Source of the DNA: Lobulomyces angularis
Taxonomy: Eukaryota > Chytridiomycota > Chytridiomycetes > Lobulomycetales > Lobulomycetaceae
DNA: 64,000 nucleotides
Assembly: GCA_027604685.1 (NCBI GenBank)
Contig: JADHYX010000024.1
Span: 41,047-105,046 of the forward strand
Reading direction: 5' to 3'
The translations under genes were made by a program, and so were the position numbers. Shown here one piece after another: positions 1-64,000 of this stretch (position 1 is the stretch's first letter; every line of letters begins with the position of its first letter). Under the pieces are notes generated by a model. The model saw nothing but the letters and a program-made list of their open reading frames with translations. It made no database searches and was not told where the DNA came from.

Positions 1-122
1 TTCAATTAAAGCTACAAAAAAATTATACCTAGTATTATTTTAAACCACCTCAATAAATAACAATCAATTCTATAAAATATAATAACATGAAAAAAAATCT
101 ATTTAACACTTCACCTCCATAT

Positions 123-1035
123 CTACAATAACTGAAGATAATTCGAAGGTGCAATGCCAATCACTACAGTGCCATCTGAATTTGTCTTTTTTGCTTTCCA
201 CCACTTCCCCTTATTATCAATGATTTCTAAAATATCTCCTTTTATAAAGGAAATTTCATGTGGATCGCTTGGATTTGCTTCGTATGAATATAATGCTGTA
301 GCTTTATAAGTATCTTCCGTAGGTTTCGTTGGTGCATTGTTTGAATAAGTTGGGGAGACTGCAGCATTTGATAAATTGAAATGCTGTGGAACAGGTTCTA
401 CAAAGTATGTTGAATCTGGTGTGGCATTTGACACTTGATTGTTCTTACTACTTAATTTACGATGAAGAGAAGGAAGAGCATCAGGATTATCAGCATGATT
501 ATTTAACAGTTGATGAACATAACTTCCCTCTTCAGAGCCTGAAAAATTTGGATTAGTATTAAAAAACCATTAATAAGTTGTCACCGAAGTAAATTAGCCA
601 GAGAAAAAAAGCCGATGATAAAATTATTCCCCCAGTTGACGCTAACCCATTACCAGTGTCTCCTCCTCCAGTTATTCCTGCCAAAAAAAAATTTTTACTT
701 AAATTATTATTTAAAAAATAATTACCAGTTATGGTTTGATGTAAATCAGTTATCAATAAACCTAATGCGACTACAATAAAATTGGAAAAGGCAACTTTAT
801 ATTGATTTACGGTATTGTTCATGATTGTAAGAAAAATTAAAACGATAATAGCCAAATCCAAAAAGAGACTAAACCAAATGAGAGTAAAAGGATTTTGACG
901 AGTAACCCGAGAGTATTCATAGTTAAAATAGGACTGCCTAACAGAGTTTCCAATCAATTGAAAAAAGCAACCAAGTATAGACAGGAAGAATGGAATTGAA
1001 TTTCTCAACTTCAAAAGCTCATTATATTTCGACAT
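123..1035 (-). CDS. SHO1: Sho1-like osmosensor, four TM helices plus SH3
   Basis: Two exons, 585-1035 and 123-538, joined by a 46-nt intron give 288 residues in frame. Exon 1 encodes four hydrophobic segments; the last ends in LWLIYFG just before the splice. Exon 2 starts with a polar cytoplasmic linker and ends in an SH3 domain at about residues 228-288, recognisable by ALYSY, GDILEI, KWWKA and APSNYL. Four membrane helices followed by a C-terminal SH3 is the architecture of fungal Sho1, the plasma-membrane scaffold that binds Pbs2 in the HOG stress pathway. I chose Met at 1035 because it immediately precedes the first helix; the frame stays open upstream to 1224, so a longer N-terminus is possible. 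Family assignment is by architecture and motifs; the function in this organism is inferred. Confidence 0.88.
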
Positions 1036-1224
1036 TTGAGGTTTGATAGAATTGAGGATGTTTCTAACTTGAAAGTTACCGTTACTAAAGCAGTAGCTTT
1101 TTTTATCCAAAAAATGAAAAATCCGTGTAACATAGTGAGCCAAGAGCCACACAAATTGAGAAATTGTAAAAGCAGTTGAAAAAATTTTTTGCAGTGCCGG
1201 AAAAAAAATTGAAGGTTGTAGCAA

Positions 1225-2057
1225 TTACTAAGAATATGTCTATTGTTGCGATGTGAATCTTTGAAAATGTTAAAAAATTTATTTTATGTGAAAAATAATA
1301 AAATTACAGTAAAAAAAAAGAAAGAAGAATAATAAATTCAAATTTTTATATATTCAAGATATATGTAAATTTTAATTTTTTGAAAGTGTGAATCTTTGAA
1401 GTGACATGGAATGTGCGAAGAAATGACTTAGCTATTCAAGTTCAGTTTCAGATAGTTAAGTCATTCCAATTTCTGAAGAACAATTAATTAGAACTTGATT
1501 GAATCAACTACGCTCAGTTTCATAGATTTCCTTGAGAGGATCTCACGCTCCAAAAGAGTGGTTTAAAGTTTACTGTTGTATTCTTGTTTCAACGCTATCT
1601 TGTACTTTTATTTAATCCGCATTTGTACTAACTCTATTTATCGTCACCTGCTTTTAAACAATTCTTGTTTAGATAATTTGAACTGTCACTAAATCATTTT
1701 TTTAAATAGCATTTGTTGGAATGCATATAGACCAAAAAATAATTTCATGGTTAGTTAAACTCTACTAACTAGTGTAAATTTTTAGTTCTGTGGTCTTCAG
1801 AGAGAACTACGCAGCTTAGTAGAAAAAAAAAAAATTGATAGTACTTTAACAAAAATTTTTAATCAAGCAGAAGGTCTGATTTTTGGATGCATTATTTTAT
1901 TTTGATAATATAGATAATTTTGGGTGATTAGTGTTAATATTAAAATGAAGTCTATTGTAATTCGAAATATTTTTTAATTCAAATTGTTGGTATCATTGTA
2001 AATAAAATAAAAATAATGCACAAATATTTCAAAATAGTAATGAAAAAAATGGTGACT
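1225..2057. other. Intergenic, no gene seen; one hairpin
   Basis: No convincing coding exon in either strand. It holds a perfect 14-nt direct repeat (TGTGAATCTTTGAA at 1252-1265 and 1387-1400) and a stem-loop at 1423-1464: two 13-nt arms (ATGACTTAGCTAT and its near-complement, one G-U pair) around a 16-nt loop. Whether the hairpin is an RNA, a decayed inverted-repeat element or chance cannot be told from sequence alone. Confidence 0.5.
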
Positions 2058-3318
2058 TCAGCAATTTCTGGTTTTTTCTGGATTCCATCTACTTAAAGAA
2101 ACATCTTGAATCTTAAACTCTCCCAATAAAAAAATAAGTTCTTCTGTAGTGTTAAATTTTGGTACACTACCCTTGTTTAATATATAATTTGGGATATTAA
2201 CATAGCAAATTATTAGTGACTTTAATAAAGAAATTAAATACATGTAAAACGTGTTCTAACATACTTTTCTAACTTGGAAAGACACCCTTGAAGTGCATAA
2301 TAACAAAGAAAAATCTTTTCCACTTAATTTACTATTGGCTGCTTTATCTGACGGTAAAACCATAACAGAATATCTATATGTTATTTCAAAAAAAAAATGG
2401 AAATTTGGTCAAACAAAACCATAATTTTTATCTTTTATTATATTTTTCTCACTCTGCATGGTTAAACATAGGTCCTTTTTTATATAAAACTAAAAGCCAG
2501 CAGAAAATATAATTAGAGTTGTTGTCTAATTTACAATGGATTACCAAAGTCAGTCCCATATTTCAAGCCATTTCTGACGACCCAACCTTTGCTTCTGTAA
2601 TAATGGTAACAAACAAAATGAACTAAAAAATTAAGTTCTGTCTCAAAATTTTCTTTTGTTTCACATAAAATTGTACAATTTTTTTCATTGATTGGCTGAT
2701 AGTTTTTCAGTACGAGGTTTTTTTCGTTCTTACTTAATAATTTAAATAATTCATATAAATCTAATGTTTTCTGAAAAGTGGGATAAAAAAAAAAATAAAA
2801 AAAATAAAAATAATATATGAATTATGATAAAATACAGATTAAAGATATTTTTCGACAGTAAATAATACCTTGTCGTACTCAATTTCAAAAAATCCGAAAC
2901 TAAATTGTAAAAAAAAGATTTCTTCGGGCATAAATTGAAACAGTTCACTTTTTGTGAACGTACATTCGTCTTTTTTAAAGGATTCATTGCTGCTTTCAAA
3001 CTTAAATAAACTTTCACCTTTTGAAAAGGTTCCCTTTCCAAAAATTCCATTTAAAAAAAAATTTAAACTTTCTTTCTTTTTTATTAAAATTTTATTTCCG
3101 GCTAATATCGTTCTTACTTTTTTAATTTTATTTTTCTTAAAATTTTTTTCTTTCTTCGGTAAGTTAAAATAAATTATTAAAATGTTGACAGTCAGATTTT
3201 TTAAAAACTTGAAAAATTGAGCAAAAACATTTTTTTCCTTATTTATTGCTAGCAATGGAAATGAGTATTTATATCTTGATGTTTCAGCTTTGCTGATTTT
3301 TTTTTTTATACTTGTCAT
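2058..3318 (-). CDS. SEN2: tRNA-splicing endonuclease catalytic subunit Sen2
   Basis: Five exons (2869-3318, 2545-2770, 2453-2489, 2265-2373, 2058-2219) splice to 327 residues. The C-terminal half is the endonuclease fold: YRSKGWVVRNGLKYGTDF, then YKKGP, NHAEYSV, SRVSFQVRK and a terminus with SRWNPEKTR, all strongly Sen2/archaeal EndA-like. The expected catalytic triad is visible as Tyr in KYGTDF, His in NHAEYSV and Lys in the QVRK region. Sen2 cuts the 5' splice site of intron-containing pre-tRNAs within the Sen2-Sen34-Sen15-Sen54 complex. The N-terminal 150 residues are Lys- and Phe-rich and poorly conserved, so the start (Met at 3318) rests on being the first in-frame ATG. It is divergent to RPB7 across about 670 bp. 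Confidence 0.92.
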
Positions 3319-3991
3319 TTTTAAAAAGAAAAAAAAAAATTTTTTTTAATATTTAAAAAACAACTTATTAATGAAAATCGAATAAAATTAAAGATTGAGT
3401 TATTTAAAACGGCTATGAGAATTTAAAGATAATGCTATAACGCCCTTGCTTCAAATCAAAAGATGCGGAGTTAACGTAAATTGAACAATGTTAATTATTT
3501 TTCTTGTAGATGTTAAATTCAAAAAACATTCGCAATACAAACCAATAAAATGCTACTAATTAAGAGATAAACAAAGCTGAAGTATTAAAGTACTAAATTC
3601 AAACCATAAAATCTGCGAACAGCAACCTAGGTTCATCATATTCACACGGGTTTTAGGTTTTTTAAGTTTCAATTTTTTAAAAAAAATTAAAAAAAAAGCA
3701 AAATTAGTTTTCCATTTGTAAGTAAAAAAAAATTTTTTTTTTGCGAGTTTTCTTTTTCTTTTTCTTTTTTAAAAAGTAATAATTTTATCTAGTAAAAATT
3801 ATTCAAATGAAATTAATTTATGCACAAAAAAAAAACTAATAAAAGGTCTTTTATTATTTACTATTTGACGATGAAGATATTCTGTTGTTTAAAAAGTACT
3901 AGTGGATTATAAAATCGGGGGATTTTTTTTCTGAAAAAATACATAAAGTTGAATTCTACTCAATTTATACACATCAAGGGGGGAAAGATTA
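3319..3991. promoter_or_regulatory. Divergent SEN2/RPB7 intergenic region
   Basis: AT-rich spacer between the start codons of SEN2 (minus) and RPB7 (plus), with many A/T runs of the kind that exclude nucleosomes. It must hold both promoters by position. I see no recognisable TATA element or operator that I would defend and no coding exon. Confidence 0.45.
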
Positions 3992-4786
3992 ATGTTTTTT
4001 GCCAAAGATTTATACCATACAATAGCTTTACATCCATCCTATTTCGGTCCAAAAATGAAAGAATACTTAGTAAAACGACTGCACGAGGAAGTTGAAGGAA
4101 CTTGTTCAGGAAGATACGGATATGTTGTTGCTATAATCAAAGTGTTAGAAGTTGGGTATTATTTAAGAAGGATTGCATAATTATTTTAAATTAAATTTTT
4201 TTTAGGAAAGGAGTTTTACAACACACCACCGGGTCGGCAGAATTCAAAATACACTATCAAGCTGTTGTCTTTAAACCCTTTAAGAATCAAGTTGTAGATG
4301 GTGTCGTAACCACCGTCAATAAAGTAAATATTGTCTTTTATCACTGTTGTAATTGAAAAAAATAGATGGGATTTTTTGCTGATGTTGGCCCACTGCAATG
4401 CTTTGTCTCTTTGCATGTATGAAAAACTAAAAATAAAAAGTTTAAAGTTTTCCTTCATATAATTTTTTTTAAATTTTTTTTTACAGCTTATACCAGATTA
4501 TATGAAATTTGACCCAAATTCGAATCCCCCTGCTTACATAAGTGAAGGACAAGTATGAAATAAACAAATAATAAAATATATATATATATATATTGTTTTT
4601 TCCCTTGTAGGAAGCACAGGAGACGAAAATTGAAAAAGGTGGAATTGTTAGAATGCGAATTGTTGGGACCAGAGTAGACGCAACTGAGATTGTAAAGATA
4701 ATTTTTTTCTATTTAATTAATATATTTTTTTTAAGTTTGCAATAAGTAGTATAAAGGAAGATTATTTAGGAGTGATATCAAATTAA
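3992..4786 (+). CDS. RPB7: RNA polymerase II subunit RPB7
   Basis: Six exons (3992-4155, 4206-4323, 4366-4416, 4487-4552, 4611-4691, 4736-4786) give 176 residues, close to the usual 171-172. The start MFFAKDL, then LHPSYFGPKMKEYL, GSAEF, VVFKPFKNQVVDG, NKMGFFADVGPL and the end KIVGTRVDAT-like block followed by IKEDYLGV are diagnostic. The N-terminal half is the RNP-like fold, the C-terminal half the OB/S1 fold. Rpb7 pairs with Rpb4 to form the stalk of Pol II, which binds nascent RNA and helps initiation. All introns are 42-70 nt. The gene converges with the RabGGTase alpha gene, the two stop codons lying about 210 bp apart. Confidence 0.96.
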
Positions 4787-4995
4787 AAAAAAAAAGAAAA
4801 CAGATTAAAAGAAAAGACAAAAAATTAAACTATTTATATTTTATTGCTCTAGTTCATGCTTTATATACTAATATGTATAATTTTTTTTTTTCTTTTAGAA
4901 TATTTGTAAAAAAGTCAATAAAGTTATAGCTAAAAAAAATATATTTTTCGTTACTAAATGTGACAGTTAAAAATCTTTTCTTATTTCCTTTTTTT

Positions 4996-7380
4996 TTAAT
5001 AAATCAAATTCAAATTTTTACAGTGAAAAAATTTAAATTTATTTAACTTGTCTACTAGCTTATTCCAATCTATTGAAAGATTTTCTTGAAAGTTAAATTC
5101 CACGAGAGTTTTAAAGTCAACTTGTTCTTTCTCAAAAAAATAAAAAAATTCCTCAACTAAATTGGACTCCTGCTCCAGTACATTAAAACTACAATCAAAG
5201 TGGGTGATTTTATTTTTGAAATTAAAAGTTTGAAATAATAGCCGCAAACTTGACAACTTATTTTTTTTTAAATTCAAAATCTTTAATACTGGAAAAAGGA
5301 ACGCTGTAGTTGAATTTTTTTCTTTACTAAGTTTATGCATTCTATAATTCTGAAATAGGTTAGGTCCAATTGAGTTATTTTCTAAATTTAAAGTTGTCAA
5401 TAACGATAATCTGGGATTTGCTGGTGATAGTTGCGGGGAAGGTATGCATGTCAAATTATGTGAAGTAAGGTTAAGCTCCGTATTGGAAATGCTAATGCTT
5501 ATTGTATGTACTAGCCACAATATATAAGATTCTGGAATTTTTTTTTAGTTTACAAATGTTAGCAAATATTAAAAAGATAGAAATACTTACTAGTGTCCAT
5601 ATAAAATATTTTTCTAGATGGATCAATTTTTACTAATTTTTCAAGTATTTCGATGGTTTCAAGCAATTTTTGTCCTTTTTCATGCAAAGGATCTTTTTGC
5701 ATTTCCTCTAATTGATCCACTTCCCGTAACATATTAACTAATGTTAATAATGCCCCTGATTTACAGTTAGAATTTATGATATGAAAGTATTTCTTTTTTT
5801 TCTTTATTACATTTTGATTCAGGCTCAAGTTCAATTAATTCTTTGACATACTTCATTTCATTTTGCCAAATTTCTAATGGTTGATGCGTGTGTTTTGGTA
5901 AAAAATGCACAGTTTTTTCCAAGCTGGAAAATTTTTTTTCCTTAAACATTACTTCATCTAAATCAAGCATTTTTACGTTAGATTTACACTACTAATTGAA
6001 TTATAAACCGTTTACAACTGTGTCACTTATTAAATCCGTTTCCAAAAACTTCAAATAGTCAAAGTCCCCCTCTTCTTCTATTGATGTATTCCTTTCGAAA
6101 TTATTATATGGCACAAAAACTTCAAAATTTTGAGGAATAAAATTCAAACTTGATTGGAATATAAATGTGGCCACATAATTAAATTCTGCCGAAAAACAAG
6201 GAATTAAATCTCCATGTACCGTCTCCGAAATCCCATTTTTTATTAATTTCACAGAAAGTATTCCTTTTGACTGTTTTTTTAATAAAAATTGTATGAGTCA
6301 ACTTACAATAACAGGTTGATTAAAAACAAGCAAAAGAGAAAATTTTTCTTCCGGCAAAATAAAGCAACCTTTAAGTTTTAATCTAGGTTGATCTAACCCC
6401 AAAAATATAAAGAAAGTAGTATAGTTTTAGAGCTGTAAAAAATTAATAATTAATTACAAGTTCCCAACAAAAATTTTTGATATAGCCAGGAACTTTGATC
6501 ATCAGGATCTGTATATACAGCGTTTCTAACTATTTCCAAATCTTTAAGGTAATCCTAATTGTTACAGAAAAAAAAAAAAGGTAAAACGAAACCTTTCACA
6601 ATTGCATCCTGTAAGTCGTTTCGATTTTTAAAAATTTTTGGCAAAAGCACACTCCTGCTATGCCAAGCTGAATGATTGCTAAAATTTTCATAAATTTTTT
6701 TGGTAGTAAAATCAAATTCTTCCACGTCCGTCCTGAGATTGCTTTGAGAAATAACATATCTTCTGTAATTCCAGCCGTGGACTTTAAGATAAATATATAT
6801 AAATATTAACTTGTGTATTTTTTTTTACAGTTTCTAGCATCAGCTTTCAAAAAACCATCCACTAAATAAATTTCTCTAGCCCACGTTGGGTTTGGCATAT
6901 TTTCCAATATCCATCTGCGTTGATTCCAAACCCTACAATATAGTTTAGTAAAATAAATTTTTATTGTGTTTATTTTTCTCACCAATAGGATTTTGGATTT
7001 ATCTTCAAACAATTTTCTACAAATTTCAGTTCTCCGCTGCAAACTTCATCTTTACTTGCTACTGACCTAACAAAAAACAAGAAAAAAAAAATATAATTTA
7101 TTTCAACAAAAATGCCTAAATGTTACATTGTCTTAAAGTCATTAATAAAAATTTTTCTCCTATAATTCCAAACAGTATAATATTCTATATTTAGGTTTAT
7201 TAAATCGGTAGTTAGGCTAAATGTAGCAGAATCTAAGGCACATTCTTTCTTTCGATTTAAAAATAAAAAGTTTTTTTCTTTATATTCATTAACCCACTTT
7301 AAATCCTTTTCTTGCAATTTAAGTAGAACTTCAGGAGGAATTTGTTCTTTCTTCCTACCATGTACTCCACCTGAAATCAT
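4996..7380 (-). CDS. BET4: Rab geranylgeranyltransferase alpha subunit with LRRs
   Basis: Ten exons (7127-7380, 6983-7066, 6829-6932, 6600-6781, 6458-6554, 6307-6392, 6016-6270, 5811-5988, 5591-5755, 4996-5531) join in frame to 646 residues. The start MISGGVHGRKK matches the MHGR start of the family. Protein prenyltransferase alpha repeats follow (YTVWNYRRK, YWVWNQRRWIL, FHGWNYRRYV, SAWHSRSVLL), then an insert domain at about 241-385, a last helical repeat with ELEPESKWALLTL, and leucine-rich repeats at about 475-646. The alpha subunit works with the beta subunit and Rab escort protein to attach geranylgeranyl groups to Rab GTPases. The insert plus LRR layout is the animal/plant form; yeast Bet4 lacks the LRRs. 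The 6393-6457 intron is the least certain: its acceptor was chosen to avoid an in-frame stop. Confidence 0.92.
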
Positions 7381-7860
7381 TTTCAATTTTTACCTAGTGA
7401 TAAATAAAAAAACTTGTGAACAACCTATTGTAATTTTTTCACAACAATAATGTCACACTTAACCCTTTTCTAAAAAAAAATTATATAAAAAATAATAAAG
7501 CGATTTGTAAATCATCAACTTAATGTTTTGCACAACAAGATTGCACTTGGATCCTCATTAAGTTAAAATTCGAATCGTATTGATGAATTGGTGGGAAAGA
7601 AATAGACTTGAAGTTTACCACCCAAAAGTTTAAATTTCTAACTCAAAAACTAACGCAAGAGTTGGGCTGCAAACCAAAAAAATTCAAAGGGATAACCTAG
7701 AATATACTATTACAAACATTAAAATCGAATTAAATAACGCATTTATTTCGGAAACTCTAATTGTTTCAGAAACAATAATTCGAATTTTCTCTATAACAAA
7801 AGTATTGTTCAAATTAAGTTATTGCCAAAACTTTTAGTAAGTAATAGAATCAATGCTTAA

Positions 7861-8193
7861 GAGTAGAATTTTCCAAAAACTTATGGAGGATTTGATGATG
7901 AAACTACAGTAAGAAAGCTTAGAAAAGGTGAAGATATCCATTTTCGATCTCATTTAAGTGTAGCTAAAGAAAATTTACCATCAAATTTGCAAGTTCAACA
8001 AGGTGGAATGCTTCGGGGATGCTACTCAGCTTTTGGTTTAAGGCTGCTTGTTGCTTTAGAAGGAACCAAAACCAATATTCATATAGAGAATCTTCAGGTT
8101 CACCTATTACCTGCATTTAAAGCTGCCAGAAAGAACTTCTTTGTAAATATAGTGATTATGCAAGATAATGCCTATAAAAAATTTATTAGATAG
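7861..8193 (+). pseudogene. Decayed Tc1/mariner-type transposase fragment
   Basis: About 105 codons stay open. They contain a block resembling the middle of Tc1/mariner DDE transposases: TVRKLRKGE, then GGMLRGCYSAFG, ALEGT and IVIMQDNAYKKF, the last matching the QQDNAPxH region that carries the second catalytic Asp. The flanking parts (about 7500-7860 and 8194-8330) look like helix-turn-helix and C-terminal remnants, with stops in all frames. I found no convincing terminal inverted repeats or TA target duplication. It lies between the 5' end of the BET4 gene and the 3' end of RAD9. A dead relic is the simplest reading. The family call rests on three short motifs. Confidence 0.6.
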
Positions 8194-8390
8194 TTTCTCT
8201 GATAGTGTAGAAACTATATTAAAAGAAATTATTAGATTGACAGAAAACCCTTAAAGTATTAATAGATTTTCTGCCAATTTTTAGTGACATTAATAGTACT
8301 GCTTTGTTTGAACAAGTTTGGTGTGTATAATCATTAATTAAACAAATTTAATGTAAATTTTTGGCTACAATATACTAAAAATTTGAGAAC

Positions 8391-10560
8391 TCAATTATTT
8401 CCGCTAAAAAGCCTTTTTAACTAAAGGAATTAAAATTAAGAAAATTCTTACCAAAATGTAAAATTACCTTTTTTACAGGTGGAGTAGACTGAATTTCTTC
8501 TTCCGTACTTTCGTTAGCTTTATTTATTTTTGTGGGAAACGAATCAGCGTTATTGCAAACGGTAAATGAACTATTAAATAAACTTCTGTAATAAGCAATT
8601 TGTGAAGAAGGTACTTCCTCAAAACTAGTGTTAGATACTTCATACACAACATTATTGATAATTTTTTTTTTTAAAGATGAAAAGTTTGAAATATCATTTT
8701 CAGAAACATGAATTTCTTTGGTATCATCAGTAGCATATAATTCTCCGATGCCATTTTGGGTATGTTCATTTGATCTCATACAAGCTAGATTCGTCTGAAA
8801 ATTACCATTTTGGGAATCTGTTTCATTTGCATTAAATGGAGCTGTTTTTCTGTTCTTTTTCATTGATTTAGTTGCTTCGCTGTTTACCAAAGTAGTACAA
8901 TCCTGACTGTTGGAAGGATGGTCCTCAACTTCATCAATAAAAACATCTTCTAGATTTGCGCTTTTGCTAGGCGAATCCTCAGTTGGCTGAGAAAAGTTGT
9001 AAATTTTTCTTGGTTGCTCATCAAAATCAAAAGTGCTTCTATCAAAAAAACTTTTACCTCTGCCGGACATTAATCGCTTCATGTTTTCAGTTAAAATATT
9101 TTTTGGTAAATTATCAGGGGTAATTTCAAGAGAATTACTCTGATCTGGTGAACTCTGTAATGGGGAAGATTTTAAATTCTTTAAATTAGATTGGATTTTT
9201 TTAGGCAAAGATTCTGTACTAGCTGATAAATAGGGTTTATAGTCATTCGACTTCAATAATTTAGGTAAGTGATTTGTTTCCATTCCCAAGGAAGTTGATT
9301 TTTGGATTAAATTTAAATTAGAATTCATGCTATGAGCTTGCTGACTTTGAGAGGCGTTTGATGATGCTTCACTAAATGCGTTAATATCATTTTCGTTCAC
9401 TGTTGCAACAACAAAATCACTTAGGAATAAGTCAGGTTGTGAGCACGAAAAGGTCACAGGGCTAATGTTTTTTAACTACCGTTAATTTGAAAATAAATTA
9501 CCTTCCTGGTCCATCGAAATACACAAAAACTGTTTGACTCATAGTTTCCCCAAAGAGTAAAATAGACTTTAAATAATGACATCAAAAAAAAAAGTAACAG
9601 AAAAAATTTAATACCTTAAAATCCTTTAATCTAATCGTTATTTTTGTTGGTTCATTAACATTGTAACTATCAAAATCAATTAAATCAACTAATAACTCAG
9701 TGACCAAACTCCTTTTAACCTCATCTAATAAATCAGTTGCATGTAAAAAAAACATGTTTCATTTACCGTTGTCATTCATGCATTCTGTAAAACTTTTAAA
9801 AATTACGTCATTTTGGTTAAAATGAAGCGTTACTTCTTCCAAACTTAATTGAAAATGCCCTTTTTAAACATGTATTTTTACTTTTTACTTTTTAACAATC
9901 TCTATATTACCTAACCAATCTTGACATAATTTTGGAGACACAGAAAAGTTGTTTTTACATCCTTGTTTTAAATATACAGCTTGAACAGATTCACATTCTT
10001 GGAAATGTAATTTGTGCGTTTTAATTATTCCAAATTTACATTGAAATTCAATAATGAGTCTATCTACTTCTTCATTTAACTTCATTGTACACTTTTCAAT
10101 GGTTTCATTGTTCGTGGTATTATGTTTAAATATGTTAATTAATGGCTATAAATTGGAAAAAAAAAAAATGGATCAAAAGTCAATGATACCGATCTAATTA
10201 TTAAAAAAAATGAATCTTTAACAAATTACCTTTAAATTAATTTTGCAAGAAGGAAAGGTTTTATCAGTTTGCTTGTACGAAGAAAAAAAATTGGAATGTA
10301 AGGTGACTACTGCAAACAGGGAACGCGAAGAATTTACAGTGCTAATTATCAACTAAGTAAAATAAATATTAGTTGATATTGGCATAATTAGCAGTACTCG
10401 GTTTACTAGGGGTTCCAATGTTATTTGATCTCCAAATTTTCCGAAAGTTTGTAAAAATCTTGTTAATGCTATTATATTAATAGTTAAAGCATAAAAAAAT
10501 TAACATTTAAAATAAATTACGTTTTAGGCAAGCATTAGGTATTTCACATTCAAATCCCAT
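8391..10560 (-). CDS. RAD9: Checkpoint clamp subunit Rad9 (9-1-1 complex)
   Basis: Nine exons (10521-10560, 10398-10468, 10230-10352, 9911-10145, 9767-9859, 9615-9724, 9502-9566, 8468-9461, 8391-8420) splice to 586 residues. The PCNA-like body carries ITLEPL, TVNSSRSLFA, the FQCKFGIIKTHKL strand, FQECESVQAV, IRLKDFK and LFLSDFVVATV, all matching Rad9. A Ser-rich acidic tail of about 310 residues follows, as in other Rad9 proteins, where it is phosphorylated and recruits TopBP1-type mediators. The tail ends in STPPVKK; the last 30-nt exon adds LKRLFSGNN and stop, rebuilding the conserved TPPPKKxRSLF end. Rad9-Rad1-Hus1 is the DNA-damage clamp loaded by Rad17-RFC. PSMA1 lies 143 bp upstream on the same strand. 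Confidence 0.93.
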
Positions 10561-10703
10561 TAAATATGGTTTAAATAAAGTATATTTTTGTATCACAAGA
10601 TATTTTGAAACACCATTTTTTCTTTATAGGAAATTAATAAAAATTCTCAAAAAATATTTAATTATATCAACATATCCCTACATTACATCATTTTATAATA
10701 AAA

Positions 10704-11800
10704 TTACTCTGTATCCATAGGAGTAGGACCATCAGCTGGAGCACCTGACGTGGCAGGTGCATTAGATGCATCCGATTGCGCTAACAAGTCTAAAAATCGT
10801 TGTAACTGTTCACCTTCTACTTCATGAAATGCTACTCCTTCACCAACGACGGCTATTGAGCAATTATTCAAATTTAATTCTTTGTCGGATTGAAGAGTCT
10901 CTCTTAAGGATCGCAACCCATGCAGTATGAGCTCATCCATAGTTGCTATGAGTTTTTTTATTAGATTTAAATGTTTTTAAGAAAACTTACAGTTTTCGAA
11001 GCTTTGATAATGTTTTTCCAAATAAGTTTTAGCACTTTGACTTCTGGCACCAATGCTAATAGCTACGTAGTCAAAAAAATTACCAGAAGGGGCACATTCA
11101 AATAAATGAGGACCTGTTTCCTATCATAATATTAAGAAAAATTGGTAACAAAAATCCTTACATCGTATCCAGCAACCAAAAGACCGACACCATAAGGGCG
11201 AAAGCCATATTTTTGCGTATTCACTTGTGCCTCTGAAATAATTTTAATTCTAAATTTAGAAAAAAACAGATTTTTTCAGTGACAACTTACTATCGCTAAG
11301 TTTTGTGACGATACGCAATGTTGGTAACGGTCTATTAAATAGCATTTTCGATTTCATTGCCTCCGTTCTCATAAATGAACTAAAAAGTTTATTACGTTTA
11401 ATGAAATAATTGTAATTCACACCTTAGAATATTAGCATCTGAAATTAGCCCTGCAACCGCAACGCCCATATGTTTATCTATTTTTATAATCTTATTTTGA
11501 TAGGAGGCTAATTCACTTTGAGAACGCTAACCATGCGGTTGAAGAGTTGGATTTAGCAAAAAAAAAAAAAAAAAATTTATACTTTTAAAGCTAGTAATAC
11601 GGAAAAAGTTTTGCTTCGAAGACCAACAGCAGCACTACCTTGCTTTACAGCTTCCATTGCATATTCAATTTGATGCAAACGTCCTTGAGGTGAAAAAACG
11701 GTAATGTCGTTGTCATATCTAAATTAACATAAAGGTTAAATTATTTATTTAATTGCCGAAAGATTTTGAGAGTAATTTCGACATACTGATTTCTGAACAT
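10704..11800 (-). CDS. PSMA1: 20S proteasome subunit alpha-6 (PSMA1/Pre5)
   Basis: Seven exons (11787-11800, 11583-11718, 11423-11526, 11291-11379, 11162-11232, 10991-11120, 10704-10945) give 261 residues. The first exon is only 14 nt and encodes MFRN plus two bases. The alpha-subunit signature ([20 protein letters not shown]) opens exon 2, followed by [41 protein letters not shown] and the [14 protein letters not shown] helix. The pattern MFRNQYD with RALRETL-like helix identifies alpha-6 rather than another alpha ring member. The C-terminus is an Ala/Pro-rich acidic tail ending MDTE, as in animal PSMA1. Structural role: one of seven different subunits of the outer ring of the 20S core. Confidence 0.96.
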
Positions 11801-12552
11801 TTTGAATGGAGTTTAACAACGTAAAATTTTATAACTGGGTTATGCAAGGGTTTTAGTTAATTGGAAATTCCAACTGAAGTTCTATGAATGAAAGTTGGTA
11901 ATTTTTATTAAGAAATATTAATTATTTTATTCTGACAAAGTCAATTTAACAACTATTCCTTTAAGTGGATTGTGAGAACGTTTGATAATTTAAAAAAGGA
12001 TTGTATGACCGCAAAACTATGACACATCTAATGTTTTCAGGAGTGAAAATTCTTTTGTGATTATGATAAAATTAAAAATTATCTCTTCATTATCGAAATT
12101 ATAAAAATACTACTTTTTGTATTTTAAAAAAAAAAGTAATTAATTGAGATGAAACTTGAATTTTTGAAATTTTTAACTGGAATTTTTTCTACTTGAAGAA
12201 AACTATTGCAATTGTAAACCACTTATATTTTTTTAAGTATGAAAAAAGTTATTTAAAAGCTGAAATGCGTCAGTATAAATATAATTATAATGTTGTGGGT
12301 AAAAACACTTAAAAATCATATAAGTCTAGATTTCAGCAATAACGTTAAAACAACCAATTACAATTACTGAAGCCTTCAAAAATTTATGTTTACTGTTTGT
12401 TACAAAAATCTATTTTGCATATATATATTGTAGCAAAATTACTTTTTTGCAGTTTTTAATCTTAACAATTTAAAAAAAAATTTTTCAGTTTAAAAAACCT
12501 CCTTTTTTTTTTTTCACACAACTGTTTTATTACAAAAGTTGGTAACTGTATA
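11801..12552. other. Intergenic between PSMA1 and the giant repeat gene
   Basis: Divergent spacer of about 750 bp. No exon, RNA gene or repeat could be supported. By position it contains promoters for PSMA1 (minus) and the giant gene (plus); there are T/A runs but no element I can name. Confidence 0.4.
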
Positions 12553-15500
12553 ATGAAGAAACAAAATTTACTACCTATAAGTAAGGAAATTTCTACTTCT
12601 GAAAAGCAAGGTCAGGATTCTTCCCATCAGGGTATATTAATAACCGTTTTTATTACAAAATTTCCTTTGCAAAAATTAGATGTTTAATTTAAAATACTTT
12701 ATATTACATTATTTTAGAAACTTTTGATATTGATAAGCTGAATAAAAAGAGTATAATTATTTTTTTTTAATTTTAAATTTCATTGACGTGGGAAAAATGT
12801 AATTTTTTGAAAATAGTTGAGAAGCACGATCCAAAAATATTAACAAAAAAAAAAAATTTATCAAAAACTAATTTATCCTCAGGCCAGGTGTCATTACCTT
12901 GCTTAGAAAATGAACCACCATTGATATTAAATAAAATAGAAGAGGTTATGAGTTCGTCTAATCAAGAAACAATAATTTTGAAAGATGTGGATTTAGAAGA
13001 AAATGTAGATTATACTGAAAGCAAACGAACAAGTTCTTTTTCTGATTTGTCTAAGCACTACTTTTCATCTCCCGTTTCACCAGCCGCATCTCCATATTTT
13101 TTTAAACAAAAGAAAAGGCTCTCTACTGAGGATATTTCCGATGATACCATGTCAATAATTTCAAACACATTTTCAATAAAGGTTAACCATGATACCCTTC
13201 CTAATTATAAAGGACCGACGTTATGTGATGTAAAATATCCAGATCTTGCAGCTTATACTACCAAAAATCCACTTAATTCTAATACTTTTGAAGGTATTTT
13301 TATAAAATCTTTTTTTTTTATTAGCGCTGTATTTTATTAGTAATACACTTTAACTTCGAAGGAAGTGACTTTAAATTTGAAAATTATGATGAATCGAAAA
13401 TGTCTTATGTTATAAAAGGAAAGAATGGTTTGTGCAATTTGTACTAGAAGAAAAATTTAATTTCGTTGTAGGTTCATATATGTTGTGTGGGGCACTTCAA
13501 GGAAGCATCGAGCTGAAAGCTAAAATAATAACTAAAAATAATAAAAATGTTGAAGCCTTGATAGAAAACCCTTTTGACGATAGTTTCTCTATAAAACTTT
13601 GCAGAAATGGATATGAGATTTTCACCAGTGGTTTTAATTTAAAAAACTTGCACTTTGAATGGATAAAAATATTGGAAAATATATACGTTTTAGTGAATCA
13701 TGAAAGCAAATTAGTTGTTTCGTAATATTTTTCTGACCTGTTTTCATTAATTTTTGAAAAATTAGGCGATTTGAAAAGATACTCGATAATAGCTCAATGC
13801 TTGTGGATAAAGGAAAGTTACAAATTTTTCCTTTTGAGTTTGATATGGATAACTTGGTGCTATCAACTTTTTTTGTTACTTTTTCTAATTATTCCAAAAA
13901 AAATAATGAATTCACTAATCAAAATATTCCTATTTTAAATTTCGAAGATGCGAAGATGAAGAATATGAGCACATCAATGACTGGGGTTGCTTCTAACACC
14001 CCATCATTAACTAAAACTATAATAAAAAAAAAATCTGGTGAAATTTCGAGTTCTCTTGCAAATAGAAAATCTGTCTTTATTATTGAAAATGAGCCTATGC
14101 ACGAAAATGGTTCAGTTCCTGTTGTATCAACTACATACAGTGCAACTGCCATGGAAAACATCCCTGTTTCATCTACTGTGGGAAACTTAGCTGGGATGGA
14201 AAAAAATGCTAATCAAACATTTCAGCAGTATGAGAATACCAGCCATTTGCTTAACTCTGATTATTCAGATCAGGCTTTAGAGGAAATGAAAGCTATGTTA
14301 CTTGGTTTATCTTCTAAGAAAAAAGAGAAAGTTAGAGAAAATGAAAATTACTCTGATTTTCAAAAATTACCAATTATTGTGGATGATTCGAGTACTTCTG
14401 AACAAAAACCATGTAGCAACAAAATATCAGAAGAAGTAGCAGATAAAAGTTTAGGTTCTCCAAAAAAGTTGATTGAAGAACTGCAAGATTGTAACTCAAA
14501 CTTTTTGAGCCAAAATATTCAAGGTAATACTTCTCCTATTAGAATACGACCGGATAAACGAAATCTGTTAGAAGTTAAGAAAGATTTATCAAATGGTCAA
14601 AAAAGATTTTCTAATCCAGAACCGTTTGGAATTTCATCGCAGGAAATGGATTCTTCTTTTTCTAAAAGGTATTCTGTTCCTTTTTTTACAGGGGAAGAGG
14701 TCAGTAACCTTTTAAAGAAAGATGATATCTTGGCTGAGAGTGTGAAAAAGGATGACAATGGTAAGAGTGAAGTAGGAAAACCTAGGCTTGCTCAAAATAA
14801 AAAGTCTGTGTTAAACCCAATCCACAGAAATAAATCTATTAAATATTCAGAGGGAACTTTGGAAGAACTGAAAGCCCGCGTTTTTCAAGCAGCTAATAAA
14901 AATCCTCTTGCAAGAAATAAATCTGTCAAGTATTCAGAGGAGACTTTAGAGGAAATGAAGCATCTGGTTTTAAAAAAGGAGGAAAATAATGCAAAGTCAG
15001 ATGAAGATACGGTTCAATACACAGATGAAATGTTTGAACAGTTGAAAGCTGTCATGCTCGCCAATGCTGCTTTAAAGAAAAAGGAAGCAGAAGAAGCTCA
15101 AGCTAAGTTGGAAAACGATAATGGAGAAAAAATATCAAGCCACCAAGCTGAAGACACAATGCATGCGACAGGTCAACCATTACCAAGAGAAGGTGTTTAT
15201 GAATCTATTGTGGGTACCGAAAAGGTTGATGTAAACTTACTACCCATTTACTCAGGCAAATTTGGTAAAACACTCAGCGATCTTGAAGAACCAAAAATTT
15301 GGCAATATTTGGAATTAACCGAAAATGCAGAGGTTTTTTATCGTAATTAGTATATTTACAAAAGAATTTTTAATTAATTTTTGTTTAGATAATCGCAGTT
15401 TAACTGGAATCACTAGTTTTTTAAATGCAAATAAAGAAGGGATGTCATTTTTGGTTAAAGGATCACATGGTTTTAATTTCACTCATTTTCACCTAAAAAT

Positions 15501-18500
15501 TATTTTTATTAGACAATACTTGTCTTTATGGAGGATTTAAGGGAAATTTTACAGACTTGATGTACAACTTATACATTAATGCGGGAGAAAATTTTGAAAC
15601 TATAGTACTAAAACCAGGAAGGCAGGACCTATCCACTATTCTCTTTAGAAACGGAACATCTATATTTACAAGAGGATTTTGTTTAATTTTAAATAAAAAG
15701 TTAACACATTACGAATGGATAAAAGTTGGTGTTGAAAAATTTAAATTATTAAACCACGAAGAAAATCTTATTTTAGCGTAAGTTACAAATTTAAGGTAAT
15801 CTTTTATATTGGATAAATTTAGCTCATTTGAAAAAGTTCTTGCGTCGAAAGCCGAATTGAAAATTTTTCCTCCTGCTTTTCATTTGTTTGATTTAGTAGT
15901 TGCAACATTTTTTATTACACATGAAAAGCACGCTCTGGACAGACCTGATAAAAAAGGAAAGAAAATTTACCAAAGTGCTGATATTGAAGTGCTGCTTGAA
16001 ACAAATGGTAAAACTGCTTCACTCCCTGTTACCAGTGCACCAAAGGAAGTAAAAAAGGTTTTGCAAGAAGTTGTTGAAAATGCAGCAATTGCTGAAGTAA
16101 ACAATGAGGTTGGGATGGAAATAACGGTGCCTGATGTGTCTGCTGTAAATATTATGAAGCGACCTGGAAAGGCTTCTCTGCAACCATACACTAATGCTGT
16201 TCCTGAAAGCGCATTAAATCAAGATTCAGGTTTAGGTCGCAATATTAGATCAAGAGAAGCTCCACTTTTGAATGAGGAAGAAAACGAAAAAAAAAATTTA
16301 TCAGAACCACCATCTGAGCCAGTATTAGTTCCAATCATTGTAGAGAATTTACCTTTATATAATGTAACTAGGGAAAATTCTATAAGTGATATCAAAGTAC
16401 TGCGATTGTCAGGATTTTCCGAAAACGATTTAGATAGTGCGAAGATTTTTAATTGTAAATATTTGTTTTTCAAACTTTTTTACTTTCTCAATCCAAAATT
16501 TAAAACATTTTAGTCATGAAACAAAAGAATGGATCCATTGTATTTGAAAATGAAAACAAGGATGATATTTCCTTTTCTATAACTGGAAGTGGAAGTAACA
16601 AATTATCTTATTGATGATTTGTTAAAATTTTTTTTTAATTTTTAGAATCAACACAAGTATTTGGTGGTATTGATGGTAAATTTCACACCCTTTTGTACAA
16701 AATTATGCTGAATTATGGAGAAAATTTTGAGACCTTGATTGAGAAACCAGGAATTCAGGATCGATCTATATTTTTATTTAGAAATGGGTATTTTAATTTT
16801 ACCAGAGGATTTTGCTTAAGAGATCCTGAAGATAAAGAAAAACTTATTCATTATGAATGGATAAGAACTGGACAGGCAGAATTTAAATTGATTTGTCATG
16901 AACTCAAAGTTATTGTTGCGTATGTAAACTATCCTTCATCATTTTTTCATATGTTTTTAGTCATTTTGGGCGTCCTATGAATACAGGGCCTGGGAGTAAA
17001 GGTAGTATAAGAGTGTATTCTGTTGGGTTTAAAATTATGGATCTGGTGATTGCTACGTTTTTTGTCCATTATGATAAAGCCAGATATGACAAACCGGATA
17101 AGCAAAAAAGACTTGAAGCTGCTGATGTTCCAATGATAGGCATGAGGAACACCAATGATGGAATTCGTGAAAATATTCCAGTACCACAAAAGCCTAATGT
17201 CGATTTTGAATTACTACCCGTTTATTCTCCTAAAGCAATAACATTAAGCGATGAGCTAGTTTTGAAGTTAGGCTCATACAAAGAAAAAGAAACTGGCGAT
17301 GTGAAGCTTTATACATGTGAATTAAAAAAATTTTTTTTTCCAACCAATAATTCTTCTAGTTAATCGTACTGCCATGGATACTTCTGTTTTCGAGTGTACT
17401 AACAATGCTGAAAATTCCTATTTTGTTAAAGGCTCTAATGGTAAAAATTTTCAACAAATTTCAAATTTTAACAAAGCTTAGTAAAAACTACGTTGTTGGC
17501 GGGATTAACAAATTATGCTGCAGTTTTGAAATACAAAATAATTCTAAAATCTGGGGAAAATTTTGAAACAGTGATAGAGAAACCTGGCGATCAGCAGCTC
17601 TCCGTCATACTAACCAGAAATGGGCATTTTAATTTTACCCGAGGTTTTTGCTTAATGGAGGGTAATAAGTTAACCCATTACGAATGGCTTAGAACTGGTG
17701 AAGATGAATTTAAATTACTTAATCATGAGAAACAAGTTGTTGTTGCGTAAGTTTAACCAACTTAATTTTAAATATGGACTGGAAAATTCATCATTATTTT
17801 TAGCCATTTTGGTCGTCCCATGATGACATCTGGTGCGAATAATAAAGGACAAGTTAGAGTATATGCTCCAGGATTTGAAATTATTGATTTGCTAATTGCA
17901 ACTTTTTTTGTTCATTACGAAAAATCAAGACTCGATAAACCTGACAGAAACAAAAGAATCCAGAAAGAGAAAGAAGAAAAAAGGAATTCAAGATCTTTTG
18001 TAGAATCCAAAATTGATCCAGATTATATTGTTAACGATGAGCTTATACCAATTTATCATGGAAAGACCCTTAGCGACTTAAGTGTTTTGAAGTTGAGTGA
18101 ATATCAAGAAAAGGACGTAGCAGAAGGAAGATCGTTTACTGGTAATTTGATTCATAGTTCTTTCTCTTTTAAATTCCTTCCAGTGAAAAAAATTTCAAAG
18201 AGCCATTGTTCCTTTACTTTAGTCAATGCAAGATTCGATGACATTGGTTATGCCGTTAAAGGCTATGCTGGTAGGAGTTTATGTTTACCAAATTATTTAT
18301 AGTTTTTTAGAAACTGCAAAGCTGTTTAGTGGTGTCAAAGGGAATGTTGCCGAGTTATGTTATCAAATTATTTTAAATGCAGGAGAAACTTACGAAACTG
18401 TTTTAGAAAAACCAGGAAATCAAAATTTAACAGTTAAATTGATTAGGCACGGTAGGAATAGGTTTACCAGAGGATTTTGCATGGATATTGGTGGTGGGGT

Positions 18501-21500
18501 TATGAATCATTTTGAGTGGCTGCAGACAGGTGATAATGAATTTAAAATGGTAAATCATGAAGAGCTATTAATATTGGCGTAAGTATTTAACAAATATATT
18601 GATTTCTGATAAATATAATGTATAGCCACTTTGGTAAGCCAATGAGTAAACTTAAAGGAGACGGTGAACTTAGAATATATCCAACTGCATTTGCTATACT
18701 TGACTTGGTCATTGCGACATTTTTTGTAGTTTTTGAAAAAGTAAAGTATGACAAACCTGAAGAAGTTGACCTGCAAAAAGTTGTAACTGGAAAATCAATA
18801 AATGATTTAAAATACACCCCAACAGTGGATATTGAATTACTTCCTATTTACACAAATATAGGAACTACGTTAAGCGACATTGAAGTTCTGCGCCTTAGTG
18901 CTTATAAAGAGGAGGCGGATTCCCTTTCGGAGACTTTCGACGGTAATTTAATAAAACATTAGCGATTTATTGTAGTTTTTAGTTTCAAAATTAAGCTCCG
19001 GAAATACCAGCTTTGAAAGTGTTAAATCAGGTGGTTCATGCTTTGTTATAAAAGGCACTAATGGTAATAAGTTGTGGTTTAAAATTTACTTATTTTTTTC
19101 AGATTCAACAACATTGTTTGCAGGAACAAAAGGAAATTGCACTCAAATTGTTTACAAAATAAATTTAGCGCCTGGTGAAGTAACTGAAACTATAGTAGAA
19201 AAACCTAGAAACCAAATGTTGTCAACAATTGTATTTCGAAATGGAATAACCAATTTTACGAGAGGTTTCTGTCTTATCGATAAAAAAAAAATCTTTCATT
19301 ATGAGTGGGTTCGAACTGGAGAACAAGAATTTAAGCTACTTCAGCACGAAGACTCACTTGTTGCAGCGTATTTTTTTTTAAATTGCGTATCATATAAATA
19401 TTTTTTGCTAGGCACTTTGGTCGACCAATGAAAACATCCGGGTTAAATAATAAAGGACAGTTGCGAATTTACGAACGCTTCTTTTCTATAATAGACCTAA
19501 TTGTAGCCACATTTTTCGTTATGTATGAAAAAGGAAGATTTGATAAGGTTATTGCCAGTAATAAGAAAGGAGATTATTCAGGAAAAATATCAATTTATGA
19601 AATGAACCATGCGCCTACCATTGACATGGAATTACTTCCGGTCTATACAGATCAAGGAAGGACTTTAAGTGACATTGAAGTTCCTCACTTAAGTGAATAT
19701 ACTGAAAACATAGATTTGCCGTTTAAATCGTTCAATGGTTTTCACTGTTTTTATTATTTATTAAGCTGGAACCTTTTTTTTAGTATTAAAGCAATCCAAA
19801 GGGAGCACGCTTTTCGAGAGTTCTGGTTTTGGTGGAATCTGCTATTTAATTAAAGGCCAAAATAGTAATTTTTCTCTACATTAACTTTCGTTTTACCATC
19901 GTTTTAGATACTACGACTCTTTTTTCAGGAATAAAAGGAAATTTGACTGAAGTAGTATACAAAATTTATTTATCTCCCGGAGAAACTGTAGAAACTGTAA
20001 TTGAGAAGCCAAATAGTAAAGATCTCTCGGTTATACTGTTCAGAAATGGAAGGGATTATTTTACAAGAGGCTTTTGCTTATTTGTTGATGGAAATTTAAT
20101 GCATTATGAATGGTTAAGAACTGGAACGGAAGAATTTAAGCTTATAAATCATGAAAACAAGCTTATTGTTGCGTAAGATTTTATAGAAACAATGTTACTA
20201 TTTTTTCATTCTAATTTAAGCCACTTTGGACGTCCAATGAAAACTTCTGGGCTTCACAACAAAGGTGATATTCGTGTGTACGAGGCTGGATTGTCTATCA
20301 TTGGGCTGATTATTGCTACATTTTATGTTGCATACGAAAAAGTAAAATATGACGAATCCGCTAAAGCGGAGCATTATGCTACTTTAGTGGACAACAAGTC
20401 TCCTGAATTTTCTACGATCGATATTGATGCGATTCCAGTTTATGATGATTCGGGGAACACGTTAAGTGATATTGAAATTATACGCCTAGGGCAGTACAGC
20501 GAAGCTGCTCATTCTGAAGCAAATTTTTATAATTGTATACTTTTTTTATCTTAAGGATTATTTACAAATTTTTTCAGATATTCGAACTTCTAAAGGAAAA
20601 GTGACTTTTGAAAATGCAAAAAGTGGTGGAGTGTCGTATTCCATCAAGGGAACAGAACGTATGCAACTGATTTTAATACTCGTTTAAAAATTTGTAATAT
20701 GTATAAATAGATTCCACAAAGCTGGTTAGTGGTGTAAATGGTATTTACAACGAAATAAGATACAAAGTATATTTGCGATCTGGAGAAGCTATTGAAACAT
20801 TGCTGGAAAAACCCAACAATCAAGAGTTATCAGTAATATTAAAAAGAAATGGACTACATAAGTTTAGCAGAGGTTTTGTTTTGATGGAAAATGAAAGTTT
20901 AAGCCATTATGAGTGGTTAAGAACTGGTGAGGAAGAATTTAAGCTGGTTAACCATGACAAAATGGTTGTAATTGCGTAAGATTGTATTACAAGTTACTTT
21001 TTTGTAATTATTATCTTTCTATAGTCATTTCGGCCATCCCATGAATGCATCAGGATTCAATAATAAGGGAGAAATTAGAGTATATCCATTGGGCTTTTAC
21101 ATTGTTGATTTGATACTTGCTACTTTTTATGTTAGTGTAGAAAAAACCAAATTCGACAAAGTTGGCAAAGTCGAAACGCTTTTACGAAACAATGATGAGC
21201 AAATCTCAAATTTGCCTACAATTGATATTGATAATCTACCTGTTTATGATAATACTGGCAAAACTCTCTGTGATATGAAAATTTTGCGTTTTAGTGAATA
21301 CAAAGAGGATGCAAGCGCAAACTCAAAAGCTTTTAATTGTATTAACACTTTGAAGTTTGTTTTTTAATTTTTTTTATAGTCCTTCGTTCCTCTAAGGGAA
21401 ATGTCACTTTCGAAAATTTGCGAACTGGAGGACTTTCTTATACTGTGAGGGGGACTGATCGTATGTCTAATTCAACTTTTGTATGTCTTTATGTTTTTAG

Positions 21501-24500
21501 ATTCAAGTGTACTTTTAGGAGGAGTTGGAGGAAATTTTAGGGAATTAATGTATAAAATTTACCTTCGCCCTGGGGAAAATCTAGAAACATTGCTGGAAAA
21601 ACCAGATTCTCAAGAATTATCAGTAATGCTCTACAGAAATGGAACCCACAATTATACTCGAGGATTTTGCTTAAAGGAAGGTGAGAGTTTAATGCATTAT
21701 GAATGGTTGAGAACCGGAGAAGAGGAGTTTAAGCTCTTTAACCACGAAAATTTGGTTGTTGTGGCGTAAGCAATGTTAATCGTATTTAATTAATAAAAAT
21801 GTAGTCATTTTGGCCGTCCCATGAAAACTTCCGGAATGAAGAATAAAGGCGAACTGCGAGTTTATACAAGTGGTTACTCTATTACTGATTTGGTGGTTGC
21901 AACGTTTTATGTTTGTTATGAAAAGATTAAATTTGACAGATTAGTAAAACAAAAACCTAATCAAGACATAGATGTGGATAATTTGCCATCAGTTGACATT
22001 GACACACTTCCTGTGTACAATAACAATGGAAAAACTCTGAGTGATATTGAAGTATTAAATTTGGGGAAATATCGCGAAGAGGCGGCAATTGAAGCAGATA
22101 CTTACAATTGTAATACAATTTTTTTTAAACTTCTATTTAACAATGTTTCAGATATTCGTACTTCTCGCGGAGTAGTTACATTTGAAAATAAAAAAATGGG
22201 GAGTTTTTCATATTCAATGAAGGGTACAGAAAGTAAGTTATTGGGATATGTTTAACCTAAACTAATTTATTAAGAAATAACCCTTATGTACGGTGGTATA
22301 AATGGAGCATTTACAGATCTGAAATATAAATTGTATCTTCGTCCTGGCGAAAATTTTACAAACCTTGTTGAAAAGCCTGATAATCAGGAGTTGTCGGTCA
22401 TATTATATAGAAATGGAAATACACATTTTACTAGAGGTTTTTGTTTATATGAGACGGACAGCATTATGCATTACGAATGGCTTAGAACTGGAAGTGAAGA
22501 GTTTAAACTTGTAAATCATGAAAATATGGTGATTGTTGCGTAAGTTATCAATTTTTTTGATTTCTTAATTTTTCTTCTAGGCATTTTAATCGTCCCATGC
22601 GTACTTCTGGCTTTAACAACAAAGGTGAGCTTAGGGTTTATCGAAACGGGAAGTTATTAGCTGATTTGATTGCGGCTACATTTTATATAACTTATGAGAA
22701 ATTTAAATTTGATAAAATTCAAACTAGAGAAAAAAAGAATGTGACAGAAACTAGTAACTATCCTTCTATAGATATTGATGCATTACCACTGTATGATGGT
22801 TCAGGTATTACACTGAGTGACATTGATGTGATTCGCTTGGGAAGTTACAAAGAAGAATCCATAGCCGTCGAAACCTTCCATTGTATTTTTTTACAAAAAA
22901 TTTCTAAAAAGTCTAAAAAATTATTTCTGGTAGTCATTCGGGCGAAAGGAAACACGACATTTGAAAATTTAAGACAAAGTGGTACTTCATACACAATAAA
23001 AGGCTCAAATCGTAGGGTTAAATGATTTAAATACATTAAAATTATATTTAGACACTACTGTATTACTTGGCGGCACAAACAAAATATATAGAGAAGTAAT
23101 GTATAACATTTATCTAAGGCCTGGAGAAAACTTTGAGACACTTTTTGAAAAACCGGATAATCAGGAATATTCAGCTTTACTCTTCAGAAATGGAAAATAT
23201 AAATTTACTAGAGGGTTTTGTTTACTCGAAAATGGCAACAAATCGTTTTATGAATGGCTTAGAACTGGAGATGAAGAGTTCAAGCTGGTTAATCATCAGA
23301 AATCTCTAGTTGTAGCGTAAGTGAAATTAAGGGTTTTCGAATTAATTTTACATATTATTTAGTCACTTTGGCAGACCGATGCGAACATCTGGTATAAACA
23401 ACAAAGGAGAATTCCGAATCTACTCCTCAGGAACAGCACTTACTGATTTAATCTTTGCTACGTTTTTCGTAGTATACGAAAAGTGCAATTTGGACAAGAT
23501 GGTCACAAATGACAGTGTTCCCAATAAAAATAATAATGATGATTATCCTTCAATTAATATAGATTTGCTGCCTGTATATGATGGGAGCGGTAAAACTTTA
23601 AGTGACACAGAAGTTCTTCGATTAGGAAATTACGCTGAAGATGCTTCAAGTGCAGATACCTATAACTGTAAATTTCTTTAAATTTTAATTTTTGCATTAT
23701 TAACAATGCCTTGCTATAAAGTTATTCGTTCTAAAGGTAAGGTCAGTTTTGAAAATGTAAGAGCATCCCATGTATCATACTTCGTTAAAGGATCAAACTG
23801 TAAAAATTCAATAAGTTTTTATAAACTTTTAATTATTTTTTTTTAGTATTTACTGTTTTACTTGGTGGAACACAAAAATCCAACTTACAGTTGAAATACA
23901 AAATTTATCTCCGTCCAGGAGAAAATTTTGAAACCCTGTTAGAAAAACCCAACAATCAGGAGTTATCTGTTATGCTCTACAGAAATGGAAAAAACAAATT
24001 TTCGCGTGGGTTTTGTTTGATGGAAAACGAAAATAAAGTGCATTATGAATGGTTGAGAACTGGAGAAGAAGAATTTAAATTAGTAAAGCATGAATCGCTT
24101 GAAATTTTTGCGTAAGAAAAAAATATTACTTTACAGAAAATTATAAAAATTTGAAGTCATTTTGGACGACCAATGAAAACATCTGGTTTGAGCAACAAAG
24201 GAGAAATGCGTGTTTACCATATTGGGACTGCTATAACTGATTTGATACTTGCTTCATTTTTTGTCAATTATGAAAATTTGCCATATGACAAAATCAATAT
24301 TGGGTATGACCGTACACAAAAATGTGCAACTGATGTTCCATCAATTGATGCAAATGCACTACCGGTATACGATAGAGACGGGAAAACTCTTAGTGATGTT
24401 GAGGTTTTACGATTAGGAAGCTATATGGAAGAGGGGACATCATCTCTGGAAACCTTTAATTGTAATATATAAAAACGTTAAGAAAATTTCATTATTCCAT

Positions 24501-27500
24501 TATAAAGTTTTTTATTCAAAAAGTAGCAGTACCTTTGAAAATGTTAGAGCTGGTGCCAATTCATTTTTGATAAAGGAAGAAAATCGTAAGTGTTCATTTT
24601 TGTATCGTTTAATATAGAATTGCTAGGTTTAACTGCTTTATTTACTGGTCAAAATAAAAATTATACTGAGCTAGCTTACAACATTTATCTTCAGCAAGGA
24701 GAAACCTTTGAAACTTTATTAGAAAAACCTGGCAGTCAGCAGTATTCTGTAATATTGTATCGTAATGGAAAAGCAAAGTTTACTCGTGGCTTTTGCATGA
24801 TTGAAAATGGTACAAAAATGCATTACGAATGGGTGAGAACTGGGGAGGAAGAATTTAAATTATTAAATCATGAAAACTTGCATGTTGTCGCGTAAAATAT
24901 TATACATTGCAACACTAACTATTTTTTAAAATTTAGCCATTTCCTACGACCAATGAAAACTTCGGGCTATAATAATAAAGGCGTGCTTCGGGTTTTCCCT
25001 TGTGGTTTAGTCATAATAAATTTAATTGTTGCAACATTTTATGTCACTTATGAAAAGAATAAGTTTGATAAGGCTCTTTCTTACATTGCAGGTGACAAAC
25101 AGAGGAACGCAGAAAATTATCCTACTGTAGATGTAGATGCTATACCTATCTATAGTGACACAACAAAATCATTATGCGACTTGGATTTCGTTCGCTTAAC
25201 CGAATATAAGGAAAATTTTGAGACAATTAAAAGGACTTTAAATGGTAATATATTTTTGTTTAATTGAAATGTATTTTCGCAGTGGTTGGCTCAAAAGGAA
25301 AATTATTTTTTGAGAATGTGAAAAAGAGTGATCTCTCATATATAGTAAAGAGTTCTGATCGTAAGTAACGAAGTCTAATAATTTTTTTAAGTTTTTTCTA
25401 ATTGTTATTAGATTGTACAGTTCTTTTTAGCGGATGCGATGGGAATCTAGTTGAAGTTAATTATAAAATGTATTTGCGTGCTGGGGAAGTTATTGAAACA
25501 ATTTTAGAAAAGCCTGAAAATCTAATGCTCTCAGTCATATGTGTGAGAAAAGGCGTAAAGAAATTTACGAGAGGGTTTTGCTTGCTATTAAATGGAAAGC
25601 TCAATCACTATGAATGGCTAAAAACTGGAGATGACGAATTCAAGTTGTTGCATCATGAAGAATTCTTGGTTTTAGCGTAAAAAAATTGTTGGTTTTTATC
25701 TTTTTTATTGCAAAAAAAACTCAGGCATTTCGGCCGACCCATGAAAACTTCTGGTTTCAACAATAGAGGGGAGCTTCGGATTTATTCTAGCGGGTTGTTT
25801 ATATGCGATTTAATTGTTGCATCTTTTTATGTTCATTATGAGAAAAGTAACTTGGATAAACCAGGAATGTCTATAGCTGCTGAAGAAAAAAAGTTACAAC
25901 ATGGAAAAGATTCAGTAAATACTCAACAACTACCCATTTATAGCAGCAAAGGGAAAACGTTGAGTGATATTGAACAGTATAGATTAAGCAACTATAATGA
26001 AGATTTTAGTGCTGCAACAGCATCTTTTAATGGTAATATATATCATCCTTAAAAATTAACATTAATTATAAAACGTAGTTATTAGCGTAAAAAGTGGAAA
26101 TTTAGCCTTTGAAAACGTAAAGGCGTCTGAAGCATCATATCTTTTGCAAAATTCTAAATGTAAGTTGATAAATTAGTCCTTATTAAACCTCCATTATTAG
26201 CGTCCACCTTCCTTTACAGAGGTACAAGAGGTCAATACTCTCAAATTATGTACTTTATTGAACTCCAAGAAGGCGAAACTTTTGAAACTTTGCTTGTTAA
26301 ACCTCAAAATCAGCAACTATCAGCAATTTTATTTAGAAATGGAACTTTTAAATTCACCAGAGGGTTTTGTTTAAGCCAGAATGGTAATTTGATTCACTAC
26401 GAGTGGTTACGAACTGGACGAGAAGAATTTAAATTAGTTTGTCATGAACAATTAAGTGTTATTGCGTAAGTTATGTAAGGTGAGTCTAGTATTGACACAG
26501 TTTATAATATAGGCACTTTGGTAGACCAATGAAAACTGCAGGAAAAACAGTTGGAGAACTTAGGGTTTACAATGATCAATTTGTAGATTTGGTTCTGGCT
26601 ACCTTCTATGTTAGTTACGAAAAATGTAAATATGATAAGCCTACCAAGGAACAATATGCTAAAACTTACTCCCAGCCACTGGAGCCACACGTCAAAACTG
26701 AAGATAATTCTCGAAATCGAACAAATTCTAATGTGCAACGACAAACGGAAACTGATAGAATTAGCGAACGACTACCTGTTCCAACTACTGGTCAAGACTT
26801 TGATGTGGACTCTTTACCGGTGTATGGAGGAAAATCTTTTACTTTGAATGATGTTCGAACGGTTCGAGTTACTGATTATGAGGAGCCCGCTCTTCATCAG
26901 GCTAAGAGCTTTAACTGTAAATAAATACTTCCTAAAATATTTTTTAAAATATTTTTTCATTTCCTCTAATATTCTGCAGTTAATCGATCTTTAACTGGAA
27001 ATGTTTCTTTTGATAATGAGAGGGCTAGTGATATCTCTTATTTTATAAAGGGGTCCAACTGTAAATTATAAATATATAATGAGAAATTATATAATCTTTT
27101 TAGTGTCCACAACATTACACGGTGGTCAAAAAGGACAATACTCCCAGCTAATGTATCATATTAAGTTGGAACCTGGTGAAAATTTTAAGACTCTAGTTTT
27201 GAAACCAAGATGTGAAAAATATTCAGTAGTTTTATACAGAAACGGAACTTTTAACTTTACAAGAGGGTTTTGTCTAGTGGATGACAGTGGTGCTTTGATG
27301 CATTATGAGTGGGTTCAAACAGCCGATAATGAGTTCAAGCTTTTTAATCACGAAGAAAAACAAATATCTGCGTAAATTAAAATTAAAAAAAATATATATT
27401 AAAATAATTCTTCATTGTTGTAGCCATTTTGGACGACCAATGACCACATCTGGGTTACGAAACAAAGGAAAACTAAGAATATATGAAGATTCATATCCCT

Positions 27501-30500
27501 TTACTGATTTAGTTATAGCAACCTTTTATGTCTGTTACGAAAAATATAAATTGGATGTACCTTCGGATAATCGAAAGTATAGAGACGTTATATCACATGA
27601 AGTTTTATCGGCTTCAAAAGCACCTATTTCAGACACCTCGGAAGTAGATGCGGAAAACAGTAATGATGTTGATAATTATACAAAACACATTCCAACTTCT
27701 GGCCAGGAATTCGATGTAGCATCGCTGCCAGTGTATGGGGGAAATGCCATTACTTTAAATGATATGCGTTCTATTAAAATTTCAGATTATGAAGAAAGCG
27801 AGTTGCACACAGCTAAAACTTTTAATTGTATGAATTCCTTTTTTTTCACTGCTTTTAATTGTATGTTTCTAGTTGTACGATCTTTGAAGGGTACATTTTC
27901 TTTTGACAACCTAAAAGCAAGTGAAACATCTTTTTCAATTAAAGGCTCAAATTGTATTAGTTTTTTCAGTATTCCTGTTAAAAACTTTAATTTTTTTTTT
28001 TTAGTGTCAACCACACTTCATGGTGGAGTGAAGGGGCAATACTATCAACTTATGTATCAGATTTACCTAGATCCAGGAGAAAATTTCAAAACTATAGTAG
28101 TAAAACCTCGTTGCGAAATGTTTTCGGTTGTTTTATATCGCAATGGAACCTTTAATTTCACTAGAGGCTTTTGCTTAGCCAATGCTGATGGTTTTTTGAC
28201 TCATTATGAATGGATTCAAACTGCTGAATTTGAATTTAAACTTTTTAATCACGAAGACAGGGTCATTGTTTCGTAAGATTATTATTGTTGATGTAGCGTT
28301 AATTGCATTAGGCACTTTGGAAAGCCAATGGTTACTGCAGGAATTGGAAATAAGGGACAACTTAGGATTTATCCAGCAGGTTATGATATTGCGGATTTGG
28401 TGGTAGCAACGTTCTTCGTCACCTTTGAAAAATATAAACTTGACATTCCATCAGATCGAAAACATTATAGGGATAAAGAAGATTCAAAGCAAAAATATTT
28501 CAAGGATAAAGTAGAACGTAAAAATTCTACAGATTCCTCTTCTTTCGAAGCTGTTGAGTACAAGGAAGCAACTGCTGATGTTAAGGTATCGTCTAGCAAG
28601 CAACGCGTTCCTTCATCTGGCCAAGAGTTTGATGTAGAATCGTTACCTGTTTATGGAGGAAAAGCAAAAACTTTAAACGACCTACGCTCCATTCGTATCA
28701 CAGATTACTCTGAAACTAAAATTGCCCAAGCAAAAACCTTTAACTGTAATCAATTACTACTTAATGTTTTAACAACTGTATGTATTTATAGTTACACGCT
28801 CATTAAAGGGTACTGTTTCTTTTGATAATGCTCGTGGTGGTGATTCATCTTACACTGTTAAAGGCAGCAACTGTAAGTTAGATATACATTTTAGTCTAAT
28901 TAATGTTCTGTATTATAGTATCCACTACTCTTTATGGTGGGCCAAAAGGTCAATTTGCGCAATTATTGTATCAAATAAAATTGGAAGGAGGAGAAAATTA
29001 TAAAACGCTGATTATTAAACCCAGATGCGAAAAATATTCAGTAATTTTATACAGAAATGGTACTTTCAATTTCACCAGAGGTTTTTGTTTAATTAATGAT
29101 ACTGGTAAATTATATCACTATGAGTGGGCGCAAACTGCTGAGAACGAGTTTAAACTATTTAGTCATAAAGAAATGGTTATCGTTGCGTAAGTTTAATACT
29201 TTATTCCTGTGATTTTAATTATGCAGACATTTTGGCAAACCGATGACTACATCCGGTTTTGGGAACAAAGGTCAACTTCGGGTGTATCCCGAGGGTTTTG
29301 AATTTGAAGATTTGGTTATTGCAACCTTTTTTGCCACTTACGAAAAGTTCAAATTGGATGTACCATCTAATGTAAGGAACTACAGGGAGCTAGTATCAGA
29401 GGCCGGTTCTTCCATTGATGAATCCAGCTCGGACGATGATGCCTCTTACTTAGACCCCCCTAGCTATATACCTCCCGCCAGTACACGCGAAAAAAAAACT
29501 GAATTAGAACAAACTTCGATGGCTAAAAACGGAAATATCAGAAGCGATGAAATCCCTATTTATAGTGGTCGCAATGGAAAGACGGTAAGCGATTTGGAAT
29601 ATATACCTTGGGACAATTATAGCGAAGATAAGTCTGGAGGAAAAACATATTTTAAAAGTAGGATAGATACAATAACTTAATTATTAAAATTTTTTTTTCA
29701 GTGCTTCGAACTAATAATAATGATACCTCTTTTACGAATTCAAATACTAGGGATATTTCCTATTTGATTAAGAGATCGAATGGTGATTTTATTCTCTTTT
29801 TTTTTTAATTAATTAGTATAGTTTCAGCGACAATGTTTTCTGGATTTAATGGTAACTATTCAGAGTTAGCGTACATTATACACTTGGCTCCTGGAGAAAA
29901 TTTCGAAACTCTAATAGAAAAACCAAATATTCAAGATTTATGTATTAAACTCTTTCGAAATGGCACCTTTATTTTTACAAGAGGATTTTGCTTAAAATTT
30001 CGTAAACAGCTTTTTCATTATGAGTGGCTTCAGTCAGGGGAAGATGAATTCAAGTTATTGCAACATGAAAATAGCACAGTTGTAGCGTAAGAAATTAAAA
30101 TACAATATTAATAAGTTTTTTGGATAGGTATTTTGGTAAATCGACAAAAGCTAGTTCAGAGGCTAAACTTTGTATAAATTCATCAGGTTCACATTTGATT
30201 GAATTAATAATTTGTACTTTTTACGTTCACTACGAAAAATATAAGCTGGATGTCCCATCCAAGCCAATATCTGTTAGGAATAAAGATACCTATCCTCCGG
30301 CTGATGCTCTAAACTTAGTTCAAAAAACCAATTATCTTCACGAGCGAAAATCTTCGTTCGTTAATAATCCTGTAAATATCTCGTTGCTTCCAATTTATAG
30401 TGGTGTTTCAGGAAAAACCTTAAGTGACACCATTGAAATTGATCTTTCTCAGTTTGTGGAAGATATTTATGGAGAATCTAAGTCCTTTAACTGTAAATTT

Positions 30501-33064
30501 TTTAAAAAAAAAATATTAATTATTTTGGTTAGATTTACGGCAATTGAATGGTACCGTTTCGTTTGAAAGTTTGAACGTGAATGGATTATCTTATGACATC
30601 AAAGGATCCAACCGTAACTTTTAAAGATGTTTTTTTTTTTAAATTTTTTTAGAATATACTACTCTTTATGGTGGAAAAAAAGGAGAAGTTCAAGAATTGA
30701 AGTATAAAATATATTTAGAAAGTGGGGAGAATTTTGAAACGGTTTTAGAAAAACCTTTTTGTCAAGAGTACTCTGCCAAATTGTTTAGAAACGGATTTTT
30801 TAAATTTACAAGAGCATTTTGCTTACTGGAAAATGGCTTCTTACTACATTATGAATGGATTCAAAAGGGAGAGAGGGAATTTAAATTGATCAATCATGAA
30901 AAAATGGCGGTCATAGCGTATGTGTAATTAAAACAATATTTTTACAGAAAAATTTTTTTAGCCATTTTGGATGTCCCGTGTCAGCGTCACGCTACAATAA
31001 CACTGGCCAAATTCGTGTATACTCAGCTGGATTTCGCTTTCTGGATCTAATTTTATCAAGCTTTTATGTATGTATAGAAAAATATAAACTAGATAGAAGT
31101 GTTCGCAGTGAAGAAAAGAAACACTCGACTTCACCAGTTGGATTTGAAAATAATGAACTTATTGAACAGTTATATGATCATACCGTTGATCAGTTGTATG
31201 ATCATACCGTTGAACACTTGTATGAAGAACCTTACAGCGAACCTTATGATGTGGATCATTCAGATGGTGCCAATGATCGCCAACCTGATAATGACATCCA
31301 GCATATTAAGAGTAATCGACTTTCACATGCAGTAAAAGAATATCCTCACGTTGACCTTAACACATTACCTTATTACGATGGTCCTACCTTCGGAAATCAA
31401 TTAAATATTAATCAAAATTTTTTTAAAGAAGCTCGATTAATTGAAGCCAAATTTTTTAACGGTATGGTTAAATTTATCTTGTGTTGATATATAAATATTT
31501 TTAGTGCATAATTCCTCTGGAATAGGTTTGTTTTTTGAAAGTTCTAGTGATAGAGACATATCCTATGCGGTAGAAAAGGCAGATAATGGTAAGAAATATT
31601 GCTCATAAAATTTTTTTTAATTTTTTTATAGATATATATAATATATATGGAGGATTTAAAGACGAAAATATGAAATTAGTTTACAAGTGTCATTTGAAAG
31701 CCAATAAAACTTACGAATCTTTTCTTGAGAACCGAACGAATGCCAGTTTATCAGTAAGATTTCAGCTAAATGGTTCTGTAAGACCGATACGTGGATTTAG
31801 CTTGAAAGAAAAAGGGCACATAACGCATTTTGAATGGCTTTTTGTCAACGCAGATGAATGTAAGTTGATCTGCCACGAAAAAATGGAAGTTGCAGCGTAA
31901 GTAAAGTATTTTTTGACTTCGTTAAAGTTTTATGTTTAGCCACTTCGGTAAACCGGTAACTACTAGTGGATATGGACATAGAGGTCAAATACGCATATAT
32001 CCTATTGCTTACCATTTCATCGACTTAGTGATTGCCTCCTACTTCACTACTCGGAAATTAAGTGAATTAGACAATTCTGGGGGACACTTACCACAAGGTG
32101 TGAATAATGGCAATTGGTCACATCCTCCGCCTGCGAATGCACAATTAGCTACAGCTAAATTTGTGAGAAATCTTCAACCAATTACATACTTGGAGCCAAA
32201 TGAACCATCGGAAGTCGATAACGCAGATAATACAACAACTTCTGTAACGAAAAATCAAAATTATGACGATTTTTTTGAAAAAAATGAGGAACCTATATCC
32301 TTTATAGATCCTTCCGAATTTGACTTGGAAGAGTTGCCTAAATACAATGGAGCAACCTTTAGCGACATGGAATTCATATCTCTGAACAATTTCAAAAGAG
32401 AAAATGAAAATGAAGCAAAAGTTATGAATGGTAAAAAATTAGATTTAAAAAGACCAAATTTTCGTAAAAAATTTTATTTTTTCAGTTGTTCGCCCAGTAT
32501 TGGAAGTGAAAAATTTAATTTTTGAAGCAGTGTTGGAGGGTGGAATTTCATATGCAATTAAATCACCTAGCAGTAAGTTAATTATTGATTTTTATTAAAT
32601 TAGAGTTACCGTGCTTTTATAGGATCTTCAGCGACCCTTCACCGTGGGCTAAAAAATGGTAAGTTTGAATTGCGGTATAAGATCAACAAAAAAGCTGGCC
32701 AAAAATTTGACATTCTAATTGAAAACCCCTTTAACCCAAGAATGTCCATAATTTTGAAGAGAATTGGAAATAAAAAATATACCAGAGGATTTTGTTTAAC
32801 TGAAGATTCTGGATTATCCCATTATGAATGGGTAAGGTCCAAAGATGCAGAGATGACTTTAGTTAACCATGAATCATTTCACATTGTTGCGTAAGTAGTA
32901 AACAACAGAAAACAATATTTACAGGGTCCTGTTTATTTAGAGAATTTCTAAAACCGTCAAGTACATTTGGAACTAAAAATAAGGGTCAATTAAAAATTTA
33001 TCCATATGGATTTCAGTTGGCAGAAATTATCATTGCAACTTTTTATGCAGTTTGGGAAATTTAA
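12553..33064 (+). CDS. Giant protein of 22 tandem tubby/DUF6593-like domains
   Basis: One gene of about 69 exons and roughly 5,900 residues (length estimated by summing exons). The first exons are 12553-12631, 12718-12750, 12817-13293, 13341-13427, 13472-13721 and 13766-15342, phases consistent. After a Ser-rich head, a three-exon module repeats 22 times: exon a (FENxRxSxxSYxIKGSN), exon b (YKIYLxPGENFETLxEKP, LSVILYRNG, FTRGFCL, HYEWLRTGEEEFKL) and exon c (HFGRPMKTSG, NKGELRVY, DLVIATFYVxYEK, then a linker with LPVY and TLSDIE). The last copy stops at ATFYAVWEI. The exon b/c core resembles the fungal DUF6593/tubby-C barrel (YxWk...vAxF...L.I...DLIvaTf..xEk); this is inference. No signal peptide or TM helix is apparent. 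Function unknown; I infer a scaffold or membrane-associated protein. Confidence 0.85.
14268..15053 (+). repeat. LEEMK-type heptad motif repeated in unit-1 linker
   Basis: The oversized linker of the first unit (exon 13766-15342) carries at least four copies of a motif close to YSEETLEEMKAxV: at about 14268 (QALEEMKAML), 14837 (YSEGTLEELKARV), 14924 (YSEETLEEMKHLV) and 15011 (YTDEMFEQLKAVM). The copies are amphipathic and likely helical; no other unit has them. The function is unknown; a repeated protein-binding helix is a reasonable guess. Confidence 0.7.
31167..31231 (+). repeat. 24-nt in-frame tandem repeat (QLYDHTVx)
   Basis: In the linker of unit 20, two nearly identical 24-nt copies (31167-31190 and 31191-31214) encode QLYDHTVD and QLYDHTVE, followed by a diverged third copy (HLYEEPYS). 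The high nucleotide identity points to recent slippage or unequal crossing-over within the linker. Confidence 0.75.
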
Positions 33065-33515
33065 AAAAAAAAATAAAAACGTTACTATTTAATATTTATA
33101 AATAAGCTGAAGTATGGTTAGAATAAAAAATTTAAATACAGAAGTGAAAAATCTGACAATATAATGTTAGATAAAGTTAAAAAATAATTTGAGAGAGAGC
33201 TACAGCTATTTTAAAAATATTAAATGATAACATGACTTGTGCTGAAATCCAAATAAATTAAGTTACAGCTGAGCCATGTACATATAACCACTCCTCTCTC
33301 TACAACAGTAGAAGAAAACTTTGCAAAGAACCAGTCACTAGCATTGGTAAGAACTGGAAGTTCATCTTGTCTTGTCACTATTATTTACTCCGATATTTAT
33401 AATATCAATCAAAGTCCTAATTTTTTTTTGGCAACTTTTTTTTTTATCAGTTTGTTAATGGTGACTTTTGGTGTTAATTTTTTTTTTTTTTTTTTCCAAA
33501 AAAAACTTCTTTTTG
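33065..33515. other. Spacer after giant gene; possible upstream exon
   Basis: Mostly AT-rich. The stretch at about 33265-33341 stays open in two frames and ends at a good donor (TTGgtaagaa); one frame reads as a Thr-rich segment (HITTPLSTTVEEN) compatible in phase with the membrane-protein exon that follows, so it may be that gene's ectodomain. I could not find a convincing start exon. Confidence 0.35.
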
Positions 33516-34052
33516 ATGAAGGTTTTTAAACGAAAAAAAGAAACATCAAATTCCTCTACTATTAAAAAAACTATTAAAACAACAGGTACCAGTAGAATAG
33601 TAATTGTCACAGAAACTATTCCTTTTTCACCTTCATCAACATTGTTATCGGAAAAAGTTCTCACTCCTACAACAACAACTCAAAACCTTGGCAATAACTC
33701 TAATGTACATTTTTTAAGTCAGCAAGCGATATACTTGGTAGTAGGGGCGGGAGTTATTCTTCTTTTTTTATTTACATGTTGTGCTTGTCTCTGCTTTTGG
33801 AGAAGAAAGAATAAATTTATTTATAATAAAAATAAATTAACAAATAGGAGTATATTTTATGATGAATTTGACAACGTTAATAGCAATGTTTCCACCGACT
33901 CCAAGTTAAATGAAGTTTTACAAGATTTTAACAACAAATCGGAACCTATACCACCTGCAGATAAAAAAACATCTAATAAATTATTAACAAGAGAGGATGC
34001 ACTAAAAATTAGTTCTGCATTTTATGAGACCTTAGGAAGGAAAGTGAAATGA
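33516..34052 (+). CDS. Small single-pass membrane protein, unknown
   Basis: The frame from Met at 33516 gives 178 residues: a Ser/Thr-rich N-terminal part (TTGTSRI, LTPTTTTQN), one strong membrane helix (about residues 75-95, YLVVGAGVILLFLF) continuing into a Cys cluster (TCCACLCFW), a basic stop-transfer run (RRKNKF) and a polar tail of about 80 residues. The layout suggests a type I plasma-membrane protein with a short, possibly O-glycosylated ectodomain. No signal peptide is seen, so the true 5' end is probably in an upstream exon; the frame continues upstream through a poly-T tract. I do not recognise a family. It directly follows the giant repeat gene on the same strand, which may or may not be meaningful. 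Confidence 0.5.
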   Translation: MKVFKRKKETSNSSTIKKTIKTTGTSRIVIVTETIPFSPSSTLLSEKVLTPTTTTQNLGNNSNVHFLSQQAIYLVVGAGVILLFLFTCCACLCFWRRKNKFIYNKNKLTNRSIFYDEFDNVNSNVSTDSKLNEVLQDFNNKSEPIPPADKKTSNKLLTREDALKISSAFYETLGRKVK

Positions 34053-34224
34053 AAAAAAATTTTGTTGAGAATGATTATTGAAGTAAATTGTGTAGAATAA
34101 ATAAAGTAAAAAAATCTTTTGTTTATTATGTATTATATTAGTTTGGATAGTAGTTAATAATTTTAAATATGGTAAACTGGTATTTCATTTAATTTTTCGG
34201 AGTTAAAATTTCACTGTACAAAAA

Positions 34225-35773
34225 ATGTCTGAAAAAATTGCTAAAGTAAAAGAAGATTTTCCTTTTCAAAGTGACATTGAGAGCTTGAAATATTCATTGC
34301 CTACACAAAACAAAGTTAATAGTCAAATTTTTTTTAAATCACACTTCAGCGATATCATGTCCGAAAGGAAAATTCAGAATAAAGAAAGAAGTAAAAATTT
34401 AGTTGATGATAATGAAGAATCAAAGATGAACCTTGACCTAAAAAGTAAAAATGAACTACTTGAAAGTTTAATCGAAAATATTAACAAAAATTTGAAAGAT
34501 TTTACCGATGTAAAAAAAAAATGAAAAATAAAAAAATTGTTTAAACATAATAAAAAAAGTGAATTAAATCTATAACTTCCTTTATTTTTTTTTTTAAAAA
34601 AACTATAGAAATCAAAAATTTTAGAAAAAAAAAGCGAAGATGAACTGAATTCAACACAAAGAATTTGTTTTGAAGAAAATTCAAAGTTAAAAAAGATTAA
34701 TTTAAAATTGGAAGAAGAATTAAGAAATGCAAAATCAAAAGTTTTAGTAAATGAAAACGCAATTGAAAAAATTATAAAATGGGAGTCTCATAGGGTAATT
34801 AGAAAACACAAATAGTTATATTTTCATTTTATGTGTATACATCACGTACATAAGATATATTTCATACCTATATTGTATCTTGTTAATTAATTGTATTTTT
34901 TTTTTTTTTTTTTAGAACAAAACGAATTTAAAAAAAGTTTTTTTTATTAAGTGGAGAGCTTTAAAAAATGAAAAAAAATTTGATTCAAAGCTAGTAAATA
35001 TTAGTTTCAAATACTTGAAGCTAAAAAAGTTAAAAAAATTTTTCTGGCATTGGAAAAACACCTCTCAAAACAATAGTAGAATATCGCTACAAAAAAGAAT
35101 GGAGGTAAAAGAAAAAAAAAATTAAAAAAAACTTGTTTCTTTTATTCTAATCAAGTTCTTATAAATTCTAATACTAATTAATTTTTTTTATATTTTAGTT
35201 AATAAATTTGGAAAATTTGAAGAAACAGGAACTATTTTATCTGAATAAAATAAATTTTTTAGAAAATAAAATTTTAAATTTGCAATTTGAATTAAAATCT
35301 GAAACTGAAAGAAACTTCAAAGAAAAAGAAGAATTGAAAAAAACTTTTTTTAAAAGTATGATTTGTAAATTTTTACAAAAACAAAAAATTTAAATTTAAT
35401 ATGGTATTTTCAAATTTAATGAAAAATTTTTTTTTTTTGTTAAGGCGTTAGCAAACTCAATCTAGAAGCCTTGAGTGCATTTAACAATAATGCTGTGAAT
35501 AAAACTAATGATTACAGTTTTACAAACATGAAATCTGGCGAGCAAACTACTAGCAAAACTTATTCTGAATTTAATCAATATGCATTAAGCTCAAGTAACA
35601 ACAATAAATTTAACAACGATACTTTAATATATAATGATACGAAACAAAATTTAACAAATGCTTGTTTAAAGCAAAAGAAGGGAGTTATCTCGCCAAACCA
35701 TGTTAATTTTGGTCCAACTTCAAATTCTATTCATGAGAAACAAAAAGTTTTAGTGAAGCGTCACCATTTTTAG
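34225..35773 (+). CDS. POC5: Centriolar protein POC5
   Basis: Five exons (34225-34509, 34609-34794, 34916-35104, 35199-35355, 35445-35773) give 381 residues, all phases consistent. The protein is a Lys/Glu-rich coiled coil with two Sfi1/centrin-type Trp motifs (VFFIKWRALKNE and LKKFFWHWKNT) spaced as in human POC5, followed by a helix ending ELKKTFFKSVSKLNLEAL, which closely matches the POC5 block KKAFMRGVCALNLEAM, and a disordered Asn-rich tail with a terminal KRHHF resembling the EKHHP segment. POC5 binds centrin in the distal centriole lumen and is needed for centriole elongation. Identification is from memory of the human protein and depends mainly on the NLEAL block and Trp motifs. Its presence implies centrioles and hence flagellated spores. 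Confidence 0.78.
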
Positions 35774-36096
35774 TTTCAATTTTACTATATTGCATTAGTT
35801 TACATGCATATACCAATAAATATAAAAAAAATGTTTTGTCTTTTTTCAAACTATTACTGCTGTTTCGCACTTCCTCAGAAAAAATGGAGAGAAACTGAAG
35901 TAAACGGTGTTATTTTAAATTGTCCATTTACTATTTCTATTATTGAGAAAAACAAAATTAAAACATTTGCGTAATCTTCAGATTATACAAGATTCATAAA
36001 ATAAAAAGAAGAAGAAAATGAAAATAAAATAATTAATTAATACTAAATAATATTCGCGTTTTTAGATAAAAAAATAATAACTGTCAATGCATCACA
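35774..36096. other. Convergent spacer POC5/ETFDH, nothing seen
   Basis: About 320 bp of AT-rich 3' flank between two convergent genes. No exon or RNA gene is visible; it presumably holds both polyadenylation regions (AATAAA-like strings occur). Confidence 0.4.
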
Positions 36097-38299
36097 TCAC
36101 TTTTAAAAAAATTTTTTTATATTAAAAAAAATTAAAAACAACGGTAACTTACTGTAAGTACATATTTTGGTCCGTCCCCACCCTCGGGAGTAGTCCAATT
36201 AATATTTTGGCTTGGGTCTTTAATATCACAAGTCTTACAATGAATACAATTCTGGGAATTAATTTGAAAACGTTTCTTTCCTGGATTTTCTTCATCATCT
36301 ACGTATTCATATACTCCCGCTAAGGTTAGTGTCATTGATTAAAAGATTATTTGTGAAATATAATAATCCAATTACCTGGGCAAAATTTCTGTTCCGGCCC
36401 ACCGAAAATTTCTAAATTACGTTCCAATTGTTCCTTGGGACCTCTTTGCAATTGTAAATGTACTGGCTGATTATCTCTATGGTTTGTGCCGGTTCTTGAA
36501 ACATTATCCAACAGTTCAAAACTAATAACGCCATCAGGTTTTGGATAATCTATGGGTTTATATTCTTTGGCTGGTCTTAACATTTCATGATCTGGTTTTG
36601 GATGCTGGAATGTCCAAGGCACTTTTCCTTTTAATAACAAAGTATCAATACCAGAATATATTAGTCCTCCAAATACACCTAATGCGCTGTGAAATGAAGG
36701 TCTTACGTTTCTGACTTCATTAAGTTCTTTCCAGACCCATGATTCTTTCAAATTATTTTGGTAGGATACCAAATCAATTGGTAAATTTGAAGTATCTTCT
36801 TTAGTTATTGCTTCAAATGCCGCTTCTGCAGCTAGCATGCCTAATTTTTCGTTTTTTTATTTTAATTGCAAAAGCTAATGTTATACATTACCACTTTTCA
36901 TAGCCGTATGAGTACCTTTGATTTTTGGGACATTCATAAATCCAGCAGAACATCCAATGAGTGCTCCACCAGGAAAATTCAATTTCGGCAAGCTTTGAAT
37001 ACCGCCTTCATTTAAAGCTCTTGCCCCATAAGAGATAATTTTACCACCTTCTAAATATTTTTTTATGAATGGATGATGCTTATATCTTTGAAATTCTCTA
37101 TATGGAGATAAATTGGGATTTTTATAATCTAATGCAACAACATATCCAATAGCACATAAGTTATCTTGCAAATGATACACTAAAAGAAAATTAATTATTT
37201 TTTTTAAAACTAAAATTATACTAAATGCTCCTCCGTAAGTTTGGTAATCCATTGGCCATCCTACAGAGTGTGATACTAGGCCTGGTTCATGTTTTGAAGG
37301 ATCTAGTTCCCAAACTTCTTTTAAACCGATACCATAAGTTTGAAATTTGCCTTCTTCTCTTAATTTAAATTTTTTTATAACTTGTTTTGACAAAGATCCA
37401 TGACAACCTTCAGCAAATAAACTATTTTTTTTACAAATATATTCATTAAAAAACCAAATAAAATTAAAATACGTGACTTTTGCATGAATTTCCATTCCTC
37501 TTTCAAAAGTGTCCATTGGGGCACCTGCTTTATTAATGCCAACATCATTGGTTGCAATTCCCTTAACAGATCCATCTTCATTATATAAAACTTCGCTTGC
37601 AGCATAGCCAGGATATATTTCTAAAAGAAATTGATTTACAATGTTTTAACTAAATTATTTAATAATACCTGCTCCAGCTTCTTCCGCCTGTTCACCCAAC
37701 CACCTGGTAAAATTATTCAGTGAAACAATAAAATTTCCCTTGTTTGACATTTGAGGGGGATGAGGTAAAGGTATGGCCCACTTCTTAGTAAAAAAATACA
37801 TTTTGTCTTTTAAGGCAGGTTGCAGTAAAGGAGCATTTTTATCTTTCCAATCTGGTATTAATTCATTTAAAGCTCTAGGTTCCAAAACAGCTCCAGATAA
37901 AATGTGAGCGCCTAGAAAAAGAAGAATAAAAAAGTAGATGCAGAAAGTTTATTAATTACCAATTTCACCACCTTTTTCCACAACTATAACCCTTAATTCC
38001 TGCTCATTTTCGGCAGCTAGTTGCAGAAAGCGAATTGCAGCACTTAAACCTGAAGGACCCCCACCTACAATGCAAACATCGGCTTCCTAGCAAGAGATAA
38101 ACATATTAATTAACATTTAAAAACATTTTACTTCGACGTGTCGGTCTTCTTTGAGTTTTTCTTGGACATCACGCAGATGGGAAAATTTTGAAAAGAGCCT
38201 AAGTTGCTCAAAGCGACAAATTACAGATTTTCGATAATTATAGTTACTTAAATTTAACTTTGTTCGTTTGGAAAAATTTAATAATGTATTTCGAAACAT
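36097..38299 (-). CDS. ETFDH: Mitochondrial ETF-ubiquinone oxidoreductase
   Basis: Nine exons (38132-38299, 37960-38086, 37669-37911, 37473-37620, 37222-37421, 36892-37179, 36376-36840, 36153-36319, stop at 36097-36099) give 602 residues. A basic, Ser-rich mitochondrial presequence precedes the FAD-binding motif [14 protein letters not shown]. Later landmarks are [75 protein letters not shown] and the 4Fe-4S ligands FCPAG plus [12 protein letters not shown]. The enzyme sits on the matrix face of the inner membrane and passes electrons from ETF (fatty acid and amino acid oxidation) to ubiquinone. The stop codon would be the whole coding part of the last exon; without that splice the protein gains five residues and stops at 36132. 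Confidence 0.95.
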
Positions 38300-38500
38300 T
38301 TCAAATTATATAATATTTTTTTTTGTTTCGTGTTGAAAATGAGGTCAAATGCGATCAATTTTGAAAAGATGGAGTAATGGCACGGCAATCCAGGGCAAGT
38401 ACGCGCCTATCTTGACGATTCCCTAGTGCCGGCAATATAAAAATAGGCGTGCCGGGGCTATGTAATATTATATTATGCTGAAGTGTTTTTAAAATTATTA
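38300..38500. promoter_or_regulatory. Short divergent promoter, ETFDH/ADAM, with TATA box
   Basis: Only about 200 bp separate the two start codons. The part 38373-38456 is markedly richer in G+C than its surroundings and contains two GTGCCGG copies plus an inverted relative (GGCACGGCA), and a palindrome TGCCGGCA. TATAAAAATA at 38436-38445 sits 55 nt before the ADAM start and is a plausible TATA box. What binds the GTGCCGG motif is unknown. Confidence 0.5.
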
Positions 38501-41499
38501 ATGAAATTTGATCAGCAACTCATGAATTTACTTTTATCAACATTAATTCTTCTAATGCACGTTTGTTCAAATCCAGGAAGTACTGCTGTTAGATACACGG
38601 ATTTTTTACAACTTAAGCAACTAAACTCCAATTTCAACTCTATCCACCTTAGCTTCTTTGCTTTCAATCAAACTTTCAGCCTGGAACTAGTAAAAAACAA
38701 TCTTCTTGTGGTGGCAGATTCTACTTTAAAAATACACAACTCATTAACAAAAAAGAACACTCTGCAACTAATTAATGCCCATCCATACCAGGGAAAAAGT
38801 AGTTATCTTGATGACGGTAGCTGGGCAAGAATATTATTTCATAAAGAGTAAAAAAATTGGAGGATATTTATCAATTCACTATACTTTATTTTATTTTTTA
38901 GTCCAAATTCTGAAGCATCATCAGATATCTCCAAATTTATATTCGAAGGTGCGTTTTCTACCTCTGATGGAATGTACCACATTACTTCTGTGGAAAGTTA
39001 TCGAATATCCAGGAGACCAGGACTGGATGTCGATTTAGTCTCACCGTTTGAAAGGGATGAAAAACATAGAAATGCTCGCTTAATCATTTACAAAGATACT
39101 AACAATATTCACGCGCATATACCAGAGAGTGTTGTAAACCCGACCGCTTTGGAATCCCTTTCAGGATGTGGGTATCAGTCGACTGAAGCAAACTTTGAAG
39201 CGATTTTAAAACATCGAGGTCTTACACAGCTCCCTCGTACTTTTAAAAGGCAAGTAAATGGCACTAGTGGTTGCAAACAAGCTACTAAAAAAGTATTGCC
39301 AATGGTGAGTTTTACTATGTCACATGACTTCCTTTTTTTTTATCCATTGATTTCTAAACTTAAAGGGAGTTGCGACAGACTGTACGTATACCACAGCTTT
39401 TGGTGGACCAGAAAAGGCATTGTTACGCATTTTGAACAACTGGAATTTAGCATCTCAAGTTTACGAGGCAGCTTTTAACATTCAATTAATGGTAGTGGAA
39501 GTGAAAATACTTCAAAGTTGTGGAGATGGTGAGGACGGTGAAAAGTTAGAATGGAATGTGCCATGCAGTCGAAATTTTACAATTAACAATAGGTTATCCG
39601 CTTTTAGCCAGTGGCGAGGCTTGAAATCTAATGATACAGCAGGTTTATGGCACTTAATGACACAATGTAACAGCGGGCCACAAGTATGAATCCTAGCCTC
39701 TAATTTTAAATATGTCTTTTAGGTTGGAGTTGCCTGGCTATCAATGTTGTGCGCAAAGAATCAGTTACAAAGCGGTAATCAATTTGTATCTGGTACTGGG
39801 GTATCTAGTATTGTTCCATTGGAGTGGAAAGTTGTTGCTCATGTAAAGTTGATACAATTATAAATTTCTACTTATATAGGTTTTTTTAACATAGGAAATT
39901 GGCCATAGTGAGAATTTTTTAATTTTAGTAACTTAATTAAAAAGGTTTAACATTTTTCAAAAGATTTCGGAGCGATCCATGACTGTATGTCTGAAACTTG
40001 TCCAACCTCCTGTGATACTAGTTCGTTTTCTGTTGCGTGTGAGTGCTGTGCATGTACAGGTTGCGACTGCGATGGAAATTACAGTATGTTGAAAATAATT
40101 GCAATTACTATTTTTTTTATTATAAAGTAATGCATCCTACGGATAATTCCAAATTATCAGAATTTTCCCCGTGCAGTATAAAATACATGTGCTCAAATCT
40201 TGCATTGGCAGTGCATAATGAATGTTTAGTTAATCCTGAGGAGTTAAAGACAGTTACTACTGGTATTTGTGGGAATGGGGTGGTAGAAGGAACAGAAGAA
40301 TGTGACTGTGGTTTATCTTGCGCTTCTGGTGGAATTTTTTTATTTTTCCAACTTTTTAACGAAACTATATTTTTTCTTGAAATAATTTAGATAATTGTTG
40401 TGATGGAAATACTTGTAAGTTTATTAATGGGGCAAAATGTGACCAATTAAACGACGAATGTTGCACTCAATGCCAAATTAAACCTTTTGGCGTGGTTTGC
40501 AGAGAGAGTGCCGATGTTTGCACATATCAGCAAACTTGTGATGGTAAATCTTCAGCATGTGCTCCATCTATTGTGGTACCAGACACTACGCCTTGTGGAA
40601 ATAACACAACTGGTGCAGCCTGTGCAAGTGGTGTTTGCACAAGCAGGCAAGAAATTCAAATTATTGAAGCAAAATTAATGTTTTCGATTTAGATTTTTGC
40701 AATGTCAAAGTGTGGTGCAGGGATCGTTGCAAACGGTAAGTGATTGTGGGGAACCAAATTCATGTAGTTTAAGTTGCGCCACTAACAGTGGAAAATGCCT
40801 AAAGCTTAATGGAAATTTTATTGATGGAACTCCATGTTTAGGTAATTCAAATGTAGCAATTTGTTGTAATTTTTGTTAGCTGGTGGCTTATGCAAAAATG
40901 GTGTTTGCACAGGAACTCCAATCCTGTTATCTCTTGAATACTATTTTCAGACACAACCATTGTTGGCATGGCCTATAGCTGCTATAGTTGCACTGCTGCT
41001 CCTAACTTTTATTTACTGTTTTGTATCAACAGTGTGTTGCAGAAAAAAGAAGAAAGGTTCAAGAAGTGGGAATCAATATCCATTCAACAATAAAAAACAA
41101 TCATTAGCAATTTATCATCCAAATGATGAGTTGAATAAAGAAAATGAAACATTAGTTAACAAAAGCGAAGGATTTTTAAGGCAACATCAAAAGGAAAAAT
41201 TAAAATACAATCAGGACGAATATCATTTCCGGAATGAAGAGAAATTACCTTTAAACTCTCTACATAATACGTATGAACTGCAAGAGACTAATCTTGGAGG
41301 CAATAATTATGGTTCTAATTTTCCTCCTAATGAAGCACATTCACATCTCCAAGAAGGTGCACCATACTCCGTTGATGAGAGGTCCCAAAACAGAAACTAC
41401 AATGACTCGCGTTACAATGCAAATCAACAACAATACAACCCTGAATTAAATTACGCATCACCAACAGCAAACAAAAATCCAAAAAATGGTTACTATTAA
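38501..41499 (+). CDS. ADAM-family metalloprotease, type I membrane protein
   Basis: Ten exons (38501-38847, 38902-39304, 39366-39683, 39723-39842, 39895-39907, 39964-40083, 40128-40328, 40391-40646, 40693-40841, 40880-41499) give 848 residues. In order: signal peptide (LLLSTLILLMHVCS), prodomain with a possible cysteine switch (SGCGY) and a furin-type site TFKR near residue 232, reprolysin domain starting GVATDCTYTTAFGG, zinc site HEIGHNFGAIH at about 396-406, Met-turn NYIMHP, disintegrin domain (CGNGVVEGTEECDCG), Cys-rich region, TM helix near 670-695, and an Asn/Gln-rich tail of about 150 residues. The zinc helix is split across three exons, one of 13 nt. The intron 40647-40692 is GC-AG. 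It resembles fungal ADAMs rather than animal ADAM10/17; the substrate is unknown, with membrane-protein shedding as the likely role. Confidence 0.93.
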
Positions 41500-41644
41500 A
41501 AAGTTTTGAAAACTAACTAAACAGTGACAGTGTTAACAATAATTGTTTATCTTGTACTTTTTTGTATTATTTTTTTGTGTAGCTTATCCAAAATTTTCAT
41601 TTATAAATTTTAACAAACTAGAAAAAATATTTTCAATGTTACAT

Positions 41645-44600
41645 TTAGCAGACAGTTCTTTCCTCTGGAGCGAATACAAAATAAAATGCCTAATAATATA
41701 AAGGAAAAAAGGGTAAAAAATAAATAAATTTATAAATAAATACATGAACAATAGGTAATGCCCTTAATCTACCTCCATTTCTTTCATTTTTAAATTCCAG
41801 GTCATTTTCCATTGATCTTAACTTTAATTCTTCGATATCAATTCTAACCTTTTCATAACCATCCGGAACTACAATTAATAGTTCCTTAAATTTAAAGCTT
41901 AAGGTTTTTCTTTGAATAATTTCTTTTAGGTCAAGTTTCAATGACATCAACTCCTTATAAATCAAAACAGACATAGGAAAAAATTTGAATTGTTTTTCCC
42001 CAATTTTTTTACTAAAGTTTTGTATATTTTCAATATCAATAATTGCTGCATTTTCCTCTTTTTCTATTTCCATTAAAAGTTCTTCATCTTCATATCCTCT
42101 AACGTCTTTAACTCCTACAATGAATCTATATTCTTCCAACTTTGCATTAAATCTTTCGTAGTTCTTCACATTATTCAAAAATTCTATAGCTTCATTTTTA
42201 ATAAAATTTTGGTAGTTTTTAATCCATGTTGTATTATTAAATATGGAAGTTGAAGCGAAATTTAAGTGCGGAATAAATTTTAAATGAACCTTCATTTGTT
42301 CATTAGAGTTGATTTTTTGCTTTTCATTCAAAATCTTTTGCAGAAATAATTTCTCCTGACCTAAATCCGTAAGAGTGTTATATGACAAACCCTATCCAAA
42401 AAATAAAATATTTTAAAATAAAATAGTTCATTTTGTTGAATTACCAAATCATTTAACATTTTTTCATTTTCTTTTGAACTTTCTATTCGACGAGCTTCCA
42501 AAGAATACTCACCTTAACGAAATATTTTAATATTGTTATGTTTTTTTATTGAATTTAAATTATACCATTGCGGACATGGATCACTTCCCCCAACTCTTCC
42601 CTTTCAGTGCACATTTCATCTGCTACAATGTATTTCATTAACTGTAATTCAAATTCTTTCAAATCTACTTGCTCCCAAATTTCGCCCTCACTTCCAAACC
42701 TTTCCAACTACAAAATTAAACAGATTTTTATAAAAAAATAAAATAAAATATTGTCATCGTAATACAATCCTAGCCATTGCCATTATAGGTAAGTCAGTTT
42801 TTGAAGAAAAATTCCAAACGGTGCCCATCCCACACGGTTCTTTTAATGGTTTTTTAGGCAAGATTCTGAGCTCCTTTTTTACAGGAATATCAATGGTTTT
42901 ATCACTCCTTGTCAAAATTTTCATGCAGTTTGCTTCTAAAACACTAGTTTCGTTTGGGCAGTGTATTTTTTTCTTAAAAACTACCAGAAATTCATGATGA
43001 AACATTAATATATCATATGTGGTAGAAAAATAGCTCCCCAGCCCTCCTGCAGCTGTGTGTCTCAATCTCTTTACTATAAATTCTTCAATCTCAAATCCCC
43101 TGCCCAAGTACTTTAAAATTGATTCAAAGCTAATAGCTTGATAAATTTTTTTTTTTCTATTATCTCCCATTCCAAAAAAGCATCTCCCGCCATCTTTCAA
43201 CAAACTTAAAATTTCCGAAAGAATTAAAAAAATTATTCAAAAAAATGATTTTGACTAAATATCAACACTTACCGATTGGATTCTTGTGCAACTGAATCAA
43301 TTTCGACTAAAAATTCTTCCATTTCGGATAGAAGAGATAAATCTCCAATAATACCTTCAGAATACTTGATACAATCTATTTTCATAAAATATTTTTTAAC
43401 TTGCAGATACTGAAAAATGTTGTTACCTTTGTATGGTGGGTGACTTAATATCAAATCGAAATTTTCATTACTAAAGACGTCACCCAATTCTTTTAGGTTT
43501 GTAGAATTTCCTAAAAACAAACTTGGAATATTGTGTTTTTTATCTAATGGTAACTTAAAATATAAATTTTTTTGAGCCAATTTCACTGCGCGCTATGTTA
43601 AAAAAAATATTTAAAAATTAGTAATGAACATTAAATTTAATTACAGGGTTAATGTCAACACCAACTGATCTTCTTTCTAAAATAAAACTTTCAATAATAT
43701 CAGTTCCTCTTCCCAAAAAGTTAGACAATATCAAGTCATTTTTTTTTGAATAACGAATTATCGCCCATCTCACCAAGTGGGGAAGCCATGTTCCTGAATA
43801 ATCCATGCTGGAATGATTAGCCCATTTCGTCGCTCTACCTTTCAAATCTGGAAAAAATGTCAATTTACATCAGAATTTTTAAACACAAACCAAAAAAAGA
43901 ACTATCGATAACACAGCTAAACAATTTATCATCATCAGGACCGTAGTCCTTTAACAACTGAGGAGCACTGTCGCCCAATTCTGCTGAAGTGTTCATCATC
44001 TTTCTAGTTAAGTAGCGAGTACCCAACTTAGACTCATCCTCATTTACAAATATATTACAGTTCGCTTTTTTATTACTCGAAATTAATGGGATTTCTGAGC
44101 AATCATAACACAATAACACCCCTTCAAATTTGTTCCATTTTATAGAAAAATCCGTATGACAGTACCAGCATTTATTTTTTCTCTGAAACTGATCTCGTTT
44201 TTCTTTTAGAAGTTTTAATATAGATGCAAGATTTTATATAAAAGATTAACCATAAATTTTAGACACTTCTAACAAAGTCTCGTTATCAATTTCGTTTTTT
44301 GCCTGAGTTCTTGCACTTATATCTTTATTAAGTCAGTTACTTTATGCTTGAAATTATTTATAATCAACCTGTCTCAATAAATGAATCCAACGAATGCGTG
44401 TGAGTGATCTCCGAATTCCTACCGAAACATTTATGGCAAAGATCATAAGTGGAATAGTAGGTTAACGAGCATGGCTGGCAGGTATACCAAGTACGCTCTT
44501 TATTCAACTCTTTTAAAAATCAAATAGTGAAACCATCCTGAATTAATGAAAAATTTTTACCAATTGAACATCCATCACAACTGAATTTGTCAATGTAATT

Positions 44601-47514
44601 CATATTTAACAAGGCCTACATTGTGACAATTAGATTAATGCTTTCTTTTCATATTAATTTACCTCATGTTCAGGGCACCAAAAAACCACACCGTTTTCCC
44701 AATGAGATAAAGGTTTTTTGGTACATTCTATGTGAAACGAGCGAAAACATGATTTGTCAAAACATCCTTTTTTTAACTATGTCAAGGAATAGAAAAATGC
44801 AGACTTACCTATTGAGGCTCCTCTGCCCTTGCAGTTAAAGCACTTAATTTTGCTAGCTCTTTTAACAGCTTCAAAAATATTGAACCACTCTATAAAAAAT
44901 TTTGTAAAATTGGTAACAAATTTTTCTTAAAAAAATACCATTAAGATGATCAAAATATACAACCTCAGGAGAGTATTTTGCGCAATAGATGTGAACCCAA
45001 ACTAACTTTGTAATTTCGTCAATATCATTATATTCACTCTTTATAACTAGGGGAAATTTAAAAAATTGTGAAAAGCTAGTGGAATCGGTATTGCAGAATC
45101 CACAAATTTTTTCATATTGAAGTGATTTTTTAAAACTTCCAATATTAAAAAATGCAAATTTGGTTAAATTTTCAGTATCGTTTTCATTAAAATGTAAAAA
45201 AAAGTTGTCTTTAACAAACTTTAATTCTATTTCTTTGGAGGTTACCGAATCTCTGATCTTTTTATTAAAAACTCTCCTCATTGAAAAGCTGGTTTTTGGA
45301 TGCTTATGGTATTTGTAATTAGTTTGAAAACAGTTTACACATAGGTAGTATGAACAATAAAAACAATTGTAAGTATATTTCTTAATTTGGCTTTTGCAGT
45401 CATTGCAGAAATATTTTTTCGTGTCTGTGTCGTCTTCTGAATATACTTCTTCAACTTCCTCCGAATCTCTTTTTGTTTTAATTCTTTTTTTTATTAATTT
45501 TTTTTCTAGTTCATAATTTTCGTTGTTTAAAATGTTTTCATTTTTTTCGTTAAATTTAAATCTGATGCTATTCATTCCTAAAAAAAAAAAGGTAAAAAAA
45601 AAGGATAAGTATTCTAAAAATTCTTACCAATCCATTCGTCAAACTTTATATCCCATCCAAGATAATGAACCTTAACTTCAGAGCATTTTGCTTCGATAAC
45701 AACTGCAGGGTAGTATGTTTTGGAAGCCCACAAAACTTCAACTACATTTCCAACCTCTAATAATTGCTTTAAATTATTTATCGACCTAGTATCATTTAGA
45801 GTGATGGAATAAAAAAGAAATAAAATTACATTTCTCTGTTAAACTCTTGTCTATTTCGTTTCCTCGTAGAAGATAGAAAGTTTTTATAGAATAAATCAGC
45901 AAGCGCTAATACAAGTTATTCTTCAAATTCAATACTGTAATTTACCATTTTCTTTTTCACTTAAGCCAGAACCTTCTTTTCTTAACTTCTGTGTTGAATT
46001 TTTTTTTTCTGGAATATTCATGGTTGCAGTATCAATTTTAGGAAGGTTAACAAATTTAAGTCTGCTACTATTAATCCCTATAATAAGCATTTTAAAAAAT
46101 AGCCATATTTATCGTGTCACCTAGCCATTCGTCGTATTTTCTACCCCAATCAGGATAATGAATCTTAATGGCCATCGACTTAATTTCCACAATTTCTGCA
46201 ACATAGTATTCCTTTGACGCCCATAGTACCTGAACTAAAGAACCAATCTGAAGAAATTGCTGTAGTTCTCTATAAGATCTGAAGTTGTCTAGTTAGCAAA
46301 AAGCAGAAAGCATAAGTAGAATACTGTGTAATTGCATTGTTTTGAGGTTTCCATCTTGTAGAAGACAATAAATCTGTTTCGCAGTTAATTTTGGCTACAT
46401 TCACTAAATAATTAATGTATATGTTAAGAAGAAAAAAGCTCAATAATACACTGCTCTCTGTTAGTATTAATTTGATCGGGATTCAGTTCAAGCAAATCCT
46501 TGTGTTTTCTGCGAGTACTTTTCACATCTATAACAGAACATACCCTTATTCGATCACTATTGACTCCTTAATTCCAAAAAATGACCATTAAAAAGTAGCG
46601 CCTAAAGCATACCTATCCATTCATCAAATTTTTCATTCCAACCACGGTAATGTACTTTAATGGAATTTACTTTAATTTTTATTATTTTTGCAGGATAAAA
46701 TTTAGAACAAGAAAAAACTTCAATTAACATTCCAATTTCGAAGTTAATTTTAGATTCTTCGGTAATTTGAATTTCATCATTAAGTTCTTCAACCTCAGTT
46801 TTTTCTTGCTCAGCATCTTTAAAAATATCAAAGCTCTTTAGTTCAACATTCACATTATTGTCTATTCTACTAACATTTAAAGGGCTTTTTAAAGCTCTAA
46901 GTCTATTACTGTTAATGCCTAATGTTTATAGTAGTTTGTGAGGAAGGATTTAAAAGGCATAAAATTACCTATCCATTCATCATAATTACTTTCCCATCCA
47001 TCGTAGTGAACTTTAACTAGCATATGCTTAACTTCAACGACAGTAGCAAGGTTGTATTCTTTTGAAGCCCACAAAACCTCAATAACTGCACCAACATGAA
47101 AAATGCATTTTAACTCCTTGAAGGTCCTAAAAACAATAACTGAAATTAAAAGTAACAATTAGTTTACATTTGGCAAGTTTTTAAAGTTGAAACAAGATTT
47201 CTGGTTGAGGAAGCCAGTTTTGCTTCTTTCAGAAGGGCAGAAGTAATCCAATTTAAATCTTTTTTTTGTTCACTTAACACAACCTTTGGAATATATTCAT
47301 CATTTTTTTTTCCCACAGTAATCGTTGAATATATTGATACACACTGCAAGCATAAGGTAACCACCGAAAACGGCCCGCGATTATCGCAGTTGTATGTTGG
47401 AGAACGGCAGTTGCAATTAAAAAAGTTTCGATTTTCAGATAATATAATATTTTCCAAATCTGGAGAAAAATCAGATCGTGGACTGTTAGTAACGGAGTCA
47501 AACGATCTACTCAT
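41645..47514 (-). CDS. Chromatin-reader/zinc-finger/DNA methyltransferase fusion
   Basis: Twenty-four exons, phase-consistent, 1579 residues: 47168-47514, 46969-47126, 46613-46918, 46450-46566, 46325-46403, 46121-46269, 45946-46077, 45830-45905, 45628-45785, 44939-45577, 44809-44889, 44663-44766, 44561-44615, 44369-44509, 44251-44322, 43891-44202, 43645-43847, 43427-43592, 43273-43375, 42766-43204, 42566-42707, 42445-42512, 41744-42391, 41645-41689. Order: four Tudor-knot-like domains (117-520); ZZ-like finger (CNDC, CFYC, CVNC, HxxxH); extended PHD (655-782: ICGFC, WVHIYCA, CFNC, GCFDKSC, FHIEC, CPEH); second ZZ-like finger; GATA-like CWYC/CYDC; then a methyltransferase with SAM motif SNFLGRGTDIIES, VGVDINP, catalytic SHPPYKDCIKYS, GDLSLLSEM, GMGDNR and FHHEFLVVF. 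This matches bacterial amino-MTases (HPPY, ...GDxR...). The tail (GVKDVR, LPIVHAFYFVF) looks like a second, degenerate copy. Product base (6mA or 4mC) unknown. Confidence 0.88.
45577..47126 (-). repeat. Four tandem Tudor-knot/chromobarrel-like domains
   Basis: Four copies of one module lie in the N-terminal third of the methyltransferase gene, at about 46905-47126, 46550-46770, 46065-46269 and 45560-45785. Each has VGxxIEVLWASKxYYxAxVVExK, then KVHYxGWxxKYDEWIG, an intron splitting the final Gly codon, then INSxRL. The intron after DEWI is at the same position and phase in all four, and upstream linkers share an LSSTRxxx segment, so duplication was at DNA level with introns. The KVHYxGW...DEW core is typical of MYST/MSL3 chromobarrels and PHF20-type Tudor domains, which read methylated histone tails or bind RNA. 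Confidence 0.88.
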
Positions 47515-48007
47515 AGCTTTTGTGGTTGAGATGGAAAATATTGATTGTTCTCTTAAGAGAATAAGTTGAAATTTATAAAATAACAAAAATTTTTGCGGTT
47601 AACAAAGTAAGTTGAAAATTCTCTTGATAACTCAATGCAATCAAGGTTCTAAATTGATAAATTTCAAATTACCCCTTGCCTCCAAGCGCCTTCGGGGTCA
47701 ACTCTGCTTTGAAATTTTGAGTAAGATTTATAACTGGCATATTGCATGATTGTATTATGATTATACTATAAGTATCTTAGTTACTGGTTCTTAGATCTGC
47801 TCCTGCCTTCTTAATATAGCAGGACTTTTTCCTCAGTCTAAAAAGCAAAATTATTCTTAATCGTATCTAATTTGATTCTATAAGCACACTGGAACCAAAT
47901 ATACATTACTTCAACATTTGTACAATCAGTTTATCTCTTTGAATTGTTAAAATTCTTTTTTTTTTTAGATCAAAAAAAATTATTTTCAGATATTTGCAAA
48001 AAATATA
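47515..48007. promoter_or_regulatory. Divergent spacer, methyltransferase/PIG-U
   Basis: About 490 bp between two divergent start codons. No exon or RNA gene is seen. A slightly GC-richer patch at about 47675-47715 stands out from the AT-rich background but has no recognisable motif. Confidence 0.4.
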
Positions 48008-49796
48008 ATGAACAATAGAGCACATCAAAATGATATGGAAAATTTTATTCCATACACTTGCATCCCGATATTAATACGAATAATTGTTCCATTTTTGTTT
48101 CCGAATTTTGTTCAGTCAGTTTCATACAGACCGGAGGTTTCTACTCCAATTTCAAGTTACAAAAGACGTAATTTTAGCCTTACTATAAACTCTGCTAATA
48201 ATTATTAATAGTTAAAGAAGGCTTATTTCTGTTTCATATAGGTTTAGATCCATATGACGGTGGAACTTTCCATCAGGTAATTTACTTTTACAGATTTTAT
48301 TAGTGCCATGCTGTTATTTTTTTTACTATGCAATTGTTTTTTCTATATAGCCTCCACTATTATTGTTAATTTACGCTTTGATACCAGAAGTTCTTCATGT
48401 ATTTTTGCCAACTCTGTTGGACATTTCTGTTGCTTATTGTCTGTTTCACATAGCAAAATATAGAAAATCTTTTCTGGAGTCTGAAATTTGGGAAAAAGGT
48501 GAATTAACAATAATCGAAGAAGAATTTGAGTTTGAAGATTCAGAAGAAACTAAAGAATTAAATGAAGGGTTGCGAAAGAGAAAAAGCTCACAACATAAAA
48601 AAAAGGAAATACTATCTTCATTACAGGATAATTTTACTGATAATAATTTTACTGATAAAACGATACCTCCAAAAGATACCTTAAATCCCTCGTTAGTTGC
48701 ATTGTTATATCTATCGAACCCATTGAGTATATTTTCATGTTTTGGTGGTTCAACTTCAATATGGGGATCTGCGGGTTTAGTTGCGGCGGTGCATTTTGCT
48801 TGTTTGGGTACTAATTTATTTGAAGCAACTGCAAAGTTAATATTATCTTTTTAGGAAGTAAAAAATATTCTATGTTATTTTTAGCTGCAGCAGTATATAC
48901 ATCGGTCTATCCGATTGTAGCTTTAGTTCCGTGTTCGTATATATTAACAATAGGAAAAAAAGTAAGCGCTGGGGAAAAATCAAAAGAGGAGATTAATGGA
49001 GAACTGGAATCAAAAATTAAAAGATCTTTCAGAGCAGATATCTTAGAAAATTTTCTAATATTTCTATCCTTTCTTTTGATTTTCTTGTTGTTTTCATACT
49101 TCCTATTAGACAACTCCCTAAATTTCATAAAAAGTTTTTATGGAGTAATGTAAGTAAAAGTAAACATAAATTTTTGAATGTTCTATTTTTAGATTATTAG
49201 TGCCTGATCTTACTCCAAATATTGGGTTATTTTGGTACTTCTTCATAGAAATGTTCGATCAATTCAGACTATTTTTCCTTTGCGTTTTTCAGATGTTGGC
49301 ATGTGGAGTTTTTGTTGGTCCAATTTCCCTTAAATTTCAGTAAATATATTCATATTTTTTAATTTAATTCTTTTTTAGATATCAGCCTTTATTCGCAATT
49401 TATGTCTTGATTGCATTAACCACCATTTTAAAAACGTACCCTAGTATTGGTGACATGGGAATCAGTTTTGGTTTTGTTACACTATTTCCAGAACTTTTTA
49501 GATGTAATTATATGATACGCTTCAATTTATTTTTAAATTTTAAAGATGCCAATGGAATTTATGTTTCAAGTTTACTTTTGATATCATGTAGTTGTCTTTT
49601 ACCCGCATTTCACCATCTTTGGCTATACAGTGGAAGTGGAAATTCCAACTTCTATTACGCCATAACACTGGTTTGTTCTGTTGGACAAATTGGATGGGTT
49701 AATGATATCACTACAGCAATGATTAAAAGAGAAGGCTGTAGAATTGGAGGGAGAGGGATCTGGAGGAGGTATTCTGTTGAAACCTCTATTGAATAG
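48008..49796 (+). CDS. PIGU: GPI transamidase subunit PIG-U
   Basis: Seven exons (48008-48167, 48212-48276, 48351-48807, 48855-49149, 49193-49339, 49379-49503, 49546-49796) give 499 residues. Hallmarks: [60 protein letters not shown] and [18 protein letters not shown], with about nine membrane segments throughout. PIG-U (yeast Cdc91/Gab1) is a multi-pass ER subunit of GPI transamidase, which attaches GPI anchors to proteins. An acidic/basic loop at about residues 115-160 is longer than in the human protein. The fourth exon's acceptor (48854) and the donor at 48808 were chosen by homology ([14 protein letters not shown]); the 42-nt intron 49504-49545 is stop-free and a multiple of three, so its removal is likely but not certain. 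The start could be Met at 48035 instead. Confidence 0.94.
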
Positions 49797-49905
49797 ACTT
49801 ATAAACTATATAATTTTAAAACAACCAGTTAAGTTCTTTTTTTTGATGCATTACTTTAGTCATTTTAATATAATTTGAGGTCACACAAAATTTTATAATT
49901 TAATT

Positions 49906-50058
49906 ATGATCGAAATAACTGATGACCAACTCATGCATTCCGTAAATTTTTTAGGTGCCTTTGTGGTAGTTTTGATAATTTTCTACATTTATTGCGATCT
50001 AAACAACACAAGCACATTTACAACATCAAAAATTGTAAAGCAGAAAAAGAAGGAGTAA
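49906..50058 (+). CDS. OST4: Ost4-like oligosaccharyltransferase micro-subunit
   Basis: An uninterrupted 50-codon frame: MIEITDDQLMHSVNFLGAF, one membrane helix (about residues 14-30, FLGAFVVVLIIFYIY), then a polar tail ending in basic KQKKKE. Ost4 proteins are 35-40 residues and begin MITDxQLNxLA followed directly by one helix; the ITDDQL start and helix placement match closely, the tail is longer. Ost4 stabilises the oligosaccharyltransferase complex in the ER membrane. It lies 109 bp after PIG-U on the same strand. Small size makes homology weak, but the start motif is distinctive. Confidence 0.68.
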   Translation: MIEITDDQLMHSVNFLGAFVVVLIIFYIYCDLNNTSTFTTSKIVKQKKKE

Positions 50059-50681
50059 AGTAGAATTAAAGATTTTTGTTACATTTAAAATTTGTGTCAT
50101 TTTTTTATGAAACAAAAGGTAAATGTTACTAATAAAAAAAAATTTACTAATAAAAAAAAAAATTAAAAAAATTTTTTTCATTTAAAAGTGTTGTTTGTTT
50201 AATGTTGTTTTAAGATTTTAAAATTAGGTAAATTTTTTTTATTGTTTTTTTAATTAACACTTTTTTATTTATTTTTAGCAAAAATGGTGAACTAGTTTAT
50301 ATAGGATTCCATCATATAAGAAAATAAAGAAATTTTTTAATAGATCTTATTGATTTTTTTATCCTACTAACAATGATTTATTGTGTTGGCTTTATATCCA
50401 AGCTAATGTTCGAATTCAATACCAACTCAGAACATGGTAAATTAATAGTAAAGTTGCGTTAATTACTACTCTGCGGAGACTTTGCACATGTAAATTAATT
50501 ATTTTAAATTGAGTAACACTTTTGAAAATATTTAACCTAAATTAAACCGAAGAACATTTCTACCAAATCAAAGTAAGAAAATATATATATAATAAGTAAA
50601 CTTTTTATTTATTTTCCAACTTTCATTAATATATTTTTGTGCTAAAATTAAAAAAATAAGAAAATGTCAAAAAATAGCATT
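50059..50681. other. Convergent intergenic spacer, nothing seen
   Basis: About 620 bp of AT-rich 3' flank between the OST4-like gene and the minus-strand uS3m gene. There are long A and T runs; no exon, RNA gene or repeat can be supported. Confidence 0.4.
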
Positions 50682-51378
50682 TTAATTTATTACCACTCTT
50701 GATAGCGAAATTCCTTTCCCCATTTCTGAAGCAACATATTTAGCTAAAATGTTTGCATTTAATATAGGATTTGATATCACATTAACTTTTAAATTAATAG
50801 GCTTATCCCTGTAGATTCCTAATGCTTCAACTAATTTTTCCTTCCCTCCTAGTGCTTCAAGTAAATTTGCGGGAGGTGTTTTTAACTCTGTCAATCTACC
50901 ATAGTAATGATGCATTCTTCTATCAACCTCTTTCGTTGGATTTCCTTTATCATCTGTTTTGTACATCGTTCTTCCACTAGCTGTAACTTTTGGAACACCA
51001 TGTAACAAATTTTTTGTTCTTAGTTCATTTCTACCAAAAATTGATTCTTCAAATCTATGCCTACTAAAATCTAAAACTGGTTTTTTAACCTTCGGATGGT
51101 TTGAAGCGTTCATTCCTTCAAGTTGTAAAACTGTTACATTGACCCAAATGCCTTTTAATATTACAATAGGAAAGTTAGAAATAAAAATTCACAATTCTTT
51201 CAAAAAAATTAATAATTATGTCTTTATTACCAGTTGTGCTAGATCTTATACCAGGCTCCCCTACTATGTAATGTTGAAAAATGTGTTTGATATATTTGGA
51301 AATAAAAGGATGTCTCACATCACCTGGCCAATTTATTAAATTTTTTAATCTGTTGGACACTGGATTGGTTCTGCCCAT
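50682..51378 (-). CDS. Mitochondrial ribosomal protein uS3-like (nuclear-encoded)
   Basis: Two exons (51231-51378 and 50682-51151) give 205 residues. The start MGRTNPVSNRLKNLINWPGD resembles the GxKVNPIxxRLG opening of bacterial and mitochondrial S3. The C-terminal part (INLKVNVISNPILNANILAKYVA, then EMGKGIS) resembles the fungal mitochondrial Rps3/Var1 block with NPxLNxxILA. The small size fits a reduced mitochondrial S3. In many fungi rps3 is encoded in the mitochondrial genome; here it is clearly nuclear because it carries an 79-nt GT-AG intron and uses the standard context of its neighbours. The donor at 51230 was chosen so that STTGIWVNVTVLQLEG reads through. I am confident it is a mitochondrial ribosomal protein, less so that it is S3. 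Confidence 0.62.
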
Positions 51379-51931
51379 ATTATTAATATTTATGTCAACT
51401 TTTTAGTTTTTTTAACTCTTTTTTTTTTTTTTTTAAAAAAAAAATTATTTGAGCAAAGAATTTATTAGTTAAAAATTGATTATCAGCCCAATATTTTAAA
51501 CACAAATACTGCAAGAGGAATATGCACTCATCAAAGAATGCTTTGAAGATGTAATTCTTTTTAACAGCGAACATAAAAAAAATGTAAATCTTGTGCAAAA
51601 AAAAATTATGTTTAAAAATGGTTTTTTAAAAAAACCATTATCAGTGCATAAAAAAAATTTAATTATATCATAAATTACTCTTTAAAAAAAAAATAAAACT
51701 CTACTTTTCCAAAAAGTAATTGATTTTTCTTCAAATCAAATCATATTGAAAATTCTATAATTTTTTTTCTTCATTACTGGCTTAAAAATTAGATTCTAGA
51801 TTTTCTTTTACACTGAAGTGCATTCGAATTGATTTTTCTATTCCTATAAAGTATATNNNNNNNNNNAAAAAAAAAAAAATTTAAAAATATTAATTGCACT
51901 TGTTCATTATCATTTGAAAGGTGTAGTTACA
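51379..51931. other. Divergent spacer with assembly gap (10 N at 51857-51866)
   Basis: The spacer between the uS3m-like gene (minus) and TIM50 (plus) has very long A/T runs and contains ten Ns flanked by TATAT and poly-A, a gap or low-complexity mask. The true length of this stretch is therefore unknown. No exon is visible. Confidence 0.6.
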
Positions 51932-53783
51932 ATGAACAAGTTTTTTCAACTTCCTGCTAATTTACCAAAGAAATTATTGTTAAATAGCTTTAATGATCAA
52001 ATTAGAATAACTAAGTCTCAAAAAATCATCGCAAATACCTCTTCATTATTTATTGCAAAAAATGATTTTAAATTATATTCCTCTTTTACTTCAATGAGAA
52101 ATTTCTCTTCAACTGGGTTAAAAAATAAAAAGTCAGAAAGGATTTTTCAACAAGTTAATAAAGTGAATCAACCACCAAAATCTAAGCAGGTTAACACCGG
52201 ATCTTCTGAAAAAAGCAATTCAGATGCTGTTCGACCGAATACCAGAAAATCTGCTGAAAACTTTGCTAGTTTAAATAGCATGAGAGTTGAGACTGCGGAG
52301 GAAGATGTAAAAAGTGAAGAGGAATTGCAAAAAGAAGAAGCTCGAAGAGAGAGGTTGGAAAATACCGTAAATGAAGCAGAAAAAGTCAGACACCGAAAAA
52401 TCCTCAAAAATGTATTTTTATGGAGTGGAATTGTAACAATTTTGGGAGGTTTTTTAATGGGTAACCAAGCAAAAATGACACAGCTTATTGATTGATTGCT
52501 TTATATAGGAAGACCTCGGGAGAATGAAGTGCCAATTGAAGGCGAATCATTCTTAAAAGGATACATTAGACGAATTGGTGAATCTTTGACAACATCATAT
52601 GATGTAAGCTAACTTTATTTAAAGTTTAATAATTTAATATTTTTAAGTCAGCAGCTGCTCCTGCATTTGGGGAAAAATTGTTACCGGATCCTTTACCAGA
52701 ACCTTTTCACAGAGCTCACACTTTAGTTATTGAGTTGAATGATTCACTGGTTCATTTGGTTTGGGACGTAAGTTTATAGCAATTCCAATATCTTTTTATT
52801 TTCAAAAAATCTTTATTCTTAGAAAGAAATTGGCTGGAGGATAGCGACTAGACCTGGAGTTAAAAAATTCCTGGCTTATCTGAGTAAATACTATGAAATA
52901 GTCATATTCGCTGATACTCCGGCCAATGTAATTGACTTTATATTTAATTTTAATTAACTGTTGTGTATTGCACAATAAGATTGCCCAACCAGTAGTTGAA
53001 GCATTAGATCCATATCAAATGGCTCTTTATAAATTATTTCGCGAATCTACTAGATTAGTGAAAAATAAAATGGTCAAGGACTTGTCAGCATTAAATCGAG
53101 ACCTTTCAAAAGTGATATGTGTTGATGTTAATCCTGATGCATATTCTTTACAACCTGAAAATGGTATTCCACTTAAAAAATGGGTTGGTGAAAAGTCTGA
53201 TAGGGAGTTACTTCGATTAATGACCATGCTAGAAGGTATAGATGGATTTTAGTAATTTCGTAATTTATTTTTAATTTGTTTTTATTCTGCTTGAATTATA
53301 GAGCTTGCAATATTTATGACATACTTAAAATTAGAAGATGTAAGACCTATCTTAAACAAATTGCGAAGCATAAATGCTGAAGACTTGCCTTTAGCTTGGG
53401 AAACCCATAAAGCTCAGTCAAAAGCTGCTTTTCAAGCACAATATGGAAAAGCAGGTGCCACTCCTAAATTAGGTTTATTTGCACAAAAGCAATCAGGCAT
53501 GAAAGATGTTTTTACACTCATAGAAGGTACTAATATGAATAATAAAATTTTTATAACTCTTTTTGTAGCCTATGCTAAAGAGGAAAGAGCATATTTTGAA
53601 AAAGAACAAGTGGAAAACCTAATAGCAATGAAGAAAGCGAGAGATGAGCAAATTGAAGAACAAAAAAAAATGATAGAAGATATGAAAGCTAAGAAAGTTA
53701 AGGTATATAAAGCAAAATTTTTTTTTTAGCATTAAACCTTTTTTTGGTAGATGTTTGATTTAATGTTCGGTAAGTTAACTTAA
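51932..53783 (+). CDS. TIM50: Mitochondrial import translocase subunit Tim50
   Basis: Eight exons (51932-52460, 52509-52603, 52648-52767, 52823-52927, 52980-53235, 53302-53526, 53569-53702, 53751-53783) give 498 residues. It has a basic mitochondrial presequence, a charged matrix linker, one TM helix near residues 158-175 ([14 protein letters not shown]) and an intermembrane-space FCP1-like domain: [65 protein letters not shown], and [15 protein letters not shown]. Tim50 receives presequence proteins and hands them to the TIM23 channel. The catalytic DxDx motif of true phosphatases is degenerate (ELNDSL), normal for Tim50. A C-terminal Lys/Glu coiled coil ends the protein; the last 33-nt exon is the weakest part of the model. 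Confidence 0.94.
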
Positions 53784-55065
53784 ACTTTTGGAGAGAGAAT
53801 TCATTGAATTTCCCTTTTACATATATATTTTTTTTTTGAAAGCATAACTTATCGTTTAAATTTTTTTCAAGATAATCCAACTGCTGTGAAGTCAAGGGAA
53901 TCGAAATAGATAGAGAAGGCAAAGTTTATTTTATTAAATTAATTAGTTTATGATTAAGTTATTTTTTAATTACTACAGTTATTTGTACACAAAAATGAAG
54001 GTTAATTTATAATCAAATTGTTTAAATTGACAATAGAGGTATTTTTGGTTTAACAACTGCCCATATGTAACTGCGGAAAGCTGATAGGAACTGAACTAGG
54101 ATCCGGAGTGGTGTAGGTTGTTGTGGTTGGGTTTAGTAAGGGGACAAGGTGCTCTAAACAATGATAAGGAAAGAAAGAGTTCTAAGTTTCAAAATAAAGT
54201 TTTGTAGTTCAATTTTGACCTTTCAAATCTATTTGGTGTACCGTTAATATCTAAAGCACACCATGATAAGAGTCATCCATTCTCCAGCTGCAATATCACA
54301 ATAAAAATACATGTACTAAGTATTTTTAACAACGCTTTACTCTCATGCCTATCTGTGAAGGTTGCACCAAACATCTTGGGCATGTTTGAGAAGTAAAATA
54401 TTTAACACAACCCATACTTGCAGTGGTAACTTATGGTTAAGTGATTACAATACCTTAGGCATTCATTGTAAAGAACCAAATCATTTACAATGATTATTTG
54501 TTGTATTGAAATACATTCAGAAGTATAGAATAGGAATATTTTTTAAAGTGTGTTTTAATGACTAAAATTATTGCAACAAATAAATTTTGAAACAAAAAAG
54601 ATCTCGAAAGTGCAAATTGTTGAAATTATAGAAATATAATGATATCAAAAAGTTGAAATTTTAATTTCATAGTGAATTTATTTACAAATTACAACAAAAC
54701 AAAACAAATTTATTAAATTCAGTTCTATCAACAAAGGAAATTTTTTACAAAACAAAGGCTCTATATATACATACAAACCATATATACCCTTTGTTATAAA
54801 AATTTGCTGACTAGCTGCAATAGTGCAATGGAAAATTATCTGAAATTATAAAGTGAAATTAAGTTCTATGAAGATGGTGGAGGGGTTTAGAAATCTGTAT
54901 AAAAGTAGCATATTAAGTAAGTATAGTAGGGATATTCCAATAAAAACATGATAATTTCGAGCGTTCAAAATAGGTGGTAATTTTATCTGAATAAACTGTT
55001 TTTTTTTTAAATTTGAACTTGGTTAGGGTTTTGAGTTTTTGTGAAAGATCTTTGTAATATATACT
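53784..55065. other. Large intergenic region, nothing identified
   Basis: About 1.28 kb, the longest gene-free stretch in the window. The segment 54040-54480 is a little less AT-extreme than the rest and might hide an RNA gene, but I found no tRNA boxes, spliceosomal snRNA signatures, open frame or repeat there. Confidence 0.4.
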
Positions 55066-56224
55066 ATGGAATTTGGTATGAAATTAAGTAAAATTTAGAT
55101 TCTTTATCTAAAACTTCCATTAGATGAATTGTTACCGATAAGAAATAACTTTTACCTTGGTTCATACCAACAAGCAATTAACTCAATTTCAACATCTTCA
55201 AACACCACTTCTCCAAATAATTCTTTAGAACGTCGATTAATTTTGTTAAGATCTTATTTAGCACAAAAAAATTATAGGCAAGCTTCAAGCGCAATAGCAA
55301 AGGAAGATGAGAAAGTTCCAGAACTATTAGCATTTAAGCTCTTGGCAGATTACTTTCAATTTCCTGAAAAAAAAGAAAATCTTCTTAACAGCATGAAGCA
55401 ACTTTTAAGTTCTGTTGATGTAAGTACTGGTTTTGGAGAAGGTGGTGGAGTTCCAGTTTTTGCAGCAACTTTATTTTACAACGAAGGTTTATTTGAAGAT
55501 GCTTTGAAAATTTTAATGGCTCGCCAAAAGGATTTGGAATGGTAATTTCAAATTGGATTATTTAAAGTGATACAGTGTATAAAGATTGTTTTTTTTTTTC
55601 GTTTTAGTGCCTCGTTTATTGTTCAAATTTATTTAAAAATGAATCGACCAGAATTGGCAAAAAAAGAGTTACAAGGTATTAGAAGCTGGGCAGATGATGC
55701 AACGTTAGCGCAGCTAGTTGAGGCTTGGGTTGATGCATTCTCAGTAATAAAATAAAAGAATATTTAAATGACAATTAAAATATTTATTATTATTCTAAAA
55801 GGGAGATGAAAAGAAATTTCAGGATGCATATTATATATTTGAAGAATTAGCAAGCTCAAAAGTTGCAACATCTAAATTATTAAATGGTCAAGCAGTATGT
55901 AGAATTAAAGCCGGTAGGTTTGAGGAGGCAGAAGCAATTTTAGTGGAATCTCTAAATAAAGTAGATTTAATTTATAAAAAATTTTTATTGTTGTTTATAG
56001 GGTGGGAATGATCCTGAAACTTTAATAAATCTAATTGTTTGTACTATATCATCCGGTAAAGACTCAAGTAAATTTTTAAAGTAAGAAAAAAACTGAAAAT
56101 TTTTTTTAATAACTGACACTTCACTAGTTTATTAAAAGAAACCTCTCCTAAACATCCATATTTGGAAGAATTAGCTTTGAAAGAATCACATTTTGACAGG
56201 TGTTGCGGAAGATTTAGTAATTAG
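55066..56224 (+). CDS. COPE: Coatomer subunit epsilon
   Basis: Six exons (55066-55075, 55124-55541, 55608-55743, 55802-55960, 56001-56080, 56128-56224) give 299 residues, matching the usual ~300. The first exon is 10 nt (MEF plus one base). Hallmarks are RNNFYLGSYQQAIN, LRSYLAQKNYRQA, the Gly-rich turn GFGEGGG, ATLFYNEGLFEDALKIL, YLKMNRPELAKKEL, LLNGQAVCRIKAGRFEEAEAIL and a terminal ESHFDR. The fold is a TPR-like helical array that binds alpha-COP in the COPI coat for Golgi-to-ER transport. All introns are short and phases agree. Confidence 0.93.
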
Positions 56225-56525
56225 ATTAAATTTTGCAAAAATAAGGGTTATAATTAATAAATGAATGAAAGTCTAAATTAATGATTCTATCAGTGTTATT
56301 TCTTACGGACATCTGCAAATTTTGAAGGTTAAAATTTACAGGTTTTTTCCGTCAAATTTCATCTTAGAAGATGATCAGTTGTAAAGTATGATATGAAAAA
56401 TATTCTTTATTCATTACATAATTGAATAGAACTATTGTATCAATATACAGAAAATAAAAAAATTTCCTTTTCATGATTTTTTTTTAAACAAAAATTTAGT
56501 CAAAATTTTTAATAATATACACAAA
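56225..56525. other. Spacer between COPE and SVF1
   Basis: About 300 bp of AT-rich sequence between two same-strand genes; it holds the COPE 3' end and the SVF1 promoter by position. Nothing else is seen. Confidence 0.4.
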
Positions 56526-57845
56526 ATGAATTCTGATTTTGAAAGCACCTTACTAAGTGATGTAGCGTGGACAACGAAAATTGTTGGGGGAACTGAAAGT
56601 GAAACAATTTATTTAACTTTAGACAATGGAGCATTTGCATTTGTACAAGTAGTTTATTCTACAATGAGGTTAGTGTTGCTTTATAAAAAATTTACATAAC
56701 ATACTATTTTGAGAAATTGTTTACTGTTAATTCTCTTTTTTGCATAATTTCATAATTTCAGAATAGACTAAAATTTCCCTACTCATTAATAAATTATAAG
56801 CTGGTCACCATCAGTACAGATGACTTGCAGATATTACTCCTCAGACGGAAAGATTCAGAGCCAAATGCTAAACTCTTCGGGAGCAAATTTTATTGTATCT
56901 GACGATAACTCTACTGTTTCCTGTGATGGGGTTAAAATACAGACAGTAGAGGAAAAATTTTTAGACATAAGCTTCACGAGTGGAGCCAACTTTATTTTTA
57001 ATTTTAAATTTGTTCCATTAGGTGATGGTAAAGGTGTCAAATTTAAAAATCCAAGTTCATGTGCAGCTGAAGATGGTGCTTCAAACATTTTCAGTAAATT
57101 TTTTTCAAACGCAACTGTTGAGGGTATGGCAGTATTCAACGGTAAAGCTACTGAATTAAAAGGCAAAGGTGTATTTTGCTATTGTAAGTCAACAATTACC
57201 AATTTTTTTTTACTTTTTTTTTGGTAGCTGCTCAAACAAAACCTCAATACGTTGGACAATGGAATTTTGTGAATTTTCAATCTGCAAAAGATTCTATAAT
57301 ATTGTACCAGGTTGGCATAATTTTTGAAGTCAAAATTTATTATCACTAATTGAATAATACAATAGTTTAATGTCCCAACAGATCAAGAATTTAAACCAAC
57401 CGTTAACTCATTAGGAATGGTTTACATAAATGAAAAACTTATTGCAGTGACAAGTTCAAAAAACAATAAAGTAAGTCACACATATTTAGGTTACGACGAT
57501 TTTTCTGGTTATGAAATTCCCAAGAATTTAACTTATACACTCGAGGGGGAAACAGAGGAAAAGAAAAAGGTATCTATATCAATGGTCTGTAAAACTACTC
57601 GTTTGTTAGCCAAAATCGATGTTTTAGCAGGTAAATTATTTTTTGTAAATACTTTTAATATTTTAATAGAATTACCTTACTTGTTGAAAAAGTTTATCCA
57701 GACTTTTGTAACAGCACCATATTGTTATCAATGGTTTGAAGATTCTGAAGTAAAAATTCTGTTGGGAGGAGAAGAAAGTGTATATAAAGGAAAAATTTTT
57801 TGTGAAACTTCTTTTCTGGGAGTGGTTACAGATAATATAAGGTAA
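56526..57845 (+). CDS. SVF1: Svf1-family lipocalin-like protein
   Basis: Five exons (56526-56668, 56801-57183, 57228-57310, 57366-57630, 57670-57845) give 349 residues. Matches to Svf1: TESETIYLTLDNGAFAFVQ, the SWSPSVQMT block, SNATVEGMAVFNGK, KGKGVF, GQWNFVNFQSAKDS, LGMVYINEKLIAVTS and the C-terminal LAELPYLLKKFIQTFVTAPY followed by SFLG. Svf1 (Pfam Svf1-like) is a fungal two-domain lipocalin-like protein that carries ceramides from ER to Golgi and supports survival under oxidative stress. The protein is slightly shorter than yeast Svf1 because loops are trimmed. Confidence 0.9.
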
Positions 57846-58111
57846 TATATTAGTTTAAAAAAAAAAAAAAAGGAAGTTGTTGTGAAGTTATTTCTTTGCT
57901 ACTTTAACAAAAAGTTATTAGATTATAATAGTATAAAATGATTATAAAATAATTTAGCAAAATATAAAAATAATGCATTATGACTGGTAGATCCTATCTA
58001 CAACAGTAGCTTTAGCTATCAGTTTAATCAAGTGTTTATGAGTTGGTTTTCTGAGATTTGTGGCGTTTTTAAGTATAAATAAACAATTTAAAAGTTAACA
58101 ATTTTAACCAA

Positions 58112-58579
58112 ATGTCTTCAGGAACAGATTTCCTTGCTTATTCATGTAAGTTTTTGATTATTTCGTTGCATTAATGATTAAGCGATGAAACTTTAAGATT
58201 CTCTCTTCATAATCTATGCTGGAATCATGGGTTATGTCGACACTGGCAGTTATCTTGCTTTAGCTGTTGGTATTTTTAGCAATTTCTAAAACATATACTA
58301 ATAAATTTGTTATTTTTCTAGGTTTTGTTGCTGGAACTGCGTGTTTTGTTGGTACGTTAAAATTTCGTTAAAACATATTCATTTATTTGTAATTTAGGTG
58401 CGAATCTAGTCTCACAGGATTCCAGAAACTGTTATTTAGTATTAGGTGTCGCAGGAGGTTTAATGGCAATGATGGGTCATCTATTTTCAATAATGGGTAC
58501 TTTCTATCCAGTAGGGTTATACTCAACGATATCTATGATAGTATTTTTAAGGTATGGATATAGAATTTTAATGGAGTAA
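58112..58579 (+). CDS. TMEM14 family small membrane protein
   Basis: Four tiny exons (58112-58145, 58198-58269, 58322-58351, 58398-58579) give 105 residues, the standard TMEM14 length. It has three to four membrane helices with the family features: an opening helix with YAGIMGYVDTGSYLALAVGF, a Gly-rich second helix, SQDSRN in the loop (cf. SQDPRN of TMEM14), a Gly/Met-rich third helix, and FYPVGLYSTIS at the start of the last. TMEM14C-type proteins sit in the mitochondrial inner membrane and help import a haem precursor in animals; the role in fungi is not settled. Confidence 0.88.
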
Positions 58580-58781
58580 GATTTCTTTATCGTTAAATTA
58601 TTTTAATATTTGAATTAGTTAATTTTCTATTGTTGAATAAATTTTTTTTTTTAATTAATGAAGTTTAGTCTTGATTACTAAAATCCTTGTACATAGATTA
58701 ATAATTAAAAAATTAGCATTGCTGCACTATAATTTCTTATAAATATTTATCAGTATTTTTTAAAAACCCCAGTAAATAAAA

Positions 58782-60411
58782 ATGAACCAAGAGTAATGTT
58801 TTTAAAATACTATAAAAATTAGCTAAAATTTGTTTCCTTAAAGGCCAACTTTAATTACAGATTCTCTTCTAAACAATAGTGTTTCTAATTTAAAAAATGT
58901 TGAGCAATTAAAGGTAAAATTTAAATGCCCTTTTACAGTTCTAACTACTTTTCGTTTTAAGCTAAACTTTGAGGCTTTACGATTAATTCACATACAGGAA
59001 GAAGCTAAAGTAAAATATTATAGGGACATCACTGACTTCCCTCAAAAATTTTTTACAAAAAGTGACATAGAAGACTATAATTTGGAAATATCTAATTTGA
59101 AGCAAGAATTTGAATTTTCAAAAAGACAAACAAAGGAATTAGGAAACAATTTGGAAACGAAAGTCAAAAGTCTCTGCAACGGTAACATATCACTTATGTA
59201 AGAATTGTTTTTTGTAAAAAGTTTTTTATCCTTAGATGTCATCAAAGTTGAGAGTATTTCAAAATCAATTTCAGAACTTGAAAAAAAGCGGGCGAATTTA
59301 GAGGAGGAAAAGGTTGAAATAGAAAAATTATCAACAGAGTCTATGGTACTGCATTGCATAACTTTATTGTGACTAAAAACATTATTAGGATATTGCCATA
59401 CAAGAAAAATTGAATTTGATAGAAAAACTGGTATAATAATCCTTTTTTTTACCTTTTTCATTCTCAAATCAAATTTTTTAGACAAACAGAAATTTAGAAT
59501 TAATTTCTAAACTGGAAAACCCCCTTTCCAAAAATTCAGCTTTAAATTTAAATAAAAAAGTTTTAAGTGAGGAAATTGAATTAAAGTTGAATGTTCGATT
59601 AACGGAAACCAAAAACTGTGAAAAGGAAAAATTAAATTTGATAGAAAAAACTGATCCTAGAATTGAAGAATTTGGTTCATGGTAACAAATTCTATTTAAA
59701 TGTTAGCAAACCATGATCTTTACTCTTTTTAATACACTAGGTTGAATAAAAGTGCAATAATCTTAAAATCTATCAATGGATTAAAATCTATTGAGACATT
59801 AAATGACAATGAAACATGTATTGAGTTTTTGAACACATCGAACGGCTTACTACTGCCTAAACTGTATCTTAAAGTAAACGGGGACGAGGTTGATTGTTGG
59901 GTATCACTATTGATATTTATACTTGTAAATACTAATGCCCTTCAGACTAGTGATGATTCTATTTCCTTGGGACCTGTAAAAACTTTAACTAAAAAAAAAG
60001 TTTTTAAAAGCTTAGACTCCAAAATAAGATTCTTAATTTTTCAATCCAAGTTAAGACTGACAAAACTTGTGGAGCTAAAGGAAGAACTAAAAAAAAATTT
60101 TAATAAGTTTAAATTTATTTTTGAAGAAAACAATTTCGAATTTTGCTTTACAACGGCAAAAGGATTAACAATATTTTTGGAAATATATGGAGATTTTTAT
60201 GGGTTAAATGAAGCCAACTGTGGTGAAAGCTGCTTTGGAATAAAAGGAATTTTAGGTGAAAATGGATTAAATTTGGAAGAAAAGGAATTATTTGTTTACA
60301 AGGTAATTCTTCTGTAGGTTTAACTTTTTTATTTTTTTTTTAATTTCTTAGGAAAAAATTAATGATGATGGAATAAAAACTCTAACAGAATTAATCAAGA
60401 TATTCGAATAA
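58782..60411 (+). CDS. Coiled-coil protein with C-terminal globular domain
   Basis: Eight exons (58782-58792, 58844-58913, 58998-59181, 59236-59345, 59389-59430, 59482-59681, 59741-60302, 60352-60411) give 412 residues; the first exon has 11 nt. Residues about 25-190 are a Lys/Glu/Leu-rich coiled coil in three stretches; residues 190-412 look globular, starting SWLNKSAIILKSINGL. A long coiled coil ending in a small domain that begins W..-S.-x-L..I.GL recalls kinetochore RWD proteins (Spc105/Kre28/Sos7 type), but I cannot name it. The frame choice at exon 2 (EPTLITDSLL) was forced by stops in other frames. Treat as uncharacterised. Confidence 0.7.
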
Positions 60412-60676
60412 AATATTAATTACTATGTATATAATTAACTTAAAAACCGTTCTAGTATTTGCGCAAAATATAATCTGAAAATCTGAATTTTTTAATACAC
60501 CATATATTTATAGTAACATTGCCACATTGTAGATTCAAATATGAAGACTGTTGAACTATATAAATTTTGTAACTTTTTCATTTGAACAGTAACAAATGTA
60601 ATTAAAAATAACACTCATATATAAAAAGATGGAAAACGGAAGAAAAATATAAAATTACATAAATTAATCAGGTATA

Positions 60677-61400
60677 TCATCTGCCTACATCAAAACTAAT
60701 TCTGGCATGATCTTCAGTGTCCATTGCATTATATGTGACATTAACATTGCTGTCGATGTTTTCCAAATCTTGATAGTAACCTTTATTTCTAGCGAATTCA
60801 ACTGCTTCAAAGTAAAATTCTTCAATCTCTCTTTTAGAATTGACGTTCATTTTTTCATATTCAATCTTTCTTATGTCTTCCAAGTAATCCCTTGGAGCAA
60901 GAGCAAAAGCGCTTTCTCCCACCATGTCAGCGTCACTTGATTCTTCTTCACCTTCTTCAAATCCATCTTCCACTTCAAGTTCATCTTCGTAAGTATCATG
61001 GTACACAGTAGGCAAAAGGTCTTCAGGTCTGTGTTGCAAAACCTAATTAGTAAGAAAGTAAAAAAAAAAAATATTATTTACTTCTTAAGTTTAAAGTTAA
61101 TTTAATTACAAAAGCATTTCTGTTTGCGTTTGCATTTACTCTTGATAATGGGATAGGTCCGCGACCAGGATGCTCTGTTTCAGTGTGGAGGCAATTTTTA
61201 TTATTTTTGTAAAGTATCAAACCATCCTTGGTAATGAAGTCGGAAACGGAGTTGTAGTTAAAGTTTAAATGGCTTATCAATAAATGTAGTTTAGAAATAG
61301 GATCCTCTTGAGCAAATCTTCTAAGAGAAATGTACGGTTTATTATTATTTGGATTGCTGGAATTCAACAAATCCTGTTGCGATTGATAAAGTGTAAACAT
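60677..61400 (-). CDS. Unrecognised acidic protein
   Basis: Two exons (61110-61400, 60677-61042) give 218 residues. The first half is neutral with an NPNNNKPY patch and a GRGPIPL motif; the second half has a highly acidic stretch (about residues 112-135, rich in Glu/Asp/Gly) followed by a helical segment (DYLEDIRKIEYEKMN) and a basic patch KREIEEFYFEA. No membrane helix or signal peptide. I do not recognise the family. The splice is supported by a good GT-AG intron of 67 nt and by similar codon use across it. The last codons GGCAGATGA could alternatively be part of a further donor. It is divergent to NFU1. Confidence 0.6.
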
Positions 61401-61772
61401 TGGCTATTTAAAAATTTTAAAAGTAGATTATTAAGTTTTTAAATGCGTTTTTTAGTTAAAAAAAAGGAATTTTTCGGTTAAAAAATTTCAAGTTATAAGA
61501 AAAAAAAAAAAAGGTTTGGTGGATGTTTTAAAGCAAAATCTATTTTTTGAACATTTACGGGGAAACATAAAAAAAAACTTGGAAAATCTGATAGTATTTA
61601 CAAATTTTTTATGATTTTTTTAAACTTCTTTTTTCACATTTTTTTCTTTTAGAAAGTTTATTATAACATTTTTCTATTTCTGAAAATTACTGGAAAAAAA
61701 ACTGAGGAAAAAAAATTCAATTTTTTTTTTTATTTTTATTTTTTTCAATAACGTATAATATCATTAACGTCA
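61401..61772. promoter_or_regulatory. Divergent spacer upstream of NFU1
   Basis: About 370 bp of extreme A/T runs between the acidic-protein gene (minus) and NFU1 (plus). It must contain both promoters; no element can be named and no exon is seen. Confidence 0.4.
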
Positions 61773-62618
61773 ATGTTACAAAGAAGTACCATCAAAATCA
61801 ATAAGTTTTCTTTTAAAAGGTTATATAGATCTCTTTTCATTCAAGGTAGCATTATAATAATAACAAAAAAAATTCTACAGGCTAATTTTTTTATTTTTTT
61901 TGTTTTTATTTTCACTATTTACTTTTTTTAATTTTACTTTATATTTTGTAAAGCTGAAGCAACGCCAAATAAAGATTCATTAAAATTTAAACCGAGCGGA
62001 AAGCAAGTGATGGAAAATGGAGGAACTGTGGAATTTTTGACAAAAAAAGAAAGTTTAAACTCTCCACTTGCTTCAACCTTATTTAATATACAGGGTGTTC
62101 AGTCTGTTTTTTTTGGCCCAGATTTTATTAGTATTACCAAAGATGAAGATCAACCTTGGCAGTTAATGAAGCCGGACATTTATTCAAGTATAATGGTAAT
62201 AAAACCAATTAAAATAGATCTTAATTTGATAAATTAGGATTTTTTTTCAACTGGGAAACCTATTTTAATAGAAGGTGGATATCAATCACCAAAAGATACG
62301 ATAGTGTTGGAAACCGATTCGGAAGAGGTAGCGATGATAAAGGAATTATTGGATACTAGGATTAGACCAACCATACAAGAAGATGGTGGGGATATTGAAT
62401 ATTGTGGATTCGAAAATGGTATCGTAAAGCTAAAACTTAGAGGAGCATGTCGTACTTGCGATTCATCAGTAATAACTCTAAAAAATGGTATAGAAAACAT
62501 GATGATGCACTACATTCCCGAAATTAAAGGAGTAGAACAAGTTTTGGATGAAATGGAAGAACTTGGAAATAAGGAGTTTAAAAAACTGGAAAGTAAACTT
62601 GAAAAAAAGGCTGTTTAG
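61773..62618 (+). CDS. NFU1: Mitochondrial iron-sulfur scaffold NFU1
   Basis: Three exons (61773-61845, 61954-62195, 62238-62618) give 231 residues. Exon 1 is a mitochondrial presequence (basic, with RLYRSLF). The N-terminal NFU domain follows ([34 protein letters not shown]), then the NifU-like domain with [14 protein letters not shown] and the cluster-binding CRTC pair, flanked by LRGA and [14 protein letters not shown]. Nfu1 accepts 4Fe-4S clusters late in mitochondrial assembly and passes them to lipoyl synthase and complex II. Length is normal for the family; the C-terminus is a short Lys/Glu tail. The intron after the presequence is 108 nt, longer than average here. Confidence 0.95.
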
Positions 62619-62858
62619 GATTTATTTTTGTATATTCCATTTTTTCAATTTTTTAATTTATTATGTTGGTATCCTTTTAATTTTCATTTTTTTTATAGTT
62701 AATGTAGAAAACTGTAAACAATTTACTTTTTTTTTTTTTTTTTTAAAAAAAAAATACATGTATTTTTAATTTATTAATGTAATTTTTTTTTGGAAGGATA
62801 CGTTAAACATTCAGTCGCACTACCATTATAAAAACCGTATTGGCTTATACTTTATCTA

Positions 62859-64000
62859 TCAATACCTGCCCCTACTATTAGATGAGTATCGATTGTGTTC
62901 ATATCTATTGTCACGTTTGTTGTATCTATTAGCATCCTAAAACAAATAAACCAAAAAATACCAAAGAAAATTTTAACTTACCCTAGAGTCACGTTCATCC
63001 TTCCACCTACCGTCATACTCCCTTCTATCCTTTCCCCTCCAATTACCGTCATTCCTAGTAGTTGAAGCGCGTTTAGCTTCTGCTTCTGCTTCTGCTTTAT
63101 GCCGCTCTTGTCTTGTCTGATACTCATGTGATGTAGGAAAAGGAGAGAAACTAATAAAGATGAATTTGATAAAGATAAAAAATTCTAAATAATATTTACT
63201 CTTTGGATCCAGGTTGAGCTGGTAACGGATATGTTATAAAATATTCATGCTCCAATGCTTTTTTCGCAGAAATTCTTTTTAAAGGATTCATTTCCAAAAA
63301 TAGTTCCAGTAAATTCGCCTCTTCTTTATGTAAACTAAAATGCATTTTTATTTTAAGAATTTTCATTTATTTCAAATACCTTGAAAATCTTTCCGAAAAT
63401 GACTTGGAATAGGAAGACTTTATAGCGGATATAGTGCTTTTATAGGCAGGAAGATTAATGTGCTCTGGCCAATCCGCCATTGTGGGTGTGCCACACAACA
63501 TAAAAATTTTTTCCAACTGATCTATATCAGACTGACCTGTTAAAATAGGTCTTCTTTTCAATAATTCTCCAAAAACGCACCTAAAGAGTTTACTGCTATT
63601 CAAAAACTTCAGTTTCTTACCCAACACCCCACATATCAACCGACTCATCGTATTTTACAGCTCCCATGAACAGTTCTGGTGGTCTGTACCATCTATATAT
63701 ACAGAAACATTAGATATTGCAAATTGTTTTATTGAAAAATTACCTGGTAACCACCATGTTTGTGTACTCTCTTTCCTTATTATCCCTTTCAAAATCTCTT
63801 GCTAACCCAAAATCAGCCAGCTTCAAATTTCCCTGGTTATCAATAAGTATATTTGAGGCTAGCAAAAAAAAAAAAATTAAATAAAAATTCTTTTTCAAAA
63901 ATAAAAATTAATTAATACTTTTCATATCTCGATGTAGTATGTTGCAAGAATGCAAATATTCAACAGCTCTAAAAAAAAATTTTATGCATTAATATCATAA
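62859..64000 (-). CDS. BUR1: CDK9/Bur1-type cyclin-dependent kinase, 3' part
   Basis: The gene runs off the right edge; exons seen are 63919-63968, 63744-63858, 63692-63621, 63380-63580, 63200-63334, 62982-63150 and 62859-62936. Visible kinase motifs: catalytic loop HRDMKTSNIL, magnesium loop ADFGLA, T-loop EYTNMVVTRWYRPPE, then VDMWGVGCVFGELLKRRPIL, SDIDQLEKIFMLCGTPT and RISAKKALEHEYF. The tail ITYPLPAQPGSKEF with SHEY matches the C-lobe end of Bur1/Cdk9. After this comes a charged extension (AEAEAEAKRAS) and an Arg/Asn/Gly/Tyr-rich end. Bur1/Cdk9 phosphorylates Spt5 and the Pol II CTD during elongation. CTK1/CDK12 is the main alternative; the LCGTPT-linked SDIDQLE favours Bur1. The N-lobe lies outside the window. 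Confidence 0.87.

Follow-up and report, generated by a model that had tools for sequence, protein, structure and literature searches.

The window, a stretch of 64,000 nucleotides from the chytrid Lobulomyces angularis (contig JADHYX010000024.1 of a source assembly of 20.76 Mb in 533 contigs), carries on its minus strand a gene that starts with an ATG at 47514, stops at 41645 and encodes reader-type domains followed by an amino-methyltransferase (Table 1). A splice-aware dynamic programme, by-eye corrections and comparison with a deposited protein resulted in a final model of 24 exons and 1582 residues, with 23 introns of 40-68 nt that are each of the GT-AG type. Start, end, strand and exon number are those of a preliminary description of the locus, which had arrived at 1579 residues. 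The model is computational: two introns were corrected by eye, and a 51-nt in-frame intron (43426-43376) was taken out because its translation is absent from the deposited protein. The latter, P0013 (HK099_007310) of Clydaea vesicula (Chytridiomycota, Lobulomycetales), is 1137 aa long and 94% identical over the region searched, with few residue differences from the window; both the 3' end of the model and the removal of the intron are consistent with it. P0013 begins downstream of repeat 3 of the window model and is without repeats 1-3, parts of the PHD finger and parts of the stretch preceding the methyltransferase; the database entry therefore understates the architecture. A fragment of an ETF-ubiquinone oxidoreductase gene (Pfam ETFQO_UQ-bd), an ordinary neighbour, is located at 36884-37645 (-).

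Table 1. Features of the reader-methyltransferase gene, in window positions
Feature	Residues	Position	Strand	Basis
Exons 1-6		47514-47168, 47126-46969, 46918-46613, 46566-46450, 46403-46325, 46278-46121	(-)	
Exons 7-12		46077-45946, 45905-45830, 45785-45628, 45577-44939, 44889-44809, 44766-44663	(-)	
Exons 13-18		44615-44561, 44509-44369, 44322-44251, 44202-43891, 43847-43645, 43592-43427	(-)	
Exons 19-24		43375-43273, 43204-42766, 42707-42566, 42512-42445, 42391-41744, 41689-41645	(-)	
In-frame intron, 51 nt, directly 3' of HPPYK codons		43376..43426	(-)	Absent from P0013
N-terminal Cys-rich stretch	34-58	47341..47415	(-)	By eye
MBT/Tudor-knot-like repeat 1	125-176	46896..47101	(-)	Pfam MBT/Tudor-knot
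MBT/Tudor-knot-like repeat 2	228-278	46544..46742	(-)	Pfam
MBT/Tudor-knot-like repeat 3	344-396	46055..46256	(-)	Pfam
MBT/Tudor-knot-like repeat 4	466-518	45555..45763	(-)	Pfam
ZZ finger 1	566-604	45297..45413	(-)	Pfam ZZ
Extended PHD finger	667-785	44663..45110	(-)	Pfam zf-HC5HC2H
ZZ-like finger 2	796-845	44385..44585	(-)	Second Pfam ZZ stretch; placed by eye
GATA-like Cys4 finger	886-909	44099..44170	(-)	By eye only
Catalytic amino-methyltransferase domain	979-1215	42967..43891	(-)	Pfam, profile comparison, tree, AlphaFold2
Motif I, ILSNFLGRGTD	1018-1028	43699..43731	(-)	Motif search
Motif IV, LSHPPY	1095-1100	43431..43448	(-)	Motif search
GMGDNR block	1147-1152	43156..43173	(-)	Motif search
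C-terminal domain, probable degenerate second methyltransferase copy	1263-1574	41672..42825	(-)	Profile comparison

The Pfam scan was performed on the window protein while it still carried one in-frame intron of 17 residues, and gave ten matches up to E 1. MBT (E 2.1e-22) and Tudor-knot (E 1e-14), each over four stretches, ZZ (E 2e-5) over two stretches, and zf-HC5HC2H, the extended PHD finger (E 6.1e-10), all scored above their curated cut-offs, in agreement with the four Tudor-knot-like domains, the extended PHD finger and the two ZZ-like fingers first proposed by inspection. The solved sequences nearest to repeat 4 are those of L3MBTL3, Eaf3, PHF20 and At1g02740, all weak matches (E about 0.001-0.005), while those nearest to the extended PHD finger are Nto1, BRPF1 (Peregrin), PHF7 and PHF6, followed by Jade (E 1e-7 to 2e-3). 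A GATA-like finger had also been proposed; its Cys4 pattern is visible by eye, but no GATA family is among the ten matches. MBT/Tudor-knot, ZZ and extended PHD domains are readers of histone tails or methyl-lysine. By analogy, those of the fusion, which share one polypeptide with a methyltransferase here as well as in the fungal homologues, may bind histones.

The catalytic domain was recognized as N6_N4_Mtase (PF01555) with 39.4 bits against a curated cut-off of 26.7 (E 8.7e-10), and the preliminary assignment to the bacterial-type amino-methyltransferases was thereby upheld. Motif I is followed by HPPY and then by the G.GDNR block, the order previously read from the sequence, and the domain thus departs from the permuted beta-class order of N4CMT, DpnA and MboIIA, in which motif IV precedes motif I. 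In a PDB sequence search, matches of the domain to permuted beta-class chains fall within the C-terminal part of those chains. PF05063 (MT-A70), PF02384 (the MetB family) and THUMP families are all absent from the ten Pfam matches up to E 1, and the domain has HPPY rather than the DPPW of MT-A70 enzymes, from which it had rightly been set apart. The best match in the PDB search was the putative modification methylase 2zie (E 3.3e-6), almost level with the second, the Trm11-type enzyme 5e71 (E 5.8e-6); N4-cytosine methyltransferases ranked after these two. A profile of three bacterial relatives placed 2zie (5.5e-14), MboIIA and DpnA ahead of Trm11. An AlphaFold2 model of P0013, built from 40 alignment rows, has a mean pLDDT of 70; its catalytic domain is modelled with confidence, and most of the C-terminus is folded. 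Modelling had been put forward as a check on the SAM-binding residues: a SAM-methyltransferase fold is modelled well on P0013, but motif I lacks its usual Asp.

A whole-protein search with the methyltransferase region revealed 45 long homologues, P0013 included. Organism names were available for 42, and all 42 are early-diverging fungi, which we take to cover Glomeromycotina, Mortierella, Mucorales, Endogone, Coemansia, Mycoemilia, Syncephalis, Piptocephalis and the chytrids with Hyaloraphidium. Reader domains were counted in the homologues by Pfam only: in the precomputed matches, the extended PHD finger is present in 44/45, MBT repeats in 32/45 and PF01555 in 38/45, with extended PHD and PF01555 together in 37/45. 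The one fused gene proposed at the outset thus has numerous counterparts, and chance is not the explanation of the fusion, since the same domains recur in homologues from many other fungi. The extended PHD finger precedes the methyltransferase in all five homologues of which the coordinates were checked, and MBT precedes PHD in four of these, P0053 being without an MBT match. HPPY is present in 57/57 proteins of the short-query and whole-protein searches. Among 46 long proteins, the window model included, HPPY was found in 46, the motif I loop in 44 and GDNR in 42; motif I was missed in P0039 and P0042, perhaps because of gaps in their gene models. In the fungal proteins in which motif I was found, S-N-F (S-T-F in P0051) replaces the bacterial D-x-F, Ser-Asn being located at the bacterial Asp-Pro/Gln/Leu.

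No Dikarya names occur among the 42 named homologues; the search requires shared exact words of five residues, and absence from Dikarya or other eukaryotes is therefore not proven by it. Searching the genome of L. angularis itself with the sequence of the methyltransferase domain returned this locus only, and a PF01555 profile search of the same genome gave no match, probably because exons were scored singly. The UniRef name of P0013 is DNA methylase N-4/N-6 domain protein, and the methyltransferase part has therefore already been annotated automatically. The architecture belongs to an early-fungal family and is not peculiar to this genome, a wide distribution that the preliminary description had not noticed. 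Its remark that this exact architecture is undescribed holds for the literature searched, as far as the accessible text of those papers goes, although earlier surveys may list the family; it does not hold in the sense of a feature unique to this genome. The 2016 survey of Iyer, Zhang and Aravind is the one in which such fusions would most likely be mentioned, and may list the HPPY fusion family.

The C-terminal domain, which had also been overlooked, is probably a degenerate second copy of the methyltransferase, as suggested by profile comparison. When 31 of 41 fungal C-terminal sequences, picked by a motif filter that used one of the matched motifs, were compared by hhalign with 26 bacterial HPPY sequences, in a run that carried an alignment-merging error message, a score of 54.3 was obtained (P 6e-7, probability 92%), with a collinear match over 96 columns from past motif IV to the end. 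In the same comparison, the best of 100 column shuffles scored 22.0 and the reversed profile 17.6. In a separate run, control profiles of Dam, DpnII and the PHD region gave scores of 12-15 with the fungal C-terminal sequences. The unfiltered set against 11 bacterial sequences gave P 1.9e-5 (probability 78%; one of 10 shuffles reached P 0.021), and the filtered set against 27 Clostridia-type sequences P 8.5e-5 (probability 60%). Similarity to the fungal catalytic domain is weak (P 0.003 and 0.0025). By eye, the position of HPPY in the second copy is mostly occupied by V-P-H-I-P, and by V-P-P-L in Hyaloraphidium. A separate model of a single exon of 216 residues, half of the C-terminal domain, was of poor quality and matched nothing in a structure search.

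The origin of METHYLTRANSFERASE was traced by a short-query protein search, a scan of prokaryote genomes and inspection of flanks. Twelve proteins came from the short-query search, and they include P0007, P0009 and P0011, stand-alone relatives about 240 aa in length. In the scan of representative prokaryote genomes, 510 stretches were found to encode relatives of these; the 80 best stretches are mostly labelled Clostridia. Of these 80 loci, 27 were examined, hand-picked among those with about 6 kb of upstream sequence: a D12/Dam-type methyltransferase gene is located upstream on the same strand in 27/27 (as a fragment in L051), and 24/27 also have a gene for a DpnII-type nuclease in that orientation, the exceptions being L013, L051 and L074. 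A representative of the methyltransferase genes matched MethyltransfD12 (E 8.7e-57) and TIGR00571 dam (2.3e-80), and one of the nuclease genes matched DpnII (1e-106). A wider sample, of 398 genomes from one bacterial phylum, contained 41 with a match of E 1e-25 or better. Of 38 loci from that sample that were examined, 29 encode proteins that are 48% or more identical to P0009; a DpnII match is present in the available flanks of 24/29, or of 20/25 once L095-L098 are set aside, as their genomes had already been sampled in the first set. In Fusobacterium vincentii the genes for Dam, DpnII and an Mrr-type nuclease and the HPPY gene are consecutive. The operon context, which the preliminary description had missed, was sampled from relatives near P0009; its statement that the bacterial relatives are small and stand-alone was confirmed (about 240-245 aa, no fusion). 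The fungal catalytic domain aligned with the HPPY methyltransferases of DpnII-type operons at P 1.8e-53 in hhalign, and sequence comparison gives good support both to placing it in the PF01555 family and to its kinship with these enzymes.

No DpnII gene was found in the available flanks of the distant HPPY loci L128-L132 and L100-L103. In L128, L129 and L130 the distant HPPY family (HPPYWDII) adjoins a D12-class adenine methyltransferase, possibly constituting another two-methylase system. An HPPY methyltransferase adjoins a second PF01555 methylase that reads like DpnA in L126 (609-1355 and 1348-2262), a locus with a short flank and no DpnII match. A gene with a caspase domain (Peptidase_C14; L114:189-1151) adjoins another bacterial HPPY gene. 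Beside the HPPY gene of L108 lies a DUF6996-DUF6997-DUF7226 ORF (2334-3626), and a similar ORF is located near the HPPY gene of L114 on the opposite strand (2527-3708); it is perhaps a different nuclease partner. Mobile elements were also searched for relatives: a phage collection gave no match, a plasmid collection gave 14 records, of which one covered at least 80% of the query, and a scan of viral contigs gave three relatives among 68 pattern matches, with L081 at 68% identity.

DpnII-type systems methylate adenine at GATC, according to the accessible text of PMC12542736, and the pneumococcal DpnII system has two methylases, DpnM and DpnA, the second of which acts on single-stranded DNA (accessible text of PMC3573125). 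By analogy, the HPPY enzyme may replace DpnA in its operons. The HPPY family is most simply read as a DNA-modification family.

The phylogeny of the methyltransferase domain against bacterial HPPY enzymes, suggested earlier as a check, was calculated from 43 rows. All 17 fungal rows fall into a single clade (100/99), within which the chytrid rows group together (94/84, with one row lacking an organism name), as do the Mucorales, Glomeromycotina and Kickxellomycotina rows. The Zoopagomycota are not one group, and the fit to the species tree is therefore only partial. The branch leading to the fungi is long (1.57), the bacterial backbone is without resolution, and the program warns of meeting long branches (L100, L101). 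When each of the 17 fungal rows was compared by BLAST with 26 bacterial sequences, the top match was L112, L109, L111, L098 or L104, at 34-41% identity; each of these five loci carries a DpnII match, which is weak for L104 and L109. In view of the single fungal clade, one ancient capture followed by descent is the simplest history.

The genome of L. angularis also carries an AMT1/MTA1-like MT-A70 gene (G000:C83:13758-14470; loci L084 and L085), which is far closer to PDB 7f4r (E 3e-56), presumably Tetrahymena MTA1, than to METTL3 (3e-21). Further exon matches to MT-A70 lie on C286 and C23, and exon matches to PF00145 on C106. A weak PF02384 match in the genome belongs to an NPPY ORF that was read as HemK-like.

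The explanation in which we place moderate confidence is that the gene encodes a conserved "histone-read, DNA-write" enzyme of early-diverging fungi, captured from the kind of bacterium-borne operon that encodes DpnII-type systems, probably duplicated in tandem, fused to readers and most likely acting on adenine N6. The donor would have been a DNA amino-methyltransferase of a DpnII-type (GATC) restriction operon kind, taken up by an early fungus. The second of the two copies would have decayed to a pseudo-enzyme, which may pair with the active copy as METTL14 and MTA9 do with their active partners, and the methyltransferase would have been placed by fusion C-terminal to MBT/Tudor-knot, ZZ and extended-PHD readers. 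Histone tails would be the docking sites of the readers, the zinc fingers and the pseudo-domain would help to hold the DNA, and the active domain would bind SAM and methylate an amino group in the HPPY pocket. Adenine is the most likely base by analogy with the DpnII-operon context of the bacterial relatives. Several observations count against this explanation. Motif I of the fungal enzymes lacks the bacterial Asp, the nearest folds are those of tRNA m2G methyltransferases, a Trm11-type enzyme is almost level with the best match in the PDB sequence search, and the operon context comes from relatives near P0009, the more distant HPPY loci showing no DpnII gene in the available flanks. A second writer is, moreover, not required to account for 6mA in this fungus: given the AMT1-like gene, canonical ApT 6mA would be expected in any case, and the fusion would be an additional writer.

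An active enzyme guided by histones in the same way could instead produce N4-methylcytosine, as bdelloid N4CMT does, which we consider unlikely. PF01555, as its name says, includes 6mA as well as 4mC enzymes, N4-cytosine methyltransferases also appear in the PDB sequence searches, and HPPY itself is, to our knowledge, a motif typical of neither 6mA nor 4mC enzymes, which lends this product no support. N4CMT does provide a precedent for reader fusion (available parts of PMC8885841), but the bacterial relatives belong to DpnII-type systems, in which, as far as the accessible text of these sources goes, methylation is on adenine at GATC (PMC12542736; for DpnM and DpnA, PMC3573125).

It is improbable that the domain methylates RNA or protein, having a Trm11/HemK-like motif order and being brought by its readers to transcribed chromatin, where it might act, for example, on nascent RNA. 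A structure search with the catalytic domain of P0013 returned SAM-dependent methyltransferases with Trm11, TrmN and Trm14 at the top by Z (Trm11: Z 20.0, rmsd 2.5, 171 aligned), so that the nearest folds are those of tRNA m2G methyltransferases, RNA amino-methyltransferases that share the motif order of the domain; structural aligners that follow chain order put permuted DNA methyltransferases at a disadvantage in such a ranking. These matches speak for RNA or protein, as do the second rank of Trm11 among the PDB sequence matches, weak matches to PrmC/HemK and TIGR01177 profiles, and one bacterial relative, P0164, whose source named it TRM11-family. However, other relatives among the best 120 of 7998 were named DNA methyltransferase by their sources. 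Trm11, Trm14 and TrmN are THUMP-bearing tRNA enzymes with D/NPPY, whereas the fusion has HPPY and gave no THUMP match in the Pfam scan; the archaeal Trm11 and Trm14 and the Thermus TrmN, moreover, are not known to have a restriction context. A modelled fold by itself cannot decide between DNA and RNA, and DNA is favoured because the bacterial relatives sit in restriction operons.

The conserved protein might also be catalytically dead and be used to sense SAM, to read methylated DNA or as a scaffold. The change of the motif I Asp to Ser in the fungal proteins and the degenerate look of the C-terminal copy would fit such a role, but the retention of HPPY, the motif I loop and GDNR across several fungal phyla, in the proportions given above, makes it quite improbable. 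That annotation merged separate reader and methyltransferase genes is hardly credible: the window model is indeed computational, but many other fungi have deposited proteins in which readers and methyltransferase occur together, and the gaps within the model are short.

The explanation of a captured, reader-guided adenine methyltransferase can be extended, tentatively and with rather more doubt than belief, to an ancestral enzyme with a fused pseudo-methyltransferase that was acquired from a DpnII-operon source near the base of the fungi, that persisted in chytrids, Zoopagomycota and Mucoromycota but was lost from Dikarya, and that sets de novo or non-ApT methylation beyond that of AMT1 and MetB. 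As reader and writer are conserved in cis, nucleosome-targeted methylation in early-diverging fungi becomes directly testable by gene deletion, and the fusion is an attractive candidate for marking DNA at chosen chromatin sites. Among PMC12695648, PMC13297926, PMC11258239, PMC8885841, PMC7862722, PMC8298701 and PMC10853773, the papers on fungal 6mA name MT-A70/MTA1c, and two of them also MetB, as writers; in the accessible text of the literature searched, no histone readers are described with the AMT1 complex or MetB. Mondo et al. (2017) reported 44 Pfam domains that differ between early-diverging fungi and Dikarya (as related in the available text of PMC8298701), and PF01555 may be among these.

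Among known systems, the HPPY methyltransferases of bacterial DpnII operons (P0009, L109, L111 and L112) are 36-41% identical to the window domain, with the same motifs in the same order. They are stand-alone proteins of about 245 aa with D-x-F in motif I, encoded beside Dam and DpnII genes, whereas the fungal ones are fused and have SNF, the present one as a reader fusion in a chytrid genome. MetB of Mucorales is likewise a bacterial-type methyltransferase of early-diverging fungi for which ancient transfer was inferred, but it belongs to PF02384, a family not found in the fusion protein, and no reader fusion is described in the accessible text on it (PMC11258239). AMT1/MTA1 (MT-A70) with MTA9 is a 6mA writer of early-diverging fungi in which an active and a degenerate methyltransferase are paired, according to the available text of PMC12695648 and PMC13297926; the family is marked by DPPW, however, and the pair consists of two proteins. 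Bdelloid rotifer N4CMT, a captured bacterial PF01555-type amino-methyltransferase with a methyl-lysine reader for which "histone-read-DNA-write" was proposed (accessible text of PMC8885841), resembles the fungal fusion in that such an enzyme is joined to a reader in a eukaryote, the parallel drawn in the preliminary description. That parallel extends to the reader fusion but not to motif order: N4CMT is among the permuted beta-subtype enzymes and has one C-terminal chromodomain (PMC8885841, as far as accessible), while the fungal fusion has motif I before motif IV, N-terminal readers (MBT/Tudor-knot four times, ZZ twice, and extended PHD) and a probable second, degenerate methyltransferase. 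If the captured-adenine-methyltransferase explanation is true, a restriction-type methylase was turned into a eukaryotic chromatin enzyme, alongside bdelloid N4CMT and fungal MetB, with a source kind that is traceable to DpnII-type operons and a probable degenerate partner fused to it.
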